Origin: Candidatus Eisenbacteria bacterium
GTDB taxonomy: Bacteria > Orphanbacterota > Orphanbacteria > Orphanbacterales > Orphanbacteraceae
Length of the DNA stretch: 55,290 bases
Direction: 5' to 3'
Assembly: GCA_016867715.1 (NCBI GenBank)
Contig: VGIW01000012.1
Span: 1 to 55,290 of the forward strand
Shown: piece after piece, positions 1-55,290 of the stretch
How the letters are laid out: the number at the start of each line of letters is the position of its first letter
Position numbering within the stretch: the first letter of the stretch is position 1
Translations under genes and position numbers: made by a program
The notes under the pieces: generated by a model
The model's input: the letters and a program-made list of their open reading frames with translations, nothing else
What the model was told of the DNA's origin: nothing
Databases searched by the model: none

Positions 1-385
1 GCCGAGCGTGGCGGGGTTCGTTCAGCAACTCCCGGCTCTCGCACCTGCCCTGGTCCTGATCGTGCGCGCCATCCGGTTCCACGTAGCTCCGACGACCTGT
101 GATGACCGCATCCGGCGACGCATCGAAGCCGCGCTCGCCCAGCATCTACGCGAGCAGGATGGCGACGTCGGGGCTTTCCAAGACGAGCACGTTCGGTACG
201 TGCCTCGACGGCCCAACGAGAAACCGATCCTCGTGCGCTTCGGGTGGCAACAGCGCCCGCTCGGGGGACCGGACACGATCGAGGCGTGAAGTACAATCCG
301 ACAACGTCCCCAGTACTGTGGTCGAACCACCAGCGAAAGGCAGGCACTGACCCGAGCCGGCGCTATCTACAAGGAGAGAAGCTCG
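1..385. other. Left edge, no supported gene
   Basis: I see no gene I can support here. Both strands hold open frames of up to about 100 codons, but none has a recognisable domain, and the plus-strand frame at 8-289 has no Shine-Dalgarno site. The stretch may contain the decayed end of a gene that begins outside the window. A clear ribosome binding site for the next gene lies at its right end (about 371-378). Confidence 0.4.
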
Positions 386-1096
386 ATGGACGAGGAACGG
401 AAGGTTCTGCCACTGAAGGAAGCTTATCGTTTCGGCGCAGAGAAAGGCCTCGGTCCGGAAATGGCCGAGATCAGGGAAATGGAGATTGAGTGGGACTTGT
501 CGTACAACTCGTCCCTGCGCCGCGGGTATGTCGTCGATCTCCTTGACCGGAAACAGCTGTTCGATGACTTCAAAGAGCAGTATTGGCCTGCAGGTAAGAC
601 TCCTTGGGGGGAGCGGAAGAGCGCGTTCTGGCTTCGCCTCAAAACTCGATATGAGGACTTTCTCGCGGGGCGTGGCGAAACCGTTGCTGACCCAGAGGAG
701 ACCGACGAGGATCAGGCGTTCGCGGCCGAGACTGACCTCCGAGATTTCCTCGCGAACAACCTTGGGTGCGTGGAGCCCGGCCTAGTGCTCTACCGTGACG
801 GCGAACGAACCGGCGTGGAGTTTCCAGTAGAGGACGGCCGCGTCGACATCCTCGCGGCCGACAGGTCCGGGCGATTCGTGGTCTTTGAGCTGAAGCTGGC
901 TCGCGGGCGCAACAAGGTGCTCGGGCAATTGCTCTACTATATGGGTTGGGTCGACCGACATCTCGGTCAGGCTCCCTGCCGTGGGGTGATCGTGGCGAAA
1001 GAGATCTCAGAGGATCTGATCTTGGCCACCCAGCGTGTCCAGGGCGTTTCGCTCTACCGTTACAAACTCAGCGTGTCCGTTGAGCGCGTAACCTGA
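386..1096 (+). CDS. NucS/EndoMS-like (DUF91) PDDEXK nuclease domain protein
   Basis: 236 aa. The C-terminal half (about residues 110-236) looks like the PD-(D/E)XK nuclease domain of the NucS/DUF91 group. Visible landmarks are Glu115 in a conserved helix, Asp154 in GRVDILA, the Glu168-Leu-Lys170 signature in VVFELK, and Gln181 in GQLLYYMGWV; these are the expected metal-binding and catalytic positions. NucS family enzymes cut branched or mismatched DNA. The N-terminal 105 residues do not resemble the NucS DNA-binding domain and I do not recognise them, so the substrate may differ. The ATG at 386 follows a good AAGGAGAG site at a 7-8 nt spacing. It stands alone on the accessory island left of the conjugation operon. 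Function in repair or defence is inference. Confidence 0.8.
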   Translation: MDEERKVLPLKEAYRFGAEKGLGPEMAEIREMEIEWDLSYNSSLRRGYVVDLLDRKQLFDDFKEQYWPAGKTPWGERKSAFWLRLKTRYEDFLAGRGETVADPEETDEDQAFAAETDLRDFLANNLGCVEPGLVLYRDGERTGVEFPVEDGRVDILAADRSGRFVVFELKLARGRNKVLGQLLYYMGWVDRHLGQAPCRGVIVAKEISEDLILATQRVQGVSLYRYKLSVSVERVT

Positions 1097-1180
1097 AACA
1101 GAGGACTGTGCCTCAACGTGAAGTAGACGTCGGAAGGAGGGCAGTGCCCTTTCCCCAGCCGTCCGCGCTCGGCGGAGCCT

Positions 1181-1396
1181 GCGGAGGCGTGTGGAGTTCG
1201 CGCGTGAGGCCCGCGGCGCCCCGTGTCGCGCGTTTGCGCCCGTTCCACAGGCGGCAGCGCGCGGGGCCGTGTGGAATCGCCGCCCGACGGCCCGCTGCGC
1301 CCCGTGTCGCGCGTGTGCGCCCGTTCCACAGGCGGGAGCGCGTGCGTGCGGAGGCGTGTGGAGTCTGCGCGCAAGGCCCCGCGCCCCGTGGAGCGC
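1181..1396. repeat. GC-rich interspersed repeat, cluster 1
   Basis: Two and a half imperfect copies of a unit of about 81 bp. The core TTCCACAGGCGG recurs at 1243 and 1324, 81 bp apart. It is followed by a GCG-rich stretch and then the inverted partner TGTGGAA/TGTGGAG (about 1270 and 1360), so each unit can fold as a hairpin with TTCCACA pairing to TGTGGAA. The phrases CCCGACGGCCCG and CCCCGTGTCGCGCGT also repeat. The open frames through this block are products of base composition. The rest of 1097-1533 holds no gene I can support. A related cluster lies at 2201-2470, on the other side of the lipoprotein gene. Confidence 0.75.
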
Positions 1397-1533
1397 ACCA
1401 GAGCGGCAGGGACACAGGAAAGGGCGAGGCAACTTCTGCCTTGGCCTTGAGGAACTCGGCCTTCTCACGGAACGGACAGGCATCGAACTGACGCTGGCAG
1501 GATGTCAGGTATTGGCAGCCAGAAAAGATCCGT

Positions 1534-1923
1534 CTACCTCCTTTTCAGAAGGCGCATTTCCTCGGGCTGGAGGATCTTGACCACCTCGTCGTTCTTGAAG
1601 AGGAACCCGTACTCCTGCATTCCGACGTAACCGCCGAACCGGTTCTTCGCATTGACACCGACTGCGACCATGTAACCTGCGTAAAGACGCCCGCCGAGCA
1701 ACGGCGGCTCTTTCACCCACATCCTCTGTGGACTTCCGAATTCGTAGTGGGCTGAGTAGGGATCGAAGAGGACTCTCTCGAAGTACGTCCGAATGGCAGT
1801 CTGGTAGTCGATCGTCAGGGGACGCCCATAGTCAAGACTGTCGATCTCCTGCTGCGTCGGCATGGTCGCGCAGCTAACCATGAGAAGCGCGCATATTGCC
1901 CCCAAAAGTGCCTGAACATTCAT
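1534..1923 (-). CDS. Small putative lipoprotein, function unknown
   Basis: 129 aa from the ATG at 1923; a GTG at 1926 is the alternative. The GGAGG at 1931-1935 sits 7 nt from the ATG and only 4 nt from the GTG, which favours the ATG. The N-terminus is a short hydrophobic signal peptide ending in LMVSC, a lipobox with Cys18 as the predicted lipidated residue, so the protein should be membrane-anchored outside the cytoplasm. The mature part has no cysteine and contains SLDYGRPL, DPYSAHYEFG and GGYVGMQEYGFLFKND, consistent with a small beta-rich domain. I do not recognise the family. A strong sigma-70-type promoter lies about 90 bp upstream. It is flanked on both sides by the GC-rich repeat clusters and is transcribed on its own. 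Confidence 0.8.
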   Translation of the reverse strand: MNVQALLGAICALLMVSCATMPTQQEIDSLDYGRPLTIDYQTAIRTYFERVLFDPYSAHYEFGSPQRMWVKEPPLLGGRLYAGYMVAVGVNAKNRFGGYVGMQEYGFLFKNDEVVKILQPEEMRLLKRR

Positions 1924-2017
1924 CACGCGACCTCCGGCTCCGCCGTCTCATCCCTCGGACACAGCCCCCCGGACCGGGCATATGTACTCCGGGCGCCAGT
2001 CCATCTATGCTCAAGTC

Positions 2018-2045
2018 ATAATAGTATCATACTGTCAACTGTCAA
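2018..2045 (-). promoter_or_regulatory. Sigma-70-type promoter for the lipoprotein gene
   Basis: On the minus strand a perfect TTGACA (2040-2045) is followed by a 16-bp spacer and TATTAT (2018-2023), five of six matches to the -10 consensus. A second TTGACA lies 7 bp inside the spacer (2033-2038), making a short direct repeat that could also bind a regulator. The block is AT-rich in a GC-rich setting. Predicted start is near 2011, giving a leader of roughly 85 nt. Confidence 0.65.
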
Positions 2046-2200
2046 CGGCCGCCCGTGAGGGTTCCGCCAATTCTGCCCGTTCGATTCCCGGAGATTGTGA
2101 CCGGTTGACGACGGAGGGTTCTGATACTGTCCGTAACCGCTTTATAGTCACGACCGGTTTTCGCGGGCACGGCACCACGCGTCTTCACGGAAGCCGCGTC

Positions 2201-2470
2201 ACAGGCGCGTGGAATCGCCTCCCGACGCCCCTCGGCGCGTGTGCGCGAGGTCCACAGGCGGGAGCGCGAGGCGGAGCGTGGCCCGACGGCCCGCAGCGCC
2301 CCGTGGAGCCCACCGGACCCGCAGTTCCACAGGCGGGAGCGCGAGGCGGAGAGGCGCCCGACGGCCCGCGGCGCGTGTGCGCACGTTCCACAGGCGCGAG
2401 CGAGAGGCGGACAGGCGCCCGAAGGCCCGCGGCGCTCGTCCCACAGGCGGGAGCGGGAGGCGGAGGGGGA
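2201..2470. repeat. GC-rich interspersed repeat, cluster 2
   Basis: Four copies of the same core as cluster 1, TCCACAGGCGGGAGCG or close variants, at about 2251, 2326, 2387 and 2440. Spacings shrink from 75 to 61 to 53 bp. Each is followed by GAGGCGGA and by GCCCGACGGCCCG-type sequence. The first copy is preceded by GCGTGGAATCGCC, the inverted partner seen in cluster 1; later copies are shortened. No protein-like signal runs through it. The rest of 1927-2725 outside this block and the promoter holds no gene I can support; two copies of GACCGGTG occur near 2518 and 2552. Confidence 0.75.
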
Positions 2471-2725
2471 ACTGATTGATCTTCAAGAGGATGGCTTTCC
2501 ACCAGAGAAGACTCTGGACCGGTGATGAGAGGACACACCAGACCGGTGCTCACAGCCCTTCCCTCCCGACGCTTATTCGTGCTAGAGTTGACCCGTCCGC
2601 CTCCCCATGGGACCGGCCCAGCTTGACTAGACGGGGGGGAGCGAGGAGTTACGAAGCTTGAGGCGCGGCCATTGAGCGGCACTGCCAGCCGACAATCTAA
2701 ACGTATCCACCGATGAGGTGATCAC

Positions 2726-3208
2726 ATGGATCCCTCGCAAGCGCTTCGAGAATGGCTCGCGAACGAGGAGGAACTCCTGGGATTCCTACAGGAGCGCAAG
2801 TGGTTCAGCAAGCGTTTCCTCGTACTGACCGACCACCGTCTCATCCTCTTCGAGAGGCGGTTCTGGGGTCGCCTCAAGGACCTTAGTGATAAGCAATGGC
2901 GACAGTTCATTGATGTTCATCTCGAACAAGGGTTCTTTTCTTCAAGCATGAGGCTAACCTTCTTCACCTACCATGACTCCATCGCGTATCATGATCCACA
3001 CAATCCCAAGCAAATAGAGGCCCAGGCATGGGTCTTCGACAACTTGGACAAGAAAGGCGCCCGTCATGCCTACGTAATGCTTAAAGCCAAGGAAGGAGAA
3101 TGGAAAGAGAGGCGCCTCCGAGAGCAAATCGAGCGAGAGAAGTCTTGTCGTGCCGTTCACTTCCACGGTGTCCAGAACTTCCCTGAGGGTAGGGATTCTC
3201 CGACCTAA
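2726..3208 (+). CDS. Bacterial PH-domain-like protein
   Basis: 160 aa. The first 90 residues read as a bacterial pleckstrin-homology-like fold: an initial helix (LREWLANEEELLGF), then alternating strands with the typical KRFLVLTDHRLILFE pattern, where a protein describes how its product is displayed as a strand pair. The C-terminal half is helical and highly charged (KEGEWKERRLREQIEREK). There is no signal peptide or membrane helix, so it should be cytosolic or peripheral to the membrane. The ATG follows GAGGTG at a 5-nt spacing. It lies on the same strand as the conjugation operon but about 480 bp before its first gene, so a shared role is only possible. The exact family is uncertain. Confidence 0.7.
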   Translation: MDPSQALREWLANEEELLGFLQERKWFSKRFLVLTDHRLILFERRFWGRLKDLSDKQWRQFIDVHLEQGFFSSSMRLTFFTYHDSIAYHDPHNPKQIEAQAWVFDNLDKKGARHAYVMLKAKEGEWKERRLREQIEREKSCRAVHFHGVQNFPEGRDSPT

Positions 3209-3335
3209 CTTGGTGTCTCACCTAACGGCACCGAGTATCGCCGTGGTTATAAGCACTGGCCTGCCCCCCGAGAATTGGCTTTGGGGGAGAGTGGGTCTGT
3301 GACCGAGCGATTCTACGATCCGGTCTGGCAGGAAT

Positions 3336-3605
3336 ATGGCGATGTCCGGCAGCAAACCAGGACTGAGCACCATTTGGCTTACCGTCGTGAATAGCAGCCA
3401 TAACCGACACGACTATACGTTCGAAACCCTCACCGCCCGCGACCATCGTCAGGGCAAGCAACTAATTGGCCAAGGTGTGATGGTACTCATTGGAGGCTCA
3501 CTGCTATCATTGCTGATCGGGCTCCCTGAGGGTATTGCATTCTGTGTACTGGTCGGGATCGGCATGATCGTCTGGGGGCGTATCAAGATCTGGTCGCCCC
3601 GCTGA
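3336..3605 (+). CDS. Small membrane protein, function unknown
   Basis: 89 aa. The C-terminal half contains two closely spaced hydrophobic segments (about residues 48-62 and 66-82, VMVLIGGSLLSLLIGLP and IAFCVLVGIGMIVWG) ending in a basic tail, as in small two-helix membrane proteins. The N-terminal 40 residues are polar. The start is weak: AGGA lies only 2 nt before the ATG. A competing short frame, GTG at 3299 to a stop at 3394 (31 codons, MTERFYDPVWQEYGD...), has a better Shine-Dalgarno site (GGGGGAGA), so the true gene start or even a frameshifted longer gene is possible. No family recognised. Same strand as the operon that follows. Confidence 0.45.
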   Translation: MAMSGSKPGLSTIWLTVVNSSHNRHDYTFETLTARDHRQGKQLIGQGVMVLIGGSLLSLLIGLPEGIAFCVLVGIGMIVWGRIKIWSPR

Positions 3606-3690
3606 AGTCGGCAGGGCCTTCCACCCTGTGTGGTGGCGCGGTCTCATCTGAGATTCAGTTGAGCGAAAGGGACTTCCAGAGTTGCTCGCC

Positions 3691-4038
3691 ATGAGCGGTT
3701 GGAATCGCATCCGAATGGCACTGCGGAAGCTTCAGCGCTTCCTCCTACCCGACCGAGGTCGCTCGAGGACCAAGGGCTCTCGGCGTCACTTCATCACATA
3801 CCACGTCACACCCCCCGAAGCCCTTAGAGGTACTGAACCGGTCGGCTTCCCGCCTCTCCGTCGCGCCTCCCGCCGTCGACGCCGCGGGGCCGGACAAGGC
3901 ACAGATCCATCGTACGCCTCCTTCCGCATAGCGGCTCGTACACGACCTAAGCAGTGTCCCTTCTGCCGAAGTCGCGAGAGTGTAACCCGATCCTCCTCGG
4001 ATGGTTGGCAATGTAGAACCTGTGGATATCTCTGGTAG
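3691..4038 (+). CDS. Zinc-ribbon protein preceding the E1-like gene
   Basis: 115 aa from the ATG at 3691; a TTG at 3682 in frame is an alternative, and neither has a strong ribosome binding site. The only recognisable part is the C-terminal zinc ribbon, CPFCRSRES then CRTCGYLW, two CxxC knuckles in the last 30 residues. The middle is a basic, probably disordered linker (RRASRRRRRGAG). The stop is 25 nt before the GTG start of the E1-like gene, so it is probably the first gene of the conjugation operon. A zinc ribbon could bind nucleic acid or a protein partner. Whether it is a substrate adaptor or unrelated cannot be told from sequence. Confidence 0.55.
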   Translation: MSGWNRIRMALRKLQRFLLPDRGRSRTKGSRRHFITYHVTPPEALRGTEPVGFPPLRRASRRRRRGAGQGTDPSYASFRIAARTRPKQCPFCRSRESVTRSSSDGWQCRTCGYLW

Positions 4039-4063
4039 CTATCATGAAACGAGAGGAAAGACG

Positions 4064-5431
4064 GTGACAGATTTTTCGCTGCTGTCGATATCAGATCCCG
4101 AATTGAATCCATTTGACCGACAGGAACGAATGTCCTGGTGGGACGCGAAGAAGGTGAGCTCTTCCACCTTGCTCGTCGCCGGGGCGGGCGCTACTGGCAA
4201 CGAAACTCTGAAGAATCTAGCACTTCTGGGCGTGCGACGAATACTAGTCGCAGATTTTGACAAGATAGCCCTCTCGAACCTGAGTCGCACTGTGCTCTTC
4301 GCCAGAAATGACCTTGGCAGGAGCAAGGCGCGCATTGCTGCCAAGCGCACTCGGCAGATGTGCCTGGCGGAAGATCCACAGATCGATTGTTTTGACGGAG
4401 ACATCGTATGGGATCTCGGCACTGGCGTTTACATGGAGATGGACCTTGTCTTCGGTTGCCTCGACAATGCCGAGGCTCGGCTGGCCATCAATCGCCAATG
4501 TTGGCTGGCCAATACTCCCTGGATCGACTCCGGGATTCTGGAATTGGGGGCGCACGTAGCCACATACATACCTCTTGAGGGGCCCTGTTACCAATGTGGA
4601 ATACGGCGGGAGACCCTTGCTTCTGCACGCACTCGGTATTCCTGCGACGATTTCAAGAAGTCTTTACTTGCAGAAGGAAAGCTGCCAACGGTTCAGGTAA
4701 CCTCCGCGCTGGCTGCGGCCCTTCAAGTGCAGGAAGGCATGAAGCTGCTCTGCGGGCGGACAGCCAAAGGTGGGCGCTATTTTCACTACGATGGAAACAC
4801 AAACACACTGGATACTTACGACACGCAGGCAACGCCGAACTGCATCGCATGCACTACTTATCCTGGTGTCCATGCTCTGGGAGCATCTGCGGAGATGACG
4901 GTGCGGGAGTTTCTGACCTACGTGAGTGATGCCAAGTTGTCCGGCCGCGGTGCAACTCTCGATCTGCGAGGCGACAGGACATTTGTCTACAGTATCCGTT
5001 GTCCCGGATGCGGAAGAGCCCGACGCCTTCTGAAACCCTCATTCAAGCTTTTCGACACGGACGCATACTGTCCTCGTTGTAGACGGCGGATCCCGGAACA
5101 TACGGGCCCCCCGAATGATGTTCCGGCGGAGAAAACTCTCCTGCCAGCCCTCTCATTGCAGGCGAGTGAAGACCCGGTGCTGAATCTCAGACTGCGAGAT
5201 CTCGGTATTCCATGGTACCATGTCGTTTCTGTGCAGGATGCCGGGGGAGAGTATCGGTACTACCTCTTGGGCGCGGATCGCTCCCGAGTGTTCCCAAGCA
5301 TTACAATGCAGTCTCGTATTGGGCGCTCTCAGGAGAAGGAGACGACTGTCACCCGACGCCAGCTGATAGAAGTTTCCAGGTTACGGAGAGACCAGAAAGG
5401 AGAGGAATCGCAATGGCCGAGATCAAGGTGA
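4064..5431 (+). CDS. E1-like (ThiF/HesA/MoeB family) Ubl-activating enzyme
   Basis: 455 aa. The GTG at 4064 is chosen because GAGAGGAAAG lies just upstream; an ATG at 4001 would overlap the previous gene. Residues 30-230 form the adenylylation domain: GAGATG at 40-45 (nucleotide loop), Asp64/Asp66, Asn72 and Arg75 in LSNLSR, Lys88 in LGRSK, and catalytic Asp134 in CLDN. Two CxxC pairs at 175-178 and 260-263 match the structural zinc of ThiF/MoeB. Cys194 (RYSC), in the crossover loop before the VTSALAAALQVQEGMKLL helix, is the best candidate for the thioester cysteine. Residues 313-339 add an extra zinc ribbon (CPGC...CPRC), followed by a C-terminal LGIPWYHVVSV segment like that of other bacterial E1s. 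It should adenylate the Ubl encoded next. Its 3' end overlaps that gene by 19 nt. Confidence 0.9.
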   Translation: MTDFSLLSISDPELNPFDRQERMSWWDAKKVSSSTLLVAGAGATGNETLKNLALLGVRRILVADFDKIALSNLSRTVLFARNDLGRSKARIAAKRTRQMCLAEDPQIDCFDGDIVWDLGTGVYMEMDLVFGCLDNAEARLAINRQCWLANTPWIDSGILELGAHVATYIPLEGPCYQCGIRRETLASARTRYSCDDFKKSLLAEGKLPTVQVTSALAAALQVQEGMKLLCGRTAKGGRYFHYDGNTNTLDTYDTQATPNCIACTTYPGVHALGASAEMTVREFLTYVSDAKLSGRGATLDLRGDRTFVYSIRCPGCGRARRLLKPSFKLFDTDAYCPRCRRRIPEHTGPPNDVPAEKTLLPALSLQASEDPVLNLRLRDLGIPWYHVVSVQDAGGEYRYYLLGADRSRVFPSITMQSRIGRSQEKETTVTRRQLIEVSRLRRDQKGEESQWPRSR

Positions 5432-5670
5432 CCTTTGTCCATCCAACTGATGGGCGCAATGCGACCGTGACGCTCGATGACACTATGACACCCGAGGAGG
5501 CGATTGCGGAGTTAATTACCAATGACTTTATCGCTCCTAGCACGTTCGGGTACTGTCTCGGGAAGAAGGGTGGCGACCGGCTCGCGAACGACGTCGGACT
5601 TGGCCACGGGGGAGTTAAGGACGGTGACAAGCTTACCGTGATCCCAAACACCGATGCTGGAAGGCATTGA
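5413..5670 (+). CDS. Ubiquitin-like beta-grasp protein (putative modifier)
   Basis: 85 aa, a single domain. The pattern fits a YukD/EsaB-like beta-grasp fold: strand (IKVTFVHPTDG), strand (NATVTLDDTMT), main helix (PEEAIAELITNDF), then LGKKGGDRLANDVGLGHGGVKDGDKLTVIP, whose closing VKDGDKLTVIP resembles the last ubiquitin strand. The C-terminus is NTDAGRH, with no diglycine. If it is conjugated, the reactive end would be unusual, or the two residues after Ala-Gly would have to be trimmed, perhaps by the JAB protein encoded in the same operon. GGAGAGG lies 7 nt before the ATG. The start lies inside the end of the E1-like gene, and the E2 gene starts 12 nt after the stop. This linkage is the main reason to call it the modifier. 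Confidence 0.82.
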   Translation: MAEIKVTFVHPTDGRNATVTLDDTMTPEEAIAELITNDFIAPSTFGYCLGKKGGDRLANDVGLGHGGVKDGDKLTVIPNTDAGRH

Positions 5671-5682
5671 GAGGAGCCACCC

Positions 5683-6219
5683 ATGCCTAGCCCCCAACAA
5701 GCACGTCTAGTCCGCCTGAAGAACGATTATCAGGAAATGCTGAACATCAAGGGTGCGGTTGTCACTTGGCATGCCATAGGCGGGTCTCCTCCATACCTTG
5801 AGGAATATGAACTTGCTGTAAGGGTCCGCACGATCATCGGCCCCGGTCCATCTTACCGGGAAGAGCATCGCATTGGGGTTAGGCTTCCCCCTTCCTATCC
5901 GGTCTCCCCGCCCCTAATAGTTATGAAGAGCTCCCCACAGCCGTTTCACCCAAACTGGTTCGCAGATGGACGGTGGTGCTGTGGACCCTGGACCCTAGAA
6001 GGTTTGGGCCAGCACGTTGTGAGAATGATACGGACCCTGCAGTTCGATCCAGAAATAACGAACCCGGATAGCCCCGCCAATCGGGAAGCAAACACCTGGT
6101 ATCTAGAGCATCGCGAACGTGGGATCTTCCCCTGTGACCGAAAAGGACTTCCGGATCCGACGCAATCCCGTTTCGTCATGCAAAAGGAGACACTGAAGAA
6201 GACGTTCCGAATGGAGTAG
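5683..6219 (+). CDS. E2-like (UBC-fold) conjugating enzyme
   Basis: 178 aa. The UBC fold is clear: LPPSYPVSPP at 68-77 (the YPxxPP loop), then FHPN at 88-91, then DGRWCC, then the NPDSPANREA motif at 127-136 that closes the E2 core. Cys99 aligns with the E2 active-site cysteine (HPN, a short spacer, G-x-[IVW]-C); Cys100 follows directly and could confuse mutational tests. Asn91 takes the place of the HPN asparagine. The protein should receive the modifier from the E1 and pass it to a target. The C-terminal 40 residues are an extension without recognised motif. GAGAGGAG lies 6 nt before the ATG. Only 51 nt separate its stop from the JAB gene. Confidence 0.9.
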   Translation: MPSPQQARLVRLKNDYQEMLNIKGAVVTWHAIGGSPPYLEEYELAVRVRTIIGPGPSYREEHRIGVRLPPSYPVSPPLIVMKSSPQPFHPNWFADGRWCCGPWTLEGLGQHVVRMIRTLQFDPEITNPDSPANREANTWYLEHRERGIFPCDRKGLPDPTQSRFVMQKETLKKTFRME

Positions 6220-6270
6220 ACCTGGTCATGTGAAGCGGGCCATCTGACAAGACCGGATTGCGGGGAAACC

Positions 6271-7509
6271 ATGCCAAAGACGAAACTCCCGCCCGACCAT
6301 TCGAGGTTAACTGAGCAAATGGTGGCGATCGAACGACAGCGGTGGATTACTCAGGACCTTAAGGCTCTTGGAGCTCTATTAGATGGGAAGCAGGAGTCAA
6401 TACGGCTACTGAAGCAAAGTGGTGAAGGTGTTGACGCGCATGTGTTTCTCTTTGAAACGCGGTTGCCTCTGATCATTGGGGTTGGTGTGGAAGGCCAGAA
6501 CAAGTACAGGATTCCCTTCCACATTAAAGTCACGCTCCCTCGCGGCTATCCCCGAACGGCTTCCCCCATGTTTCGGATCCGCCCCATCCCATATCACCCT
6601 CTGGTGGATCGTCCTTCCTTTTTCCGTAGCTTCTTCACAGATTGGGCTACCTGGACGGGGCGTTTTCCTAACGGCCTGGCTCTCTCGGAGCAACTGGAAT
6701 TGTTGATCCGCTGTCTTGTTCTTATCCCGGAAGCACTGGCCCAGGTGAGCCCAAAGAGCAAATCCGCCGACGTGCAGGGATGGTACCAATCCGTAGTGAA
6801 AAGGGGGAGTTACCCGCTAGGGGCTGAGCGTTTCAGGCAAAGCAGCAGCGGGAGCGGGAAGACGTTTGCCATGGAAACCGAAGTTGTAGCGGGGGGCTCT
6901 GTCGGATCCGCCGCGAACGTGATCGTTAGGAAGCGCTTCGACATCGAGAAGATCACTCCGGCGTATCGTCCGGAGAAAGGGAGCGTCCCCAGGCTGACAG
7001 GTGTTACTCCTTCTAACGCCTCCAAAGCGAGTGGCTCGTATCAACTCATCATCACAAAGAGGGCGGCACGGGATATTCTTGATCACGTGCACTGGGGTGA
7101 GGAGCCGAGGGAGCCACTGCACGAGCAAGGCGGGATACTCCTCGGTTATGCGATCGAAGACATTAGGGCCGGTGTGATTTGCGGGGTCGTGAAACGAGCG
7201 GTGCCAGGAGAGCCATCGCGCGCTTCCAGCGTCTATCTAGAGCTGAATCACGACGCCTGGTGGCGCATGTATGCCATTGTCGATGATCTCTCGAAAGCGA
7301 ATTCCCAGCGCGGCTTGCACATTGTTGGCTGGTATCATACCCATCCAGGGAGTCTGGGCGTCTTCATGTCGGGCACTGATCTCAACACCCAGAGAACAGT
7401 GTTCCGCGCGGACTGGCAGTTCGCTGTCGTGATGAATCCACAACGCTGCATTTGGCGCGCGTACCATGGGCCCCATGCGGAGGAGTGTCTAGGGTTCTTG
7501 GAGGGCTGA
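6271..7509 (+). CDS. JAB/JAMM metallopeptidase fused to an inactive E2-like domain
   Basis: 412 aa in two parts. Residues about 15-160 look like a second UBC/RWD fold: LPRGYPRTASP at 89-99 and YHP at 108-110 match the E2 loops, but no cysteine occupies the active-site position, so this half is probably a binding domain. Residues about 250-412 are a JAB/JAMM peptidase: Glu285 in HEQGGILLG, His356 and His358 in GWYHTHPG, Ser367 and Asp370 in MSGTDLNTQ. These are the zinc ligands and active-site residues of Rpn11-type deubiquitinases. One extra residue lies between the HxH and the serine compared with the usual spacing of seven. It should process the modifier or remove it from targets. The ribosome binding site is weak (CGGGGAAACC). 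Confidence 0.9.
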   Translation: MPKTKLPPDHSRLTEQMVAIERQRWITQDLKALGALLDGKQESIRLLKQSGEGVDAHVFLFETRLPLIIGVGVEGQNKYRIPFHIKVTLPRGYPRTASPMFRIRPIPYHPLVDRPSFFRSFFTDWATWTGRFPNGLALSEQLELLIRCLVLIPEALAQVSPKSKSADVQGWYQSVVKRGSYPLGAERFRQSSSGSGKTFAMETEVVAGGSVGSAANVIVRKRFDIEKITPAYRPEKGSVPRLTGVTPSNASKASGSYQLIITKRAARDILDHVHWGEEPREPLHEQGGILLGYAIEDIRAGVICGVVKRAVPGEPSRASSVYLELNHDAWWRMYAIVDDLSKANSQRGLHIVGWYHTHPGSLGVFMSGTDLNTQRTVFRADWQFAVVMNPQRCIWRAYHGPHAEECLGFLEG

Positions 7510-7556
7510 GCGGGAACGAATGGACCCCTCGCGCCCTTCCTCGCGGATATCTAGGA

Positions 7557-8207
7557 ATGAATACCTATCTCCTGGATTCTCGGAAGCACGCGGCCTTCCT
7601 GGCGGAGGAGCGTATTGATCCATTCACCCGAGAGCCCTTGCGTCCCGGCGACGAGATCGTCATCTGCGCGAGGGATAAGATGGCATTTCATTTGGCTTCC
7701 TGGAACGTACAAAACGGGTGCCCGATCTGCCACTGCACGGAAACTGGCACTCTCCCAGTGTCGACCCGTCACCCGTCGTTCCGGCAGCGGACCAAGCCGC
7801 GGGTGACAGAAGTTGCGGAGAGGAGTATTCCGAGGAGGGAAGCAAGAGGCTCGAGAATCGGCGTCCTTCTCCTCGTCGGGGCTATGGCAGCTGTGGGAGT
7901 GTGGGGCGTTATATTTCGCGTAGATACTAGCTCCCGTGAACGGGCCCGAGCAATCGACCGCCGTGCAATTGCGAGGGGGGCCGTGTCCGCAGAGGTCACA
8001 GCCGTGAACCTGAGGCGCTCACCGGGGTACTTAGGGAAGAGCCTAGCCGACGTCATTAAGGAGGTTCCATCTGGTACTGGAGTGGAAATACTCAATGGAC
8101 CAACGGTGGTGGATGGATTGCCCTGGTGGGAGGTGAGGTGTTTGGGCTCTGCGGGTTGGATGGCGGAGCGGACGACGAGTGGGAAGAAGATCATAGCCAG
8201 GCAGTGA
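7557..8207 (+). CDS. Degenerate RING-like, transmembrane, SH3b protein (candidate E3)
   Basis: 216 aa from the ATG at 7557, whose ribosome binding site is poor. Residues 18-60 follow the pattern of prokaryotic RING fingers (CPYC..PIKPGEEVVVC..C...H..CW...GCPVC), but half the ligands are changed: the first CxxC is DPFT (Asp21, Thr24), then Cys37, Asp40, His45, Ser48, Trp49 and the last pair Cys55/Cys58. One zinc site (Cys37, Asp40, Cys55, Cys58) could survive; the other has only His45, as in U-box-type decay. A single membrane helix lies at 101-120 and an SH3b-like domain at about 148-216 (VNLRRSPG ... LPWWEVRCLGSAGWM). The SH3b part would face the periplasm if the N-terminus is inside. Operon position after E1, Ubl, E2 and JAB genes makes it a candidate E3 or membrane anchor; this is inference. 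Confidence 0.72.
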   Translation: MNTYLLDSRKHAAFLAEERIDPFTREPLRPGDEIVICARDKMAFHLASWNVQNGCPICHCTETGTLPVSTRHPSFRQRTKPRVTEVAERSIPRREARGSRIGVLLLVGAMAAVGVWGVIFRVDTSSRERARAIDRRAIARGAVSAEVTAVNLRRSPGYLGKSLADVIKEVPSGTGVEILNGPTVVDGLPWWEVRCLGSAGWMAERTTSGKKIIARQ

Positions 8208-8672
8208 GCCCAGAGAAGAGGTTGGCGGTATAGCCTGTGTACGAGCGAGTGAGAGGTGTGACGATCGCGAGCACTACAGGAGATAGGCATCCGATCACAG
8301 GGAGAAGGTTCTCGGCGGAGATTTTGGGACGCCATGCCGATTTCGCCCGACCGGCGATCGGGACAAGCCACGAATCGTCCCGAAATAGCCATCGCGTTCA
8401 CAGAACACGAAAGTCCCCTTCCGGCCCCACGACCGGAGCGTGAGACGAGAGCTGCCCACGCCGGGTCGATGCAGGGATGGGCTTTCACGGTGGGCGGGCC
8501 GCTCGGCTTTCTGCTCTCAGGATAGCCGCCGTTTCTTGAAGCGTCGATAGGGGACGCCGGGCGATTCTGTCAAGTGCTTGGTCGCAGGTTCGAGTCTCGG
8601 CCGGGGTGCCCGTTGGTACGCAAACTCTAACCGATTGATATTGATGAAGTTACGAGAGGGGGTTGGGGCTGG
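8208..8672. other. Island edge with a tRNA-like fragment
   Basis: No gene supported. At 8578-8609 the plus strand carries GGTCGCAGGTTCGAGTC followed by a CCGGGG block. This resembles the T-arm and 3' end of the tRNA-Asn gene at 8673-8744 (GGTTGCAGGTTCGAGTC on its coding strand), with a few mismatches that break the T-stem. It is in the opposite orientation to the tRNA gene and lacks the rest of a cloverleaf. It is best described as a decayed tRNA fragment left by recombination at the island border. Confidence 0.5.
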
Positions 8673-8744
8673 CTCCCCGGGCAGGACTCGAACCTGCAAC
8701 CAACCGGTTAACAGCCGGTTGCTCTACCATTGAGCTACCGAGGA
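8673..8744 (-). tRNA. tRNA-Asn(GTT)
   Basis: Complete cloverleaf on the minus strand: acceptor TCCTCGG/CCGGGGA (one G-T pair), D arm GCTC/GAGC, anticodon stem ACCGG/CCGGT with loop CTGTTAA (anticodon GTT), T arm GCAGG-TTCGAGT-CCTGC, discriminator G. CCA is encoded at 8670-8672. The accessory island lies directly on its 3' side, which is the usual target for integrases. Confidence 0.97.
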
Positions 8745-8799
8745 ACCTCAAGCGAGCCGATTCGTTCGGGACGGCCGGATCGCCGTCCCATGGTGCGTG

Positions 8800-8828
8800 A
8801 TTCTAGTGCATCCCGGACCGGATGAGAA
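8800..8828 (-). promoter_or_regulatory. Putative promoter of tRNA-Asn
   Basis: Minus strand TTCTCA (8823-8828), 17-bp spacer, TAGAAT (8800-8805): four of six and five of six matches to the sigma-70 consensus. The start would be near 8793, about 50 nt before the tRNA. A hairpin with stem GGGACGG/CCGTCCC lies in the leader at 8768-8789. Confidence 0.4.
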
Positions 8829-8883
8829 GGCCCGGGTGCGGACGCCGGGTCGTGCCGGCCTCCGCTCGCGGTCCGGGCCGCGG

Positions 8884-9366
8884 CTACTTCTCGAAGAGCT
8901 CGACCGCGGAGAGCATCACGTAGCAGTCCGGCTGCGGACAGACGTGCGGCTCCTCGCCCTCCGCGTGCTCGTGATCATGCTCGTGCTCGTGAGCGCACTC
9001 CTGCTCCGCTTCCGCCGTGACCGGCTCGACCACCACGAGTTCTCCCTCGACTCGGATGCGCGCCCCTTCACACGTCGTCGGCACGGTCACCGAATGATCC
9101 GCGCTCTTCGCGTAGATCTTCGCTCCGCCGGGGCCCTCCTCGACGAGCGCCCAGCAGCCGGAGCCCTTGCACACTCCCGTCACGGTCCCTTGCACCAACA
9201 CCGTTTCTCCGGCGTAGGCGCGCGGGTTCTCCATCAACTTGGCGATCGAAATCGTCTTGGTCGCGCCGATCGATTCGCCGGCCCTGTAGTACGGTTCGCT
9301 TCCGCATGCGACAGCGATGAGTCCCACAAGCGCGATCGCACCAATCGTCATCCGCGTTCTTCTCAT
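8884..9366 (-). CDS. Putative lipoprotein with DUF4920-like domain and His-rich insert
   Basis: 160 aa from the ATG at 9366, preceded by GAGGAG at about 10 nt; an ATG at 9384 lacks a binding site. The signal peptide ends in IAVAC, a lipobox with Cys21 as the predicted lipid anchor. The mature part resembles DUF4920/OB-like periplasmic proteins: SIAKLMENPRAYAGETV, VQGTVTGVCKGSGCWALV, then ARIRVEGELVVV. The CKGSGCW motif is conserved in that group. A metal-binding looking insert, CAHEHEHDHEHAEGEE followed by HVCPQPDC, lies near the C-terminus and could bind zinc, copper or nickel. It is a lone gene between tRNA-Asn and the end of the ribosomal operon. Role unknown; binding of metal is inference. 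Confidence 0.78.
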   Translation of the reverse strand: MRRTRMTIGAIALVGLIAVACGSEPYYRAGESIGATKTISIAKLMENPRAYAGETVLVQGTVTGVCKGSGCWALVEEGPGGAKIYAKSADHSVTVPTTCEGARIRVEGELVVVEPVTAEAEQECAHEHEHDHEHAEGEEPHVCPQPDCYVMLSAVELFEK

Positions 9367-9463
9367 CGAGCGAGATCTCCTCATCCGCAGTATCGTCGGC
9401 CTCGCGCTCCCCGCGAGGTCCGATCGAAGCTCCTCGCGTTCGATTCGAGACGCCGAACAGCAA

Positions 9464-9485
9464 GTCCCCGCGCCTCCGCGGGGAC
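9464..9485 (-). terminator. Probable terminator of the ribosomal operon
   Basis: Perfect 8-bp GC stem GTCCCCGC/GCGGGGAC with a 6-nt loop, 30 nt after the rplQ stop. On the minus strand it is followed by TTGCTGTT, a weak T-rich tract. Its place at the end of the long cluster supports a terminator, but the U-tract is imperfect. Confidence 0.5.
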
Positions 9486-9514
9486 CGCATCTCGAACCGA
9501 CCGCCGTCTCTTCC

Positions 9515-10003
9515 CTACCCCTTTTCGGCGGGCGCGGATTCCGTCGGCGTGCCCGCGCGCGCTGCGGCCTCTTCCTCCGCGCGCTTCCTCTCTTCCTTCT
9601 TCTTCTTCTTCTTCTCGACCTTCTCCTCGAGCTCCTCGATTTTCGGCTCGAGATCCACGAGCTCGATGAGAGAAAGCGGAGCGTTATCGCCCCGGCGGCG
9701 TCCCGCCTTCAGGATGCGCGTGTACCCGCCGTTCCGGTTGGCATAGGTCGGCGCGATGGTGTCGAACAGCTCGCGCACCACTTCCGCATCCGTGATCGTG
9801 CGCATCACGAGCCGCCGCGCGTGAAGGTCGCCCCTCTTCGCCGTCGTGATCAGCTTCTCGGCCAGCATTCGGAGCTCCTTCGCCCGGGCGTCGGTCGTCT
9901 CGATCCGACGCTTCCGGAAGAGCGATGTGACCATGTTCCGGAACATCGCCTCCCGGTGGCTCGTGCTCATGTTGAGGTGCCGGCCGGCTTTCTGATGTCG
10001 CAT
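9515..10003 (-). CDS. rplQ: Ribosomal protein L17
   Basis: 162 aa. The first 118 residues match bacterial L17, starting [13 protein letters not shown] and continuing through the conserved [14 protein letters not shown] and [18 protein letters not shown]17 binds 23S rRNA near the exit tunnel. A C-terminal tail of about 45 residues, rich in Lys, Glu and Ala ([13 protein letters not shown]), exceeds the usual length and is probably disordered. Last gene of the cluster, 20 nt after rpoA, as in the classical alpha operon. Confidence 0.97.
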
Positions 10004-10023
10004 CGCGCGAAACCCTTCCTTCC

Positions 10024-11031
10024 CTAGGTCTCGTTCGGCTCGGCGCCGCCGCCCGTATGCCCGGAGAGGACCTCATCCAGGTTCATCCCGAACGAAAGAT
10101 TCATGCCTCTCAAAATATCCGAGATCTCCTTCAGCGATTTCCGGCCGAAGTTCCTGTACTTCAGCATGTCGGCCTCGGTCTTCTGGACGAGATCGCCGAT
10201 CGTGCGGATTTGCGCCGACTGAAGACAGTTGCTCGAACGGACCGAGAGCTCCAGCTCATCGACGCTACGCGAAAAGAGATCGCGCAGCTCCTCGACCTTC
10301 TCGTCCTCGATTTCTTCTTCTTCCGTCGTCGGCTCCTGCTCGAAGGTCATGAAGAGAACGAGATGATCCTTCAGGATCTTGGCCGCGTGCGAGACCGCGT
10401 CCTCGGGGGCGATCGTCCCGTTCGTCCACACCTCGAGGATCAGCCGGTCGTAGTCGGTCTTCTGGCCGACGCGCGTCTCCTCGACGCGGAACGTCACGCG
10501 CCGCACCGGCGAGTAGAGGGAATCGACCGCGACCACGCCGATCGGGGATTCCTCGAGCGGCTGCTGGTCCGCCGCCACGTACCCGCGGCCCACGTTCACG
10601 CCGACCTGCATCTTGAGCGAGGCGCCCTTGTCGAGCGACGCGATATGAAGGGTCGGGTTCAGAACCGTCATCCCCGCGGGGACCTCGAAGAGATCCGCCG
10701 TCACCTCGCCCGGGCCCTCGACATCGAGCGCCAGCGGCTTCGGCTCGTCGCCGTCGAGCCGGATCACCAGGTTCTTGAGGTTCAAAACGATATCCGTGAC
10801 GTCCTCGACGACGCCCGGAAGGGTCGTGAACTCGTGCCGGGCGCCCTCGATCTTCACGTAGTACGGAGCCGCTCCCTGCAAGGAAGAGAGAAGCACGCGA
10901 CGGAGAGCGCTTCCGAGAGTGGTTCCGTATCCTCTCTCAAGCGGCTCGGCGACGAACTTTCCGTACGTCTCCGTGTGCGTCTCTTCTTCCCTCTGGATCG
11001 CCTTCGGCATCTGGAGACTCTTCCACTTCAT
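10024..11031 (-). CDS. rpoA: RNA polymerase subunit alpha
   Basis: 335 aa from the ATG at 11031, which follows a GGGGGCGG stretch; upstream in-frame codons run into rpsD. The N-terminal domain (about 1-230) has the dimerisation signature [21 protein letters not shown]; the C-terminal domain (about 250-320) has [15 protein letters not shown] and [12 protein letters not shown], which contact UP elements and activators. An acidic linker ([17 protein letters not shown]) joins them. Alpha nucleates assembly of core RNA polymerase. It lies between rpsD and rplQ as in most bacteria. Confidence 0.98.
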
Positions 11032-11050
11032 CTTACGCCGCCCCCATGGA

Positions 11051-11680
11051 CTACTTCGAGTAAAGCTCCACAATGAGCTGCTCGTTCACATTCGCCGGAA
11101 TCGCGTCGCGCGCGGGCATCTCCATTATGTGGCCGGAGAGCTTGTCGATATCCCGGGAGAGCCACGCGCAGAGCTGGTCCTCCCGGCGCCGTTCCTTCAC
11201 TTCCTTAAAGACATGAAGCGATCGGCTCTTCTCGGCGACCTGCACGACCTCCCCTCTCGCGAGCCCATACGAGGGGATGCTGACCTTGCGCCCGTTGACC
11301 TGAAAGTGGCCGTGACGGACGAGCTGCCGCGCCGCCGAGCGGGAGGGCGCGAACCCGAGACGGAAGACGACATTGTCGAGGCGCCTCTCGAGCAGCCGGA
11401 GCAGGTTGTCTCCGGTCACGCCCGGCTGCCGCTCGGCTTCCGCGAAGTACTTCCGGAACTGCCTCTCGAGAATGCCGTAGATCCTTCTCGCTTTCTGTTT
11501 CTCTCTGAGCTGCAATGCGAAGTCCGATTGCTTCCGGCGCGGACGCTGGCCGTGCTCGCCGGGAGCATACCCGCGCCGATCGAAGCTGCACCTCGGGGAG
11601 AAACAACGATCCCCCTTCAGGAAGAGCTTCGCCCCTTCCCGCCGGCACAGCTTGCACTTCGCGTCGGTGTATCGTGCCAT
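11051..11680 (-). CDS. rpsD: Ribosomal protein S4, zinc-binding form
   Basis: 209 aa, typical length. The N-terminus keeps the zinc knuckle Cys9-x2-Cys12 ... Cys26-x4-Cys31, so this is the C+ form. The S4 RNA-binding domain is seen in [29 protein letters not shown]4 nucleates assembly of the 30S body and in many bacteria represses its own operon. GGAGG lies 6 nt before the ATG. The gene is 19 nt before rpoA. Confidence 0.98.
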
Positions 11681-11725
11681 TCCCTTCCTCCGTGCGAACC
11701 GACGGCCCCCCGGCCGGGGCTCACT

Positions 11726-12118
11726 CTAGACGCGGCGCCTCTTCGGTGGCCGACAACCGTTGTGCGGAATCGGCGTCACGTCCCGAATCGACGAGATATC
11801 GAGGCCCGCAGCTTGCAGAGAGCGGATAGCGGCCTCGCGCCCCGCTCCCGGTCCCTTGACCAGGACTTCCACTTTCCTCAGCCCCATGGAGAGCGCCACC
11901 TTCGCCGACTCCTCGGCGGCGAGCTGCGCCGCGAACGGCGTGCTCTTCTTCGAGCCCTTGAACCCGATCCGCCCGGCGCTCGACCACGAAACAACGTTCC
12001 CCTTCGAGTCCGTAATCGTCACGATCGTGTTGTTGAACGTGGACTGAATGTGCGCCGTGCCGTACGGCTCGACCCGTTTGTCTTTCCGTTTCTTCTTCTT
12101 TTCCTTCGGGGGTGCCAA
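11726..12118 (-). CDS. rpsK: Ribosomal protein S11
   Basis: 130 aa. Conserved core from [18 protein letters not shown] through [18 protein letters not shown] to the C-terminal [13 protein letters not shown]11 lies in the platform of the 30S subunit near the mRNA exit. The start codon is TTG at 12118 with GGAGGT 6 nt upstream; no ATG lies nearby in frame. The N-terminal [11 protein letters not shown] stretch is a basic extension. Confidence 0.98.
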
Positions 12119-12172
12119 GCGCGGACCTCCTCTCCCCGGTCTTCCCGCGGAGCGCTGCGGGGCCGACCCGCC

Positions 12173-12547
12173 TTACGACTTCTTCTTCATGACGCCCGAA
12201 CCCTTCTTCGGGCCTTTTCTCGTGCGCGCGTTCGTGCTCGTTCTTTGACCGCGCACGGGGAGTCCTCTCCGGTGGCGGAGGCCGCGATACGTCCCGATGT
12301 CCATGATCCGCTTGATGTTCATGGCCACCTCGTTGCGCAGGGCTCCCTCGACCTTGTGCTCGTTCTCGATGATCTTCCGGAGCTTGGCCGTGTCTTCCTC
12401 CGACAAGCTCTTCGCGCGGAGATCGGGGTTCACGCCCGCCGCCGCGAGAATCTTCCGCGACGTCGAGAACCCGATCCCGTAGATGTAGGTCAGAGCGACC
12501 TCGATGCGCTTCTCGGCCGGGAGATCGACCCCAGCGATACGGGCCAC
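12173..12547 (-). CDS. rpsM: Ribosomal protein S13
   Basis: 124 aa. Starts with GTG; GGAGG lies 7 nt upstream. Typical landmarks: [25 protein letters not shown], the helix-two-turn-helix region, and the C-terminal [20 protein letters not shown] that reaches into the intersubunit bridge to L5. S13 sits in the 30S head. Between rpmJ and rpsK as in the classical arrangement. Confidence 0.98.
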
Positions 12548-12579
12548 CGGCGACCCTCCTTTCCTCGAAACCTAAAGCA

Positions 12580-12696
12580 TCACTGCTGTTTCTGTTTATG
12601 CCGCGGGTTCTTCTTGCAGATGACCCGCACGATCCCATTTCGTTTCACGATCTTGCAGTTCTCGCAGATCTTCTTTACCGACGCCCGCACTTTCAT
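12580..12696 (-). CDS. rpmJ: Ribosomal protein L36
   Basis: 38 aa, too short for most gene finders. Translation begins [15 protein letters not shown] and ends [11 protein letters not shown]. The zinc ligands Cys11, Cys14, Cys27 and His33 give the C-x2-C-x12-C-x5-H pattern of the zinc-binding L36. L36 is among the last proteins to join the 50S subunit. It sits 29 nt after infA and 32 nt before rpsM, its normal place. Confidence 0.96.
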
Positions 12697-12725
12697 CGCA
12701 ACTCACCTCGCATCCGCGTTCGCTT

Positions 12726-12944
12726 CTACTTGTATCGATAAATGATCCGGCCGCGGCTGAGGTCGTACGGAGACAGCTCGACCGTGACCTTGTCCCCGGG
12801 CAGGATTCGGATGAAGTGCATGCGAATCTTCCCGGAGATATGGGCCAGGACTCGATGGCCGTTCTCGAGTTCCACCCGGAACATCGCGTTCGGGAGGGGC
12901 TCGATCACGGTTCCCTCGACCTGCACCGCCTGTTCTTTCGCCAT
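12726..12944 (-). CDS. infA: Translation initiation factor IF-1
   Basis: 72 aa, exactly the family length. A single S1-like OB fold: [21 protein letters not shown], then [19 protein letters not shown] and [15 protein letters not shown]. It binds the 30S A site during initiation. GGAGGAAGG directly precedes the ATG. It lies 9 nt after map. Confidence 0.98.
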
Positions 12945-12953
12945 CCTTCCTCC

Positions 12954-13697
12954 CTAGCTCGTGAGGATGTCGGGGCCGTTCTTGCGCACGGCGACCGTGT
13001 GCTCGAAGTGCGCGCTGAGCGACCGGTCCGCGGTCACCACGGTCCAATCATCCTCGAGGAACCGTACGTCGGGGCCGCCCGCGTTCACCATCGGCTCGAT
13101 CGCGAGGACCATCCCCTCTCGAAGACGCACTCCTTTTCCGGGGCGCCCGTAGTTCGGGACCTGCGGGTCCTCGTGCATGTTGCGGCCGATGCCGTGCCCG
13201 ACCAACTTGCGGACGATCGAGAACCCTTGCGCTTCCACCTCGCTCTGCACCGCGTGGGAGATATCGCCGAGACAGTTCCCGGGGCGCGCCATCTCGATCC
13301 CCTTGTAGAGCGCCGCGCGCGTCGCATCGAGAAGTCTCTTCGCTTCGTCGCCGATCTCCCCGACCGGGAACGTCGCCGCCGAATCTCCGTGGAAGCCGTT
13401 CTTGTAAGCGCCCACGTCGATCCCGACGATGTCTCCCTCTTTCAGCGCCCTATTACCGGGTATTCCGTGCACGACCTCCTCGTTGATCGAGGCGCAGATG
13501 CTCGCGGGGTACCCGTTGTATCCCTTGAAGGACGGCTCCGCACCGCGCGATCGGATGTGCGCGGCGATCAGCTCGTCCAGCTCCTCCGTCGTCACGCCCG
13601 GAGCGATCTTCTCCGCCGCGAGGCGAAGCGCGCTCGCGACGATCGCCCCGCTCTCCCGCATCCTCTCGATCTCCTCGTCCCTCTTCAGAATGATCAT
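12954..13697 (-). CDS. map: Methionine aminopeptidase type I
   Basis: 247 aa, type I length without an N-terminal extension. The pita-bread metal site is visible: [10 protein letters not shown] (first His), [20 protein letters not shown] (two Asp), [17 protein letters not shown] (His), [10 protein letters not shown] and EHTVAV (two Glu). It removes the initiator methionine from new proteins. It follows secY by 16 nt; the adenylate kinase gene often found between them is absent. Confidence 0.98.
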
Positions 13698-13713
13698 GCC
13701 GCCCCCGCAGCCG

Positions 13714-15036
13714 TTACCGCCGCCCGCGGAGCCGTCCTTTCTTCATGAAACCGTCGTAATGCCGCATCAACAGGTGCGACTCGATCTGCTGCAGGGTGTC
13801 CAGACCGACGCCGACGACGATCAGAAGGCTCGTCCCCCCAAAATAGAACGGGACGTTGAACCGGCTGATCAGGAAGATCGGCAGGATCGTGATGAGGGCG
13901 AGGAAGATCCCTCCCGGGAGCGTGATCCGGGTGAGGATCCGGTCGATGTACTCGGACGTCCTCTTGCCCGGGCGGATTCCCGGAATGAACCCGCCGTACT
14001 TCCTCATGTTATCCGCGAGGTCCGCGGGGTTGAAGATGATCGCCGTATAGAAGTACGCGAAGAAGACGATCACCACCGAATACGCGATGTTGTACAGCGC
14101 CGTGTCCGGCGCGAAGAGGTTCGCGAGACTCTGAAACGCCTCGCTGTTGTGGAAGAACATCGTGGCCGCCGTCGAGGGGAACATCAGAACCGATTGGGCG
14201 AAGATGATCGGGATGACGCCCGCGGTGTTCACCCGAAGCGGAATGTGCGTGCTCTGCCCGCCGTACACCTTGCGCCCGACGATGCGTTTCGCGTATTGAA
14301 CGGGAATCCGTCTTTGGCCCTGCGTGATCATGATCACCGCCGCGGTGATCGCGACCATCACGATGACGAGAAACGCCATGAGGAACGGGGAGAGTGTTCC
14401 CGCACGGAGCATGGCGAATGTCGTAATGGCGTCGATCGGGAACTGCGCGACGATCCCGATGAAGATGATCAGCGAGATCCCGTTCCCGATCCCCCGCTCC
14501 GTGATCTGCTCGCCGAGCCACATGATGAAGACCGTCCCGGACGTCATCGTGAGAACCGTCAGGAAGCGGAACGCCCATCCGGCCGCGGGAACAACGGGAG
14601 CGGTTTGGTCTTCGACGGGAACGGTGAGACTCTCGAGGAAGATGCTGATCCCATAGCCCTGGATAATTGAAAGGACCACGGTCCCGTACCGCGTGTACTG
14701 GTTGATCTTCCGGCGCCCTTCCTCGCCTTCCTTCTGGAGCCTTTCGAAATACGGAATCACCGCCGTCAAGAGCTGGAGGATGATCGACGCGCTGATGTTC
14801 GGCATGATGCCGAGCGCGAAGATCGTCGCCTTCGAGAGGTTCCCGCCCGCGAAGAGATCGTACAGCCCGAACAGGGTCCCCTGGTTCTGGCGGAAGAAAT
14901 AGCCGAGCGCCGCCGTGTCCACGCCGGGGGTGGGCACGTGGCTTCCGATTCGATAGACCACGAGGAGGGCGAGCGTGAAGAGAACGCGCCTCCTGAGCTC
15001 CGGTATCTTAAAGATGTTTTGTATCTTGCCGATCAC
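13714..15036 (-). CDS. secY: Preprotein translocase subunit SecY
   Basis: 440 aa with ten hydrophobic segments. Landmarks: [10 protein letters not shown] after the first helix, the plug-region [32 protein letters not shown] motif (given here only by its parts), [12 protein letters not shown], and the cytosolic loop [12 protein letters not shown] that binds the ribosome and SecA. It forms the membrane channel for export with SecE, which is encoded at 38249. The start is GTG with AAGGAAG five nt upstream. The position between rplO and map is classical. Confidence 0.97.
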
Positions 15037-15061
15037 GTTCGCTTCCTTCGTGTCTCGACCG

Positions 15062-15505
15062 TTATTCCAACAGGGTGACTCGGCCCCCGGCCGTCTCGAC
15101 CTTCTCGCGCGCCGCGGCGCTCACGGCGTGCACCGACACGCGGACCACGATCTCGACGCTTCCCTTGCCGAGCAGCTTGAGCGGCGCGTTCGGATTCCGA
15201 ATGATCCTCTTCTCCGCGAGGATCTCGGGCGTTATCTCTTCGATCCCCTCGCAGCGGGCGAGGTCCCCCACGTTCACGATCTGGTACGTCTTGCGAAACG
15301 GGTTCTTGAAGCCGCGCTTCGGGAGGCGCCTCTGCAAGGGCATCTGGCCCCCCTCGAACCACGGCTGGACCGTGTTCCGGGCCCACTGGCCTTTCGCGCC
15401 CCGCCCGCTCGTCTTCCCCGTTCCGCTCGCCTCGCCGCGTCCGAGGCGCTTCCGCCGCCGAACCGCTCCGGGACCGGGCTTCAGGTTCTCCAGCTTGAAG
15501 GCCAT
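15062..15505 (-). CDS. rplO: Ribosomal protein L15
   Basis: 147 aa. Glycine- and arginine-rich N-terminus (KPGPGAVRRRKRLGRGEASGTGKTSGRGAKGQ region) that runs through the 23S rRNA, followed by the globular domain with FEGGQMPLQRRLPKRGF and the C-terminal KVETAGGRV. Typical length. It starts 3 nt after the rpmD stop and ends 25 nt before secY. Confidence 0.98.
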   Translation of the reverse strand: MAFKLENLKPGPGAVRRRKRLGRGEASGTGKTSGRGAKGQWARNTVQPWFEGGQMPLQRRLPKRGFKNPFRKTYQIVNVGDLARCEGIEEITPEILAEKRIIRNPNAPLKLLGKGSVEIVVRVSVHAVSAAAREKVETAGGRVTLLE

Positions 15506-15508
15506 GTG

Positions 15509-15691
15509 TCAGTCCACCTCCTCGACCCGCAGCAGATGGCGCACCTTGGCGATCATGCCGCGGATCTGGGGCGTGTCGTCGTGAACCACCGCTTCGTGCA
15601 AGCGGTGAATCCCTAATGTCCGAATCGTTACCTTCTGAACTTTTTGTCGCCCGATCGCCGAGCGGATCTGAACGATCTTCAGCCTACTCAT
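15509..15691 (-). CDS. rpmD: Ribosomal protein L30
   Basis: 60 aa, normal for bacterial L30. Pattern: [25 protein letters not shown], then [23 protein letters not shown]. Its start overlaps the end of rpsE by 8 nt, which suggests coupled translation. Confidence 0.97.
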
Positions 15692-16247
15692 TCCCCGTCT
15701 CCGCTCTCTCCGCGACCGCTTCCATCCCGAAGAGTTGCCGCACGGACATGCCGCGGGACTTGGCGACCGCCCCGGCGCGGCGCATCTTGTTCAGCGCGTC
15801 CATCGTGGCGGCCACGACATTGTGCGGATTGCTTGAACCAAGAACCTTGGTGAGCACGTTCCGCACTCCAGCCGCTTCCATGATCGCGCGCACCGCGCCC
15901 CCCGCGATCACGCCGGTTCCGTCCGAGGCCGGCTTCATCCACACGCGCCCCGCTCCCTTTCGGCCGACGACCTCGTGAGGGATCGTCGTCCCCAGCATTG
16001 GGATCGGCTTCATCGCCTTCCGGGCGGCCTCGGTCCCCTTGCGGATCGCCTCGGCCACCTCGCGTGCCTTCCCGAGCCCCGTGCCGACGCGGCCCTGGCC
16101 GTCGCCGACCGCCACCAAGGCGGTGAAGCTGAACCGGCGTCCGCCCTTCACGACCTTGGCGACGCGGTTGATGTAGATTACGCGTTCCTGAAGCTCGTCC
16201 CGTTCCGCATCCTCTCGGGGCGCAGGCCCCCTCTTCTGCCTCATCAA
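15684..16247 (-). CDS. rpsE: Ribosomal protein S5
   Basis: 187 aa. Contains the double-stranded RNA-binding domain [23 protein letters not shown] and the second domain with [21 protein letters not shown]5 helps with decoding accuracy. Two start codons are possible: TTG at 16247 and ATG at 16244; GGAGAG lies 7 nt before the TTG and 10 before the ATG. Its stop overlaps rpmD. Confidence 0.98.
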
Positions 16248-16261
16248 GGTGGAACTCTCCC

Positions 16262-16636
16262 CTAGAACTCGAGCCCTTCTTTGCGCGCGGCTTCCGCGAA
16301 CGCCCGGACCCGGCCGTGGTAGGCGTACCCGCCGCGATCGAACCGCACCTTCCGAATACCCAACTCGAGGGCCCGGCGCGCCATTGTCTTGCCCAGCTCG
16401 GCGCTCTTCGCGGTCTTTCCCTTCGCCTCGGTCGCCGCCGCTTGGAACTCCTTCGACGTCGACGTGATCGAGAGAATCGTCTTTGCCCGCTCGTCGTCGA
16501 CGATCTGGGCGCTCATGTGCTTGAGGCTTCGGAATACCGAAAGCCGCGGCCGTTCCGCTCCGCCGGAGATCTTCTTCCGGACCCTCGCCTTTCGCCTCAG
16601 CCTTCCTTCGTTCCTGAGGCCCGCCTTCGACTTCAT
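16262..16636 (-). CDS. rplR: Ribosomal protein L18
   Basis: 124 aa. Conserved [27 protein letters not shown] and the C-terminal [32 protein letters not shown] region (parts given). L18 brings 5S rRNA into the 50S subunit with L5. It lies between rplF and rpsE as in the classical spc order. Confidence 0.98.
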
Positions 16637-16662
16637 CGAACTTCCCCCAGCGCCCGGCCTGC

Positions 16663-17196
16663 CTAGGCGGTCGCCTTGCCCGCCTTCCGCCGGATCACTT
16701 CCTCGAGATACTTGACGCCCTTTGCGTTGTACGGCTCCGGCGGCCGGAACGAGCGGATCTTCGCCGCCGTCTCGCCGACGAGCTTCTTGTCGATCCCGCG
16801 CACGACGACCCGATTGCCGGCCACCTCGATCTCGATGCCGTCCGGAATCGGGTAGTTGACCGGATGCGCAAGCCCGAGGAAGAGCTGAAGCTCTTTTCCT
16901 TGAAGCTGCGCGCGGTATCCCACGCCGTTGATCTCCAATGCGCGCTCGTAGCCCTGCGTCACGCCGATGATCATGTTGGCGATCAGGGTCCGCGTTAGGC
17001 CGTGAAGCGACCGCTGCGGGCCGCCGTCGGAGGAACGGCTCACGCGCACCGCTCCGCCGTCGACCTCGACCTTGACGTCGGAGTGGACGGTGATCGCCTG
17101 CTTCCCCTTCGGCCCGGTCACCTCCAGACGGCCCTCCTGCAGGCTGACCTGCACACCGCTCGGAATCGCGACCGGGAGCTTGCCAATGCGGGACAT
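16663..17196 (-). CDS. rplF: Ribosomal protein L6
   Basis: 177 aa, two similar domains. Landmarks: [23 protein letters not shown], and the C-terminal [19 protein letters not shown] followed by VIRRKAGK. L6 lies near the factor-binding site. GGAGGTAACT precedes the ATG. Confidence 0.98.
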
Positions 17197-17216
17197 AGTT
17201 ACCTCCGAACCGGCCG

Positions 17217-17615
17217 CTACCAGACGTAGCAGAGCAGCTCTCCGCCGATCCCCAGCTTCCGGGCCTCTTTGTCCGTCAGGATCCCTTGCGAGGTCGAGAG
17301 GATCGCCGTTCCGATCCCGTCGTACACGCGCGGAATGCCGCTTCGTCCCACGTAACGGCGAAGGCCGGGAGTGCTCGCGCGCCTGAGGCCCGTGATCACG
17401 CGCTCCCCCGCCGGGTCGTACTTCAGATAGACGCGAATCGACCCCTGGCGGCCGTCGTCGATCACCCGATACTTCGAGATGTACTTCTCTCGAAGCAGAA
17501 CCTTCGCGATTTCAACCTTCAGATTGGAGCGCGGGATATCGACCCGCTTGTGCTTCGCCCGATTCGCATTGCGAATGCGGGTGAGCATGTCCGCCACCGG
17601 ATCCGTCATCGACAT
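17217..17615 (-). CDS. rpsH: Ribosomal protein S8
   Basis: 132 aa. Begins [18 protein letters not shown] and ends with [10 protein letters not shown]-type and [19 protein letters not shown] motifs. S8 binds the central domain of 16S rRNA and in E. coli represses the spc operon. An internal ATG two codons in is an alternative start. Confidence 0.98.
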
Positions 17616-17647
17616 GTACAGGCTCCCCGTTCCTCGGAAGCGGTTTC

Positions 17648-17833
17648 CTACCAGCTCGCCTTCACGACTCCCGGGATCTCGCCCCTGAGGGCCAGCTCCC
17701 GGAAGCAGATCCGGCAGATTCCGAATTTCCTCATGTACGCGCGCGGCCGCCCGCAGCGGTGGCAGCGGCGGCGGCGGCGGACCATGAACTTCGGCTTCCG
17801 ATTCGTCTTCTCAATGAGCGCTTTTCTCGCCAA
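17648..17833 (-). CDS. rpsN: Ribosomal protein S14, zinc-binding type Z
   Basis: 61 aa, the short zinc form. Ligands Cys24-x2-Cys27 and Cys40-x2-Cys43 are present, followed by [18 protein letters not shown]. The start is TTG with AAGGAG 6 nt upstream. It lies between rplE and rpsH as expected. Confidence 0.97.
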
Positions 17834-17852
17834 TCGAGACTCCTTTTCCCTG

Positions 17853-18404
17853 CTACTTTCTGCGGAACGGCATTCCGAGAAGCTCGAGAAGGGTCATCCC
17901 CTCCTCGTCCGTTCGCGCCGTCGTCACGATCACGACGTCCATCCCCTGGATCTTCGCCACCTTGTCGTAATCGATCTCGGGGAAGACGATCTGCTCCTCC
18001 ATGCCGAGCGTGTAGTTGCCGCGGCCGTCGAACGACCGGGTCGGGACGCCGCGGAAGTCGCGAATTCGCGGAATCGCGACGTTCACGAGCCGGTCGAAGA
18101 ACTCCCACATCCGCCTTCCGCGCAGGGTTACCGCGCATCCGACCGGCATCCCTTCGCGGATCTTGAAATTCGCGATCGACTTGCGGGCGCGCCGAACGCT
18201 CGGCCGCTGCCCGGTGATCGCCGCCAAGTCGCCCATCACCGCGTCGAGGACTTTCGCGTCCTGCGGCGCCTCCTTGACGCCCATATTGACCACGATCTTC
18301 TCGAGCGTCGGAACCTGCATGACGTTGCCGTAACCGAAACGCTTCTTCATCTCCGGCAGGACGCTCGTCTTGTATTGTTCTTTCAGGCGAATCACGTTCC
18401 GCAC
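17853..18404 (-). CDS. rplE: Ribosomal protein L5
   Basis: 183 aa. Landmarks: [46 protein letters not shown] (parts) and [20 protein letters not shown]5 binds 5S rRNA and touches the P-site tRNA. GTG start at 18404. Confidence 0.98.
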
Positions 18405-18417
18405 TCCCCGACGGCCT

Positions 18418-18723
18418 CTAGCCGATCACTTCCCCGGTCTTCCGGGCGACACGGACCTTCTTGCCGTCCGCCAGCTCCTTGTGACCGACCTTCGTCGGCT
18501 TGTTGTCGTAGTAGAGCATCACGTTCGACACGTGGATCGGAGCTTCTCTCTCGAGGATTCCGCTCTGATCGCCGGGCCGCCGCGCCTTTCGATGCCGCTT
18601 GACGAAGTTCACCCCTTCGACGAGAAGGCGCGACTTCTTCCGGTCCACGCTGAGGACCTTCCCGGTCTTTCCCTTGTCCTCGCCCGAGATGACGATCACG
18701 ATATCGTTCTTCTTGATCTTCAC
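18418..18723 (-). CDS. rplX: Ribosomal protein L24
   Basis: 101 aa. The KOW motif is seen in [21 protein letters not shown]; the rest follows the L24 pattern with [13 protein letters not shown]24 starts 50S assembly. GTG start, 3 nt after the rplN stop. Confidence 0.97.
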
Positions 18724-18726
18724 GGC

Positions 18727-19095
18727 TCAGAGCACCTCCGGAGCCAGCGAGACGATCCGCATGAACTGGCGCTCGCGAAGCTCCCGCGCCACCGGGCCGA
18801 AGATTCGCGTTCCCCTCGGCTCCTTCTGATCGTTGATGAGGACCGCGGCGTTCTCGTCGAAACGAATGTACGATCCGTCGCGGCGGCGGATCTCTTTCTT
18901 CGTGCGGACCACGACCGCCTTCACGACATCGCCCTTCTTCACCTGCGCGCCCGGGAGAGCGTCTTTCACGGCGCAGATCACGATGTCGCCGATGCGGGCG
19001 TACCGTCTTCTCGTTCCGCCCAGCACCCGGAAGCACATCACCCTCCGGGCGCCGGAATTGTCCGCCACGGAGAGTATCGTTTGTGCTTGAATCAT
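18727..19095 (-). CDS. rplN: Ribosomal protein L14
   Basis: 122 aa, the standard length. Starts [21 protein letters not shown] and ends [13 protein letters not shown]14 forms bridges with the 30S subunit and contacts L19. ATG start; gene follows rpsQ by 21 nt. Confidence 0.98.
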
Positions 19096-19116
19096 CTCCG
19101 AGCTCCTCTCCGAATC

Positions 19117-19383
19117 CTAGGCTTCTTCGTGGCGCCGGACGATCTCCACCAGACGCCAGCGCTTCATCTTCGAAAGAGGCCGCGTCTCCATGACACGCAC
19201 CAGATCGTTCACGCGCGCTTCGTTGTTCTCGTCGTGCACGTAGATCTTCGAGGTCCTCTTCACGATCTTCCCGTAAACAGGATGCGGAGAGCGCCGCTCG
19301 ATCGCGACGACCGCCGTCTTGTCGGCCCCGTGCTTCACCACGCGCCCGATCCGGACCTTCCTTCTCGCTCTCGTTTCGTTCAT
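19117..19383 (-). CDS. rpsQ: Ribosomal protein S17
   Basis: 88 aa. OB-fold pattern [24 protein letters not shown], then [21 protein letters not shown] and [18 protein letters not shown]17 binds the 5' domain of 16S rRNA. It follows rpmC as usual. Confidence 0.98.
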
Positions 19384-19408
19384 CCCTCAAGGCCTCCCGG
19401 AGCCGTCC

Positions 19409-19654
19409 TCACTTCTTGTCCTCGGTGCCGGCCGCGCGGGCAGCGCCGGCGCCGAGGTGCCGGATCCCCTTCTCGTCTTCGCAAAGCACCGTCCGGATTT
19501 GTGCGATCTCTCGACGGATCAAGCGAAGTCGAAGAGGGTTGTCGAGGGCGCGCGTCGCAGCATTGAAACGCAGATTGAACAGCTCCTCTTGGAGGTCGGA
19601 TTCGCGCTGCTTCAGCTCCGCGCGGCTCATCTCGCGCAGTTTGAACGTCTTCAT
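19409..19654 (-). CDS. rpmC: Ribosomal protein L29
   Basis: 81 aa. The two-helix core is MSRAELKQRESDLQEELFNLRF and NPLRLRLIRREIAQIRTVL. A tail of about 20 residues (HLGAGAARAAGTEDKK) is longer than usual. L29 lies at the tunnel exit where the trigger factor binds. Starts 2 nt before the end of the rplP stop codon region, i.e. almost continuous with rplP. Confidence 0.96.
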   Translation of the reverse strand: MKTFKLREMSRAELKQRESDLQEELFNLRFNAATRALDNPLRLRLIRREIAQIRTVLCEDEKGIRHLGAGAARAAGTEDKK

Positions 19655-19656
19655 GA

Positions 19657-20076
19657 TCAGTCCGCCAGCTCTTCGCGGGAGATCACCTGGGTGCGGATCG
19701 GCAGCTTCGCCGCCGCGAGAAGGAGCGCCTCCCGCGCAAGCTCTCTCGATATCCCTTCGATCTCGAACAACACTCGGCCAGGCCGCACGACGGCCACCCA
19801 GTACTCCGGAGCTCCCTTCCCCTTTCCCATTCGGGTTTCGGCCGGCTTCTGAGTCACCGGCTTGTCCGGGAAGATCCGGATCCAGACCTTGCCGCCGCGC
19901 TTGACGTGGCGGGTCAGGGCCACGCGAGCCGCCTCGATCTGGCGGTTCGTGATCCAGCCCGGATCGGCCGCCTGCAGCCCGTAGTCGCCGAAGCTGATCT
20001 CATGCCCGCGCCTCGCGACGCCTCGCATGCGACCGCGCTGCTGCTTGCGGTACTTCGACTTCTTCGGCATCAACAT
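19657..20076 (-). CDS. rplP: Ribosomal protein L16
   Basis: 139 aa. The family core begins [17 protein letters not shown] at 20070; the ATG at 20076 has better spacing to AAAGGGCG, so either may be used. Further landmarks: [26 protein letters not shown] (parts) and [13 protein letters not shown]16 helps shape the A site of the 50S subunit. Confidence 0.97.
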
Positions 20077-20091
20077 CGCGATCGCCCTTTC

Positions 20092-20775
20092 TTAGCGGCG
20101 CTCGCCCGCCGCGTGCCCCGCGGCGGGTTCGCCCCATCCGCCCCTCTTCCTCCCAATCACCTCTCCCTTGAAGACCCAAACTTTCACGCCGATACAACCG
20201 AACGTCGTGATGGCGGTCGCCTGCGCGAAATCGATGTCCGCCCTCAACGTGTGGAGAGGGATGCGTCCTTCCTTATATCCCTCGCTTCGGGCCATCTCCG
20301 AGCCGCCGAGGCGCCCGGCACAGCCGATCTTGATCCCCTTCGCCCCCATGCGCATGGCCGAGGAAACCGCCTTCTTCATCGTGCGGCGGAACGAGACCCG
20401 CCCCACGAGCTGGTGGGCGATGTGCTCGGCGATGAGCTGGGCGTTGGTCTCCGCGCGATCGACCTCTTTGATGTTGATGTAGATCTCTTTCTTCGTGAGG
20501 TGCTGAAGCTCGTCGCGGAGCTGGTCGACTTCCTGCCCCTTGCGTCCGATCACGATCCCGGGACGCGCCGTATGAATCATGATCGTGACCTTCTTCGGCG
20601 CCCGGTCGATCTCGACCTTGGCGATCCCGGCGCGCTGCAGCCGGGTCCGGATGTACTTCCGGATGAAGAGGTCTTCCTTCAGAAGGTTCGCGTAGTTCCT
20701 CGTCGCGAACCACCGCGAGTCCCACGTCTTGATGATGCCGAGCCGGAGACCGACCGGATTCGTTTTCTGGCCCAA
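20092..20775 (-). CDS. rpsC: Ribosomal protein S3
   Basis: 227 aa. Starts [19 protein letters not shown] after a TTG initiator; only one base separates it from the rplV stop, so translation is probably coupled. The KH domain is seen in [16 protein letters not shown] and the C-terminal domain in [18 protein letters not shown]3 forms part of the mRNA entry helicase. Confidence 0.98.
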
Positions 20776-20776
20776 A

Positions 20777-21163
20777 CTACTTCTCCCCCTTCGCGGTCTT
20801 GCGAAGCCCCACGACGATCGTGATATGGCTCGAGCGTTTCCGGATCCTCGTCGCCCTTCCCATCGCCCGAGGCAGAAAGCGCCGGAGCATGGGCCCCTCG
20901 TTGGCGTACGCCGTCTTCACGTACAGATCGCTGCTCTGGATCTTCATGGTCCCTTCGCCGGCCAGGGCGTTCGCCACCGCGGAGTTCAGGATCTTGGTGA
21001 TGATCCGCGCCCCGCGGACATGGGCCGCGCGCAGCGTCCGGAGCGACTCCTCCACCCCGCGCCCCTGAATGAGGCGAAGCACCATGCGGGCCTTCCGCGG
21101 AGGAATCCTCGTGTAGCGAGCGTGAGCCTTGGCCTCGCCCGACTTCTCAGTCTTTCCTTCCAT
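20777..21163 (-). CDS. rplV: Ribosomal protein L22
   Basis: 128 aa. Pattern [22 protein letters not shown] and the long beta-hairpin end [29 protein letters not shown] (parts). The hairpin lines the exit tunnel. Follows rpsS by 32 nt. Confidence 0.97.
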
Positions 21164-21195
21164 CCCTCAGCCCTTTCGACCGCACCGAACGCGCC

Positions 21196-21486
21196 TCACT
21201 TCGAGGCCGGCGCCTTCGACTTCTCTTTCTTGCCTCCGTGCGCGCGGAACGTGCGCGTGGGAGCGAACTCCCCGAGCTTGTGGCCCACCATGTTCTCGGT
21301 GATGTACACCGGTATGAACTTGTTCCCATTGTGAACCGCGAGCGTGTGGCCCACGAACTCCGGCGAGATGGTGGATCGGCGCGACCAGGTCTTGATGACT
21401 TGGCGATCGCCGCTCCGATTCATCTTCTCGATCTTCTTCGAGAGATGCTCGTCGATGAAGGGACCTTTCTTCAGCGATCGGGCCAT
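21196..21486 (-). CDS. rpsS: Ribosomal protein S19
   Basis: 96 aa. [34 protein letters not shown] and [19 protein letters not shown] are all typical. S19 sits in the 30S head and touches A-site tRNA. Follows rplB by 21 nt. Confidence 0.98.
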
Positions 21487-21507
21487 ATCTTCCTCCGGGC
21501 TCCGCGA

Positions 21508-22335
21508 CTACTTCTTGCGGCGCCTGATGATCACCTCGTCCGATTTCTTCCGTCTCTTCCTCGTCTTGTACCCGCGGGTCGGGACGCCCCACGGCGTGAC
21601 GGGGTGGCGGCCGCCCGAGGACCTCCCCTCGCCGCCGCCGTGCGGGTGATCGATCGGGTTCATCGCGACGCCGCGCACGCTCGGCCGCCGTCCGAGCCAG
21701 CGCGAACGCCCCGCCTTGCCGCCTACTTGGTTCTCGTGCTCGATGTTGCCGACCTGTCCGACCGTCGCCCGGCACTCCAAATGAACCTGGCGGATCTCGC
21801 CCGACGGCAAGCGAAGGACCGCGTACTTCCCTTCCTTCGCAAGAAGCTGCGCGTACGTGCCGGCGCTCCTGGCGATCTGCGCCCCCTTCCCGGGCCGCAT
21901 CTCGATATTGTGGATCTGGCTTCCGAGCGGGATTCTCCGGATCGGAAGCGAGTTCCCCTCGCGGATCTCCGACTCGGGGCCGTCCTGAATCGGATCGCCG
22001 ACCTTCACGCCGTGCGGCGCGAGGATGTAGCGGCGCTCTCCGTCCGCGTACAGAACCAACGCGATCCGCGCCGAACGGTTCGGATCGTACTCGATGCTCT
22101 CCACGCGGCCGGGCACCCCGCCCTTGTCCCTGCGGAAGTCGATCAGGCGGTAACGGCGCTTGTGGCCGCCGCCCTGATGCCGGACCGTGATCCGCCCCTG
22201 GTTGTTGCGCCCCGAGTTCTTCCGCAGAGGCTCCACGAGCTCCTTCCGCGGCTTATCCTTGGTGATCTCCGCGAAATCGGAGACCGCCCGGTATCGGAGC
22301 GTCGAGGTCGTCGGCTTGAATTTCCGAATGCCCAT
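21508..22335 (-). CDS. rplB: Ribosomal protein L2
   Basis: 275 aa, normal length. Begins [16 protein letters not shown]; near the C-terminus [19 protein letters not shown] holds the histidine (second in DHPHGG) linked to peptidyl transfer. L2 is a primary 23S rRNA-binding protein. It follows rplW by 45 nt. Confidence 0.98.
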
Positions 22336-22380
22336 CGTGCCGTTCCTTCTCCGAAGCCCCCCGCCGGCGGGCGGCGAGGC

Positions 22381-22668
22381 TTAGACCTGCTCGAAGACCG
22401 GTATGCTCTCGCCCTTTCGGACGGTCACCGCCGCGCGCTTTCGATCCGGCGTCTTCCCGACGAAACGCCCGCGGCGGCGGAGCTTCCCCCGCGCGTACCA
22501 TGTGGTGATCTTTTCCACATGAACCTTAAAGATCTCCTCTACCGCGGCCTTGATCTGGATCTTGTTCGCGTCCGTCGCGACCTCGAACACGTACTTGTTT
22601 TCGGCGGCGCGAAGGTTCGACGTCTTTTCCGTCACCACCGGCCTGAGAACGATCTTCCTCGCCTCCAT
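22381..22668 (-). CDS. rplW: Ribosomal protein L23
   Basis: 95 aa. [42 protein letters not shown] (parts) and KKAxVT-like [14 protein letters not shown] are typical. L23 docks SRP and trigger factor at the tunnel exit. Starts 4 nt after the rplD stop. Confidence 0.97.
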
Positions 22669-22672
22669 GGTC

Positions 22673-23299
22673 CTACTCCGCTTTCTCGATCGCCCGGAGC
22701 GCCTCGGCGGTGAAAACGACCCTGCCGACGCGGACGGCGTCGTACGTGTTCAGGTTGCCGACGGTCGTGACGGCCAGGCGCGGAAGATTCCGCACCGACT
22801 TGAAGACGTTCTCGTCGAACCGGTCGAGCACCAAGAGACACTTCTCCCGGTCCTTCGCGACGCGTTTCCAGAAATCCGCGAACACTTTGCTCTTCGGCGC
22901 GTCCATCCGGGGGCACGCGTCGATCACGGTGATCGCGCCTCGCCCCGCCTTGTCCGAGAGAACCGAGAGGAGCGCCAAGCGGCGGATCTTCTTCGGGATG
23001 CGCATCGTGTAGTCCCGCGGGTGCGGTCCGTGGATCCGCCCGCCCCCGACCCAGAGGGGGGACGTCGACGTCCCCGATCGAGCGCGTCCCGTCCCCTTCT
23101 GCCGCCACGGCTTCTTTCCGGACCCCGACACCTCGTGCCGAGTCTTGGTCGACGAGGTCCCCTGCCTCTGGTTCGCCAGGAGGGCCTTCACCGCCTCGTA
23201 GACCGCCTGCTGCCTGGGCCGGACCGCAAATGCGAAATCCGGGAGCGCGACCGTTCCCTTCTCCCGGCCCTCGAAAGTCTGGAGCATTGCTTCCGCCAT
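22673..23299 (-). CDS. rplD: Ribosomal protein L4
   Basis: 208 aa. The extended loop that lines the tunnel is seen in [32 protein letters not shown] (parts), followed by [21 protein letters not shown]4 represses the S10 operon in E. coli. It follows rpsJ by only 11 nt; the rplC gene that normally lies between them is absent. Confidence 0.98.
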
Positions 23300-23310
23300 G
23301 ATTCGCTCCC

Positions 23311-23619
23311 TTACACCTTGATCTCGATATCGACCCCGGCGGGAAGATCGAGCCGGCCCAGGGCGTCGATCGTCTGCGGCGTGGAGTCGAAGATCTCGAT
23401 CAAACGCTTGTGCGTGCGGATCTCGAACTGTTCCCGCGACTTCTTGTCGATGTGCGGCGACCGAAGAACCGTGTAGACGGTCTTCTTCGTCGGGAGCGGA
23501 ATCGGTCCCGAAATCCGGGCGCCGGTTCTCTTCGCCGTCTGCACGATCTCCGCCGTCGACTTGTCGAGAACCTCATGGTCGTAGGCGCGCAACCGAATGC
23601 GTATTCTCTGACCTGCCAC
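23311..23619 (-). CDS. rpsJ: Ribosomal protein S10 / NusE
   Basis: 102 aa from the GTG at 23619, chosen because GGAGG sits 8 nt upstream and because the product then starts [15 protein letters not shown], as in the family. Another GTG at 23628 is possible. Further landmarks: [19 protein letters not shown] and [19 protein letters not shown]10 also acts with NusG in antitermination and transcription-translation coupling. A hairpin sits just before its ribosome binding site. Confidence 0.98.
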
Positions 23620-23631
23620 GTTTCTCACCTC

Positions 23632-23652
23632 CGCGGCGTCGGCTACGCCGCG
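23632..23652 (-). promoter_or_regulatory. Leader hairpin upstream of rpsJ
   Basis: Inverted repeat CGCGGCG/CGCCGCG with a 7-nt loop, placed so that its base abuts the GGAGG of rpsJ. It lies in the 183-nt fusA-rpsJ gap, where S10 operon leaders bound by L4 occur in gammaproteobacteria. It could hide the ribosome binding site. Regulation is inference; no known leader motif was recognised. Confidence 0.35.
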
Positions 23653-23802
23653 CCTACCGTATGCTCTCCCGAGGGGCGTCCGCCTCGCGGGCGCCGCGTC
23701 GCTTTTCGTTCACGATTCAAGAGATCGCGGGACGAGCCCGAAGCATCCATCCGATTCGCGCTCCTCGCCGCGTCCCCGTTTGCTCTTACCGGCTCCATCC
23801 GC

Positions 23803-25884
23803 CTAGAGACCCCTCATTCGGCTGATCAGCGCAGCCGCGATCCTCGAGGGAATCTCCTCGTATCGCAGGAACTGCATCGTGTAGAGCGCGCGCCCCTGCG
23901 TCAGCGACCGGATCGCCGTCGCGTAGCCGAACATCTCCACGAGCGGAACGATCGCCGTCACGATCTTCGCGTCCGCCCTCTGCGCGCTTCCGGAAATCTG
24001 CCCGCGACGCCCGTTGAGGTCTCCGATCACCGGCCCGAGAAACTCCTCGGGAACCACGACCTCGACCGTCATCATCGGCTCGAGTAGAATCGGATCCGCC
24101 TGCCGGACGGCATCCTGGAGAGCCATCGACGCGGCGGTGCCGAAGGCGACGTCGGTCGAATCGACGTCGTGATACGAACCTCCGACGAGACGCGCACGGA
24201 TCCCGGTCATCTCGTAGCCGGCCAAGACGCCGCTCCCCATCGCTCCCCGCAGGCCCTGCTCGATCGGCCCGAGGAATTGCCTCGGGATCACGTCGGACGA
24301 GATGCCGTTCTCGAACTCGAACTGCTTCGCCGCGTCGATCGACGCGACCTCGAGGATCACGTGCGCGTATTGGCCGCGCCCGCCGCTCTGACGAACGAAC
24401 TTCATATCCGAACGAGCCGTGCCGCGGATCGTTTCCCGGTACGCGACCTGCGGCTTGCCGATGTTCGCCCCGACACCGAACTCCCGCGCCATGCGCGTTG
24501 TGATCACGTCGAGATGAAGCTCTCCCATCCCGGAGATGATCGTCTGGCCGGTCTCTTCGTCGACCCGATAGCGGAACGTCGGATCCTCCTCGGCCATGCG
24601 CGCGAGCGACGAGGAGAGCTTCTCCTCGTCCGCTTTCGTCTTGGGTTCGATGGCGACCGAGATCACCGGATTCGGGAAGGTCATCGACTCGAGGGCGATC
24701 GGATGCTTCAGATCGCAGAGCGTATCCCCCGTGACCACGTTCTTCAGACCGACCGCCGCGACGATATCGCCGGCGAAGATCTCGTCGATCTCGGTCTGCT
24801 TGTTCGCGTGCATCTGAAGGATCCTTCCGATCCGCTCCTTGCGGCCCGTTCTCGGGTTCAGGACGACATCCCCGCTCTTCAGCGTCCCCGAGTACGCCCG
24901 CAGATACGAGAGCTTGCCGACGTAGTAGTCGGCGCTGATTTTGAACGCGAGCGCAGAGAACGGCTCGCCGTCCGAGGGCCTCCGCGCCAGCGTCTTGCCG
25001 GTCGTCGGATGCGTCCCCTCGATCGGCGGGACGTCGGTCGGGGAAGGGAGATACTCCACGACCGCGTCGAGGAGTCTCTGGACTCCTTTGTTCCGGAGCG
25101 CCGATCCGCAAAGAACCGGCATGACGTGAACGCCGACCGTCGCCGCGCGGATCGCCCGTCGGACGTCCTCCTCGGAGACGGGGCGCCCCTCGACGTACTT
25201 CTCGAGAAACGCGTCGTCGTACTCCGCGATCGCCTCGAGAAGCTCCGCGCGCGCCTCGTTCGCTTCGGCGGCGAACTCCGCGGGGATCTCCTCCTCGCGG
25301 AACTGCGCGCCAAGCGATTCGTCGTCGTACACGACCATCTTCATGCGCACGAGATCGACAAGACCCCGAAAGCGCTCTCCTTCCCCCGTCGGGATCTGGA
25401 TCCGTACGGCATTCGCCCCGAGCTTCTCGCGCATCATGCGCACCACCCGGCGAAAGTCGGCCCCCAGCCGGTCCATCTTGTTGATGAAGGCGAGCCGCGG
25501 GATGCCGTACTTGTCCGCCTGCCGCCACACGGTCTCCGACTGCGGCTCCACGCCGCCGACGGAGCAAAAGACCGCGACGGCTCCGTCCAAGACCCGGAGA
25601 GACCGCTCCACCTCGACCGTGAAGTCGACGTGCCCGGGCGTATCGATTATGTTAACCCTGCAGTCTTTCCAGAAGCAGGTCGTCGCGGCCGACGTAATGG
25701 TGATCCCGCGTTCCCGCTCCAGGTCCATCCAATCCATGACGGTCGTGCCGTCGTGCACCTCGCCCATCCGATGAACCCGGCCGGTGTAGTAGAGAATCCG
25801 CTCGGTGGTGGTCGTCTTCCCGGCATCGATATGCGCCATGATACCGATGTTGCGCACCTTCTCGAGCGCGTATTGACGACCCAT
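23803..25884 (-). CDS. fusA: Elongation factor G
   Basis: 693 aa from the ATG at 25884 ([31 protein letters not shown] in part), which follows AGAGGT at about 5 nt; a GTG at 25902 is an alternative. The five domains are intact: G domain with [17 protein letters not shown] and INKMDR, then domain II, and the C-terminal domains with GGRGQYAHV and MRGL at the end. EF-G drives translocation and ribosome recycling. Classical place after rpsG, although a 181-nt gap precedes it. Confidence 0.98.
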
Positions 25885-26065
25885 GACGGACCTCTCGCTC
25901 ACCCATCTCCCGCGACGCTCTCTTCGACCGTTCGTCGCGGCGGGACTCGCGCGACCTCGAACACGCGGTAGCGCTTGGCGTTTCAGGAAGTAGGAGGATT
26001 CTCGTAACTCTTGTCAGACCCAATTCGTCATCCCACGACTGGTTGGGAACGGTTACGCTTGGACA

Positions 26066-26536
26066 CTACCAACGGTAGTGGGCGAAAGCCTTGTTCGCTT
26101 CCGCCATCTTGTGCGTGTCCTCTCTCTTCTTGATCGTGCCCCCTTCTTTCTTCGAAGCGGCCACAAGCTCCGCGGCCAGTTTCTCCTCCATCGACTTCTC
26201 CGATCGCGCCGTGGAGTAGTCGATGATCCAACGAATCGCAAGGGACGTCCGCCGTTCCGGGCGGACCTCGACGGGAACCTGATACGTGGCGCCGCCGACC
26301 CTGCGGGACTTCACCTCGAGAACGGGCTTCGCGTTGGAGATCGCCTGCTTGAAGACCGTGATGCCCGGCTGGCCGGTCTTCTGCTCGATGATATCCATCG
26401 CCCGATAGAACACCCTCTCCGCCGTGCTCCTCTTGCCGCGGCTCATGAGCGAGCTGATGAACTTGGTCACGAGAAGGCTCCCGTGAACCGGATCCGGCAA
26501 GGGATTGCTGCGCGGAACGTATTTCTTCCTCGGCAT
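26066..26536 (-). CDS. rpsG: Ribosomal protein S7
   Basis: 156 aa. [43 protein letters not shown] (parts), [20 protein letters not shown]7 organises the 30S head and in E. coli represses the str operon. It follows rpsL by 5 nt. Confidence 0.98.
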
Positions 26537-26541
26537 GGCTT

Positions 26542-26916
26542 CTACTTCTTCGGTCTCCGCGTTCCGTACTTGGAACGGCTCTGCGTTCGTCCTTCTACCC
26601 CCGAGGCGTCGAGCGCCCCGCGGACGATGTGATAACGAACTCCGGGAAGGTCCTTCACCCTGCCCCCTCTCACGAGAACGAGGGAATGCTCCTGCAGGTT
26701 GTGCCCTTCCCCGGGAATGTAGCTCGTCACCTCGATTCCGTTTTGGAGCCGCACACGAGCCACCTTCCTGAGCGCCGAGTTCGGCTTCTTCGGGGAGGTC
26801 GTGTACACGCGAATGCAGACCCCGCGCTTCTGCGGCGAGCTCTGCAGCGCCGGCGCTTTCGTCTTCTTTTTCAAGACCTTGCGGCCCTTGCGGACCAGCT
26901 GATTGATCGTGGGCAA
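26542..26916 (-). CDS. rpsL: Ribosomal protein S12
   Basis: 124 aa. Starts with TTG, 7 nt after GGAGGG; the product begins [26 protein letters not shown] keeps the lysines (KKPNS) that contact the decoding centre, and [13 protein letters not shown] the second loop; both are wild-type for streptomycin-sensitive ribosomes. First gene of the str part of the cluster, 67 nt after rpoC. Confidence 0.98.
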
Positions 26917-26983
26917 AAACGCACCCTCCGAGACGGAACCCGTTTCAGTTCAAAGGCATAGAACTGCTATTGTCTCCGCCTTT

Positions 26984-29900
26984 CTACTTGCTGTCAAGAA
27001 TTTTTTCCTGCTCGTCCCCCGGCTCTTCCGGCTCCAGATCTGCTTCCGCCGCAACGACTTGCTGCTCCTCTTCGAGCGGTTCGGGCTCCTCCAGGCGGAT
27101 CCGGCGGCAATGCCCGACGCCCGTCCCCGCCGGGATCAGGTTCCCCATGATCACGTTCTCTTTCAGCCCGAGGAGATGGTCGGTCGCCCCCCGAATCGCT
27201 GCTTCCGTCAGCACCCGGGTCGTCTCCTGGAACGAAGCGGCCGAGACGAAGCTCTCGGTCGAGAGAGACGCCTTCGTGATGCCGAGCAGAAGCGGCTGGA
27301 ACGTGGCGGGCTTTCCCCCCTCCGCGACGAGGCGCTCATTCTCGTCGCGCACAAGCGCCTTCGACACCTGATCTCCCTCGAGAAAGACCGTGTCGCCCGG
27401 ATCCTCGATCCGAACCTTCTGCAGCATCTGGCGCACGATCACCTCGATGTGCTTGTCGTTGATGCGGACGCCTTGGAGCCGGTAAACCTCTTGGATCTCG
27501 TTGACCAGATACTCCTGAACCGCGTTGTTCCCCTTGATGCGAAGGATGTCGTGCGGGTTGATCGGTCCCTCGGAGAGAGGTTCGCCCGCGTTGACGTGGT
27601 CCCCCTCTCGGACCATCAGGTGCTTGCCGTGCGGGATCAGGTATTCCTTCTCCGCGCCCGACTCGTGCGCCACGACCAACCGCCGCATTCCGCGGACGCG
27701 CCCCGAGAACTTCACGATCCCGTTGATCTCGGTCACGACCGCGGCGTCCTTCGGCTTGCGCGCCTCGAAGAGCTCGGCGACGCGCGGGAGACCTCCGGTG
27801 ATGTCCCGAGTCTTTGAAATCTCGCGCGGCATCTTGGCGAGGACCTGCCCGCCCTCGATCTCTTCTCCGTCCTGGCAGTCGAGCCGCGCTCCGGTCGGGA
27901 TGAGATACTCGGCCACCTTCCGCCCGCCGGGCGCGAGGATTCGGATCGTGGGGTGCAGGTTCTTCTCGCGAACGTCGATGATGACGCGCTGCCTGCGGCC
28001 CGTCTTGTCGTCCAACTCCTCGCGAACGGTGATGTCCTCGATGATGTCGACGAACTTCACCTGTCCCTTCTTCTCGGAGAGAATCGGCGCCGAATACGGA
28101 TCCCACTCAAAGATGGGGTCCCCCTCGGCGACATGCTGGCCGTCCTTCACCTTCACGTTCGCGCCGTACGGAATCCGGTGCTTGGCCCGCACCCGGTCTT
28201 CCTGGTCCAGAACCTCCACCTCTCCGTGGCGCCCGATCGATACGTGCGAGCCGTCCGTGAGCTTCAGAAGCCGCACGCGCTCGCTGAAGCGGATCTTCCC
28301 GGCCAACCGCGCGTTGAGATAGTTCTCCTCGGTGATGCGCGCGGCGGCGCCGCCGATATGGAAGGTTCGAAGGGTGAGCTGGGTGCCCGGCTCGCCGATC
28401 GACTGCGCGGCGATCACGCCCGCCGCCTCGCCGAGGCTCACCATGCGCCCGTTTGCGAGATTGCGGCCGTAGCACTTCGCGCAGACGCCGCGCTTCGTCT
28501 CGCAGGTCAGCACGGACCGGATTCTGATCCACTCGATTCCTGCCTGGTCGATCTTCTCCGCGTGCTCCTCGCGGATTTCCTGTCCGGACTCGACGATCGT
28601 CTCGCCGGTGATCGGGTCGATCACGTCCTCAACCGCGACGCGACCGAGAACGCGATCCGCGAGCGGTTCGATGATCTTCTCCCCTTCTTTGAGAGGGGAG
28701 ATGTCGAGGCCGAGAATCGTGCCGCAGTCATCCTCGGTGATGATGACGTCCTGCGCCACGTCCACCAGGCGGCGCGTGAGGTACCCGGCGTCGGCGGTCT
28801 TCAGAGCGGTGTCCGCGAGTCCCTTGCGGGCGCCGTGCGTCGAGATGAAGTACTCGAGCACGTTGAGACCCTCGCGGAAGTTGGAGACGATCGGGGACTC
28901 GATGATCTCGCCCACCCCTCCGGTGAGTTTCTTTTGGGGTTTCGCCATGAGACCGCGCATTCCGGCGAGCTGGCGGATCTGCTCCTTCGATCCGCGGGAG
29001 CGGGAGTCCGCCATCATGAAGATCGGGTTGAAGCCCCTCTCCGACTCGCCCATCCGCCGGAACATGTTGTCGGCGACCTCGTTCGTGCAGTGAGTCCAGA
29101 TGTCGATGATCTTGTTGTAGCGCTCGAGATCGTGGATGTGGCCGCTGTCGTATGCGTCCTGGATCTTGCGCACCTGAGCCCACGCGGCCTGGATCAACCC
29201 TTCCTTCTCGGGGGGGACCATTACATCGTCGATGCCGACCGTGATGCCGGCGATCGTCGCGTAATAGAAGCCGAGATCCTTGAGCGCGTCCAAGAACTGC
29301 GCGGTCCGCTCGGGACCGAACAGGGAATGGCAACGGCCGACGAGATCCTCGATCGAGCCCTTGTGCAGAGACTCGTTGATGAAGCCGATCTCATCGGGGA
29401 CGACTCGATTGAAGAAGATGCGCCCGACGGTCGTTTCGAGAAGCTTCCCGTTCACGCGCGCCTTGATGCGCGTGTTCAGCTCGACGACCCCGGCCTCGTA
29501 GGCGGATTCGACCTCGTCCGCGTCCGTGAACGCCATCCCTTCTCCCCGCGCGCCGTCCCTCGGATGGGTGAGGAAGTGAAGGCCAAGAACGATGTCCTGC
29601 GTCGGCGAGGCGAGAGGCTTCCCGCTTGCCGGCGCCAGGATGTTGTTGCTCGAAAGCATGAGCACGCGCGCCTCGATCTGCGCCTCGAATGAAAGCGGAA
29701 CGTGCACGGCCATCTGATCGCCGTCAAAGTCCGCGTTGAATGCGGCGCACACGAGCGGGTGGATCCGAATCGCCTTCCCCTCCACGAGAACCGGCTGGAA
29801 GGCCTGAATCCCCAGGCGGTGCAGGGTCGGCGCACGGTTCAAGAGGACCGGGTGGTCCTTGATGATCTCCTCGAGAATGTCCCAGACCTCGGGCTTCTCG

Positions 29901-31105
29901 CGCTCGACGAGCTTCTTCGCGCTCTTCACCGTCTGGACGTAGCCCTTGTCCTCGAGCTTCTTGATGATGAACGGCTTGAAGAGCTCGAGGGCCATGTTCT
30001 TCGGCAGCCCGCATTGATGCAGCCGAAGCTCGGGCCCGACCACGATCACTGAGCGCCCCGAGTAGTCCACGCGCTTTCCGAGAAGGTTCTGGCGGAAGCG
30101 TCCCTGCTTTCCCTTGAGCATGTCGGAGAGGGACTTCAGGGGACGGTTCCCCGGGCCCCGCACCGCGCGCGTTCTTCTTCCGTTGTCGAAGAGCGCGTCG
30201 ACCGCTTCCTGGAGCATTCGCTTCTCGTTCCGGAGAATCACTTCCGGCGCGCGGATCTCGATCAGCTTCTTGAGGCGGTTGTTCCGGTTGATCACCCGCC
30301 GGTAAAGATCGTTCAGGTCCGAAGTGGCGAATCGCCCGCCCTCGAGCGGAACGAGCGGGCGAAGATCGGGCGGAAGAACCGGGATGGTGTCGAGGACCAT
30401 CCACTCCGGCTTGTTCCCCGACTTCCGGAAAGCTTCGACCACCTTGAGCCGCTTCAGGGTCTCCTTCTTCCGCTGAACGGAGACCTCCGTCTTGGCGATC
30501 ACCCGAAGATCGTTCGAAAGATCCTCGATGCTGACCGCCTTCAAGAGCTTCTTGATCGCCTCCGCCCCCATGTCCGCATCGAAGCCGTCCGCGCCGAACT
30601 CCTTCCGGAGGGCGAGAAAACGGTCCTCGGAGAGCAGCTCCTTCAGTTGGAGCGGCGTGTCCTTCGGGTCGGTGACGACGTACGACTCGTAGTACAGAAT
30701 GCGCTCGAGATCCCGGACCGACATGTCGAGAAGATGTCCGATGCGGCTCGGAATTCCCTTGAAATACCAAATATGGGAAACCGGGACCGCGAGCTTGATG
30801 TGGCCCAAACGCTCCCTGCGCACTTTCGCTTGCGTCACCTCGACGCCGCAGCGGTCGCAAACGACCCCGCGGTAGCGAATGCGCTTGTACTTCCCGCAGT
30901 TGCACTCCCAGTCCTTCACCGGCCCGAAGATCCTCTCGCAGAAGAGCCCGTCCTTCTCCGGTTTGAACGACCGATAGTTGATCGTCTCGGGCTTGGTGAC
31001 CTCGCCGTACGACCAACCGAGGATGGTCTCGGGCGAGGCGAGCTGAATCCGGATCGACTCGAACGATGCCGGCTGCCGCTCTTCTCTCTCTCTTCCCATG
31101 TACAC
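26984..31105 (-). CDS. rpoC: RNA polymerase subunit beta'
   Basis: 1373 aa from the GTG at 31105 (GGGGG 8 nt upstream); an ATG at 31099 is possible. The N-terminal zinc finger [20 protein letters not shown], the catalytic [15 protein letters not shown] near residue 455, the bridge and trigger regions, and the second zinc site ([13 protein letters not shown]) are present. The three Asp in NADFDGDQ bind the catalytic magnesium. No lineage-specific large insertion is obvious. The C-terminal tail is acidic ([11 protein letters not shown]). Ends 67 nt before rpsL. Confidence 0.98.
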
Positions 31106-31120
31106 CTGAGTGACCCCCTA

Positions 31121-31156
31121 GGCGGCAACGCCGCCCCTCGCGAGCGCCGGCTCGCG
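31121..31156 (-). other. Tandem hairpins between rpoB and rpoC
   Basis: Two adjacent inverted repeats fill the 56-nt intergenic gap: GGCGGC-AAC-GCCGCC (31121-31135) and CGCGAGC/GCTCGCG (31139-31156). No T-tract follows, so they are more likely RNA-processing or stability elements than terminators. Confidence 0.4.
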
Positions 31157-31161
31157 AATGG

Positions 31162-34944
<3,783 letters not shown>

Positions 34945-35067
34945 TCTTCCATCTCCCCTATGAACGGACGACTCGGCCGCGCGCGGATCCGAAAGGCGAT
35001 TCGCCTTCCGAACCCGGCGCGGCATCGGGCGGAACACCATTCACGATTCGGCCCAAGCGAGCGCGGC

Positions 35068-35496
35068 TTACTTCACCTCGACCTGGCCGCCCGCTTCCTC
35101 GATCTTGGCCTTGATGTCCGCGGCCTCTTCCTTGTTCACCCCCTCCTTGATCGGCTTCGGGGTGTTGTCGACGAGATCCTTCGCTTCCTTTAGACCGAGG
35201 CCGGTGATCGCACGCACGACCTTGAGGACCTGAATCTTCTTGTCCCCCGCCGACGTGAGGAGGACGGTGAACTCCGTCTGCTCCTCGGCCGCGGCGGCCT
35301 CGCCGCCCGCGGGCATCATCCCGCCCATCGGCATCGCCATCGCCTGGGGCGCCGCCGACACGCCGAACCGATCCTCGAGAGCCTTCACGAGCTCGGCCGC
35401 CTCCAGGACGGTGAGCTTCTCGATCGCCGAAACCACTTCCGCGATCTTGGGCGAGACCTCGACGGCCGATTTGGTGGCCGTATTCTCGTTCGTCAT
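35068..35496 (-). CDS. rplL: Ribosomal protein L7/L12
   Basis: 142 aa from the ATG at 35496, 7 nt after GGGAGGT. N-terminal dimerisation helices ([25 protein letters not shown]), an alanine- and glycine-rich hinge ([21 protein letters not shown] in parts), and the C-terminal factor-binding domain with [24 protein letters not shown] and AGGQVEVK. It recruits elongation factors to the ribosomal stalk. Confidence 0.98.
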
Positions 35497-35601
35497 GATG
35501 TGTACCTCCCGATCTTGAGAGAGCAGGAAATCCCGCCCTTCAGGTTCCTCGCGGAGCACGCGCGCTCGCGTCCGCGCTCCCCGGTGTTTCTACGTCTTTC
35601 C

Positions 35602-35634
35602 GATCGCCGCGCCGGCCGTCCGGCCGCGGCGATC
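35602..35634 (-). promoter_or_regulatory. Strong hairpin in the rplJ-rplL gap
   Basis: Perfect 10-bp arms GATCGCCGCG/CGCGGCGATC enclose CCGG/CCGG with one unpaired base and a 4-nt loop. It sits in the 174-nt gap between rplJ and rplL. No U-tract follows. It may set the L10:L12 ratio through processing or partial attenuation; this is inference. Confidence 0.4.
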
Positions 35635-35670
35635 CGTCTATGGATCGAACCGGCGGTAGATCGCCCGAGA

Positions 35671-36204
35671 CTACGACCCGCCGCCCTCCTTCTTCTTTCG
35701 GATTTCATCGGCTGCGACCGCGAGCGATGTCATCACCGCTCGGAGCGTTCCCGCGATCCCTTGCGCGGGCGCGTTCACGAGTCCCATGATCTGCGCGATA
35801 AGCACCGGCTTCGGCGGCAGATCGGCGAACCTCCGGATCTCCTCCGCGGTCAGCACGGATCCGCCGACGAACCCGCCCTTCAGCACGGGGATGTTGTTGT
35901 TCGCCCTCGCGAAGTCCATGAGGATCTTCGCCGGTGAGACCGGATCGGCGATCGCCAGCGCCCAACCGGTCGGCCCGCGATCCAGGAAACGTCCGAGCCC
36001 CTCCATGTTCATGTCGCGCGCGGCGATGCGGCCCAGCGTGTTCTTGATGACGAAGAACTCGGAGCCGCTTTTGCGGAACTCGCGGCGAAGACGGCTGACG
36101 CCGTCGACGTTCAGGCCGGTGAAATCGGCGAGGACAACCGCCTGCGCGTTCTCCAGCTTCTTCTTGAGGGTCGCGACCGATTCAACTTTCCTTGGTGTCG
36201 GCAT
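35671..36204 (-). CDS. rplJ: Ribosomal protein L10
   Basis: 177 aa. AQAVVLADFTGLNVDGVSRLRREFR, SEFFVIKNTLGRIA, and the alanine-rich C-terminal helix that carries L12 dimers. It forms the base of the stalk with L11. It follows rplA by 21 nt. Confidence 0.98.
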   Translation of the reverse strand: MPTPRKVESVATLKKKLENAQAVVLADFTGLNVDGVSRLRREFRKSGSEFFVIKNTLGRIAARDMNMEGLGRFLDRGPTGWALAIADPVSPAKILMDFARANNNIPVLKGGFVGGSVLTAEEIRRFADLPPKPVLIAQIMGLVNAPAQGIAGTLRAVMTSLAVAADEIRKKKEGGGS

Positions 36205-36225
36205 GGTTGCAGATCCCTCCCCCGA

Positions 36226-36924
36226 TCATCCGCGCAGGAGCTCGGCCTGGACGTCGACGCGCACGCCCGGCCCCATCGTGGACGAAATCGTGAGGCTCTT
36301 CCAATACGTCCCCTTCGCGGAGGCCGGCTTGGATCGCTGGATTTCCGTGATCACGGTCCGGATGTTCTCCGCGAGTTGGTCCTTGCCGAACGAGACCTTC
36401 CCGACCGGCACGTGGATGTTCCCCGTCTTGTCGGTGCGGTACTGGATGCGCCCCGCCTTCACTTCGCGCACCGCGCGCCCGACGTCGAACGTGACGGTTC
36501 CGCTCTTGGGGTTGGGCATCAGGCCGCGCGGCCCGAGAATCTTCCCGAGCTTCCCCACTTCCTTCATCATGTCGGGCGTCGCGATCATCGCGTCGAACTC
36601 GGTCCATCCGCCTTGGATCTTCTCCACGTATTCGGCGGAACCGACGAAATCGGCTCCCGCATCCGCGGCTTCCTTTTCCTTCTCGCCCTTCGCGACGACG
36701 AGCACGCGAACGCTCTTTCCCGTTCCGTGCGGAAGGACGATCGTCCCGCGGATCTGCTGCTCGGAGTGGCGGGGATCGACGCCGAGATTCGCCGCGAGCT
36801 CGACCGTCTCGTCGAACTTCGCGCTCGCCCCGCCCTTCACAAGGTCGATCGCGGAATCCAGCGGATACCGGGTCATCCGGTCCACCTTCTCGCTTGCGGC
36901 CCGATAACGCTTCCCAACCTTCAT
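36226..36924 (-). CDS. rplA: Ribosomal protein L1
   Basis: 232 aa from the ATG at 36924, which follows AGAGGTG at 5 nt. [69 protein letters not shown] (parts). L1 moves with the E-site tRNA and in E. coli represses the L11 operon. Confidence 0.98.
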
Positions 36925-36990
36925 CTGTGCACCTCTGATCTCCCGCCCGGTCGCGGCCGGCATCCGGAAATCGCACCCGCGATCCGGAAA

Positions 36991-37425
36991 CTAGCCCTCG
37001 ACTTCGATTCCCATGCTTCGGGCGGTCCCTTCGATCATGCGCATGGCCATTTCGGTGTCGTTGGCGTTCAGATCCTCTTTCTTGAGATCGGCGATCTCGC
37101 GGACCTGCTTCTTCGTCACCTTTCCAACCTTGTTGCGGTTCGGCTCGCCGGACGCCTTCGGGATTCCGGCCGCCCTCTTCAGAAGAACCGCCGCGGGCGG
37201 GGACTTCGTGATGAAGGTGAACGACCGGTCCGCGTACACGGTGATGACCGCGGGGATGATGAGCCCCTGGTCCTTCTGCGTGCGCGCGTTGAAGGCCTTG
37301 CAGAACTCCATGATGTTGACGCCCTGCTGGCCGAGAGCCGGCCCGACCGGGGGAGCCGGAGTCGCGTTGCCGGCCGGGATCTGCAGCTTAACGATCGCCT
37401 GTACTTTCTTCTTCGGTGCGGCCAT
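36991..37425 (-). CDS. rplK: Ribosomal protein L11
   Basis: 144 aa. [40 protein letters not shown] (parts), with the proline switch [10 protein letters not shown] for thiostrepton/micrococcin binding, and the C-terminal rRNA-binding domain ending [12 protein letters not shown]. It lies 34 nt after nusG. Confidence 0.98.
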
Positions 37426-37459
37426 TGTTCTTTCCCGCGCTCGTGGGCGCTCCCGCGCT

Positions 37460-38224
37460 CTACAAGCTCTTTACCTGCAAAAAGTCCAACTCGACGGGAA
37501 CCGGCCGGCCGAAGATCGAGACCATGACCTTCAGCTTTCCCCGGTCCGGCTGAATCTCGTCCACCACGCCCGTGAACTCGGTGAAGGGACCGTCGGTCAC
37601 CTTCACGTGCTCGCCCACGTGATAGGGAATCGTCGGCGTCGGCTTCTCCTTCGTCCCCTCGACCCTTCCGAGAATCCTCTCGATCTCTTCGTCCGAGATC
37701 GGCTGCGGCTTGGCGCCGACTCCGACGAACCGCGTGACGCCGGGCGTGTTCGAGATCACGCGCCAGGTCTCGTCGGACATCTCCATCCTCACGAGAACGT
37801 AGCTCGGGAAGAACTTCCGATCCGTGATCGTCTTCTTCCCGTTTCTCATTTCCGCCACCTTCTCGGTCGGAACGAGAACCCGCGGAACCTGCTCCTGCAA
37901 TCCGGCCTGCTTCACCGCTCGTTCAATGTTGCTCGCGGCTTTCTCCTCGTGGCCCGCGCTCGTGTGGACGACGTACCAGCGCAAGCGGTCCTCTTCCTCG
38001 CCCTCCTCGCGATCGCCCTCTTCGGCGTGCGGCTTCTCCGAACGATCGCCGGAAGCGGCCGCGCTCTCGACGCTCTCCTCCGAGACCGTCTCATCGGACG
38101 GAGGACGGACCTCGGCGCTCTCCACGGCCGCTTCGTCCGGGGAGTGCGCGCTCTCGTCGGTCGGCGGAGTCTCCGGAGTCGTTCCCGGGGCGCCCGCGCT
38201 TTCTTCCCTCACCTCTTCTCCCAT
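37460..38224 (-). CDS. nusG: Transcription factor NusG with acidic N-terminal extension
   Basis: 254 aa from the ATG at 38224 (GAGG 6 nt upstream); GTG at 38239 is an alternative. The NGN domain starts near residue 83 ([21 protein letters not shown]), and the C-terminal KOW domain has [12 protein letters not shown]...[20 protein letters not shown]. The first 80 residues are a low-complexity stretch rich in Glu, Ser, Pro and Ala, absent from most NusG proteins. NusG binds RNA polymerase to control pausing and couples to S10. Its neighbours secE and rplK are the usual ones. Confidence 0.97.
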
Positions 38225-38248
38225 GACCTTCCTCGACACGAGAGGACC

Positions 38249-38455
38249 TTATCGCAACACGAGCCGGACTAGTCGAAGGAGCCCGGCGTCCACGACCCCG
38301 ATGAAGACGGAAATGAGAATGACCGCGACGATCACCACTCCCGTCGAACCTTTGAGCTCCTCCCAACTGGGCCACGCGACCTTCTGGAGCTCGATCCATA
38401 CCTCGCGCAGAAACCGGATCAGTCGTTGGACGACCCCGGTGGACTCCTCATTCAT
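38249..38455 (-). CDS. secE: Preprotein translocase subunit SecE
   Basis: 68 aa from the ATG at 38455. A cytosolic amphipathic helix (RLIRFLREVWIELQKVAWPSWEE in parts) with the conserved EL.KV.WPS motif, then one membrane helix (GVVIVAVILISVFIGVVDAGL). This is the short single-helix form. It clamps SecY. Confidence 0.95.
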   Translation of the reverse strand: MNEESTGVVQRLIRFLREVWIELQKVAWPSWEELKGSTGVVIVAVILISVFIGVVDAGLLRLVRLVLR

Positions 38456-38491
38456 CCTTCGATCCCCTTCGGTTCGCGGAGAAGAGGGCCG

Positions 38492-38564
38492 CAGGTGTGG
38501 CAGGGATCGAACCCGCAACCCCCGGTTTTGGAGACCGGTGCTCTACCAATTGAGCTACACACCT
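38492..38564 (-). tRNA. tRNA-Trp(CCA)
   Basis: Acceptor AGGTGTG/CACACCT, D arm GCTC/GAGC, anticodon loop CTCCAAA (anticodon CCA), T arm GCGGG-TTCGATC-CCTGC, discriminator G. CCA is not encoded. It lies between tuf and secE, as in many bacteria, but the rpmG gene often found there is absent. Confidence 0.97.
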
Positions 38565-38627
38565 GTGCGCTCTCCTTGGACCTTCCAGACGGGAGAGCGG
38601 CGCGCTCCCCCCTTCGTCCTTCGTCTC

Positions 38628-38643
38628 GGCCCGCGAGCGGGCC
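38628..38643 (-). other. Hairpin after tuf
   Basis: GGCCCG-CGAG-CGGGCC, 10 nt downstream of the tuf stop and before tRNA-Trp. No U-tract follows, so it may act in RNA processing between the tuf message and the tRNA rather than as a terminator. Confidence 0.35.
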
Positions 38644-38653
38644 GTCGCTTCCG

Positions 38654-39859
38654 CTACTCGATGACCTCCGCGATCACGCCCGCGCCCACGGTGCGCCCGC
38701 CCTCGCGGATCGCGAAACGGAGCGCCTTCTCCATGGCGATCGGCGTGTGCAGCTCGACGTTGATCTCGACGTTGTCTCCGGGCATGACCATCTCGCGGCC
38801 TTCCGGAAGCCGCGCGGTGCCGGTCACATCGGTCGTCCGGAAGTAGAACTGCGGGCGGTAGCCGTCAAAGAACGGCGTGTGCCGGCCGCCTTCATCTTTC
38901 TTCAAGATGTAAACCTCGCCGCGGAACTTGGTGTGCGGCGTGACCGATCCGGGAGCCGCGATCACCATTCCGCGCTCGAGCTCTTCCTTCTCGACCCCGC
39001 GGAGAAGGAGGCCGATGTTGTCCCCGGCCTGCGCATCGTCGAGCAGCTTGCGGAACATCTCGACGCCCGTCACGACCGTGTCCTTGGTCTCCTTGATGCC
39101 GATGCGCTGCACTTTATCGCCGACTTTCACGCGGCCCCTCTCGACTCGGCCGGTTCCAACCGTTCCGCGGCCCGTGATGCTGAACACGTCCTCAATCGGC
39201 ATGAGGAACGGCTTGTCGACGTCGCGCACCGGATCGGGAATGAACGTGTCGATGGCGTCCATCAGCTCCTGGATGCACTTCGTCGCGGCTGGATCCTCGG
39301 GGCTGTTCATCGCGAGCAGCGCGGAGCCCCGGATGACGGGAGTCGCATCGCCCGGGAACTCGTACTTGCTGAGCAGCTCGCGCACCTCGAGCTCGACGAG
39401 GTCGAGAAGCTCCGGATCGTCCACCGTATCGACCTTGTTCAGGAAGACGACGATGTAGGGCACGTTTACCTGGCGCGCGAGGAGCACGTGCTCGCGCGTC
39501 TGCGGCATCGGGCCGTCCGCCGCGTCGACGACGAGAATCGCGCCGTCCATCTGCGCCGCGCCGGTGACCATGTTCTTCACGTAGTCCGCGTGGCCGGGGC
39601 AGTCGACGTGCGCGTAGTGCCGCTTCACGGTCTGGTACTCCACGTGCGCGGTTGCGATGGTCAGAATCTTCGTCGCATCGCGGCGCCCGTGCGCTTCCGA
39701 AGCTTTCGCCACCTGATCATAGGTGATCGCGTCGGCCAGCTTCTTCAGCGCCTGCACCTTGGTGATCGCCGAAGTGAGCGTGGTCTTTCCGTGGTCGACG
39801 TGGCCGATCGTCCCCACGTTCACATGCGGCTTCGTTCGTTCGAATTTCTCCTTCGCCAT
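38654..39859 (-). CDS. tuf: Elongation factor Tu with unusual switch I
   Basis: 401 aa from the ATG at 39859 (AAGGAG 8 nt upstream). Three EF-Tu domains are intact: GHVDHGKT at 19-26, DCPGH at 86-90, NKVD ([10 protein letters not shown]), and a C-terminus with [14 protein letters not shown]-Tu delivers aminoacyl-tRNA. The switch I loop differs from the common form: after YDQV50 the sequence reads [18 protein letters not shown], about five residues longer than in E. coli, and the usual RGIT is KILT; the magnesium-binding Thr67 is kept. The only tuf copy in the window, in its tufB-like tRNA context. Confidence 0.98.
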
Positions 39860-39918
39860 CTGTTTCGCTCCTTCTAGCCAACACGGGCGGCGAGGTGCGG
39901 GTCCACGGAGAGAGGTGG

Positions 39919-39991
39919 AGCCCACGACCAGAATTGAACTGGTGACCTATTGCTTACCATGCAATTGCTCTACCGACTGAGCTACGTGGGC
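39919..39991 (-). tRNA. tRNA-Thr(GGT)
   Basis: Acceptor GCCCACG/CGTGGGC, anticodon stem ATTGC/GCAAT with loop ATGGTAA (anticodon GGT), T arm ACCAG-TTCAATT-CTGGT. Encoded CCA at 39916-39918. Last tRNA before tuf, as in the thrU-tyrU-glyT-thrT-tufB cluster of E. coli. Confidence 0.97.
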
Positions 39992-40070
39992 TTCCCGCGT
40001 TACCGCAAGACCGCCTTTTCTCTCGCTCCTCCGTCGACGTCCGGACCGCGTCGCCGGCCGACACTTCTGG

Positions 40071-40144
40071 AGCGGGAAACGGGATTCGAACCCGCGACCC
40101 TCAGCTTGGAAGGCTGATGCTCTAGCCAGCTGAGCTATTCCCGC
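40071..40144 (-). tRNA. tRNA-Gly(TCC)
   Basis: Acceptor GCGGGAA/TTCCCGC, anticodon stem TCAGC/GCTGA with loop CTTCCAA (anticodon TCC), T arm GCGGG-TTCGAAT-CCCGT with a G-T end pair. Encoded CCA at 40068-40070. Confidence 0.97.
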
Positions 40145-40306
40145 ACAATCCGAGCGACCTCGGTTGTCTCGCGCGGATCGACTTCGGTCTCTCCTCCAGG
40201 GCGTTCCCGACACCGCGTCGTCCGGGACGCAGTCGGGCTGCGCGCGCCCGTCATCTCATCCGCCGTCGCGCCGCAAGACCCGAGAAAATCCTCTATCCAT
40301 AAAGAA

Positions 40307-40388
40307 TGGGGAGGGGAGGATTCGAACCTCCGAAGGCTTCGCCGACAGATTTACAGTCTGTTCCCTTTGACCGCTCGGGAACCTCCCC
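40307..40388 (-). tRNA. tRNA-Tyr(GTA)
   Basis: Class II tRNA of 82 nt with a long variable arm (CGGCGAAGCCTTC region). Acceptor GGGGAGG/CCTCCCC, anticodon loop CTGTAAA (anticodon GTA), discriminator A. CCA is not encoded. Confidence 0.97.
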
Positions 40389-40453
40389 ACGTCCTGACTC
40401 TTTCTTCTCCGCCGCTTGCTAACCGGCTCGACAATCTCCGCGCTCATCTTTGG

Positions 40454-40526
40454 AGCTGGCGAGAGGAATCGAACCCCCAACCACCTCATTACAAATGAGA
40501 CGCTCTACCAATTGAGCTACGCCAGC
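40454..40526 (-). tRNA. tRNA-Thr(TGT)
   Basis: Acceptor GCTGGCG/CGCCAGC, anticodon loop TTTGTAA (anticodon TGT), T arm GGGGG-TTCGATT-CCTCT with mismatch tolerance, encoded CCA at 40451-40453. First gene of the long minus-strand cluster, about 37 nt downstream of the predicted transcription start. Confidence 0.96.
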
Positions 40527-40570
40527 AGTTGAACCTCGACAGGAGATGCACCTGCAAAGACAGAACTTAC

Positions 40571-40599
40571 AAGCTACCACCCGCGCCCGAGGGTGTCAA
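40571..40599 (-). promoter_or_regulatory. Promoter of the tRNA-tuf-ribosomal cluster
   Basis: Minus strand TTGACA (40594-40599, perfect), 17-bp spacer, TAGCTT (40571-40576, four of six). The GC-rich stretch after it resembles stringent-type discriminators. Predicted start near 40563. It drives the tRNA genes and tuf, and perhaps secE-nusG and beyond. Confidence 0.65.
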
Positions 40600-40802
40600 T
40601 GAAAATACAACGGCTTTCGTTCTTTTTCATCTTTCGCCCCGCCGGGGAGACGGGGATCCGGCGAACGAAACCCGTCACCGCTCCCGGACCGCCTTGCCAT
40701 GATACCGGTCCCTCTGCCATAGTCAAAGAGCTTTTCCACCCGCGTCCCCGCGAGGCGAGGGGTCTCGCCGCGCGCGAGGCCTTCTTGGGAGGGGCTAACC
40801 TC

Positions 40803-42905
40803 TTGAATGAAATCGGGATGCGGGCGCGAGCCTTTGGTATGGGGCACCGCCGCTTTCTTCTCGTCCTCTTCACGGCCGCCCTGCTTCCGCGCCTCCTATT
40901 TCTTTCCGAGGCAACGAGTTCCCCTCTCTTCGACCACCTCTATCTGGATGCCAAGTCGTACGACGAATGGGGGCGGGAGATCGCGTCCGGGAAGTGGCTC
41001 CGCAACGAGCCGTTCCACATGGCCCCGCTCTATCCCTACCTGCTCGGCAGCCTCTTCCAGCTCGTCGGGCATAACTTATTGATTGTGCGTCTGATCCAGC
41101 ATTTCGTCGGGGCGGCCTCCGCCGTGCTGGTCTTCCTCGTGGCGAGGCGCCTTCTCGGCCGGGCGACCTCGGTTGTCGCGTACGTTCTCGCTCTCGGATA
41201 CGTTCCCTTCATCTATTTTGAAGGACAGGTGCTCGCTTCCTCCCTCGGGGTCTTCCTCGGCCTTCTCAGCCTTCATCTTCTCTTGAGATCCCTCGAGAGG
41301 GAAGGGAAGGGCCTCTTCCCCGCCGGGCTCGTCCTCGGGATCGGGGCGGTCGCTCGCCCCAACCTTTTGTTTTTTATGCCGTTTGCGCTTCTCTGGGTTC
41401 TCGCCGCGGAGAAGGCGAGTCGCGCGCGCCTCCCGCTCTTCCTGGCCGGGTTCGCGCTCGCCCTCCTCCCCTCCACACTCCACAACTATCGCGCTTCCAA
41501 GGAGATCATCCCGATCTCCTCCCACGGGGGGGTCAGCTTCTATCTCGGCAACAACCCCTACACGCGCGGGGTCTATGTCCCGCCCCCCGAGTTCGGGGGA
41601 ACTCCCGAGGCGATCGACATCTACGATTCCAGGCGGCTCGCGGAGAAAGATCTCGGGCGAAGGCTCTCGGCTTCCGAGATCTCTTCTTATTGGTATGCGA
41701 AGAGCTTCGATTTCATCCGGGAGAACCCGGGGCGTTTCTTCGGCCTCCTCGCGCGAAAAATCGCTCTCTATATGAATGCGTACGAAATCCCGCTCGACGT
41801 GAACTACGAGTTCGACCGCAGGCTGTACGCGGTCCTTCGCGCGGGACCATTCCCCTTCGGGCTTCTCCTCCCGCTCGCGATCGTGGGCGCCCTCTCAATT
41901 CCCCGCGACCGAAGGCGGGCGTATCTTCTCGTCCTCTTCGTCCTCGCGAACGCCGCCTCCGTCATCGCGTTCTTCGTGTGCGCGCGCTACCGCCAAACCG
42001 CGGTCCCCGCGCTCGCGATCCTCGCCGCGATCGCGATCGCGCGGCTCGCACGCGATGCGCGCGCCGCCCGATGGCGTTCGTTCGCCGGCGTCGCGGCGGC
42101 GGCGGCTCTCCTCGCGATCCCGATCCACCTCAACCTCTACGAAGGACGCGGGACGAGCGAGGTTCGCTCCACGGTCATCCTCGGCAGGGCCTACGCCGAG
42201 GCCGGGGACCGACAGCGCGCTGAGGACCTCTTCCGCGAGGCGCTTCGCCTCGCTCCCGGCCACGTCGACGCCGGCATGAACCTTGGGCTTCTCCACTATC
42301 GAGCCGGGCGCTTCGAGGAGGCCGCGGAGGCGTTCCGAGGCGCGGCCGAGGCCATGCCCGCTTTCGCCGGAGCGTGGAATAACCTCGGGAACGCGCTCCG
42401 CGAGGCGGGCCGACCGGACGTGGCGGTCGACGCGATCCGCGAGGCGACCCGCGCGGACACGTCCTACGCGGGAGCGTTCAATAACCTCGCCTACACGCTC
42501 GCCCTTGTCGGCCGCGAGGACGAAGCCGAAGAAGCGTACCTTCGCGCGATCCGCCTCGACCCTGCGTCGATCCACGCGCGGGCGAACCTCGCCGATCTCC
42601 AGTTCCGCCGCGGGAAGATTCCCGAGGCGGCGCGCACCACGGAGGAGGCGGCGCGCGCTCTCCCCGGGCTTCCGGCGGCCGCCTGGAAGAACGATCGAAT
42701 CGCGCGCGCGGCGGAGCTCTCGCTTGCCGCGAGGGATGCGGCGGCGCGAGGCGAATCCCAGGCGGCCCTTCACGCGATCGCCGAAGCGCTCGCGATCGAC
42801 GGCGCTCCCGTGCGCGAGTGGGCGGCGCGCGACCCGCTCGTCCGTCCGTTCCTCGAGCAAGCTCTCGCCCGGGAGCCCGGCGGCCGGGAGGGGAGGGGCC
42901 GATGA
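40803..42905 (+). CDS. Membrane glycosyltransferase (GT39-like) with C-terminal TPRs
   Basis: 700 aa from a TTG at 40803 with GGGAGGGG 8 nt upstream; ATGs at 40818 and 40839 are alternatives. Residues about 10-470 hold some ten membrane helices and the ArnT/PMT-like start: a conserved acidic motif (YLDAKSYDEWGREIASG) after helix 1 and APLYPYLLG, typical of GT-C enzymes that use polyprenyl-phosphate sugars. Residues about 490-690 are TPR repeats, with units such as AWNNLGNALREAGRPDVAVDAI and AFNNLAYTLALVGREDEAEEAY. The layout matches eukaryotic TMTC O-mannosyltransferases. The donor and acceptor are unknown. The family 2 glycosyltransferase gene follows with an ATGA overlap. A paralogue lies at 47629-49710. 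Confidence 0.82.
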   Translation: MNEIGMRARAFGMGHRRFLLVLFTAALLPRLLFLSEATSSPLFDHLYLDAKSYDEWGREIASGKWLRNEPFHMAPLYPYLLGSLFQLVGHNLLIVRLIQHFVGAASAVLVFLVARRLLGRATSVVAYVLALGYVPFIYFEGQVLASSLGVFLGLLSLHLLLRSLEREGKGLFPAGLVLGIGAVARPNLLFFMPFALLWVLAAEKASRARLPLFLAGFALALLPSTLHNYRASKEIIPISSHGGVSFYLGNNPYTRGVYVPPPEFGGTPEAIDIYDSRRLAEKDLGRRLSASEISSYWYAKSFDFIRENPGRFFGLLARKIALYMNAYEIPLDVNYEFDRRLYAVLRAGPFPFGLLLPLAIVGALSIPRDRRRAYLLVLFVLANAASVIAFFVCARYRQTAVPALAILAAIAIARLARDARAARWRSFAGVAAAAALLAIPIHLNLYEGRGTSEVRSTVILGRAYAEAGDRQRAEDLFREALRLAPGHVDAGMNLGLLHYRAGRFEEAAEAFRGAAEAMPAFAGAWNNLGNALREAGRPDVAVDAIREATRADTSYAGAFNNLAYTLALVGREDEAEEAYLRAIRLDPASIHARANLADLQFRRGKIPEAARTTEEAARALPGLPAAAWKNDRIARAAELSLAARDAAARGESQAALHAIAEALAIDGAPVREWAARDPLVRPFLEQALAREPGGREGRGR

Positions 42906-43882
42906 GCGGACGATCGATCGCGGCGATCATTCCGGTGAGAGACGCCGGGGCGACGATCGAGGAGACTCTCCGTTCGATTTATGCATCAAGCACACCGCCG
43001 GACGAGGTGATCGTCGTCGACGATGGATGCTCCGACCGCTCCATGGAGATCGCGCGGCGATTCCCCGCGCGCATCCTCCCCTCCGAGCCCCCCGGAGGGG
43101 TCGCACGCGCGAGAAACACCGGCGCGGCGGCAGCGCGAGGGGAGATCCTTCTCTTTGTCGACGCGGACGTCGTGCTCGAGCCGAACGCCGTTCGGGCGGC
43201 GGCGGACGCCCTCGCCGACCCGGGTGTCTCGGTCGCCGTCGGGCTTCAGTCGGCGGTCTCCCCGTTCCCGAACGCGGCGAGCGTTTATAAGAACTACTGG
43301 CTCCACTACACGTACAAGAAGAGGGCCGAGCGCCTGGCGGTCCTCTATTCGAGCGCGGTCGCGATTCGCCGAGAACCATTCGAGCAGGCGGGAGGCTTCG
43401 ACCCGAACTACCGCACGCCGAACATCGAGGACTCGGATCTCGGGAAGCGGCTCACCGACGCCGGATGCCGGATCGCGGTCGTTCCGGAGATGGAGTTTCG
43501 ACACATCAAGCGATACGATCTTTCCGGCATGTTCCGCACCGACTTCCGGCGGACGGTCGGCATGACGAAGGTCCAGATCCGCGATCGCTTCCGTCGGATC
43601 CTCAAGGGGAACTACTCGTCGATCCCGACCTCGTTTCTCGTTTCGTGCCTTGCTCCGTGGATCGCGCCTCCCCTTCTCGCCGCAGGGGAGATCTTCGCGG
43701 CGCTTCTCTTCCCGCCCGCTCTCGTTCTCCTTCTCAACCGCGACTGGATCAGAAGCCTCGCGGAAAGCCAGGGCGCGCGCGCCGGACTTCTCGGCGCGTT
43801 CTTCCTTCACCTGGACGTGGTCGCGGTGAATCTCGGCGTGCTTTGGGGAATCGCGGAGTACGCGGCGGGAAAGAAATACTGA
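42902..43882 (+). CDS. Family 2 glycosyltransferase
   Basis: 326 aa. The GT-A fold is clear: AAIIPVRDAGATIEETLRSI, VDDGCSD, then DADVVLEPNAV with the DxD-like DAD, and later ED in NIEDSDLGKRL near residue 180. It transfers a sugar from a nucleotide donor. The C-terminal 70 residues are hydrophobic (about 245-280 and 295-320), suggesting membrane attachment. Its ATG overlaps the stop of the GT-C/TPR gene (ATGA), so the two are translationally coupled and probably act on one glycan or lipid-linked sugar. Confidence 0.88.
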   Translation: MSGRSIAAIIPVRDAGATIEETLRSIYASSTPPDEVIVVDDGCSDRSMEIARRFPARILPSEPPGGVARARNTGAAAARGEILLFVDADVVLEPNAVRAAADALADPGVSVAVGLQSAVSPFPNAASVYKNYWLHYTYKKRAERLAVLYSSAVAIRREPFEQAGGFDPNYRTPNIEDSDLGKRLTDAGCRIAVVPEMEFRHIKRYDLSGMFRTDFRRTVGMTKVQIRDRFRRILKGNYSSIPTSFLVSCLAPWIAPPLLAAGEIFAALLFPPALVLLLNRDWIRSLAESQGARAGLLGAFFLHLDVVAVNLGVLWGIAEYAAGKKY

Positions 43883-43899
43883 TCGGCGCCGTTACGTTC

Positions 43900-44271
43900 C
43901 TACTGCGCGCGCGGTGTGGCCCGATAGCCGGCCGCGACGACCGCCTCCACCAACGCGTCCTCGATCGGATCGTTCGTCGAGAGGTCCACGCGGGCGCTCT
44001 TCTCTTCCAGGCTCACCTTCGCCGAAACGACCCCGGGCGTTTTCTCGAGAAACTCGGTCACCCTCCGCACACAACTGGCGCAGTGCATCCCCTCGACATC
44101 GAGAATGACCGTGCGCACCGGCGTCTCCGAGGCGCGGGAAGCGCCGGAGGTCGCCTCTTGTCCCTGCCCCGCGGAGGAGGGGGAACGGGATGCTCGGGAC
44201 GCGAAGAGAAACGCGATCAAGACCGCGACGAGGACCGCGACGAGAAGAGCGATCAGCGATCGAGGATGCAC
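43900..44271 (-). CDS. Membrane-anchored HMA (MerP/CopZ-like) metal-binding protein
   Basis: 123 aa from the GTG at 44271, chosen because AAGGAGGT lies 7 nt upstream. A membrane helix at about 6-24 (LIALLVAVLVAVLIAFLF) anchors the N-terminus. After a Ser/Ala-rich linker, residues 52-120 form a heavy-metal-associated domain with GMHCASCVRRV, the Cys64/Cys67 pair binding Cu(I), Hg(II) or Zn(II). The helix has no lipobox, so it is probably a periplasm-facing anchor. No metal transporter gene lies next to it; it is 93 nt after the histidine kinase gene. Confidence 0.85.
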   Translation of the reverse strand: MHPRSLIALLVAVLVAVLIAFLFASRASRSPSSAGQGQEATSGASRASETPVRTVILDVEGMHCASCVRRVTEFLEKTPGVVSAKVSLEEKSARVDLSTNDPIEDALVEAVVAAGYRATPRAQ

Positions 44272-44364
44272 GGCAAGGACCTCCTTCGGATGAAGACGAA
44301 CGCACTGTTCATCTTCCACGAGAACGAGGCCGTTCGCAAACGGTTTCTCCGAGAGGGAGAAGGA

Positions 44365-45768
44365 TCAATGGGAAGGACCGCTCTTTCGCGCCCAGCGGTT
44401 CACCGCGAGCCGCAGAGTCTTCGGATCGAAGGGCTTCACGACGACGTCGTTCATTCCCGCGCGTAGACACGCCTCGCGGCTTTCCTTGTCGGCGTGGCCG
44501 GTGAGCGCGATGATCGGGATCCGGCGCTCGGGGTCTTCCGAGGAGCGGATCTCCACGGTGGCGTCGAGCCCGCTCGTCCCGGGCATCTCGACGTCCATCA
44601 ACACGAGATCGTACCGTTCGCGCGACAAGCACGCGATCGCTTCCCTTCCATCCGACGCGACATCGACGGAGTGGCCCGCCTTCTCGAGGAACTTCTTCGC
44701 GATCGATCGGTTGATTGAACCGTCATCGACCACGAGAATGCGGAGCGCACTGATCTCCGCTCCCTCGCGGGAGAGAGCGAAACCGAAGTGAGCGCCTCTC
44801 GCGTCCTCGCGGTTCTCCGCCCAGATTCTCCCCTCGTGCGCCTCGACGATCCTTCGCGCGATGGCGAGCCCGAGGCCGTGGCTCTCCTCGCCGCCGGTCG
44901 GCTTGGCCGAAAGGCGGCAGAACTCGCCGAACGCCTTTTGGAGGTCTTCATCGCTGAGCCCGGGGCCTTCGTCCAGAACGGAGACGAGCGCCTCGTTTCC
45001 CGTTTCGCTCACGCGAACCGTGATCCGCGTCGAGCCCGGCGCGTACTTGATCGCGTTCGACACGAGGTTATCGAGAACCTGCCGAATCCGAAGGCTGTCC
45101 GCCTCGACCACGGGGGCCGGATCCGGAACGTCCGCGACGAGGAGCTGTCCTTTTCCATGCGCGTTCCCCTCGTGGAATCGAGTCGCCTCGCGCACGAGGA
45201 GGCCGAGATCGGTCGGAACGCGCTGGATCTCGAGCTTGCCCGCGCCGGTTCTCGCCTCCTCGAGAATGCTCTCGAGCAGGCGGAGAAGACGCCCGCTCTC
45301 CTCGCGAAGGAGCGCGACATGCTGCGCGACTTCCCCCGCTGCTCCGGCGATCGACTCCGCGAGCAGCGTGGCGAGATTGTGGATGCCGCCGATTCCGCCG
45401 CGAAGATCGTGCGCGGCGACGCCGAGAATCCTCTTCTTCTCCTCGCCGGCCCGCCGGAGGTTCGTGTTCGCCCACTCGAGCTCCTCGCGCCGCGCCTGCA
45501 GCTCCGCCACCAGCTCGGCCGAGATCGCGTTCGCGCGCGCCAGCTTCTCGTTCGCCCGATGGAGTTCCTCGCTCCGCTCTTCGAGCTCGGCGACGAGCTC
45601 CGCAGACCGCACGTTCGCCTCGGCAAGCCGGTGGTTCGCCCTCATGAGCTCCTCGCTTTTTGCCTCGAGCTCGGCGACAAGCTCCGCCGCCTCTACGTTC
45701 GCCAGCGCGAGCCGCTCGTTGACCGCCTCGCGGTCCTCGGGGCGATTCGGCAGGGTCCGGTCTTCCAT
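44365..45768 (-). CDS. Hybrid sensor histidine kinase / response regulator
   Basis: 467 aa from the ATG at 45768. Residues 18-101 are three near-identical 28-residue coiled-coil repeats with the phrase SAELVAELE. The kinase core follows: His120 in AAHDLRGG, where the usual HDLRNP proline is lost; the N box NLVSNAIKYAP, the G1 DEGPGLS, and GLGLAIARRIVEAHEG. The receiver domain ends the protein: VVDD near the start, phosphoacceptor Asp392 in LVLMDVEMP, and a conserved Lys in VVVKP. There is no membrane helix or recognised sensor domain, so it is cytosolic and may sense through partners. It starts 14 nt after the dsrE-like gene and is probably co-transcribed with it. Confidence 0.9.
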   Translation of the reverse strand: MEDRTLPNRPEDREAVNERLALANVEAAELVAELEAKSEELMRANHRLAEANVRSAELVAELEERSEELHRANEKLARANAISAELVAELQARREELEWANTNLRRAGEEKKRILGVAAHDLRGGIGGIHNLATLLAESIAGAAGEVAQHVALLREESGRLLRLLESILEEARTGAGKLEIQRVPTDLGLLVREATRFHEGNAHGKGQLLVADVPDPAPVVEADSLRIRQVLDNLVSNAIKYAPGSTRITVRVSETGNEALVSVLDEGPGLSDEDLQKAFGEFCRLSAKPTGGEESHGLGLAIARRIVEAHEGRIWAENREDARGAHFGFALSREGAEISALRILVVDDGSINRSIAKKFLEKAGHSVDVASDGREAIACLSRERYDLVLMDVEMPGTSGLDATVEIRSSEDPERRIPIIALTGHADKESREACLRAGMNDVVVKPFDPKTLRLAVNRWARKSGPSH

Positions 45769-45782
45769 GCTTTCCCCCGAGG

Positions 45783-46172
45783 CTAGAACGTCACCACAAT
45801 CGAGTTCGGGCCGAGATCGGAGACCACAGTGGCCAGACCGACCAGCTGGGCGCCGTCCAACAGACGTCCGTTCGTCTTGTTTCCATTTATACTGCAATAG
45901 TATTTGGTACAAGGAGCGCACACGAGAACCCGGCCTCCGAGCGAACGGAACTGTTCAAGATAGCTCACGAGCGGCTCGAACCCCTCCACCTGGATCCCCT
46001 TCATCGCGCCGTCCATCGCCCAGACCGTTCCGTCCATCGTGAGGAAGATCGAGGTCTTCCTGCCGAGCGCGAGGGTGGAGCATGCCCAGGAGAGCGCGAG
46101 CGTGGCGCGCGTCCCTCGATCTTGCTTTCCGGTCGTGAGAACGACCACTGCGTTCTGTTCGTTCGTCATCAT
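45783..46172 (-). CDS. DsrE-family sulfur-relay protein (small)
   Basis: 129 aa from an ATG at 46172 (a second ATG follows; GGGGAGG lies immediately upstream, so the second may be used). DsrE/DsrF-like fold: VVVLTTGKQDRGTRATLALSWACSTLALGRKTSIFLTMDGT (parts) followed by SLGGRVLVCAPCTKYYC. The cysteines of CAPCTKYYC occupy the position of the active DsrE cysteine. These proteins carry persulfide in sulfur relays. It lies between the DsrE2 gene and the histidine kinase gene. Confidence 0.82.
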   Translation of the reverse strand: MMTNEQNAVVVLTTGKQDRGTRATLALSWACSTLALGRKTSIFLTMDGTVWAMDGAMKGIQVEGFEPLVSYLEQFRSLGGRVLVCAPCTKYYCSINGNKTNGRLLDGAQLVGLATVVSDLGPNSIVVTF

Positions 46173-46211
46173 CCTCCCCTTCACGCCCGCGCCGACCGGC
46201 GCCGACGCGAA

Positions 46212-46784
46212 CTAGACAAAGAGAACCATCCGCCCTTTCATCGCCTTCCCGAGAAACGTCGCCACGCCGCACGGATCGACGCACCCGTCCCCGATGAGCT
46301 CGTCGCAGTCGAGGCCGAGAAGCGCGGCGGATGTGTCGCAGAGGTGGAAATGGGCGCCCATCTCCCGGGCTTTTTCGATCAGCTCGTCGAGATCTCCGAT
46401 CCCGTGCTTCCGCATGCGATACCCGAGGAAGAGCTTTCCCAAGCCTCCCCAGTTCATTCTCGAGAGAGGCGCCCGCCCGGCTCCGCACGGAAGGAACTTC
46501 CCGAGCAGGCGGTTCATGAGCGGCTTGTTCGCGCTCGTCTTTTCCGCATCCCTGAGGGCGGCCGTCGCCCAAAACGTGAAGAAGAGGTGCACTTCCTGCC
46601 CGAGTGCGAGCGCGCCGTTCGCGATCGTGAAGACGGCGAACAAGCGGTCCCACTCGCCGCTGAAGCAGACGATCGAAACCGAGTCGCTCTTCTCCGTCTC
46701 GCGGCGCGGGGCGCTCTCTTCGAGAGCGGCGATTCTCGCCTCGAGGTCACTCATCCGTGCAGGATCGACCGTCCGAGCTTCCAA
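46212..46784 (-). CDS. DsrE2-like (DsrE/DsrF/DrsH) sulfur carrier
   Basis: 190 aa. TTG at 46784 is preferred, since GGGAGG lies 8 nt upstream within the end of the tusA gene; an ATG at 46754 is the alternative. It starts with a short coiled-coil (MSDLEARIAALEES), then a Rossmann-like DsrE fold: IVCFSGEWDRLFAVFTIANGALA and HLFFTFWATAAL. LPCGAGRAPLSRMNWGGLG and HLCDTSAALLGLDCDELI hold the conserved cysteines. DsrE2 proteins usually sit beside TusA and rhodanese and move sulfane sulfur near the membrane. Here TusA is directly upstream (1 nt gap). Confidence 0.82.
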   Translation of the reverse strand: MEARTVDPARMSDLEARIAALEESAPRRETEKSDSVSIVCFSGEWDRLFAVFTIANGALALGQEVHLFFTFWATAALRDAEKTSANKPLMNRLLGKFLPCGAGRAPLSRMNWGGLGKLFLGYRMRKHGIGDLDELIEKAREMGAHFHLCDTSAALLGLDCDELIGDGCVDPCGVATFLGKAMKGRMVLFV

Positions 46785-46785
46785 G

Positions 46786-47028
46786 CTAGAACCCTCCCAT
46801 CAAACGGATGGTCGCAACGACGACGTTCCCCTCTCTCTCCAAGCGCGCGAGCTCGTTCTGCGTCGTCTCGCACCAGGCCTTGACATCGCTCTCGAACGCG
46901 AGATCGTCCGCGGTGATCACGATGACGGATCCCGGCTTCGCCTGGCGCCGCGCCTTGGCCAGCTCGACGATCGGCCGCGGGCAACGCATGCCCCGCGCTT
47001 CGATGCGTATTTCGTTGTTCGTGTTCAT
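46786..47028 (-). CDS. TusA-like sulfurtransferase
   Basis: 80 aa from the ATG at 47028 (GAGGAGC 7 nt upstream). The CPxP motif RCPRPIVELAKA after the first strand and the core VIVITADDLAFESDVKAWCE are typical. TusA-like proteins accept sulfur as a persulfide on the CPxP cysteine. First gene of the tusA-dsrE2-dsrE-kinase series; the divergent HTH gene at 47386 is 357 nt away. Confidence 0.88.
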   Translation of the reverse strand: MNTNNEIRIEARGMRCPRPIVELAKARRQAKPGSVIVITADDLAFESDVKAWCETTQNELARLEREGNVVVATIRLMGGF

Positions 47029-47385
47029 CCGCAGCGCTCCTCCGTCTGTTTTCATGTATGAACGATCGCGGCTGCCGGATGAAGCTGCCCGTTCCGGCAA
47101 AGGCTCGCTCTCTATGGAGTTTCGGCATGTGCCGCGCCGAACGTGAGAGCTCTACGGCGCCGCGCCGCCCGACCGGCCGCGGCTTTCGAGCTCGCTTCCG
47201 AACGAGGGAAAAACGCGCGGAGTCCGTTCATTCGAGATAAGATCGGGCGCCGCTCGGTCCAACGACGGAATCGGGGCGCCCGGCGCTCCCCCGGAGGGCG
47301 ATCAGGGGCGTTCCGAACCGCCCTAAGCCGTTTCTCCCCGCGTGCCGATAGGGAGGTGAAGGCTTCGCCAACCAAGGAGGGATGT
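47029..47385. other. Divergent intergenic region
   Basis: 357 nt between the divergent tusA and HTH genes. It is GC-rich with several palindromes and should hold promoters for both, but I see no clear -35/-10 pair. The AAGGAGG of the HTH gene ends it at 47374-47380. Confidence 0.4.
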
Positions 47386-47571
47386 ATGGATCGAGAGATA
47401 CTGACCGCGGAACAAGTCGCCGACTATCTCCGGCTCAGCCGGAAGTCGGTCTACCGCCTCGCGCGCGCCGGCGTCCTCCCTGCGAAGAAGATCATGAACC
47501 AGTGGCGGTTCGAGCGGACGCGTCTCAACGAGTGGATTCGCGAGAAGGAAGAGGAACCGGTTAGCGTGTAG
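47386..47571 (+). CDS. Excisionase/BldC-type helix-turn-helix protein
   Basis: 61 aa. EILTAEQVADYLRLSRKSVYRLARAGVLPAKKI then a winged WRFERTRLNEWIREKE (parts), the MerR/excisionase family winged helix used as a small DNA-binding factor. AAGGAGG sits 5 nt before the ATG at 47386. It is divergent from the sulfur-relay genes and could regulate them, or be a leftover directionality factor. The convergent GT/TPR gene follows 57 nt later. Confidence 0.85.
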   Translation: MDREILTAEQVADYLRLSRKSVYRLARAGVLPAKKIMNQWRFERTRLNEWIREKEEEPVSV

Positions 47572-47628
47572 CCCAGATCCTGCGCGCGTTTCCCGCTGCG
47601 GCCGCAGATCTCGGCCGGCGTTCCCTTT

Positions 47629-49710
47629 CTAGTGTTGCTTCGCTCTTCGCAGAAGCTCGCGAATCCGTCCGTCCGACGGCCTTCGCTCGAGGTACGTCTC
47701 AAGCAGGCGAAACGCCTCCTCCTCGTTTCCCGTCCCGAGAAGAAAGACGCCCAGACTTTTCATTCCGTCCGGATAGTCCGGATCGAGCATGAGCGCACGT
47801 CTGTACTCGACGAGCGCCGTCTCCGGTCTCCCCATCTTCTCGGCGACGTATCCGAGCTGCAGGCGAACCTCTTTCGTCTCTCCGAGCGCGATGAGACGCC
47901 GGAAGGCCGCTTCGGCTTCCTCGAACCGATGAGCCCGCTCGTATGCGCGCCCGAGGTTGTAGAGAAGCGGGCGATTGTCCGGGGCGAAGCTCACCCCCGT
48001 CTCCAGAACCTCCAGCGCTTCCCGCAGCATGTTCTTGTGCATGAGAAGCGCACCCAGGTTGTTCAGGAAGTCCGGGTTTCTCGGCTCCGCCTCGATGGCC
48101 CGTTTCATCTCGACGAGAGCCGAATCGATCGCTCCGCTGTTGAAGTAGATCCCGGCGAGGTTGGCTCGCGCCTTCGCGTGATGGGGCGCGGAACGGACCG
48201 CCCGCCGGTACGCTTGAAGCGCTCCCTCCGTGTCGCCGAGCGCCTCGCGCGCAAGGCCCACGTTGTTCCAGACGTCCGCGCTCTCCGGATCGCGCTCGAG
48301 CGCGCGATCGTACTCCGCGAGCGCGGCGCGCGGATCCCCTCGGTCATAAAGGATCTTCCCGAGATGAAGATGCGCGCGGACCACGCTCTCCCGCGGCACG
48401 GAGAGAGGCGTGAAGTTGAGAACCAGAACGAGCGCGGCGAGCGCGGCGGCTGCTTTCCCGAACCGCGCACGCGACCGCGCCCTCTCCGCGAGATGAAGAA
48501 CCGCGCCGGCCGCGAAGAGAAGATGCACGGGAAAGACCGGCATCCGGTATCGAGACGCGAACGGGAACGGAAGGATCGCGAGAAGATAGGAGAGAAGGAA
48601 GAGAAGAGGGAGGTTCCGAGTCCAGCTCGCGCGGAGCGCGACAAGCACGCCGAAGAGCGCGAGAGGAGCGAGAACCGCCGCCGGAAGAAAGAGCATCTTG
48701 AGGACGGCGGACCTCTCGCGGAAGAAGTCGAAGTCGTGGCTGATCTCGACCTCCCACCCGCCCCAGAAAAGCAAGAAACGCTTCGCCGCGCGCGCGGCCG
48801 CTCGGATCGGCTCCTTCCCCATCTCCGCAAACGCTTTTCCATAATAGAAGCGGTCCCGATCGACCTCTCGAAACGCGCCGGCGTCGGTCGCGAGTCGTTC
48901 GATCGCCTTCCACTCATACCCCGGAGCGATCGACGCGAGACCGTCCGCGCCCGCCCGGTTCCCGATGTAGAAGTTCATCCCGCCGTTCGCTTGGATGAGG
49001 ACCGGATCCCCGATCGCAGCGTTTCGGAAGAAGACCGGCGCGACGAGAAGCACGGTCCCGAGGAGCACGAAGAGCGCGCGGCGCGGCGCCGCTTCCCTCG
49101 GACCGGAACGGAACGCCCAATAGAGGAGAACCGGAAGGGCGGCGAGGATCGTGGGGCGCGTGATCGCGGAGAGACCCGCGAGCGCCCCGACGATCATCCA
49201 CGCGCGCGGCCGCACGCCGCGGCGCGCGAGGCCGAGCGCGACGCGCAAGAGGAGCAAGTTCAGGAAGACGACGAGCGTCTCCGCGAGCAGAAGCCCCTCG
49301 AGGAATAGAAACCGCGGGTAGAGAGCCGCGAGCGCGGCGGCGACGAGTCCGGTCGATCGGCCGCCGATGAGCCTCCCGGCATCGTACAGAAGAAACAGGA
49401 TCGCGACGCCGAGGAGATGCTGGGCGAGACAGATCCAGCCGTACGACGCGCCGGCGCGGAGAAGGAGCGCGAGGAGATAGGGATAGACCGGTCCGTGGAT
49501 GTGGACGCGCGTCCAGAGCCACTCGCCGTCCGCGATCGCCCGCGCCCAACCAAAGTACTCGGCGGCGTCGATGATCGGCTGGCCGAAGAACGGGTTCCGC
49601 GCCGACTCCCAAAGATAGATGAGCCGGACGGCGAGAGCCGCGAAGAGAAGGATCGCGATCGCCGTCACGCGCCGGGATCCGGCCTTCGCCTTCTTCCGTT
49701 TCACCTTCAA
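47629..49710 (-). CDS. Membrane glycosyltransferase (GT39-like) with C-terminal TPRs, paralogue
   Basis: 693 aa from a TTG at 49710, 7 nt after GGAGG; a GTG at 49704 is an alternative. It repeats the plan of the gene at 40803: about ten membrane helices, an acidic motif after the first helix (PIIDAAEYFGWARAIADGEWL in parts), GPVYPYLLALL, and then TPR repeats from about residue 470 (DVWNNVGLAREALGDTEGALQAY and others). No Shine-Dalgarno sequence ahead of the ATG upstream. The two paralogues face opposite directions and bracket the genes between them. The substrate is unknown; protein O-glycosylation is inference. Confidence 0.82.
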   Translation of the reverse strand: MKVKRKKAKAGSRRVTAIAILLFAALAVRLIYLWESARNPFFGQPIIDAAEYFGWARAIADGEWLWTRVHIHGPVYPYLLALLLRAGASYGWICLAQHLLGVAILFLLYDAGRLIGGRSTGLVAAALAALYPRFLFLEGLLLAETLVVFLNLLLLRVALGLARRGVRPRAWMIVGALAGLSAITRPTILAALPVLLYWAFRSGPREAAPRRALFVLLGTVLLVAPVFFRNAAIGDPVLIQANGGMNFYIGNRAGADGLASIAPGYEWKAIERLATDAGAFREVDRDRFYYGKAFAEMGKEPIRAAARAAKRFLLFWGGWEVEISHDFDFFRERSAVLKMLFLPAAVLAPLALFGVLVALRASWTRNLPLLFLLSYLLAILPFPFASRYRMPVFPVHLLFAAGAVLHLAERARSRARFGKAAAALAALVLVLNFTPLSVPRESVVRAHLHLGKILYDRGDPRAALAEYDRALERDPESADVWNNVGLAREALGDTEGALQAYRRAVRSAPHHAKARANLAGIYFNSGAIDSALVEMKRAIEAEPRNPDFLNNLGALLMHKNMLREALEVLETGVSFAPDNRPLLYNLGRAYERAHRFEEAEAAFRRLIALGETKEVRLQLGYVAEKMGRPETALVEYRRALMLDPDYPDGMKSLGVFLLGTGNEEEAFRLLETYLERRPSDGRIRELLRRAKQH

Positions 49711-50372
49711 GAAGATGCCTCCGCGTCCGCTCGCTCCCGAGAATAGCAGATGCGGCGCGGGCGGGAAGCGTCCCCTCGATCTGGTGCGAGAAAGAAGACG
49801 AGCGTGCGAAGGAAGGAGAAGAAAGCAAGGACGGGCCCGCATCGGTCGACCGACGACCCGGAGTCCCGGGTTGGATCCCGCTTCCTAGGCTCCCCCTGCA
49901 AGCCACGGACTCGGGATCGGCCGGCTCGCCGCATCCGGGAGGTCCGGCGTCGTTCGCGGTCGACCGTGCGGTGCCCGCCCTCAAGGAACGATCGTCTCGG
50001 CCCGAACCGAACCAGGACGGGCTTCGCGCGCCCGCTCCGCCCATCCCTTCAAGACCGAATCATGGCTCGAGACGTGGGCTCTTCCGCCCCTCGGCCCCTA
50101 TTCCAAGAGACGGAAACCGCCGGCTGGGCGTTCAGAAGAGCAAATGGCGGGCCCGACCTCGCGCCGGTTCTGTCCAGACTCGCAACGAATTGTCTCGCAA
50201 GGAGTTTCGTTAGAATCGAGGCAAGACGAAAGAGCGGGCGGGCGAGATCATTCTCCACGAGCAGGGAACCCGGTTTCCGGCCGTGTCGCGTACGTTTCGC
50301 TTAACTATCTACGGAACAACCGGTTGCCAGATGGAAACGAAGTTCCCGGCCGAGGGTGCCCACAGGGCGGTC
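49711..50372. other. Long intergenic region
   Basis: 662 nt between two minus-strand genes. I recognise no gene, RNA or promoter. It holds GC-rich sequence with weak palindromes and could carry the terminator of the sigma-54 regulator gene and the promoter of the glycosyltransferase gene. Confidence 0.4.
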
Positions 50373-52952
50373 CTAGCGTCGTGAGCGCCGGGATGGGATG
50401 GTCGAGGAGGCCGGCTTCTCCGGCTTCTCGGTGAGGTCGTAGCGCCGGATCTTGTTGCGGAGACCGCGAAGGGAGAGACCCAGCTCGCGCGCCGCGCGGC
50501 TCCGGTTCCAGCCGAGCCGTTCGAGGACATCGGCCACGCGCCGCTTTTCGAGCGCCTCGATCTCGTCCCGAAGAGCCGCCGGCGTGTCCTTCCCGTCCGA
50601 GGACCGCGCCGGATCCCCTTCGAAGACGAGATCCGACGGGAGGTGCTCGATCTCGATCCGGTCGCCCGGCGCGAGAAGGACCGCGCGGAGGATCGCCTTC
50701 TCGAGCTCGCGCACGTTCCCCGGCCACGCGTACTGTTCGAAGAGACGCTCGACCTCCGGCGCGAGAAGGATCGACGGGCGCCCAAGCTCTCTCCGGAACC
50801 GCTCGAGGAAGTGCGCGCCGAGAATCGCGACGTCCCCGCGCCGCTCTCTGAGCGGCGGAAGCCGGAGCACAATGTCGTTGATTCGATAGAAGAGATCCTT
50901 GAGGAATCGATCTTCGTGGATGTCGCGCCGGAGCGAAAGGTTCGACGTGGCGCAGACGACGCGCACGTCGACCGCGCGCCTCCGCGTGCTTCCGATCGGA
51001 CGGATCACGCCCTCGTCGAGCACGTGGAGAAGCGATCGCTGCACGTGAGGCCCCGCCTTGCCGATCTCGTCGAGGAGGATCGTTCCCCCATCCGCCTCAT
51101 CGAAGAGCCCTTTGCGGTCCTCGACAGCGCCGGTGAACGCTCCTTTCACGTATCCGAAGAGCTCCGACTCGAGCAGTTGCTCCGGGAGCGAGGCGCAGTT
51201 CACCGTCACGAACGGCTTCCCCGCGCGCGGGCTCGACTCGTGGATCGCGCGGGCGAGGAGCTGCTTTCCGGTCCCCGTCTCCCCCTCGATGAGCACGGAC
51301 ACCGGGAAGCGGCTCACGCGCTCCGCGATGCGGAGGGTCTCGATCGTCGCCGGATCGCGCGTGATGATCTTTTCGAACGGAGAGCCGGGCGCCGCGGGCA
51401 CGGGTTCCAAACGAGCGAGAAGCGCGCGGACCTCCGCGGTTTTCTCCGGGTTCCCCGCGCGGGCGAGCACATCGTTCGCGCGGGCGAGCACGGCGCGCGC
51501 CTCCGCGGAGGCGCCGACCTCGATCCAACCGCGCGCAAGATCGATCGACACGAGCGCTTCTTCCGTTTCCTCTCCGAGCTCCTCCCAAATCCGCTTCGCG
51601 CCGAGGAGATGCGCGAGCGCCCGTTCCGTCGAGCCTCGGCCTCCCCGGCCTGCCTCGATACGGCCCGCGACGACGAACGCCCGGGCAAGATCTCGCTTGT
51701 AGCCGATCCGCTCGAAGAAGCGAATCCCCTCCGCGATCTCCTCGCGGCCTCTCCGCCAGTCGCCGCGCGCGAGCGCCGCCTCCGCGAGAACTCGCCTCTG
51801 CCGCCCTTCGAGCGACGGATCGCCGAGCGCCGCGAGTGTTCCGGTGAGCTCGAGCGCGAGGCGCTCCGCCTCCTCGGCGGCGCCCCGTCGAAGGAGAAGA
51901 TCGGCAAGTTCGAGAGCGACGGTCACCGCGGCGTCGCCGCCCGGCGCGACGGCGCGCGCGAGGGTGAGGGCGTCCTGGAGGCGCTCTTCCGCGCGCGAGC
52001 GAAATCCTCGCCGCTCCTCATCCGCGGCGCGAAGCTCTTCAATCAAAATCCGTTCACGTGGAAAGCGATTGTCCGCGCAGATCGCCTCGGCGGCTTCCAT
52101 TCGCTCGCGAAACTCGCTCGTGCGCGCGCCATCGAGCGCGAGCCGAGCAAGCGCGATCAGCGCCCGCGCGCTCCCGAGCTCGTAGCCGATCTCGGAGAAG
52201 ACGCGGAGCGCCTCGCGCGTCCCCGCTTCCGCTTCCACGGCGAGCCCGAGCCGATACGCGAGGTTGCCGCGGTTCAGGCTCGCCGAACCGTAGAGGTAGA
52301 GAAAGCCCGCGTCCTCCGCCCGACGCCGCGCCCGATCGAGATGCCGGAAGGCCTCCGTCCAGAGGCACTCCGACTTGGCAAGCGTGCCGAGGTGGATGAG
52401 CGTCCGGCATTCTCCCTCCGCATCGCCGGCGATCCGATAGGCGAGCATCGCCTCCTCGAAGTGATCGCGCGCCTCCGCGGCGAGCCCCTCGCGCTGCGCG
52501 ACGACGCCAAGAAGAGATCGCGCGGGGCCGACCCACTCGCGCCGGTCTTCCCTCTCGGCGGCGGCGAGGCCCGCGTCCGCTTTCCGGCGAGCCGCGCCCA
52601 GATCCCCGCGCTCGAGCGCGATCCGTCCATCGAGAACAAGCGCGCCCGGGCGGACCCCATCGCTTCGCTTTGCCTCGGCGGCGAGGGCCGACGCCTCGTC
52701 GATTCCTCCGGTCCAGAAGAAACACCAGGCGAGCTTCTCGCGAACCTCGGCCCGCGCCTCGCGCGTCATTCCTTCGGCTCCCTCGAGCGCGCGCCGGAAC
52801 TCTTCGATCGCTTCCTTGTATCGATTCGTTGAGAAGTAAATCGAGCCGAGGTCGTCGGAGAGCGCGCGAGGAGACGTCTCCGGCGGGATGCCGAGCATCT
52901 CGCGGATCTCGTGCAGATTTCGCTTCAGGCGAAACGGCTCCTCGAAGCGCAT
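50373..52952 (-). CDS. Sigma-54-type activator with TPR sensor region
   Basis: 859 aa from the ATG at 52952, which follows GGAGG at 6 nt. Residues about 1-530 are TPR-like helical repeats (REKLAWCFFWTGGIDEASALA and similar). Residues 530-780 are an AAA+ domain of the bacterial enhancer-binding family: GETGTGK at 557-563, the sigma-54-contacting GAFTGA at 604-609, and Walker B ILLDEIG. The C-terminus carries a Fis-type helix-turn-helix (NRSRAARELGLSLRGLRNKIRRY in parts). GAFTGA supports dependence on sigma-54. There is no phosphoacceptor domain, so the input is probably a ligand or partner bound by the TPRs. It follows the small secreted-protein gene by 29 nt. Confidence 0.88.
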   Translation of the reverse strand: MRFEEPFRLKRNLHEIREMLGIPPETSPRALSDDLGSIYFSTNRYKEAIEEFRRALEGAEGMTREARAEVREKLAWCFFWTGGIDEASALAAEAKRSDGVRPGALVLDGRIALERGDLGAARRKADAGLAAAEREDRREWVGPARSLLGVVAQREGLAAEARDHFEEAMLAYRIAGDAEGECRTLIHLGTLAKSECLWTEAFRHLDRARRRAEDAGFLYLYGSASLNRGNLAYRLGLAVEAEAGTREALRVFSEIGYELGSARALIALARLALDGARTSEFRERMEAAEAICADNRFPRERILIEELRAADEERRGFRSRAEERLQDALTLARAVAPGGDAAVTVALELADLLLRRGAAEEAERLALELTGTLAALGDPSLEGRQRRVLAEAALARGDWRRGREEIAEGIRFFERIGYKRDLARAFVVAGRIEAGRGGRGSTERALAHLLGAKRIWEELGEETEEALVSIDLARGWIEVGASAEARAVLARANDVLARAGNPEKTAEVRALLARLEPVPAAPGSPFEKIITRDPATIETLRIAERVSRFPVSVLIEGETGTGKQLLARAIHESSPRAGKPFVTVNCASLPEQLLESELFGYVKGAFTGAVEDRKGLFDEADGGTILLDEIGKAGPHVQRSLLHVLDEGVIRPIGSTRRRAVDVRVVCATSNLSLRRDIHEDRFLKDLFYRINDIVLRLPPLRERRGDVAILGAHFLERFRRELGRPSILLAPEVERLFEQYAWPGNVRELEKAILRAVLLAPGDRIEIEHLPSDLVFEGDPARSSDGKDTPAALRDEIEALEKRRVADVLERLGWNRSRAARELGLSLRGLRNKIRRYDLTEKPEKPASSTIPSRRSRR

Positions 52953-52981
52953 CCTCTTCCTCCTCGGCCTCTTGAGCGAAC

Positions 52982-53251
52982 CTACCGCGGCAGAAATCCG
53001 GCGACGATCCAAAGGACCCGCGCGAACGTCCGCACGGATCTCGTGGCCTCGGCCGTCGACTCGAATTCCGCCGTCGGACCGCTCGGCGCCGTCACCGGGA
53101 AGTCGTCCGGGTCCGTGTCGCCGTTCGTCGGATCGAAGACCGGCGTCGGTCCCGGACCCGGCGGAAGCCGAATGAACCCCTCCGCCGGGTTCGCCGCGAG
53201 GAAGAGGAGGAGGAGAGCCGCCAAAACGGCCGATGCCTTTCTTCTCGACAT
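52982..53251 (-). CDS. Small secreted protein, function unknown
   Basis: 89 aa. A clear signal peptide (RRKASAVLAALLLLFLAANPAEG), cut site near residue 25. The mature part is Pro-rich (LPPGPGPTPVFDPTNGD), Asp-rich, and ends with a hydrophobic stretch (VRTFARVLWIVAGFLPR). No cysteine. GGGAGG lies 7 nt before the ATG. Only 29 nt separate it from the sigma-54-type activator gene, so it may supply the signal that the activator reads. The family is not recognised. Confidence 0.68.
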   Translation of the reverse strand: MSRRKASAVLAALLLLFLAANPAEGFIRLPPGPGPTPVFDPTNGDTDPDDFPVTAPSGPTAEFESTAEATRSVRTFARVLWIVAGFLPR

Positions 53252-53477
53252 CCCCGAGCCTCCCTTGGGGCCAAAGCCCCTGTAAAGAAACGAGTTGGGC
53301 GCCGGGCGGAACCCCTCGCTCCCCCCGCCGCCCGATTAGACTATACGCACGATTTCCGCAGGCGGACAGGGGAGGCGGGCGCGCTCGCCTTGCTTCTCAA
53401 GACGTGGCGCGGGCGTGGAGGGCACTTTGCCCGCTCGTCGCGTCGGTGGACGCGGCCGCGCTCTCGTTCCCGGCCGG

Positions 53478-53640
53478 CTAGCCTGGATCTAGCCGGCCCT
53501 TCGTGAACGAGAAGAAGGTGTTCTCGTCGGCGAGGCGAACGCCGGACATCAGGTCCTCGGGCGTCTTCCCCACCGCCTTGAGGCCGCCGGGGCAAGACAT
53601 CAGGGGGACGCCCCGCTCAAGCAGCGAGGAGAGGGAGCCA
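53478..53640 (-). pseudogene. DsrE-like C-terminal fragment
   Basis: The minus strand reads SLLERGVPLMSCPGGLKAVGKTPEDLMSGVRLADENTFFSF (parts), with strong GC3 coding bias. This resembles the end of DsrE-family proteins (helix, GVPxxxC, GxxxEDLxxGVxxA). No convincing start or upstream half is in frame, so it is probably a remnant. The rest of 53252-53772 holds no gene I can support; a TATAGT box at 53340-53345 (minus) may belong to the secreted-protein gene promoter. Confidence 0.3.
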
Positions 53641-53772
53641 GGGCCTCTGCTGATTCGCGCGGTCGCGCGAGGCTCGGGACCCGATCGAAAGCGCCGGGCT
53701 CGGAGCGAACGCTCCGGGAGCCTTCTTCGTTCGCCGGATGGACCCGCCCGGCTGTAAGCCTCCCGCCGATCA

Positions 53773-55290
53773 CTACCGGATGAAGACGAAGTGCGCCCGC
53801 CGTTCGAGCGTTCCCGATGTCGCCCGGATCCTCCCCAGGGCGAAGTAGACGCCCGATGCGGCCCGGCCGCCTCCATCCTTCTCTCCGTCCCACGGAACCG
53901 CGTGCTCGCCCACCGACAGAACGCGTTCGATCGGCCTCGCGATTTCCCGTCCGGCGAGATCGTAGATCGAGACGCTCACTTCCGCACTCCAGGGGAGGGC
54001 GAGATCGAGCACGATCGATCCGCCGCCGGCTGTTCGAGCGCCGAACCGAACGGTCGAGGGAGAGGCCTCGTCCGCCGGAAGCTCCGCCACCCCCGTTTCT
54101 GTCCGCCGGAAGATGAGCAGGAGTTTCGTTTGTGTATAAACCGTGTCCCATGTTTCGCCCGGATCGATCTCCGCGACGATCTCGGTGAAGGCGCCGCTGC
54201 GCGACGCGTAGGTCAACACGGCGAAGCTGTCCCCGTCCTCCGGCTCGAACCCCTCGCTGGTCTCGATGACGAGTCTCCCGGAGAGCGTCGCGGCCCCTGG
54301 AACTCGCATGCGGCCATACTCCGTCGAGTCCGTTCCCGCGATCTCGAGCGCGAACTCCCCGGTTTCCATTTGGGAGTAGGCGGAGCCGACGGCGAAGACG
54401 CTTCCCGCGCCGATCGCGATCTCCCCGCCGTTTGCGAGCGACACGCCCGTCGCGAGCGCCCGCCCGCCGCGGATCTCGAGTCGGCCGTCCGCCGTGATCG
54501 AAGAGAGATTCGTGAGAGCGTCGGTCGTCCCGTTGTCTCGGTAGAGATTCGAGCCGATGCCGTCCAGAAGGATCGTCGCCGCGAGCGTTTGGATGTTCGC
54601 GCCGATGAGCTGCATCGTGCTGGTCTCGAAGACTTGCCAGGTGCCTCCGGTGAGAGTGCCCGCGGAGTAGTTGCCGGACGGATTGCCGGCCCGAAGGGTT
54701 CCGCCTCCCGTCGCTTCTGCCAGCCCCGTGCTCGTCAGCGTCGCGGTGATATCGAGGAGGGCGCCGTTTTCCGCGCGAAGGACACCATCGCTCGCCTTGG
54801 CGTTCGTGCCGAGGAGAAGCGTCTTCCCTTCACGGTCCGCAACGACAAGGTCGTGGTTCGTGAGGAGCACGGAGACCGTTCCTTCTCCTCGAATCGTGTG
54901 GTCTGCGCCGTGGATCAGGCTGCCTCCCGCGGATCCGCGGACCTGAGCGTCCGCTAGGTCGCCCGCCGGTCCCTTGCGTGATGGGGCCCGCGCCGAGAAC
55001 GAGAACCCCCCCGCCCACCGCTTGGAACGTCGCGTGGTTGGTCTTCGGCTCGCTCGAGAAGACGAGCGATCGCCCCGGGGAATCGGCGGAGACGAGGCCG
55101 TAGTTGGTGAGACGCGGGTTCACGGTCCCCCGTCCGCGAATCGTGTGCGTCGAATCCTGCACCAAGGTGCCCCCCCCCGCCGCACGTGATCAGCTTCGCG
55201 TCATTCGGGTCTCCCGACGTCCGGAGCTCGATCTCTCCGGACCCTCCGAGGTCGATGTTCCCGGTCCCCGTGAAGCGGAGAACCATCGGC
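53773..55290 (-). pseudogene. Beta-helix surface protein with FlgD/T9SS-like C-terminus, frameshifted and partial
   Basis: The gene enters from outside the window and ends at 53773. Three frames hold parts of one protein: near 55286-55170 (GTGNIDLGGSGEIELRTSGD), 55165-54985 (HTIRGRGTVNPRLTNYGLVSADSPGRSLVF in parts) and from about 54980 to the stop (HTIRGEGTVSVLLTNHDLVVADREG in parts). The repeated HTIRGxGTV...LTNxxLVxAD phrase shows that the frames belong together as a beta-helix repeat. The first shift lies at a run of nine C (55170-55178): eight would restore the frame. The last 90 residues resemble the FlgD Ig-like/T9SS sorting domain (SVSIYDLAGREIARPIE, GxVYFALGRI). Sequencing error and true decay cannot be told apart here. 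Confidence 0.7.

Follow-up and report, generated by a model that had tools for sequence, protein, structure and literature searches.

Gene content and organization of the locus

The window, meaning the whole 55,290-nucleotide stretch of DNA that was analysed, carries at 3691-8207 six forward-strand genes that overlap or are separated by short gaps. Their order is zinc-ribbon protein, E1, ubiquitin-like modifier (Ubl), E2, UEV-JAMM protein and RING-like transmembrane (TM) protein. This arrangement had been proposed in an initial annotation made from the sequence, and all six open reading frames (ORFs) exist on that strand. The features of the cassette and its surroundings are listed below.

386-1096, forward strand: NucS_C-like nuclease, similar to the candidate defence family PDC-S02 (context, outside the cassette)
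3691-4038, forward strand: zinc-ribbon protein, 115 residues, C-terminal zinc ribbon CPFC...CRTC, homologue in L001
4064-5431, forward strand: E1-like adenylating enzyme with one ThiF domain, zinc pairs (CxxC) and a C-terminal zinc ribbon
5413-5670, forward strand: YukD-like Ubl modifier, 85 residues, C-terminus TDAG-RH
5683-6219, forward strand: E2 conjugating enzyme with HPN at 89-91, Cys99 and NPDSPANREA
6271-7509, forward strand: JAMM isopeptidase with an N-terminal UEV-like domain
6334-6840, forward strand: UEV-like (Cys-less E2) domain, residues ~22-190 of the JAMM protein
7557-8207, forward strand: RING-like protein with one TM helix and a C-terminal region without a recognised fold
7611-7742, forward strand: degenerate RING, ligand positions D21, T24, C37, D40, H45, S48, C55 and C60 from alignment with family RINGs
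7857-7919, forward strand: predicted TM helix, residues 101-121, hydrophobic stretch IGVLLLVGAMAAVGVWGVIF
8567-8610, no strand assigned: inverted partial tRNA-like copy (inverted repeat) at the right edge
8670-8744, reverse strand: tRNA-Asn (GTT), identified with ARAGORN

The homologue of the zinc-ribbon protein lies immediately upstream of the E1 gene in L001 (6873-7172), and the zinc-ribbon profile was built from these two proteins. By profile matches and conserved residues, the E1, Ubl, E2 and JAMM genes make up the complete conjugation and deconjugation set that had been annotated. The cassette, which appears intact, likely encodes a self-contained and reversible Ubl conjugation pathway.

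The E1, Ubl, E2 and JAMM proteins

The E1 protein gave one ThiF match in Pfam (E = 3.9e-44), at residues 49-281. The E1 start is probably the GTG at 4064, which has a ribosome-binding-like AGAGGA shortly before it. The previously suggested thioester residue, Cys194 (Cys215 in a longer ORF that begins with an ATG at 4001), is kept in 20/20 full-length family E1s compared, and the catalytic and zinc columns are conserved across the family alignment. The family profile matches structures of UBA1, SAE2, UBA3, MoeB, ThiF and UBA5, in keeping with the annotated E1-like enzyme. An E1-like ORF with 39% identity to the window E1 was also found on a viral contig (L008 4246-4758), directly after phage-tail-like genes (P2 GpU-like). 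In viral contigs the E1 profile found one contig, with an E1-like ORF beside P2-like tail genes, which was rejected as not belonging to this system.

The window Ubl consists of one beta-grasp domain in 85 residues and on its own matches YukD weakly (E = 0.02). YukD was matched by 17/17 aligned family Ubls (best E = 1.5e-15) and ubiquitin by five, and searching the PDB with the Ubl profile returned ubiquitin matches, bearing out the annotation as a beta-grasp Ubl. Ala-Gly is the Ubl end in 19 of 22 alignment rows and Gly-Gly in one (Crinalium). In five Ubl genes the stop codon directly follows Ala-Gly, and the others add tails of ~1-11 residues, a pattern implying that processing leaves a glycine free at the C-terminus. 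Because Ala-Gly is so widely conserved, often with a short tail, the mature window Ubl probably ends in ...TDAG. Such ends would be expected if the C-terminus is adenylated and a protease processes the precursor, and no other sequence feature speaks more strongly for adenylation and conjugation of the Ubl; the Ala-Gly signature could also help in searching for the modifier and in assaying it.

The E2 protein is eukaryote-like, matched UQ_con (E = 7.5e-6) and contains HPN 89-91 together with the Cys99 and NPDSPANREA features noted at the outset; the best PDB match of its family profile was UBE2A/Rad6 (E = 3.4e-16). The annotated JAMM peptidase matched JAB (E = 2.3e-8), and its residues E285, H356, H358, S367 and D370 are invariant in the family alignment. 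The closest Foldseek match of the modelled JAMM domain was the Caldiarchaeum Rpn11-ubiquitin complex (E = 2.7e-10).

The N-terminal domain of the JAMM protein aligned with the E2 profile (hhalign probability 94.5%, E = 7e-8; HMMER E = 9.6e-7), so by profile comparison the first 190 residues are homologous to E2s. This domain is without the active-site Cys and has HPL where the E2 has HPN, in agreement with the inactive E2 domain described in the initial annotation. Its model has the order helix-strands-helices at a confidence (pLDDT <60) too low to confirm a UBC fold. A free-standing Cys-less E2 paralogue is encoded beside an active E2 in L054 (12308-12982), a locus with two JAMM genes.

The RING-like membrane protein

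In the product of the last gene, one TM helix follows a RING-like region. The degenerate RING that had been annotated was recovered with Prok-RING_1 (E = 0.0016) and with the family RING profile (E = 8.5e-5), and its hhalign score of 27.3 exceeded the maximum of 19.5 among 100 shuffles. Four of the eight exact RING ligands are kept, the changes being C-to-D, C-to-T, C-to-D and C-to-S, which would leave at most one near-complete zinc site. The region was modelled at pLDDT >90 from an input alignment that included RING rows, and the model had no significant match in the PDB (best E = 0.73, to the RNF126 RING). Since only 4/8 ligands are kept and no significant PDB match was obtained, E3 activity may have been lost. 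SP-RING and U-box domains have few or no zinc ligands, yet act as E3s, and the window RING may be likened to them in its economy of zinc ligands. The topology of the protein is ambiguous, because basic residues flank the TM helix on both sides. The SH3b domain earlier assigned to this protein was not recovered: Pfam and PDB searches gave 0 matches each, and the C-terminal region, modelled as helical with low confidence, has no recognised fold in either database.

Genomic site and origin

The cassette has a GC content of ~0.55, versus 0.63 in the ribosomal-protein region. In a blastn comparison, a sibling contig is 93.5% identical across 8569-13412, which covers the ribosomal-protein and tRNA-Asn region. 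Synteny stops at 8569, and the sequences to the left of this point are unrelated. At this break, 8567-8610 repeats part of the tRNA-Asn 3' region in inverted orientation (80% complementary), and tRNA-Asn is also present in the sibling and three other family members. At the same tRNA-Asn site the sibling carries two BrxC/D-like ATPase genes (L066 2-1872; PF10923, 5.6e-19), and a search for its left flank gave no match in the genome of the window. The cassette is absent from six phylum members, and the E2 is missing in the sibling and five other family members. Given the low GC, the synteny break at 8569 and the absence from phylum members, the simplest and most likely reading is horizontal acquisition of the cassette at a site beside tRNA-Asn, consistent with the earlier placement on an island beside a tRNA gene: the low-GC segment has its edge near tRNA-Asn. 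The contig starts 3.7 kb upstream of the cassette, and the left boundary of the island lies outside this view. In the upstream part, the nuclease at 386-1096 matched NucS_C (8.6e-10) and PDC-S02 (5.1e-19). Near the contig end, at 1208-2465, lie six copies of an imperfect, GC-rich repeat built around CCACAGGCGGGAGCGCG as its core.

Relatives and co-occurrence

The nearest relative is an 8.4-kb Oscillibacter MAG contig, possibly mis-binned, which encodes a Ubl, two E2s, two JAMM proteins, a zinc-ribbon protein and an E1 at identities of 40-55%. The only relative found by tblastn of plasmids is a mobilizable Crinalium plasmid with an E1, two Ubls, an E2, a JAMM protein with a C-terminal TM segment and, farther downstream, a small RING-like TM protein; the E2 profile found no relative among viral contigs. 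The first E2 profile matched 1/399 genomes of the phylum of the Oscillibacter contig and 2/290 genomes spread across families. In another phylum, 25 of 392 sampled genomes have a matching E2, and E1, E2, Ubl and JAMM occur together in 17 of 26 fetched stretches, some relative loci ending at contig edges. The core is thus found together in the Crinalium plasmid, the Oscillibacter contig and these 17 stretches. By sequence profiles, the Ubl groups with ubiquitin, the E2 with Rad6-type enzymes, the E1 with E1s and the JAMM protein with Rpn11. The refuting conditions named in the initial annotation, a lack of co-occurrence in relatives or of the expected folds, thus found no support. Among the E1, E2, Ubl and JAMM proteins, distance matrices correlate at r = 0.81-0.90, a level reached in 0/2000 permutations.

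Two arrangements were found. Compact relatives have the order E1-Ubl-E2-JAMM. Their neighbours encode an M28 peptidase, a T2SSE ATPase, a transglutaminase-like protein and an FHA-SpoIIE protein, and ten flanking proteins gave no convincing PADLOC or defence match. In one compact operon (L044), a Ser/Thr protein kinase gene lies directly 3' (2930-3793). Extended relatives (L034 8178-15698; also L035, L036, L039-L042 and L045) have the order Ubl, E1, JAMM(TM), FHA polytopic protein, RING/TM proteins, RING/TM/trypsin-like protease and E2, and some of their E2s have a Cys-rich tail. The FHA polytopic protein is conserved in these operons, the JAMM proteins carry TM segments, and RING and TM segments are fused to a trypsin-like protease (Trypsin_2, 2.2e-20). 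RING-TM proteins adjoin the core in relatives, and four-gene cores without a detected RING also occur (L044, L049, L051 and L055).

A second cascade in the same genome

A second complete cascade lies on contig 35 of the same genome (L005 8125-14589 and L071 118-3754). It comprises a RING protein (Prok-RING_1, 1.4e-6), E1, E2, an unknown protein, a Ubl ending in EAGRR and a JAMM protein, and the sibling carries a RING-E1-E2-Ubl-JAMM set of this type too. The cascade adjoins a gene for an AAA protein that carries OB domains of the proteasomal-ATPase type, and contig 35 also has two genes of the Pup-ligase family (1.9e-85 and 1.6e-74), an arrangement in which a possible meeting of ubiquitin-type with Pup-type tagging could be tested. 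The genome yielded no 20S core: its sole PF00227 match was rejected as a 20S proteasome partner, as it adjoins HslU and XerC and corresponds to HslV.

Proposed pathway and alternative readings

From these proteins we infer the following cycle. The JAMM enzyme would trim the Ubl precursor from TDAG-RH to a C-terminal Ala-Gly, and the E1, using ATP, would adenylate the C-terminal glycine and load the Ubl onto Cys194. The Ubl would then pass from the E1 to Cys99 of the E2, which would couple it to an amino group of a substrate, a step that likely takes place close to the membrane and probably with help from the membrane-anchored RING-like protein. The same JAMM enzyme, placed by its Cys-less E2 domain, would remove the Ubl again. 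An envelope link is plausible, because several relatives have TM segments on RING or JAMM proteins. In its fullest form this proposal describes a membrane-coupled ubiquitin pathway in which a one-TM, half-zinc E3 of SP-RING/U-box-like character recruits the E2, a JAMM enzyme with its own UEV recognises the E2 or Ubl chains, and the modifier ends in Ala-Gly; taken as a whole, this version is doubtful. A cassette this small and intact would allow direct tests of how E3 function and membrane recruitment came about before eukaryotes.

The same cascade could run with the RING-like protein as a non-catalytic membrane receptor or adaptor and with an E2 that acts without an E3, as is reported for Bil-type systems. 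This has a real, if less than even, chance of being correct: the changes of four ligand positions to D, T, D and S, the lack of a significant structural match for the RING model and the four-gene cores without a detected RING all favour it, whereas the E3 activity of SP-RING and U-box domains despite their few or no zinc ligands, and the remaining profile similarity of the window RING to family RINGs, speak for a catalytic role. A sulfur-carrier or cofactor pathway of the ThiS/MoaD type, with no protein conjugation, would account for a MoeB/ThiF-like E1 with one adenylation domain, but every complete relative has an active-site-bearing E2 and a JAMM enzyme, the Ubl is YukD-like rather than ThiS- or MoaD-like, and no metabolic genes lie alongside, making this reading very improbable. 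Chance assembly of unrelated genes, for which nothing was found to speak, has a negligible probability and was ruled out by the co-occurrence of the core across phyla and the correlated protein distances (r = 0.81-0.90).

As to biological purpose, we favour defence or stress response, though this is unproven. That the Ubl might be put on phage or host proteins during infection, by analogy with Bil, comes close to an even chance. Sporadic distribution, a plasmid relative, the BrxC/D-like genes at the sibling's tRNA-Asn site and the PDC-S02-like nuclease upstream of the cassette are consistent with an anti-phage system, but the flanking proteins of compact relatives lack convincing defence matches, the cassette does not correspond to a PADLOC system, and partners elsewhere (FHA, HtrA-like protease and Ser/Thr kinase) look more like signalling or proteostasis. 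Membrane signalling or quality control is what the extended relatives suggest, and we tentatively consider that membrane RING proteins bring the Ubl to membrane substrates in envelope or proteostasis signalling. The fusion of RING, TM segment and trypsin-like protease, the TM segments on JAMM proteins and the conserved FHA polytopic protein suggest such a function, although the window operon is without a protease partner and the C-terminal region of its RING protein has no recognised fold.

Comparison with known systems

Like Bil operons, the cassette combines Ubl, E2, JAB and E1, but BilA is built of a pair of Ubl domains and BilD contains a pair of adenylation domains (PMC11354881), whereas the window encodes a single-domain Ubl and one ThiF domain. 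PADLOC models gave no match to BilA, BilB or BilC and only a partial one to BilD (1.8e-7), and the cassette is not a PADLOC system. Assignment to Bil was rejected, as both the two-domain ISG15-like BilA and the inactive/active adenylation pair of BilD are missing. Bub systems (PMC12687455), compared here by name only, are also operons with Ubl, E1, E2 and protease. The CBASS Cap2/Cap3 and 6A-MBL systems share E1, E2 and JAB homology, but their E1 and E2 form one protein, in contrast to the separate genes and dedicated Ubl of the window; with no Cap2 E1-E2 fusion in the cassette and no CD-NTase match among its proteins, type II CBASS was rejected as well.

The reconstituted Caldiarchaeum subterraneum operon has the parts Ub/E1/E2/srfp/Rpn11, and its Rpn11 processes archaeal ubiquitin (PMC5654768). 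The five-part list is equal to that of the window, and the window JAMM domain finds its closest structural match in Rpn11; however, the Caldiarchaeum ubiquitin ends in Gly-Gly, its RING protein is small and a UEV-JAMM fusion is unreported there (PMC5654768). In the type 6d systems of Iyer 2006, JAB has an N-terminal alpha+beta domain, and type 6e has an inactive RWD-like E2, tandem Ubls and mostly a JAB-E1 fusion (PMC1779556). The window JAMM likewise has an N-terminal domain, and the window likewise has an inactive E2, but its Ubl is single and the inactive E2 is fused to JAMM. The 6e polyUbl assignment was rejected, the tandem Ubl domains being missing from the single-domain window Ubl.

Burroughs, Iyer and Aravind reportedly predicted in 2011 a class of bacterial YukD-Ubl/E1/E2/JAB/RING systems. 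The window cassette fits this class, with a YukD-like Ubl, an E1, an active E2 and a JAB in one operon, and with a RING that matches by profile (8.5e-5), has half of its ligands changed and gives no significant structural match. The class itself is not new. The initial annotation had called the cassette a distinct variant, which holds with respect to Bil and CBASS on the tested features. It is a little-studied form among bacterial Ubl systems, whose better-known members act against phages. To our knowledge, none of the studied bacterial Ubl systems (CBASS, Bil and Bub) has been described with a membrane RING partner. Compared with the 2011 class, the window may differ in its fusion of UEV and JAMM, its half-degenerate membrane RING and its separate zinc-ribbon gene; the fusion, the half-RING membrane protein and the Ala-Gly signature are its distinctive features.

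Follow-up and report, generated by a model that had tools for sequence, protein, structure and literature searches.

In U-box and SP-RING domains, zinc ligands of the RING fold have been replaced, and SP-RING keeps one zinc site. Prokaryotic RINGs were reportedly described by Burroughs, Iyer and Aravind in 2011. Bacterial RINGs that lack two of the four zinc ligand pairs appear in section 3.8 of PMC11354881, which credits Pisano et al. for the ligand loss. Unlike the half-RINGs considered here, they are given no family, operon or membrane architecture in that section. A term search of the review PMC6274744, which we assume to be that of Pisano et al., gave no match.

RING genes within conjugation operons have also been described. 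PMC5654768 presents a Ub-E1-E2-srfp-Rpn11 cascade from Caldiarchaeum subterraneum, in which a JAMM protease trims the Ub precursor. Ile30, Trp58 and Arg69 of the archaeal RING matter, and the mutant I30Q abolished ubiquitylation. The locus described here resembles this cascade in its operon logic, the archaeal counterparts being a JAMM-trimmed Ub precursor and a single RING protein acting as E3. However, srfp is a small RING-H2 protein with C3H2C3 ligands, whereas the protein studied here is predicted to be membrane-anchored and has one candidate zinc site. The bacterial Bil and Bub operons likewise keep Ubl, E1, E2 and protease together, yet their accounts, in the portions to hand, name no RING (PMC13373217, PMC12687455), while our operon has a half-RING. 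Further, operons in PMC7159879 carry JAB, E1 and a prokaryotic RING-type E3 as separate genes, as here, and Burroughs 2011 is cited for them. In that account the Ubl and an E2 domain are fused, in FtsH/vWA-MoxR systems, whereas our Ubl and E2 are separate genes.

As kinds, both half-zinc RINGs and operons that carry a RING have been published before. The literature searched yielded no family-wide definition of half-RINGs, no link to a single E2 and no report of dozens of membrane copies, although key papers lay outside the search and part of this may be known. The half-RING gene described below is genuine and well conserved, and belongs to a bacterial Ubl-conjugation system. We propose, with a probability of roughly two in three, that its product is a membrane-anchored, E3-like adaptor of this ubiquitin-like conjugation system.

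The conjugation operon and its relatives

The window is a stretch of 55,290 nucleotides at the start of contig C12, in a 3.5 Mb genome of a Candidatus Eisenbacteria bacterium. The half-RING gene is the last gene of a co-directed operon on the + strand, in which it is preceded by:

3682 to 4038, + strand: small zinc-ribbon protein, conserved 5′ of E1, aligning with the equivalently placed gene of L014, L017, L090, L091 and L092
4001 to 5431, + strand: E1-like adenylyltransferase of the ThiF type, ending in a zinc-ribbon-like part (ThiF E 3.9e-44)
5413 to 5670, + strand: ubiquitin-like protein (Ubl), C-terminus TDAG-RH, 46-56% identity to three relatives
5683 to 6219, + strand: E2 conjugating enzyme, catalytic Cys99 in HPN..C (UQ_con E 7.5e-6)
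6271 to 7509, + strand: E2-like domain without the catalytic Cys motif, joined to a JAMM protease (JAB; E 2.3e-8, JAMM motif)

The E1 is of the ThiF type that marks bacterial Ubl-conjugation operons, and is 47-51% identical to its orthologues in L014, L017 and L031. The Ubl weakly matches ubiquitin by profile (best E 0.007), and the E2 matches UBE2A in a PDB profile search (E 4.8e-10). Within the E2 motif HPNWFADGRWC, the catalytic C99 is invariant in 4 of 4 sequences, and HPN or HPH followed by C is found in all 20 E2s of related operons. The JAMM motif is present both in the window JAB and in 17 of 17 JABs of related operons. In PADLOC, the E1 (BilD E 1.8e-7; E1-E2 8.3e-13) and the JAB were the only ones of five operon proteins to match, short of the four proteins by which PADLOC defines Bil. 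Protein P0001 has no NCBIfam or PADLOC family. The preliminary description of this gene had suggested an E3, and an operon encoding E1, Ubl, E2 and a JAMM protease makes an E3-type role likely.

Ubls of the close family carry a tail of one to four residues after TDAG (R, K, I, N, RH, EK, YHLC), while several distant Ubls end in LEAG or LEAGA. Such tails would suit trimming by the JAMM protease, by analogy with the archaeal system, for which trimming has been demonstrated (PMC5654768).

A tblastn search of plasmids located eight half-RING domains on one Bernardetia plasmid, the best with 48.5% identity over residues 1-66 (E 1e-8). Within the window the half-RING motif occurs in a single ORF, and it appeared in 0 of 200 mononucleotide shuffles. 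The shuffles, together with the eight plasmid matches, argue that the motif is not due to chance. A genome scan using an alignment of the plasmid domains, with a pattern that demanded Cys37 and C/D40, retrieved 36 loci, in MAGs of Cytophagales, Thiomargarita, cyanobacteria, Bernardetia and Flexibacter. The locus L048 (Flavobacteriales, E 5e-4) proved false and was dropped from the counts, since a search at E 1e-5 shows no half-RING and no E2 in that genome. Single-protein scans returned no match for P0001 in genome contigs and phages, P0003 in viral contigs or P0002 in plasmids, and neither did a search of viral contigs with the alignment A1.

The operon is found again in cyanobacteria and Thiomargarita, and partially in Bernardetia-type bacteria, and additional complete operons come from cyanobacterial genomes. 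Orthologues of the Ubl (46-56% identity), E2 (49-55%) and JAB are found in L013, L014 and L017, and the order E1-Ubl-E2-JAB-half-RING in L014, L017, L089, L090 and L091, of which L089 and L017 are one contig. A Crinalium plasmid carries E1, two Ubl-size genes, E2 and JAB, with no RING gene recognised. Its JAB (L004 6869-7852) has a C-terminal hydrophobic segment, seen by eye, and here the protease, not a RING, may be membrane-bound.

Several details of the related operons differ. JAB ORFs of Cytophagales-type genomes are short, with no room for the N-terminal E2-like domain of the window JAB, and the L017 JAB (3544-4686) stops at residue 380, about 50 residues before the ORF ends of L090 and L091. 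In Thiomargarita, an 822-residue protein (L014 6045-8510) without a Pfam match at E up to 0.5 lies between the JAB and the first half-RING, and L110 has a start resembling that of this protein.

Zinc sites, predicted fold and membrane architecture

The half-RING gene and its parts are as follows:

7557 to 8207, + strand: 216-residue protein with RING-like domain, membrane helix and SH3b-like domain
7557 to 7763, + strand: residues 1-69, RING-like domain with a single candidate zinc site, supported by pLDDT and structural ranking
7617 to 7628, + strand: D21-P-F-T24, conserved, where a RING would have its first CxxC (site 1)
7665 to 7676, + strand: C37-A-R-D40, second ligand pair (site 2), from conservation
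7689 to 7703, + strand: H45..S48-W49, conserved, with S48 at the place of the last site-1 ligand
7719 to 7736, + strand: C55-P-I-C58-H59-C60, in which the alignment shows H59-C60 conserved and C55 and C58 extra
7854 to 7919, + strand: membrane helix, residues 100-121, from model and hydropathy
7986 to 8171, + strand: SH3b-like domain, from alignment, model and Pfam score

The ORF, its start and its coordinates were confirmed, and the residues on which the preliminary description had been built (D21, T24, C37, D40, H45, S48, C55 and C58) are all present. That description had site 1 stripped of zinc ligands, and this is borne out across the family. In place of the eight ligands and two sites of a classical RING, site 1 of the window protein consists of D21, T24, H45 and S48. 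No Cys occurs at position 21 or 24 in 45 relatives found by motif, which have D21 in 44, T24 in 43, and I, V, Y or F at residue 23 in all 45. This set leaves out L048 and one ORF at a contig edge, and its regular expression demands Cys at 37 and 40, so that both are fixed by construction. That demand was absent from the copy-number, co-occurrence and profile counts. Among 47 distinct profile-found domains, including 30 from one contig of genome G092, D21 and T24 occur together in 45 (two gaps), C37 and C40 in 46 (the remaining one a gap), the HC pair at 59-60 in 46, and S or T at 48 and W49 in all 47. Within G092 itself, 30 of 30 domains have D and T at 21 and 24. In an alignment of 39 rows, comprising the window protein and 38 of the 45 motif-found domains, columns R19, C37, W49, C60 and T65 are invariant, and H59 is present in at least 90% of rows.

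Distant operons show the same replacement: in L093, L097, L098, L126, L127, L130 and L131 positions 21 and 24 are not Cys and the remaining site-1 positions are occupied by H and S, and the distant operon type reads D-P-L-D with H45 and S48. Since D21 and T24 are nearly universal and the distant operons also lack site-1 Cys, the replacement is, on these alignments, an old and family-wide trait and not damage to the window gene. This overturns the earlier proposal of a decay like that of the U-box. Recent decay of a true RING toward a U-box in the window lineage would explain the missing site-1 ligands and the fact that the window alone lacks Cys40. It is nevertheless very improbable, as nearly all relatives, distant operons included, share the replacement, and a U-box lacks zinc ligands at both sites, whereas C37 and C60, candidate ligands, are invariant here. 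Section 3.7 of PMC11354881 likewise describes the U-box as having no zinc site. Pfam gave no U-box model among matches up to E 1 for the window protein or E 0.1 for family members, and no SP-RING model among the matches of either.

The second site is less as first described. Its proposed ligands were Cys37, Asp40, Cys55 and Cys58. Cys37 stands, being invariant; Asp40 is found in the window alone, its place in relatives being taken by Cys; and Cys55 and Cys58 are not conserved. The former lies within a window-specific insertion of the alignment, and the column of the latter holds K/R/T/S/Q and similar residues in relatives. Loss of these two cysteines in homologues had been named at the outset as evidence against the assignment, and they are missing from 37 of the 38 other rows, extra loop cysteines occurring only in L014:9995 (CCKDC). 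The conserved His59-Cys60 pair was absent from the proposed set. Conservation points to C37, C40, H59 and C60 as candidate zinc ligands of the family. For the window protein, a single zinc is expected from C37, C60 and some of D40, C55, C58 and H59. We infer that the half-RING domain keeps at most one zinc, at site 2.

One of the nearest described families is Prok-RING_1 (PF14446), prokaryotic RINGs that have in common with half-RINGs the C4HC3-type spacing, a hydrophobic residue between the first pair, and the vvC..C stretch. At E up to 0.1, 36 of 39 half-RING members match its Pfam model, and the window protein scores 15.8 bits whole and 19.0 as a domain, below the cut-off of 29.1. However, the eight-ligand Prok-RING_1 proteins L114, L118, L119, L124 and L128, from the same phylum, keep Cys at the first pair, while operon-type half-RINGs do not. 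In four of these five (L114, L118, L124 and L128), the last pair has the C-x4-C spacing seen in C55-x4-C60 of the window protein. Active RINGs carry an Arg/Lys after the last ligand; the window protein and most close relatives do not, and N, E, G, D, Q and others stand after HC in these relatives; in most distant-type operons this residue is R. Compared with the archaeal RING, the Ile30-like position is hydrophobic in half-RINGs too, but the window protein lacks the Arg/Lys after the last ligand (PMC5654768).

Structure prediction agrees with a RING-type fold. In the AlphaFold2 model, mean pLDDT is about 94-96 for residues 1-50. For residues 51-70 confidence is lower (block means 60-75), so that the modelled site geometry there is provisional. 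VIA-align placed RING domains at ranks 1-22 throughout, many of them solved with E2, the resemblance covering residues 1-64. The leaders were those of RNF38 (Z 7.2, rmsd 2.2, 60 residues aligned), RNF165, RNF12, RNF13 and RMR1, at Z 7.2 to about 4.7, and other zinc folds followed at Z 4 to 4.7. With the domain alone, the leaders were unchanged (Z 6.9), while bacterial NleG2-3 reached Z 5.0 and the Prp19 U-box Z 3.9. All structural Z scores are below 8, and the resemblance of this predicted model to the RING treble clef is a modest one. Foldseek, one of the structure checks first suggested, gave nothing significant, with no match below E 0.1 (best E 0.14 and 0.21). A PDB profile search with the RING domain matched no RING by sequence; its match to DUN1 (E 0.58) was taken as chance.

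The membrane helix holds up, as the one hydrophobic segment of the protein covers residues 101-119 and the model has a helix at 100-121. The SH3b domain claimed for the C-terminus is partly supported: strands are modelled at 176-203, and the C-terminus can be aligned to SH3_3 regions in two proteins of Thiomargarita (L014), themselves slightly below the cut-off (E 1.3e-5 and 2.1e-5), whereas the SH3b-like part by itself reaches SH3_3 at E 0.25 only. The layout of half-RING, membrane helix and SH3 is seen again in these two proteins, and L112 of genome G624 has an SH3-like stretch resembling theirs beside a half-RING match. In the first half-RING protein of L014, the sequence is K/R-rich before the membrane helix and less basic after it, a charge pattern that suits a RING domain inside and SH3 outside. 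Both helix flanks of the window protein are Arg-rich, so that its topology is weakly indicated. The RING-type domain probably lies on the cytoplasmic side of the inner membrane.

Co-occurrence with E2, copy number and proposed function

Across 622 genomes searched, E2 is present in all 16 that carry half-RINGs. In the order of G009 (194 genomes), half-RINGs and E2 occur in the identical 8 genomes, and in the order of G008 (42 genomes) in the identical 2. In the phylum of G010 (386 genomes), where at most the best 9 and best 15 candidates were scored in the two scans, E2 occurs in 13 and half-RINGs in 6, all within the 13. Genomes G007, G008, G009, G010 and G011 are in these sets because they are half-RING carriers, and without them the count is 11 of 11. 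Fisher tests on the co-occurrence took no account of relatedness among the genomes. Of the other seven E2 genomes in the phylum of G010, G210, G219, G253 and G416 have weak half-RING matches in the operon region, and G232 has one on a different contig. The cyanobacterial G236 and G501 have no match in the operon region examined, so that the system may run without a half-RING.

This association bears on another reading, in which the domain is a decayed zinc finger that survives only as a protein-binding fold with no tie to conjugation. Loss of site 1, the Asp40 of the window and modest fold scores would all suit such a finger. It is made improbable by the operon position, by the presence of E2 in every half-RING genome and by the strong conservation of residues over 30 paralogues.

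Copy number presents a striking asymmetry. Bernardetia-type genomes have one E2, whereas their half-RINGs number from 8 to at least 30; most of these have membrane segments, and many lie away from the E2. Half-RING matches number 39 in G009, 17 in G011 and 12 in G007, with one E2 each, and G092 has at least 30 half-RINGs on one contig and one E2. Copies in the order of G009 were counted among no more than 30 scored candidates per genome. By hydropathy, 47 of 49 half-RING ORFs have a membrane segment (29 of 30 in G092). Their C-terminal parts vary, including SH3 (L014), TPR (L023), RDD-like (L025) and PPC-like (L090) matches, among which TPR alone passes the Pfam cut-off.

These copies could be read differently, with half-RINGs that do not stimulate transfer but act as membrane docking sites or preferred substrates that bring E2 or Ubl to the membrane. 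The Arg/Lys missing after the last ligand in the close family and the loss of one zinc site are consistent with this, and up to 39 copies per genome with varied C-termini (TPR, RDD, SH3, PPC-like) would suit a set of targets. We nevertheless consider it unlikely, since all 45 relatives retain a hydrophobic residue between the first two ligand positions, and the nearest folds are RINGs that bind E2.

We favour an E3-like adaptor, for which the following sequence of events can be envisaged. The JAMM protease would trim the short tail after TDAG, E1 would activate the Ubl, and E2 would carry it as a thioester on Cys99. At the inner membrane, the RING-type domain would bind the charged E2 by a surface to which the hydrophobic residue flanked by positions 21 and 24 contributes, while polar contacts around D21, T24 and S48 would substitute for zinc site 1. 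The half-RING would thereby promote Ubl transfer to nearby proteins, from which the JAMM protease may also be able to remove the tag. On the opposite side of the membrane, the SH3b domain may act as a sensor of cell wall or of a partner in the envelope, and perhaps gates the E3-like recruiter.

The pattern of one E2 and many receptors is the more interesting part of the finding. We speculate, tentatively, that dozens of membrane-anchored RING receptors, each with one zinc and with a different membrane or extracytoplasmic part, work with one E1/Ubl/E2 set, and that envelope signals choose the targets. If true, this would be a bacterial counterpart of eukaryotic E3 multiplicity. We recognised no paper on RING expansions of the Bernardetia type, a weak absence given that Burroughs 2011 and the Bub and Bil papers were outside the search. 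Of the parts of bacterial ubiquitin-like systems, E3 proteins have been explored least, and the half-RING family provides a defined set of E3 candidates tied to a single E2. Should the Bernardetia-type paralogues be E3s, the design of one E2 with many E3s arose in bacteria too, and membrane-coupled tagging would become testable in a small reconstituted system. Genomes G204, G219 and G232, which have eight-ligand RINGs outside the operon as well as half-zinc RINGs with E2, offer a natural within-genome comparison of the two types.

Genomic surroundings

The operon has a G+C content of about 0.55-0.58, against 0.61-0.65 in the adjacent ribosomal-protein stretch, and of seven genomes from the phylum, only that of the window has the JAB gene, which is absent from the other six. 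Low G+C and this absence are the only hints of operon transfer. One further feature adjoins the operon:

8670 to 8744: tRNA-Asn gene, just 3′ of the operon

The 3′ end of the tRNA-Asn gene is not repeated elsewhere in the window, and no attachment site was seen. On the 5′ side of the operon lies an ORF for a NucS-like nuclease (386-1096; NucS_C E 8.6e-10; PADLOC candidate PDC-S02, E 5.1e-19), possibly in a defence-like region. GC-rich interspersed repeats of a 34-nt family with the core TTCCACAGGCGGGAGCG occupy 1144-2465, in seven copies and two clusters, and positions 2726-3208 encode a protein with a weak match to a bacterial PH domain (bPH_3 E 0.0075).
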